The translations under genes and the position numbers were made by a program. Below are positions 1 through 14,469 of a stretch of 14,469 nt of DNA, piece after piece; the first letter of the stretch is position 1, and each line of letters begins with the position of its first letter. The stretch comes from Acidobacteriota bacterium (GTDB taxonomy: Bacteria; Acidobacteriota; Terriglobia; Terriglobales; SCQP01). The notes beneath the pieces were generated by a model that had not been told where the DNA came from, ran no database searches, and worked only from the letters and a program-made list of their open reading frames with translations. The stretch is taken from positions 1 through 14,469 of the forward strand of contig JAKATS010000258.1 of assembly GCA_021818645.1 (NCBI GenBank), written 5' to 3'.

Positions 1-1836
1 GGCGCCTACGCCGGTCCCTGCTTCATCGGCTTCGCCATCGGCGAGTCGCTGGGCGCGGCGGCGCTGCGCATCGCCGGCGGCATTTTCACCAAAATTGCCG
101 ATATCGGCGCTGATTTAATGAAGATCGTCTTCAAGATCAAGGAAGACGATGCCCGCAACCCCGGCGTGATCGCCGACTGCACCGGCGATAATGCCGGCGA
201 TTCGGTCGGCCCTTCCGCCGATGGGTTTGAGACCTACGGCGTGACCGGCGTGGCACTGATCGCCTTTATCCTGCTGGGCGTCAAGTCGCCGTTGATTCAG
301 GTGCAATTGCTGGTCTGGATTTTCGTGATTCGCATTGTCATGCTGGTCGCGGCGGCGGCGGCCTATTACCTCAATCAGGGAATCAGCAAGGCTCGCTACG
401 GGCAGGCGGAAAAAATGAATTTCGAGGCGCCGCTGACCTCCCTAGTCTGGCTGACGTCGTTAACCTCGATCGCGCTGACCTTTATCAGCTCCGCCTACAT
501 CCTGCCCTCGGTGGGCGGCGATACGAGCATCTGGTGGAAACTGGCCACCATTGTTTCCTGCGGCACGCTGGCTGGGGCGGTGATTCCTGAACTGGTCAAG
601 GTCTTCACCTCGACCGAATCGCGGCACGTGCGCGAGGTCGTGGCCTCAGCGCGCGAGGGCGGAGCCTCGCTGGGCATTCTATCCGGCTTTGTGGCCGGCA
701 ACTTCTCCGCATATTACCTGGGCCTGACCATGGTCGCCTTGATGGCCATCGGCTCCTGGGTCAGCCTGCACGGGTTGGGCACGTTCATGCTGGCCGCGCC
801 GGTGTTCGCCTTCGGCCTAGTGGCGTTCGGCTTTCTGGGCATGGGTCCGGTGACCATCGCGGTGGATTCCTACGGCCCGGTCGCCGACAACGCACAGTCG
901 GTGTATGAGCTTTCACTGATCGAGCAAATCCCGGGAATTGAGGCGGAAATCAAGCGCGACTTCAACCTGAACGTTAATTTTGAACGGGCTAAGGAAATGC
1001 TCGAGGCCAATGATGGCTGCGGTAATACCTTCAAGGCCACCGCCAAGCCGGTGCTCATCGGCACCGCCGTGGTAGGGGCGACCACGATGATCTTTGCCAC
1101 CATCATGGCGCTCACCGACGGGCTGACAGCCAACGTCAGCAAACTGTCGCTGCTGCACGCACCCTTTGTGCTGGGCCTGATCACGGGTGGGGCGATCATT
1201 TACTGGTTTACCGGTGCCAGCACCCAGGCGGTCACCACCGGCGCCTACCGCGCGGTTGAGTTCATCAAGGCCAATCTGAAGCTGGATGGCGCGACCAAGG
1301 CCTCCATTCAGGACAGCAAGACCGTAGTCGGCATCTGCACCCAGTATGCCCAGCGCGGCATGCTCAACATTTTTATCGCGGTGTTTTTCGCCACGCTGGC
1401 CTTCGCCTTCCTTGATCCCTTCTTTTTTATCGGCTATCTGATTTCCATCGCGACCTTTGGCTTGTATCAGGCCATCTTCATGGCCAACGCCGGCGGCGCG
1501 TGGGATAACGCCAAAAAAATCGTCGAAGTGGAGCTGAAGGAAAAGGGCACGCCGCTGCATGACGCGACGGTCGTGGGCGACACGGTCGGCGATCCATTCA
1601 AAGACACATCTTCCGTGGCCTTGAACCCCATTATTAAATTCACCACGCTGTTTGGCTTGCTGGCGGTGGAACTGGCAGTGCGGCTGACGGCAACCAAAGG
1701 CGCCGGACTGACGCATATACTGGCGGCCGTCTTTTTTGTCATTTCCTACTACTTTGTATACCGCTCGTTTTACGGAATGCGAATTCGCAAGGCGGGAAAA
1801 GAAGTTCCAGCGGAAGACTTGCAGCCGGTGGCATGA
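1..1836 (+). CDS. hppA: Membrane-bound proton-translocating pyrophosphatase, 5' truncated by window edge
   Basis: This integral membrane enzyme hydrolyses pyrophosphate and pumps H+ (Na+ in some relatives) across the cytoplasmic membrane. The reading frame is open from base 1, so the N-terminal part lies outside; 611 residues are visible, with many hydrophobic segments. Family signatures are clear: GGIFTK and DIGADL near 79-117, EDDARNP at 142-162, the metal/PPi site GDNAGDSVG, GGAWDNAKK near 1492-1518, and GDTVGDPFKDTS at 1576-1611 followed by a conserved C-terminal helix. The GNTFK motif at 1021-1035 has lysine where K+-dependent enzymes have alanine, which by family knowledge suggests K+ independence. 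The usual D-x7-K-x-E nucleotide-loop motif is not kept: the loop after DIGADL reads MKIVFKIKEDD and is about one residue short. The identity is secure; the ion specificity is not determined. Confidence 0.96.
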   Translation, partial: GAYAGPCFIGFAIGESLGAAALRIAGGIFTKIADIGADLMKIVFKIKEDDARNPGVIADCTGDNAGDSVGPSADGFETYGVTGVALIAFILLGVKSPLIQVQLLVWIFVIRIVMLVAAAAAYYLNQGISKARYGQAEKMNFEAPLTSLVWLTSLTSIALTFISSAYILPSVGGDTSIWWKLATIVSCGTLAGAVIPELVKVFTSTESRHVREVVASAREGGASLGILSGFVAGNFSAYYLGLTMVALMAIGSWVSLHGLGTFMLAAPVFAFGLVAFGFLGMGPVTIAVDSYGPVADNAQSVYELSLIEQIPGIEAEIKRDFNLNVNFERAKEMLEANDGCGNTFKATAKPVLIGTAVVGATTMIFATIMALTDGLTANVSKLSLLHAPFVLGLITGGAIIYWFTGASTQAVTTGAYRAVEFIKANLKLDGATKASIQDSKTVVGICTQYAQRGMLNIFIAVFFATLAFAFLDPFFFIGYLISIATFGLYQAIFMANAGGAWDNAKKIVEVELKEKGTPLHDATVVGDTVGDPFKDTSSVALNPIIKFTTLFGLLAVELAVRLTATKGAGLTHILAAVFFVISYYFVYRSFYGMRIRKAGKEVPAEDLQPVA

Positions 1837-1886
1837 AGTGGTGCGCATAAACGGCATCGGTCAACCAGCCGGTTAGGTACTTGATT

Positions 1887-1929
1887 TGCATGGGTATTCC
1901 CGAGGCATTCATCCGGGAATACCCATGCA
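1887..1929 (+). promoter_or_regulatory. Perfect 16-bp inverted repeat covering the pilin start codon
   Basis: The arms are 1887-1902 (TGCATGGGTATTCCCG) and 1914-1929, an exact reverse complement, with an 11-nt loop at 1903-1913. The right arm contains the ATG at 1925 and the only weak ribosome-binding match before it (GGGA, 1915-1918). In mRNA the start would therefore be buried in a stable stem. No T tract follows, so it is not a standard terminator for the upstream pyrophosphatase gene. A role in translational control, or as a protein-binding operator, is inference. Confidence 0.6.
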
Positions 1930-2422
1930 TTCCACTACAGAGACCACCAGGAAGCGAGCCGGCGGCTTTTCGCTGATTGAGTTGCTGGTAGTGGTCACGA
2001 TCATCCTGATTCTGGCGGCGATCGCCATTCCGCGCTATTTGACTGCGGTGAAATTTGCTCATGCGACTGCCGGAGCCGAGTTGATGCGTTCGCTCGATAA
2101 AGCCGAAGCTTCGTATATAGCTTTGTATCCGCAGATTGGCTTCAGCCAGAATCTGGCCGTTCTGGGGCCGTACAGCATTACGCCGTCTTCGAGCGCCGCG
2201 GGCCTGGTGGATTCAACCCTGGCGGACGCCAATACCACCGCGGATGAAGGTTATTTATTTACCTACACACCCGGCATCGGAGGCAGTTCAATCACCACCT
2301 ACACGCTGACCGCCTCTCCGCAAAATCAGGTGACCTATCGCTATTACTACAGCGACGAGACAGGGGAATTACGCTATAGCGACAGCGGGCCGGCCAACGG
2401 AACCAGCGCATTATTGCAGTAA
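1925..2422 (+). CDS. Type IV pilin-like / pseudopilin protein with class III prepilin signal
   Basis: The predicted product has 165 residues. Residues 1-14 form a short positively charged leader ending in RKRAGG. It is followed by FSLIELLVVVTIILILAAIAIP, a hydrophobic N-terminal helix. The prepilin peptidase site falls between G14 and F15, with the conserved Glu at mature position 5. The C-terminal domain is small, polar and rich in Ser, Thr and Tyr, like minor pilins and GspG/PilA-like proteins of Acidobacteriota. I chose the ATG at 1925 because it gives a leader of normal length; the frame is open to a TTG at 1886, which would add 13 residues. No other pilus or type II secretion genes are in the window, so whether it is a major pilin, minor pilin or pseudopilin cannot be decided. 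Confidence 0.85.
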   Translation: MHSTTETTRKRAGGFSLIELLVVVTIILILAAIAIPRYLTAVKFAHATAGAELMRSLDKAEASYIALYPQIGFSQNLAVLGPYSITPSSSAAGLVDSTLADANTTADEGYLFTYTPGIGGSSITTYTLTASPQNQVTYRYYYSDETGELRYSDSGPANGTSALLQ

Positions 2423-2444
2423 AAAAGATAAAAAATGCCAATTT

Positions 2445-2482
2445 ACGGCACCCGAGTGACAATAAATGTCACTCGGGGCCGT
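2445..2482. terminator. Hairpin terminator between convergent genes
   Basis: An 11-bp perfect stem (2451-2461 with 2467-2477, loop ATAAA) extends by five more pairs (2445-2449 with 2478-2482) around a single bulged A at 2450. It sits between the pilin stop and the M13 peptidase stop. Read on the minus strand it is followed by T-rich sequence (complement of 2423-2443), which fits intrinsic termination of the peptidase transcript. On the plus strand the downstream T content is weak. Confidence 0.75.
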
Positions 2483-2492
2483 GGATTGCTTT

Positions 2493-4541
2493 CTACCAGA
2501 CTCGGCAGGCCTTGGGACCAGCCACCATGGGACTGCCGGGGCCGCAGTGGAAGGCGCGGGCAAAGGCGCCGAAATTTTCGAGCACGCCGTTGACCCGGAA
2601 GCGGCCGGGCGAGTGCGGGTCCTCGCGCGCCAGCAACTGTTTGATCTGTGGAGTCGCGTTTTCACACCAGATCTGCCCATAGCTGAGGAAATAGCGCTGC
2701 AGCGGGGTATAGCCGCCGCCATCGGGCTGGTTGGGGTTGATGTGATCGCGGGCCAGTTCGGTGAGCAGCGCCATATAGGCCAGGCGAATACCGCCATTGT
2801 CGGCGGTGTTTTCGCCCAGAGTGAGCCGTCCATTCAGGTGCAGATTGCCGTTGACGGTGAATTTTGAGTATTCATGCACGAAGCAGTCTTCGCGCTGGTC
2901 GAAATTTTTCTTGTCACTCGCCGTCCACCAGTTATGCAGGTTGCCGTGGGGGCCGAAACGACTGCCCTGATCGTCGAAGCCATGGGTATTTTCATGGCCG
3001 ATGACCATGCCCATGCCGCCGAAATTGGAAGCGGGATCGGCTTTGTAGTTATAAAACGGCGGCTGCAGAATTCCCGCGGGAAAAACGATAACGTTCTGAT
3101 TGGGATCGTAATAGGCATTGACGGTGGGCGGCGTCATCTGCCAGTGGGTGCGGTCAAACGGGCGCCCTATTTTGACCAGGTTGCGATGCAGGTTAAAGAT
3201 TCCGGCGCGCTGCACATCGGCGAAGAATGCGGTGCGGGAAATATGAAGCGGAGCGTAATTGCGCCATTTGTCGGGATAGCCAATCATGTTGGCGATGTGA
3301 TGCAGTTTGAATAGCGCCTTTCGCCGCGTGGCCGGAGTCAGCCATTGCAAGCCGGCCAGATCGCGGCCCAGGGCAGCCTGGATTTCGCGCACCATGCGCA
3401 AAGCCCGGGCTTTGGCCACAGGCGGGAAATATTTTTTTACATAGAGCCGGCCCAAGGCCATGCCCAGATTGCCGTCGGTATAGCGCACGCAGCGCTTCCA
3501 GCGCGGCTGATTCTGCTTCTGGCCGGAAAGGATCTGGCCGTAAAAATGAAAATTCGCCGCCACGAAAGGATGAGAAAGATAGGGCGCAGCGGAAGACAAC
3601 GCGTGGGTCAGCAGATAGGCGCGCCAGACCGATAGCGGCTCCGTCCGGGCCAGCCGGCTGATGGCGCGGGCAAAACGCAGGGATGCTACGTTGACATCGC
3701 CTTCGGGCGGGGTATGCATGGCGCGAAAATACCGCGGCCAGGCCCAGCCCGGCGCCAGCTTGCGCAGCTGGGTCACCGTCATCATGTGATAGGTGTGATT
3801 AGGATTGCGGCGGAATACATGGCTGCGGGCCGCATGCGCCAGATCGTTCTCAAAGCGCATGGTATCGGCCACCTCGGCCCGGGCCTGTCGGGGAGTGCGG
3901 CCGGCCAGACGGAGCAGAGTGGTCAGATAGGCCTCGTACTGCCGACGCAGCTTGACGGAATGAGCGTCGGTTTTCAGATAATAGCTGCGGCTGGGCAGCC
4001 CCAGGCCGCCCTGATCAATTTGCGCGATGACATGCTCGACATTTTTAATATCCGGCCCGGAATAGAGCCGGAAAAAAACCATGGTGCCGTGACGCTGCAG
4101 GCGCGTAACCAACGGCAAAATCTGGGCGCGCGAGTGAAGCGACTCAATCGCGGCCAGCCGCGCCCGGAGCGGCTGCAGGCCCAGGTGCTGTATGCGCGCG
4201 GTGTTCATGCAGGCGGCATAAAAATTTCCCACTTTGCGCTCGATGGGCGAGCGATGCGTGCCGGGCCGGGAGGCTTTTTCCAGGATTTTGCGCAGCGCGA
4301 TCTGATTGCGCTGCTGCAGTTCGTTGAAGCGGCCCCACATGGGCTCATCGGCGGGAATGGGATGATTCTTTTTCCAGTTCCCGCAGGCGTACATATAGAA
4401 GTCGCTGCAGGGGTTGATGTGGGTGTCAATCGCCTTAAGGTCCACGCCCGGAGGATTGGCCCCAGGGCCCGGCGCCGCCCAGCTCATGCCCCCCAGTACC
4501 AGACCGAAAATCGCAACCGCAAAACCGCGCCAATGCCGCAT
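2493..4541 (-). CDS. Secreted M13 family zinc metallopeptidase (neprilysin/PepO-like)
   Basis: This 682-residue endopeptidase probably acts on peptides outside the cytoplasmic membrane. Residues 1-22 form a signal peptide (basic start, hydrophobic core, SWA before the likely cut). The N-terminal M13 domain starts with a DFYMYACGNW motif. The catalytic domain carries NAYY at 475-478 (substrate backbone binding) and the zinc site H516-E517-N-T-H520. The third ligand is E577 in GENTAD, with D581. H643 and R649 occupy the places of the substrate-binding His/Arg of neprilysin, and the protein ends in the family-typical CRVW. Length and motif order are normal, so it looks intact and active. Asn inside HENTH, where Ile, Leu or Met is usual, is a mild oddity. 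The start is supported by AGGAG at 4549-4553, seven bases upstream. It lies 28 bp downstream of the rhodanese-like gene on the same strand. Confidence 0.96.
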   Translation of the reverse strand: MRHWRGFAVAIFGLVLGGMSWAAPGPGANPPGVDLKAIDTHINPCSDFYMYACGNWKKNHPIPADEPMWGRFNELQQRNQIALRKILEKASRPGTHRSPIERKVGNFYAACMNTARIQHLGLQPLRARLAAIESLHSRAQILPLVTRLQRHGTMVFFRLYSGPDIKNVEHVIAQIDQGGLGLPSRSYYLKTDAHSVKLRRQYEAYLTTLLRLAGRTPRQARAEVADTMRFENDLAHAARSHVFRRNPNHTYHMMTVTQLRKLAPGWAWPRYFRAMHTPPEGDVNVASLRFARAISRLARTEPLSVWRAYLLTHALSSAAPYLSHPFVAANFHFYGQILSGQKQNQPRWKRCVRYTDGNLGMALGRLYVKKYFPPVAKARALRMVREIQAALGRDLAGLQWLTPATRRKALFKLHHIANMIGYPDKWRNYAPLHISRTAFFADVQRAGIFNLHRNLVKIGRPFDRTHWQMTPPTVNAYYDPNQNVIVFPAGILQPPFYNYKADPASNFGGMGMVIGHENTHGFDDQGSRFGPHGNLHNWWTASDKKNFDQREDCFVHEYSKFTVNGNLHLNGRLTLGENTADNGGIRLAYMALLTELARDHINPNQPDGGGYTPLQRYFLSYGQIWCENATPQIKQLLAREDPHSPGRFRVNGVLENFGAFARAFHCGPGSPMVAGPKACRVW

Positions 4542-4548
4542 ATAGAAT

Positions 4549-4553
4549 CTCCT
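4549..4553 (-). promoter_or_regulatory. Ribosome binding site of the M13 peptidase
   Basis: AGGAG on the minus strand is separated by seven bases from the ATG at 4541-4539. It is the best Shine-Dalgarno match in the window and fixes the start of the peptidase. Confidence 0.8.
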
Positions 4554-4569
4554 GTGCTGAAAAGAGAGA

Positions 4570-5049
4570 TTATTGCCTATGGGGCATGAAAAAGAAAGCG
4601 CTCGGAATTAAGCTGGCGGATGGAGGATCTGCGACGCATTTTGCGGAACAGTTGCAGCGCCAGCCGCTGGCCACGCCCTGATGGGTGGGATGGCGATTCG
4701 CCGTCCACTCCTTCCAGCCGACATTCATTTCACTCGCCAGAAATCCTAGTTCTGCCAACTGCAGAGCCGCTTTCGCCGAGAGCTGTCAATCATGGCCCCA
4801 GCAGTAGGTGACAATTTTCCGATCCCTGGGCAGGAAAGCGGCTAGTTGCGCAAGCTCTTCCATGGGTGCGCAGAGGGCTCCGGGGATACGCCCCTGGGCA
4901 AACGGTTCACTGCCGCGGGTGTCGAGCAGGGTGAAGTCGTAGCTGCCTGACTGCACCGCCTTGAGCACATCGGTCCGCGCTTTTTCAGCGCTTAATTTTT
5001 TCACGAAATATTCCCGGTTGGCTCGAGTTTGTTCTTCGGGAAAAGTCAT
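4570..5049 (-). pseudogene. Rhodanese-like domain gene with in-frame TGA at the second loop cysteine
   Basis: Reading from ATG 5049 (GGAAG seven bases upstream) gives 87 residues, then TGA at 4788-4786. The same frame continues for 71 residues to a TAA at 4570. The first part has a rhodanese fold: LLDTRGSEPF (D43-T-R), the RIPGA turn, and the catalytic-loop cysteine C83 in YCWGHD. The sequence after the TGA (QLSAKAALQLAELGF, then EMNVGWKEW) is clearly the rest of the same domain. Relatives have Cys at the stop position, giving a C-x4-C active loop, so one C-to-A change in TGC explains it. Either the gene is inactivated or UGA is read as selenocysteine. The tail beyond RCNCS (about 24 residues) does not look conserved, which hints at decay. 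Such proteins transfer sulfane sulfur; the physiological partner is unknown. The frame is also open upstream to 5130, but the 5049 start has the better ribosome binding site. Confidence 0.75.
4751..4765 (-). other. Small stem-loop downstream of the in-frame TGA, bSECIS-like spacing
   Basis: On the minus strand TCTGC (4765-4761) pairs with GCAGA (4755-4751) around a five-base loop, AGTTG. The loop starts 25 bases after the TGA and has G as its second base. That meets the loose published bacterial SECIS pattern as I remember it: a loop roughly 16-37 nt after UGA with G among its first two bases. A 5-bp stem is easily found by chance, so this is only a candidate. Confidence 0.3.
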
Positions 5050-5272
5050 ACCGAATCTTCCAGATTTGAGATGCGAAGGGAAAACGTGGAGTGGTCCTTT
5101 GGGGAAATCCCGAAGAAGTGGACTCTCCATCCCCCGGGGTTATGTTAACCAGTTTTCCACAGGCGTGCGCGGCGACTGTGAGCAAAGAACTTTATCGGAC
5201 ATGGCCGGCGCAGGTGCCGAAGAGAGCGGGAGAGAGAAAATGCGGGAAATGGTGGGATGATGAATCAATCCC
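5050..5272. promoter_or_regulatory. Intergenic region between divergent rhodanese-like gene and recO
   Basis: About 220 bp with no convincing gene. It should hold promoters in both directions because the flanking genes diverge, but I could not assign -35/-10 boxes with confidence. Visible are a GGAAG ribosome binding site for the minus-strand gene at 5057-5061 and a GTTAAC palindrome near 5145. Confidence 0.35.
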
Positions 5273-6049
5273 ATGCCTTTGCGTGAAGCCCAAGCCATTG
5301 TTTTGCGCACCTACCCGCTGAAGGAAGCGGATAAAATCGTGGTGTTTTTTACCCGAGAGTACGGCAAATGTCGTGGGGTGTCCCGCGGGGCGAGGCGGCT
5401 GAAAAACGGCTTTGGTGGATCGCTCGAGCCGCTGTCGGAGATTCGGGTGGGATTTTTCGAACGTCCGCGCAAGGATCTGGTCTCGATTGACCGCTGCGAT
5501 CTTGAGTCCAGCATGATGCATCTGGCCGGAGGGGATATGAGCCGGGTGCTGAGCCTGGCCTATATTGCCGAGGTTGCCGACCGCATGCTGCCCGAACATG
5601 AGGTCAATGACGCGAGCTACCGGCTACTGCGTCTGGTGTTGGGAAAGATTCGCGAGGGTTTGCCGGTTTGGCTGCCACTCACCTATTATTTATATTGGAT
5701 GGTGCGACTGGGCGGCTTCCTGCCCAGTCTGGCGTCCTGTGCCGGCTGTGGCGCCGCAATCGCGGCCGATCAACCAGCCTATTACGCCGGGGATGGCTCG
5801 GGTCTGCGCTGCCGCAACTGCCGGCCGCGACAGGGCAACGAAATGGCCGCCTCCGAACGCGGCCTGGCCAGTTTGCTGGCCCGCTCGTTGGCCGAGCTGC
5901 CGGGCGATGGCTGGGAATCGGGCCGGCGTGGACGGGAATTGCGGCGGTTTCTGCATGCCGTGATCGAAGCCCAGATTGAAGCCCAATTGAAAAGCTGGAA
6001 GCTGCTGGAAGAGCTGGAAAACGAACCCGAAATTCAAGAGAAGCTTTAA
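5273..6049 (+). CDS. recO: DNA repair protein RecO
   Basis: RecO works with RecF and RecR to load RecA onto SSB-coated single-stranded DNA during gap repair. The 258-residue product has the N-terminal OB-fold start typical of the family (MPLREAQAIVLRTYPLKEAD, then a GKCRGVSRGARR stretch). A helical middle follows, then a zinc-binding module with C156-x2-C159 and C180-x2-C183. Length is normal. The start matches the family start, but no good Shine-Dalgarno precedes it; instead a small inverted repeat, GGGAT (5254-5258) with ATCCC (5268-5272), abuts the ATG. The gene is 12 bp upstream of glyQ, so the three genes recO-glyQ-glyS probably form one transcript. It is divergent from the rhodanese-like gene across about 220 bp. 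Confidence 0.96.
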   Translation: MPLREAQAIVLRTYPLKEADKIVVFFTREYGKCRGVSRGARRLKNGFGGSLEPLSEIRVGFFERPRKDLVSIDRCDLESSMMHLAGGDMSRVLSLAYIAEVADRMLPEHEVNDASYRLLRLVLGKIREGLPVWLPLTYYLYWMVRLGGFLPSLASCAGCGAAIAADQPAYYAGDGSGLRCRNCRPRQGNEMAASERGLASLLARSLAELPGDGWESGRRGRELRRFLHAVIEAQIEAQLKSWKLLEELENEPEIQEKL

Positions 6050-6061
6050 GAAATCCCCTAA

Positions 6062-6979
6062 ATGCCAGAAACCATCGCATCCCAGCCGCCGGCCGAGTTT
6101 TCCGCGACCGGGCTGAATTTTCAAGACCTGTGCGCCCGGCTGCAAGCCTATTGGGCGGTCCAGGGCTGCATCGTGCAGCTTCCTTACGATCTGGAAGTGG
6201 GCGCGGGCACTATGACACCGGAAACGTTTTTGCGCGTCCTGGGCCCGGCGCCCTACCGCGTCGCCTATCTGCAGCCCAGCCGGCGTCCGGCCGATGGACG
6301 CTACGGCGAAAACCCCAACCGGCTGTATAAACATATTCAATTGCAGGTGATTCTCAAGCCGCCGCCGGCCGATATTCAGGCGCTCTATCTACAAAGCCTG
6401 GAGGCGATCGGCATAGATCTGAAGGCGCACGATATTAAATTCGAGGAAGACAATTGGGAGTCGCCCACGCTGGGCGCCTGGGGGCTGGGCTGGCAGGTGC
6501 TCTTGGACGGGCTGGAGATCACGCAATTCACCTATTTTCAGCAGTGCGGCGGCCAGGATCTGGATCCGGTATCGGTTGAAATCACCTACGGCATGGAACG
6601 GATAGCGGCGTTTTTACAGAATGCCGATTCGATCTACGACATCCGCTGGAACGATTGTTGGACCTATCGCGATGTGCGGCTCGATGACGAAGTGCAGATG
6701 TCGGTCTATAACTTCGAATCGGCCGATGTGGAAAAACTCTGGCAGCACTTTAACCTGTGCGAAAGCGAAGCGCAGAAACTTCTGGCGAGCGAATACCCGG
6801 CGGCGCGCACGCCCCTGATGGGCGCTTACGAGCTTTGTCTGAAGTGCTCGCATCTGTTCAACCTGCTGGACGCGCGCGGCGCCATTTCCGTCACCGAGCG
6901 CGTGGCCGTGATCCAGCGCGTGCGGCGGCTGGCAGTGGCCTGCGCTGCCCAGTGGAATCAATTGAAGAAAACCAATTAA
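6062..6979 (+). CDS. glyQ: Glycine--tRNA ligase alpha subunit
   Basis: This is the catalytic (class II) subunit of the bacterial alpha2beta2 glycyl-tRNA synthetase, which activates glycine with ATP and, with GlyS, charges tRNA-Gly in the cytoplasm. The 305-residue protein contains the diagnostic blocks [57 protein letters not shown] and [13 protein letters not shown], followed by the class II motif 3 region YGMERIA. About 15 N-terminal residues precede the conserved start of the fold, which is slightly longer than many homologues. It lies 12 bp after recO and 4 bp before glyS, consistent with co-transcription. The start has no Shine-Dalgarno; CCCC lies just upstream. Confidence 0.98.
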
Positions 6980-6983
6980 ATCA

Positions 6984-9140
6984 ATGACCCAGCCTTTTTT
7001 TATTGAAGTGGGGTGTGAGGAAATCCCGGCCCGGTTTCTAGCCTCGCTGAGCCGGCAGTTTTACTTGAATTTGGGCGAAGAGTTGCAATCTTCTGGTTTA
7101 AGAAATCACCAGGCTCAATTGCAGACTGCCTATACGCCGCGGCGGCTGGCGGTTTGGATTGACCAAATTCTCGAGCGCCAACCGGACCGCGAGGAAGAAA
7201 TCGTCGGCCCGCCGGTCAAGGCGGCCTGTGACGCCCAGGGCAGCTACACGCCGGCGGCGCTGAACTTTGCCAAAAAATTCGGAGGCGCGGCTGAGGATTT
7301 ATACAAAGTCACCACGCTCAAGGGCGAATATATCGCCCTGCGGCGCAAAATCGCCGGCCAGAGCGCGGCCGAAATTTTATCCGGCATCATCCTGCGAGCC
7401 TGGAACCGGATGGAACTGCCGCGCTCGATGAAGTGGGATGAAAGCGGCTTCAGGTTCATCCGGCCGGTACGCTGGCTGGTGGTTCTGCTCGGAAGCGAAG
7501 TTATCCCGGTGCGGCTGGGCGAGGTCGCCAGCGGGCGCATCACCCGCGGGCACCGCACCCTGGGCAGCCAGGCCATTGAGCTGCAGCGGGCCGATGGCCA
7601 GGCATATTGCAATCTGCTGGAAAAGAATTTCGTCCTGGTTCGGACCGAAGCCCGGCGCGAACGCATCCAGGCCGGACTGCGGCAGCAGACGCCGGAAATA
7701 AAGTCGCAAGCGGTGGAGGACGCTGAGCTGTTGGAAATTCTGGTCAACCTGACGGAATTTCCCACCGTGATCCGGGGAGAATTTAACCGGCAATTTCTGG
7801 AGCTGCCGCGGGAAGTACTGGTGACGGTCATGCGAAATCACCAGCGCTATTTCGCCCTGCAAAGCGGGGATCAGGGAACATTAGCGCCGGGCTTTTTGGC
7901 CGTGGCCAACCAGGACCAGGACCGCGACGGACTGATCCGGCAGGGGCATGAACGGGTGCTGCGGGCCCGCTTTAACGATGCATTGTTTTTCTGGCGCCAT
8001 GACCGGCGCCGGAGCCTGGCTGACCGGCTGGAAGACTTGCAGCATATTACCTTCCACGCCAAACTGGGCAGCTATCATGACAAAACCCAGCGCATGCTGC
8101 GTCTGGCGGACCCATTATGTGAAGCTTTAAATATTGCCCCGCTGAAAGATGCCGTGCGCGCCGCCATGCGGCAGGCGAAATGCGATTTAAACACCGATCT
8201 GGTAATCGAGTTTACGGAACTGCAGGGACAGATCGGCGGGCGGATCGCCCAGGCGGAAGGCCAGGATGAAATGGTCTGGCAAGCCATTTATGACCATTAT
8301 CTGCCACTGGGCGGTTCGGATTCGATTCCGCGCGATTTGACCGGCGCGGCCGTCGCCCTTGCCGACAAATTGGATACGCTGGCCGGCATGTTCGCGATCG
8401 GGGAAATCCCCAGCGGTTCCCGCGACCCTTATGCGCTCCGGCGCGCGGGCAATGGGGTAGTGCGGATTCTGATCGAAAAACAACTCAGCGTATCTCTTCA
8501 ACTACTCCAGGGGAAAGCCCTGGAATCATTCGAACTGAATGCGGATGCCGGACGGACGGCAGAGGCGGAATTGCGGCGATTTTTTAGCGAACGGCAGGAG
8601 TCTTATTTTCAGGCCGTGAATGATTCAGCTTCGCGGGATGAAAAATATCCCATGGAGGAAATCCAGGCGGTTCTGCAGGCTCTCGAAGTAGTAGATGCGC
8701 TACATGCCGCCAGCGATCCTTATCGAGCCTGGGTCCGGCTGCAGGCCTTGCATCAGATCCGCACAGATCAGCCGGTCATTTTTGTTCAGGCGGCGGAAGT
8801 GTTCAAGCGCCTGAGAAATATAGTGCAGCAGGCGGGCGGAATCCATGAATGGCTGAACCAAACTCCGCATCTCGATGATGTTTATCCAGAAGGAATAGAA
8901 AAGGCTTTGTACCGACAGATTTCAGCCATCACTCTGCCCACCCCGGAAACTATCCAGCAGAAAGAATATGAAGATTACTTATTGAAGACGGCTCAATGCG
9001 CGTCGGAGGTGGAAAAATATTTTAATGAAGTCCGTGTGAATGATCCTAATCCTGACGATCGAAAAAGACGTTTAAGTTTTCTGGCATGGGCGACGGTTCA
9101 ACTGGGCCGGGTCGCCGATCTGGGCCGTTTATCCATATAA
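6984..9140 (+). CDS. glyS: Glycine--tRNA ligase beta subunit
   Basis: This is the tRNA-binding partner of GlyQ. At 718 residues it is near the family length (about 690-720). The N-terminus FFIEVGCEEIPARFL is diagnostic. The central HD-like domain is recognisable around residues 430-480 (YDHYLPLGGSDSIPRDLTGA, ADKLDTLAGMFAIG, then IPSGSRDPYALRRAGNGVVRIL). The C-terminal anticodon-binding domain ends in LGRVADLGRLSI, matching the usual end of the family. It starts four bases after the glyQ stop and has no Shine-Dalgarno of its own, so translation is probably coupled. It is convergent with the glycosyltransferase gene, leaving 53 bp between the stops. Confidence 0.98.
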   Translation: MTQPFFIEVGCEEIPARFLASLSRQFYLNLGEELQSSGLRNHQAQLQTAYTPRRLAVWIDQILERQPDREEEIVGPPVKAACDAQGSYTPAALNFAKKFGGAAEDLYKVTTLKGEYIALRRKIAGQSAAEILSGIILRAWNRMELPRSMKWDESGFRFIRPVRWLVVLLGSEVIPVRLGEVASGRITRGHRTLGSQAIELQRADGQAYCNLLEKNFVLVRTEARRERIQAGLRQQTPEIKSQAVEDAELLEILVNLTEFPTVIRGEFNRQFLELPREVLVTVMRNHQRYFALQSGDQGTLAPGFLAVANQDQDRDGLIRQGHERVLRARFNDALFFWRHDRRRSLADRLEDLQHITFHAKLGSYHDKTQRMLRLADPLCEALNIAPLKDAVRAAMRQAKCDLNTDLVIEFTELQGQIGGRIAQAEGQDEMVWQAIYDHYLPLGGSDSIPRDLTGAAVALADKLDTLAGMFAIGEIPSGSRDPYALRRAGNGVVRILIEKQLSVSLQLLQGKALESFELNADAGRTAEAELRRFFSERQESYFQAVNDSASRDEKYPMEEIQAVLQALEVVDALHAASDPYRAWVRLQALHQIRTDQPVIFVQAAEVFKRLRNIVQQAGGIHEWLNQTPHLDDVYPEGIEKALYRQISAITLPTPETIQQKEYEDYLLKTAQCASEVEKYFNEVRVNDPNPDDRKRRLSFLAWATVQLGRVADLGRLSI

Positions 9141-9193
9141 AACCAGGATCATTGGCGGCTGATGCTGCATGGCGATACCAATGCCGTGTTTGC

Positions 9194-10810
9194 TCAGGGC
9201 TGCGCCCGCGCAATCGCGATCCATTGGCCATCGGCATGAGCCTGCCAGATGGGGTGGGAATGCAGCCGGCTTAATAGCTGGGGCAGGCTGAGCGGCGGCT
9301 GGTAATGAAAATAGCGCCGCAGCCAGCCGCGCCAGAGGGCGCGCGCCGGCAGCAGCCATTTGGGCAGCGAATCCTCATCCGGCTGGTACTGGCGGGAATA
9401 GAGCAGCGCCACGGCAAAAGCGGGAGCGTTGCGCAGGCTGCGTTGATTGAAATTATTGATCTGCACTACGCGCAAAGGCCGGCGAACATAACCCAGGGCC
9501 GGCTCCGACAGCGCCTGGCTGGCCGGCCAGGCGGTGAGTATCGGCTGGTCATGTGAAAATTCCGCCAGATGCCGGGCGGCTCGCTGCTGCAGGCGGACAA
9601 ATGACGCCCACGATAGATTGTCCTCATAAGGAAATGGATAGGGCGGCCGCCAGAACCAGTGCAGAATGAACAAAGCGGAAATTGCAAATACGGCCAATCC
9701 CTGCCAGAGGCGGCGCGGCAATTTTTCCAGGCCGGCGGCGAGCCAGACATAAAGCAGCGCCTGGGCCGGCAAAAGATAGCGTGCGAGAATGGCGCCGCCG
9801 ATCAGTGAATGAACAAGCAGATAGGTAGCCACCAGCCAGGCAATGTCACGTGACAGCGGCACGGGCGCGCTATTCCTGCCTGAATGCCGGCGCCAGCCCC
9901 ACCAACCTGAAAGAACCAGCAGCCAGGCGCCGTTGTAAACAAAGAGCTGCCAAAGCCGTTGGACTACAACCAGGCTAAAGCGGGGCAGCAGGGCCAAAGG
10001 CGCCAGCGGCAGATTGTAGGCGAGAAATTCAGGATTGCCCATCCAGTAACCGGTCCTGGCGTGGTAATACCCGAGCCAGGCCAGCAAGGGAACGATGGCA
10101 AGAATATGCGGCCGACAGGCAGCCCAGAAAGATGACGAGGTTTGCGCGTCTGGCGACGATCCGGTTCGCACCCGCCGCAGCCAGGCAACCATATCGTGAA
10201 CCGCCAGCGCGGCGGGAACAATGGCCGCGGTTTCTTTGGTGATGCAGGCGAGAGCGGTGCAGGCTATATAGGCAAAAATGCGACGGCGCTGTCGTAAATA
10301 CACAGCCCAGACGATGAAAGCCGCCGCCGGCAGATCGAGCAGCGCCAGCGGCGCCTGGGCGAAAATCAAGGGTGCCAGTCCGGCCAGCAGCGGCGCCAGC
10401 ATGGCTGTTGTCCGGCCGTAAATGCCGCCCAATCGCGCAACGCCCGTCAACAGCAGTGAATAGAAGCCCAGCATGACCGCCCGCGTAACCCAGCGATGCA
10501 GGCCCGCCAGGCGCCAGGCCAGCGCCAGCACGGCCATGACCAGCGGCGGATGGCCGTTGGCCAGCGTGGTGCGCGGCACCCACCAGCCATGGTGGAAAAT
10601 ATCGAGCGCGGCGGGAACGAAATACCCGGCCTCATCCCAGTAGTAGGAAAGGTGCAGCGCCCAGACATGGGTCATGAAGCCCAGGGCGTAGAAGCCGGCG
10701 AATAGCAGAATGGAATTCTGCAACTCCGCCCATCGCCAGCCCGCGCTCAAAGACAAAGGCTGAAGATCGGTTTCGATCTTCGGGATATCTGGATTGGACA
10801 AGCTTGGCAT
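9194..10810 (-). CDS. Polytopic membrane glycosyltransferase, GT39/ArnT-like (GT-C fold)
   Basis: This 538-residue membrane protein has about ten or more hydrophobic segments. After the first membrane helix comes YYWDEAGYF (D59-E60), the acidic pair that GT-C enzymes carry in the first periplasmic loop, and then NGHPPL at 86-90, typical of ArnT/GT39-like proteins. KET at 192-194 follows a loop between helices and is also common in this group. Such enzymes move a sugar from a polyprenyl-phosphate carrier to a lipid or protein on the outer face of the inner membrane; donor and acceptor cannot be read from the sequence. The C-terminal 150 residues form a soluble periplasmic-type domain. It is the last gene of the minus-strand block, 89 bp after DUF3467, with a hairpin in between. 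The start at 10810 has only a weak ribosome binding site, so the true start could differ slightly. Confidence 0.8.
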   Translation of the reverse strand: MPSLSNPDIPKIETDLQPLSLSAGWRWAELQNSILLFAGFYALGFMTHVWALHLSYYWDEAGYFVPAALDIFHHGWWVPRTTLANGHPPLVMAVLALAWRLAGLHRWVTRAVMLGFYSLLLTGVARLGGIYGRTTAMLAPLLAGLAPLIFAQAPLALLDLPAAAFIVWAVYLRQRRRIFAYIACTALACITKETAAIVPAALAVHDMVAWLRRVRTGSSPDAQTSSSFWAACRPHILAIVPLLAWLGYYHARTGYWMGNPEFLAYNLPLAPLALLPRFSLVVVQRLWQLFVYNGAWLLVLSGWWGWRRHSGRNSAPVPLSRDIAWLVATYLLVHSLIGGAILARYLLPAQALLYVWLAAGLEKLPRRLWQGLAVFAISALFILHWFWRPPYPFPYEDNLSWASFVRLQQRAARHLAEFSHDQPILTAWPASQALSEPALGYVRRPLRVVQINNFNQRSLRNAPAFAVALLYSRQYQPDEDSLPKWLLPARALWRGWLRRYFHYQPPLSLPQLLSRLHSHPIWQAHADGQWIAIARAQP

Positions 10811-10817
10811 GCTCAGC

Positions 10818-10840
10818 CGCCATCATACAGGATGATGGTG
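10818..10840 (-). repeat. Inverted repeat just upstream of the glycosyltransferase start
   Basis: CGCCATCAT (10818-10826) pairs with ATGATGGTG (10832-10840) with one G-T pair and a five-base loop, ACAGG. It lies eight bases upstream of the start codon on the minus strand and lacks a T tract. It could affect ribosome access, or be incidental. Confidence 0.35.
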
Positions 10841-10876
10841 CGGAGTTCGTGGAGGGTATGAAATTCGTGAGTCACT

Positions 10877-10892
10877 GACCGGGGGCCCGGTC
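10877..10892 (-). terminator. GC-rich hairpin after DUF3467, possible weak terminator or attenuator
   Basis: GACCGG (10877-10882) pairs with CCGGTC (10887-10892) around a four-base loop, starting eight bases after the DUF3467 stop. No T run follows on the minus strand, so it would be at best a weak or factor-assisted terminator between DUF3467 and the glycosyltransferase gene. Confidence 0.35.
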
Positions 10893-10899
10893 TGCGTAC

Positions 10900-11199
10900 C
10901 TACTGCACCTGGCCGGTGTCGGGCAGGGGATTAAGCTGAATCGAGCCAAAGGCTTTTTCGTAATTGGCCACGTGCGATTCGAGCAGATTCAGCACCGCCT
11001 TGGCCTGCTGCGGGCTGAGATAGATGCCTTGAAACATGTGAATTTCCACCTCGTCAGGCACTTTCTGATCCATCAGCCCGAACTGCAGAAAAAAATCCCA
11101 GGTGCTGGGGCGGATCTGCACCGAGTTGGAGTACTGCTCGCGGTACTCGGGCTTGAGGACGACCTTGATGCGCGGTTGGGGAGGAAGGGGAGGGTTCAT
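10900..11199 (-). CDS. DUF3467 domain protein
   Basis: The 99-residue cytoplasmic protein matches DUF3467 by eye. It has EYREQYSNSVQIRPSTWDFFLQFG in the first half. A VEIHMFQGIYLSPQQAKAVLNLL block follows, then YEKAFGSIQL near the end. The function of the family is unknown. It lies 25 bp downstream of the second DUF507 gene on the same strand and is probably co-transcribed with the pair. The start is not supported by a Shine-Dalgarno; the bases before ATG are CTCCT, which resembles the anti-Shine-Dalgarno instead. No signal peptide or membrane segment is seen. Confidence 0.85.
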   Translation of the reverse strand: MNPPLPPQPRIKVVLKPEYREQYSNSVQIRPSTWDFFLQFGLMDQKVPDEVEIHMFQGIYLSPQQAKAVLNLLESHVANYEKAFGSIQLNPLPDTGQVQ

Positions 11200-11224
11200 A
11201 GGAGTTAGATCAGGATGGCAAATT

Positions 11225-11500
11225 TCACACGCCGAGTTTTTTCAAGGCTTCCTGGTAATGACGGCGGTAGAGCAAATCCCATTCCTGGCTGCCTTCGAGA
11301 ATTTCGCGTTTCTGGGATGCGATTTTCACCCGCGCCTCGGCGTCAATTTTTTCCTCGGCGTGCAGCATCTGTTCGAGCTGCTGGCGGATCAGCAGCCGCA
11401 GATCGTTGCGCTCGATTCGGAACACCACTTCCGGATGTCCCGCCAGTTCAGCGGTCACTACGTGAGCGAGCTGGTTGACTTTTTCCCGCGACAAGCGCAT
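11225..11500 (-). CDS. DUF507 family protein, downstream copy
   Basis: This 91-residue, highly charged, mostly helical protein is of unknown function. It starts MRLSREKVNQLAHVV and carries AEEKIDAEAR in the middle, which aligns with VENRINEEAR in the upstream neighbour, so the two are paralogues. The ATG overlaps the stop of the upstream copy by one base (TAATG), indicating translational coupling and suggesting a 1:1 complex. As I recall, PF04368 proteins in some phyla are about twice this length, so the pair may equal one longer protein split in two. Confidence 0.85.
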   Translation of the reverse strand: MRLSREKVNQLAHVVTAELAGHPEVVFRIERNDLRLLIRQQLEQMLHAEEKIDAEARVKIASQKREILEGSQEWDLLYRRHYQEALKKLGV

Positions 11501-11778
11501 TAGAGCACCACCTTTTTCTGTCGCACCAGCTCGTTTTTGATTTTCCGGAAGGCTTCCGAATACCCGGCTCCCAGTTGCTGCATCTGGGCCGAGTGGGCGG
11601 AAAGAATAGCCCGCGCCTCTTCGTTAATACGATTTTCCACGTTGAGCTCTTCAGTGATCGCTTGATGAACCCAATCCGCCACAGCAGCCGTGCGCGGCGC
11701 CTCAATGGCTTTGGCTTCGATCAAACGCCGCGTCAGTTCGCGGGAAAGATAGGTTACGTATTCGCGCGCAATTGGCAT
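11500..11778 (-). CDS. DUF507 family protein, upstream copy
   Basis: The 92-residue helical, charged protein begins MPIAREYVTYLSRELTRRLIE and contains EELNVENRINEEARAIL, the block shared with its downstream paralogue. No catalytic motif, signal peptide or membrane helix is visible and the role is unknown. It opens the DUF507-DUF507-DUF3467 set, 65 bp after the Nudix gene on the same strand. The start has a pyrimidine-rich leader (CACCTTATCTTT) rather than a Shine-Dalgarno. Confidence 0.85.
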   Translation of the reverse strand: MPIAREYVTYLSRELTRRLIEAKAIEAPRTAAVADWVHQAITEELNVENRINEEARAILSAHSAQMQQLGAGYSEAFRKIKNELVRQKKVVL

Positions 11779-11843
11779 AAAGATAAGGTGAAGCAGGCAG
11801 CGCCGCGCAGCGGAAGTTTCGATCCGCCGCTCAGCGATAAATC

Positions 11844-12272
11844 TTATTTTACCCGCAGGGCGGCAAAAAGTTCGGGCCAGACCCGGCGGTCGGCCTCGAG
11901 CAGATCGAAACTCGGGACCGCAGACGGTACGACCCAGCGGATTTGTTCAAAAACGCGATTGACAGGCGTGCCGGTAAATCCAACCATTTGATAAAAAGCC
12001 AGCTCCAGCAGTCCGGTTTCCGGGTAGTGATGGCGAATGCGCAGCAGCAGCCGTTCCGGCCAGGCCCTAATACACAGCTCTTCCTGGAATTCGCGTGTCA
12101 GCGCCGCGGTTTCGCTTTCTCCGGCCTCGACTTTGCCGCCGGGAAACTCCCATTTCCCGCCCTGCCGGCCGGTGAGCGCGCGCTGGCAGAGCAGAATTTC
12201 ACCCGCCGGATTCAACAGCAACCCGCCGACGATCAGCTGCGCGGCATTTTCCTGCCCGGAGGTATCCGCCAT
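11844..12272 (-). CDS. MutT-like Nudix hydrolase
   Basis: This 142-residue hydrolase probably cleaves oxidised or non-canonical nucleoside triphosphates such as 8-oxo-dGTP to the monophosphate and pyrophosphate. The order is a beta-rich start with GGLLLNPAGEILLCQR, WEFPGGKVEAGE, then the Nudix box G46-x5-E52-x7-R60-E61-F-x-E64-E65-L-C67-I68. All metal-binding acids are present, but Cys67 replaces the usual Gly near the end of the box. The FPGGKVE context and short length favour the MutT/CTP pyrophosphohydrolase group, though substrate cannot be fixed by sequence. It diverges from era with only 29 bp between the starts and lies upstream of the DUF507 genes on the same strand. Confidence 0.88.
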   Translation of the reverse strand: MADTSGQENAAQLIVGGLLLNPAGEILLCQRALTGRQGGKWEFPGGKVEAGESETAALTREFQEELCIRAWPERLLLRIRHHYPETGLLELAFYQMVGFTGTPVNRVFEQIRWVVPSAVPSFDLLEADRRVWPELFAALRVK

Positions 12273-12301
12273 GGGTTCTATCTTGACCGATAATAAACGG
12301 A

Positions 12302-13288
12302 ATGGCTGCCAGCAATCATCCGAAGCCGGAAAGCAGCGGGTTGCGCTCGGGCTTTATCGCCATTATCGGCCGCCCCAATGTGGGGAAAAGCACGCTGCTG
12401 AACCGGATTCTGGGCCGCAAGCTGGCCATAGTAACCCCGCACCCGCAGACCACGCGCACGCATTTATTGGGCATTTACCGCCAGCCGGCCGCAGCCTCAC
12501 ACCAGGCGGTGCAGTTGATTTTAGTGGATACGCCCGGCGTGCATCGCGGCAACACCCAGCATAACCGCGAGATGCTGCGGCACGTGCGGCAGGGGCTTGA
12601 AGGGCGCGACGCGGCGCTGCTCATGGTGGACGTGACTCGCCCCTTCGGAACTGAAGACGCCCAGGCGCTCGATCTGGTGCGGCTTCCCGAGCCCGGTCCC
12701 AGCCCGCTGCCGGTGGTGCTCGCGCTCAATAAAATCGACCGGCTGGCGGATCGCCGCGAGCTGCTACCCATCCTTGCAGCCTGGAAAAAACGCCATGATT
12801 TTGCGGCTCTGGTGCCCATCTCGGCGCAGACTGGCGAGCAGGTGGACCGGCTTCTGCAAGGCCTGATCGAACTGTTGCCGGAAGGACCGGAATATTTTCC
12901 CGAAGGCCAGATCACCAATCAATCCGACCGCTTCCTGGTCGCCGAACTGGTGCGCGAAGCGGCCATGCGTCGCCTGCGGGATGAACTTCCCCACGCCATC
13001 GCAGTGCAGATTGAAAAGCTGGCGCCCGGCCCGCGCCTGACCCGCATCGAGGCCGTCATTTACTGTGAGCGCGAGGGGCAGAAAGCGATCCTGGTGGGCC
13101 AGCACGGGGAACAGATCCGGGCAATCGGCATCCAGGCCCGGCGCGAACTGGAAAAGCATCTGGGCGCGCAGGTGTTTCTCGGCCTGCATGTCGTGGTGCG
13201 GGAACAATGGCGCGAAGACCGCGGCTTTTTACGCAGCCTGCATGAGGAAGAAAACGGCACCGATCTCAAAAATCCTTATAATGAATAG
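12302..13288 (+). CDS. era: GTPase Era
   Basis: Era binds 16S rRNA near its 3' end and assists 30S subunit maturation. The 328-residue protein has an ordered G domain: G1 GRPNVGKS (23-30), G2 region TPHPQTTR (45-52), G3 DTPG (76-79), G4 NKID (143-146) and G5 SAQ (174-176). A C-terminal KH domain follows (about 235-310), with the RNA-binding helix-turn GQHGEQIRAIG. The N-terminus is about 15 residues longer than in E. coli and the C-terminal tail is slightly extended. It diverges from the Nudix gene, and nrdR follows after 15 bp, so era-nrdR-glnD is probably one operon. Confidence 0.97.
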   Translation: MAASNHPKPESSGLRSGFIAIIGRPNVGKSTLLNRILGRKLAIVTPHPQTTRTHLLGIYRQPAAASHQAVQLILVDTPGVHRGNTQHNREMLRHVRQGLEGRDAALLMVDVTRPFGTEDAQALDLVRLPEPGPSPLPVVLALNKIDRLADRRELLPILAAWKKRHDFAALVPISAQTGEQVDRLLQGLIELLPEGPEYFPEGQITNQSDRFLVAELVREAAMRRLRDELPHAIAVQIEKLAPGPRLTRIEAVIYCEREGQKAILVGQHGEQIRAIGIQARRELEKHLGAQVFLGLHVVVREQWREDRGFLRSLHEEENGTDLKNPYNE

Positions 13289-13303
13289 CTTGCCCATAAT
13301 CCT

Positions 13304-13789
13304 ATGAAGTGTCCCTTTTGCGGCCATCAGGAAGATAAAGTGGTGGATTCGCGGGAATCCAAGGAGCGCGAGGCCATCCGCCGGCGGCGCGAATGCCTCA
13401 ACTGCGAGCGCCGTTTCACCACCTATGAGCGGATTGATGAAATCCCCTACATGGTGGTGAAAAAAGACGGCCGGCGGGAAAAATTTGATCGCCAGAAAGT
13501 TTTGAACGGCCTGCTGCATGCCTGCGAAAAACGCCCGGTCGGCATGCCCGCGCTGGAGGCCACAGTCAATGAAATCGAAACCCGGGTGATGGACGCCAGC
13601 GAGCGCGAGGTGCAGACCAGTGAGATCGGCAAGTTCATCATGGATCGCCTGCGCCTGCTAGATAAAGTTGCCTATGTGCGCTTCGCGTCGGTGTATCTCG
13701 ATTTTAAAAACGTGCAGGAGTTCATGGACGAACTGCAGACCCTTCTGCGCCAGCATGATTCCGGACGCCGCCCGGGCGGCAACGGATAA
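13304..13789 (+). CDS. nrdR: Transcriptional repressor NrdR
   Basis: NrdR senses dATP/ATP through an ATP-cone and represses ribonucleotide reductase genes by binding NrdR boxes. The 161-residue protein has the N-terminal zinc ribbon C3-P-F-C6 and C31-L-N-C34 with the basic RRRRE segment before the second pair. The ATP-cone lies at about 49-139 (MVVKKDGRREKFDRQKVLNGL, then YVRFASVYLDF). Length and motifs are standard and the protein looks functional. No nrd genes are in the window, so its targets are elsewhere. It lies 15 bp after era and 6 bp before glnD. Confidence 0.97.
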   Translation: MKCPFCGHQEDKVVDSRESKEREAIRRRRECLNCERRFTTYERIDEIPYMVVKKDGRREKFDRQKVLNGLLHACEKRPVGMPALEATVNEIETRVMDASEREVQTSEIGKFIMDRLRLLDKVAYVRFASVYLDFKNVQEFMDELQTLLRQHDSGRRPGGNG

Positions 13790-13795
13790 TTGAAT

Positions 13796-14469
13796 ATGCC
13801 CGCGCCCTCACTTGATCCGGCGCCGCTGCCGCCGGAGCGCCTGCAGGAAATTGGTCTTGCCGTGGTCAGCGCCCTGCGCCGACAGGAAGAGAGCTTTTTT
13901 GCCCGTCCCCGCGGCCGCGAGGATGGACAGCAGCGGGCGCAGCTTGCCGATCAGATCACCCGGGAAATGTTCGCAGCCTGGCTTGCCGGCCAGCCAGGCG
14001 TGAGCCTGGCGGCAGTGGGCGGCTTTGGCCGCGGCGAACTGTTCCCGAGTTCCGATATTGATCTGTTGTTTTTCTTCTCACGGCCGCCCGATACCGCGAT
14101 GAAAGCCAGACTGCGGGGATATTTGCAGTCGCTTTGGGATGTGCACCTGCGGGTCAGCCACGGCGTGCGTGCGCCGGAAGAATGCGGCGAGCTGCATGAG
14201 GGCAACACCGAATTCACCATCGGCTTGCTGGATATGCGGCCGCTCGCCGGCGAGGCGGAATTGTACGAGCAGGCGCGCCAGCACCTGGCCCGGCTGCTGT
14301 CCAAAAAAGCCCCGCTGGTCAGCCAGCGGCTGGAAGAGCTGATTCGCGAGCGCCATGCCAGATTCGCCGACACGGTTTTTCATCTGGAACCCAACGTGAA
14401 GGAATCGCCCGGCGGGCTGCGCGACCTGCACGCGGTGAGCTGGCTGCGCGCGCTGGAATGGACGGGCGA
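13796..14469 (+). CDS. glnD: PII uridylyltransferase / uridylyl-removing enzyme GlnD, 3' truncated by window edge
   Basis: Read from ATG 13796, six bases after the nrdR stop, the frame stays open to the last base, giving 224 complete codons of a protein normally about 850-900 residues. The visible part is the nucleotidyltransferase domain. It has the signature G75-G-F-G-R-G-E-L-F-P-S-S-D87-I-D89-L, where the two aspartates bind catalytic metal, and EPNVKESPGGLRDLH from residue 198, which is diagnostic of GlnD. The enzyme modifies PII proteins according to glutamine level. The HD and ACT domains would lie beyond the window. No PII or glutamine synthetase gene is visible here. Confidence 0.93.
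   Translation, partial: MPAPSLDPAPLPPERLQEIGLAVVSALRRQEESFFARPRGREDGQQRAQLADQITREMFAAWLAGQPGVSLAAVGGFGRGELFPSSDIDLLFFFSRPPDTAMKARLRGYLQSLWDVHLRVSHGVRAPEECGELHEGNTEFTIGLLDMRPLAGEAELYEQARQHLARLLSKKAPLVSQRLEELIRERHARFADTVFHLEPNVKESPGGLRDLHAVSWLRALEWTG

Follow-up and report, generated by a model that had tools for sequence, protein, structure and literature searches.

Rhodaneses accept sulfur on the first residue of their active-site loop, a cysteine, and selenocysteine (Sec) usually serves proteins as a redox residue. Rhodanese-type selenoproteins combining the two are named in several papers (PMC9312934, PMC2398784, PMC5029168, PMC8318568 and PMC1088965, in whose accessible text Acidobacteria do not appear), and the motifs UxxS, UxxG, CxU, UxxG and UxxxxU are reviewed, in the text available, in PMC13188914. 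No CxxxxU form, with a cysteine at the first loop position and Sec at the last, stands in the available main text of that 2026 review; additionally, the word "rhodanese" occurs only once in PMC1794560 (inside a reference title) and is absent from the main text of PMC12013277.

The window analysed here (the whole stretch of 14,469 nt) carries, on the reverse strand at positions 4570 to 5049, a gene which we read, with a probability of roughly 0.88, as encoding a small rhodanese-fold selenoprotein with the loop C83-W-G-H-D-U88 (C-x4-U) and a C-terminal CxC motif, UGA88 being decoded as Sec. This reading is favoured by the conservation of the TGA, the coding constraint 3' of it, a constrained hairpin, the existence of relatives with Cys and the Sec machinery present in relatives' genomes.

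The read-through frame and conservation of its TGA

From the ATG at 5049-5047 (reverse strand), translation gives 87 residues up to a TGA at 4788-4786, which is codon 88, then 71 more residues up to a TAA at 4572-4570, so that the predicted product has 158 amino acids plus one Sec. The preliminary description had reported this in-frame TGA, its domain-like continuation and a C as the base 3' of it, and the sequence bears this out: the score against the Pfam Rhodanese model (PF00581, gathering score 22.2 bits) rises from 33.4 bits before the TGA to 48.3 bits with read-through, the match spanning residues 27-117. The fold is that of other rhodaneses and of BH2092 from Bacillus halodurans (PDB 3nhv, 3o3w), which is the best PDB match both by sequence (E 9.3e-19) and by fold (E 2.8e-5), and whose loop CWGPAC aligns with the Cys83 loop of the window, with Cys where the window has Sec. 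The AlphaFold model of the product was mediocre (mean pLDDT of 69.2, and below 50 in the tail) and was therefore used for the fold only.

Two cysteine sites accompany the Sec codon. Cys83 (4801-4803, reverse strand), which opens the loop, is invariant in our alignment A1 and in all 17 DNA sequences described below, and would be the catalytic residue by analogy with rhodaneses. The C-terminal C-x-C (codons 132 and 134, at 4648-4656, reverse strand) is also invariant in A1 and present in 16 of the 17 sequences, and we propose that it provides resolving thiols. Beyond it, the tail (4570-4647, reverse strand) had been described as eroded, but is instead an extension of about 25 residues past the point where relatives usually stop, with one extra Cys.

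In a protein search with the read-through product against about 5.8 billion clustered proteins (157 matches, 120 listed), 119 of the 120 listed proteins, the window's own (P0002) among them, stop exactly before TGA88. The sole exception among those listed is P0001, with Trp at position 88, which could reflect translation of its contig under a code where TGA stands for Trp. When the gene of genome G287 served as query instead (135 matches, 120 listed), 110 of the 120 listed proteins stopped at that loop position too, 105 of them new and 5 already found, which brings the distinct database proteins ending at TGA88 to at least 224 (119 + 105, the window's own counted). The other ten listed matches are three subfamily members with Cys (P0123, P0125 and P0126), four more distant proteins with Cys (P0222, P0228, P0231 and P0235), a fusion without the loop (P0225) and two full-length proteins with Gly (P0121) and Trp (P0122) at position 88. 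The Gly and Trp of P0121, P0122 and P0001 count against the Sec reading; they are possibly TGA translated under another code, or point changes. A further search with residues 76-137 of locus L014 had no matches; as it also missed P0001, which is known to share long words with the query, nothing was drawn from its empty result.

At the DNA level, codon 88 is TGA in 17 of 17 distinct subfamily sequences with a readable loop (27 pattern matches gave 19 distinct sequences, two of which, L126 and L165, are unrelated and were left out; locus L125 of G442, with N over the loop, was left out of the DNA counts, although G442 is the 18th carrier genome). The homologue alignment at codon 88 proposed in the preliminary description therefore shows TGA, and not TGC, in close relatives. 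The related claim that relatives carry Cys exactly there stands mostly for the distant ones (Cys occupies the Sec position in 33 of 34 more distant rhodanese loci), and fails for the closest, which carry TGA. Cys at position 88 also occurs in P0123, P0125 and P0126, from metagenomes, which share 54-57% identity with the G287 version across 99% of its length, have the same C-terminal CxC as the Sec-type members and differ from them by Cys88. A fresh nonsense mutation in the window, raised earlier as the alternative to Sec, or a sequencing error there would need one base change only; it is refuted by a TGA shared by all 17 DNA sequences and by the ends of 119 of the 120 listed proteins, and we rejected it, leaving it a negligible probability.

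The coding signal does not end at the TGA. When 16 sequences are compared pairwise (120 pairs), pN/pS comes to 0.29 in codons 68-87 and, once the hairpin codons described below are set aside, to 0.22 in codons 89-122; comparing the window with the other 15 gives corresponding values of 0.25 and 0.21, and the window differs at no column which is invariant in those 15 (codons 68-87 and 89-123). The frame 3' of the TGA is thus under purifying selection, as is the part before it, and this constraint rules out a genuine short gene of 87 residues. L124 (G723) was excluded from these counts because beyond roughly codon 104 it departs from the family frame; it has no CxC either, and is a copy in decay or the result of an error in its sequence.

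A bSECIS-like hairpin downstream of the TGA

The bacterial SECIS (bSECIS) model, as given in the available text of PMC13188914, asks for a loop of 3-9 nt, a stem of 4-16 bp, a G as one of the first two loop bases, a spacing of 16-37 nt and an energy of at most -7.5. In the window, positions 4751-4765 (reverse strand) form a bSECIS-like hairpin, with a 5-bp stem (UCUGC/GCAGA), the loop AGUUG at 4760-4756 and 25 nt from the UGA to the loop. Stem, loop and spacing fit the model; against the limit of -7.5, the 19-nt piece folds at -6.2 and a 45-nt stretch at -8.9. In the 16 relatives, the 19-nt piece by itself is enough to satisfy the model (-8.6 to -11.3, with a spacing of 25 and a G as the second loop base). 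An outer C-G pair closes the hairpin in these relatives, whereas codon 100 of the window is GAA and not GAG, so that its outermost pair is C-A (C4766 opposite A4750); by the 19-nt piece, the window's hairpin is the weakest of the 17, which counts against the Sec reading. Apart from that pair, CUCUGC-AGUUG-GCAGAG recurs in 17 of 17 sequences, in each with its loop 25 nt after the UGA. Upon free folding of 45 nt, the hairpin is part of the best structure in 14 of the 17, the others being L017, L023 and L113, whose different best folds also count against the Sec reading. At the gathering score, no Rfam family matched within the window.

Codons 95-100, which encode the hairpin, read GCT CTG CAG TTG GCA GAG with only occasional departures among the 17 sequences, whereas wobble bases elsewhere are mostly variable. 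The mean pairwise codon identity (16 sequences) is 0.90 in the hairpin codons and 0.47 across a further 40 columns, of which codon 89 likewise attains 1.0; the Mann-Whitney p of 8.7e-5 for this difference is a guide only, because the sequences are related. Synonymous difference is likewise 0.127 in codons 95-100 and 0.733 in the remaining downstream codons. The hairpin is constrained at the RNA level and, being nearly frozen, is a place where covariation tells little.

Carrier genomes and their selenocysteine machinery

The gene is found in few genomes. Among 396 genomes of the phylum, three give matches with E < 1e-20 (the window's own metagenome-assembled genome (MAG), G000, together with G287 and G185), and in the class of G287 the gene occurs in 2 of 41 genomes (G287 and G185). 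Among 399 genomes of the window's class, 21 have a match at E <= 1e-14, of which 15 belong to the subfamily (including G000 and the partial G442) and the other six are distant rhodaneses (35-40% identity). The eight loci in named genome records all lie in records titled as Acidobacteriota groups. Outside these genomes, six stretches of viral contigs fit the pattern, with no relatives among them, and in 228 plasmid records the best place of each stayed below 60% identity (among the 15 best places listed, five lie on ArsR-type regulator genes). Across 13 loci, with frames read by eye, no neighbour gene is common, except between close pairs (e.g. L017/L018 and L114/L116), and gene context therefore gives no functional hint. 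Elsewhere in the window, we noticed by eye a forward-strand frame at 1886-2422 with a type IV pilin-like start (GFSLIELLVVVTIILILAAIAIP) and, on the reverse strand, two small neighbouring frames (91 residues at 11225-11500 and 92 at 11500-11778), similar to each other and perhaps a tandem duplicate.

The Sec machinery was assessed in 18 non-redundant carrier genomes: G000, G185, G287, G396-G403, G405, G412, G442, G448, G484, G544 and G723 (G397 to G403 being merged with their respective duplicates G431, G417, G741, G595, G672, G479 and G589, judged from identical coordinates and sequence). SelA is over the cut-off in 17 of the 18, the exception being G000, and SelB in 8 of the 11 carriers tested (below it in G000, G287 and G401). 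Sub-cut-off matches to the SelB model, in frames of 394-436 residues, are by their length probably EF-Tu and were not counted. ARAGORN confirmed a tRNA-SeC (TCA) in 13 of the 18; with 135-150 candidates scored per genome, none was found in G000, G185, G400, G401 and G402. One match in G000 lay just over the tRNA-Sec cut-off, but ARAGORN identifies it as a tRNA-Ser; similar matches elsewhere were handled likewise. No tRNA genes adjoin selA or selB in 18 loci. Two of these results count against the Sec reading: SelA is common in the phylum at large (over the cut-off in 249 of 396 genomes), and G185 (97% complete) and G402/G479 (98% complete) have SelA and SelB, yet no tRNA-Sec among their 135-150 candidates.

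Unusual suppressor-like tRNAs occur in Acidobacteria, and UGA88 could in principle be read otherwise than by Sec insertion, for instance by an opal suppressor tRNA that places Cys or some other amino acid there. The five of 18 carriers in which tRNA-Sec was not found, and the entries with Trp or Gly at position 88, agree with such a reading; we nevertheless hold it to be very improbable, given the constrained SECIS-like hairpin, the SelA of 17 of the 18 carriers and the Cys at position 88 of relatives.

The absence of selB and selC from the genome had been put forward in the preliminary description as evidence against Sec. It formally applies to the window's own MAG, where no SelA or SelB over the cut-off and no tRNA-Sec were found, but this is weak evidence against function, because the MAG is only 54% complete and the other members of the window's family that were sampled, five genomes in all, each have SelA over the cut-off and a tRNA-SeC (at E <= 1e-14 the TGA gene is present in G741 and absent from the remaining four). 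These missing genes, together with the weakest hairpin of the 17 and a tail that runs past the usual family end, would also suit a true selenoprotein family whose copy in the window is in early decay, in a lineage having lost Sec decoding. We regard such decay as unlikely, though less so than suppression, since besides the incompleteness of the MAG and the machinery of its family, the window keeps a pN/pS of 0.21 3' of the TGA and departs at no otherwise invariant column. Sec at position 88, the other alternative of the preliminary description, is therefore strongly favoured, with a conserved TGA, a constrained hairpin and SelA, SelB and tRNA-Sec in carrier genomes.

Proposed function and comparison with known rhodanese selenoproteins

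In the mechanism that we propose, the bSECIS hairpin just 3' of UGA88 would recruit SelB and Sec-tRNA(Sec), and the UGA would consequently be decoded as Sec. Cys83, perhaps after first taking a sulfane sulfur as a persulfide, would then form a redox pair with Sec88 via a transient selenenylsulfide, and the C-terminal Cys pair would resolve it, the outcome being a selenol-dependent per/polysulfide or disulfide reductase and not a plain thiosulfate sulfurtransferase. This activity we infer with clearly less certainty than the decoding, and we offer it tentatively.

It is conceivable, though doubtful enough to be put forward as a suggestion, that these proteins form a distinct family of Acidobacteriota reductases, with Sec at the resolving and not at the catalytic loop position, a Cys/Sec switch and a CxC relay, which would have been overlooked because gene callers stop at UGA. 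The at least 224 database proteins which end at TGA88 lack about a third of the product, and a single family model could correct these annotations. The CxxxxU rhodanese, whose Sec takes the last and not the first loop place, would join the known selenoproteins in a form that opens the idea of a Cys/Sec redox pair within a sulfurtransferase fold to direct testing.

The window's protein passes no cut-off in NCBIfam (release 20). The nearest model is NF041203 (rhodanese_LYCAU), likewise a small rhodanese-type (seleno)protein, which the window matches with 48.8 bits against a cut-off of 115, and which 9 of the 9 members of alignment A1 match at E <= 0.1 (best 1e-14). It corresponds to form 3 (CxU) in the available text of PMC13188914, where Sec lies two residues after the Cys, whereas in the window it lies five after. 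On the reverse strand of locus L048 (G095), we also observed a rhodanese-like frame resembling this CxU form: its in-frame TGA lies two residues past the loop Cys (YCSU), and a hairpin with a stem of 7 bp and a loop of 5 nt (-11.6) comes after it; both Sec placements, CxU and CxxxxU, may exist in this phylum. Form 1 of the same review text (UxxS, WP_010941598.1) may belong to the same family as the window's gene, because the U-Q-L-S of the window fits UxxS, the two being compared by motif alone. The fourth NCBIfam model, NF045694 (TsoB, a rhodanese/DsbD-fusion-like double selenoprotein), gives the window 25.4 bits against a cut-off of 805; it has 572 positions, whereas the window's protein is no fusion. 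TsoB is form 5 (UxxxxU) in the review text, with Sec five residues after the first Sec, and the window has the same spacing, but with Cys at the first place.
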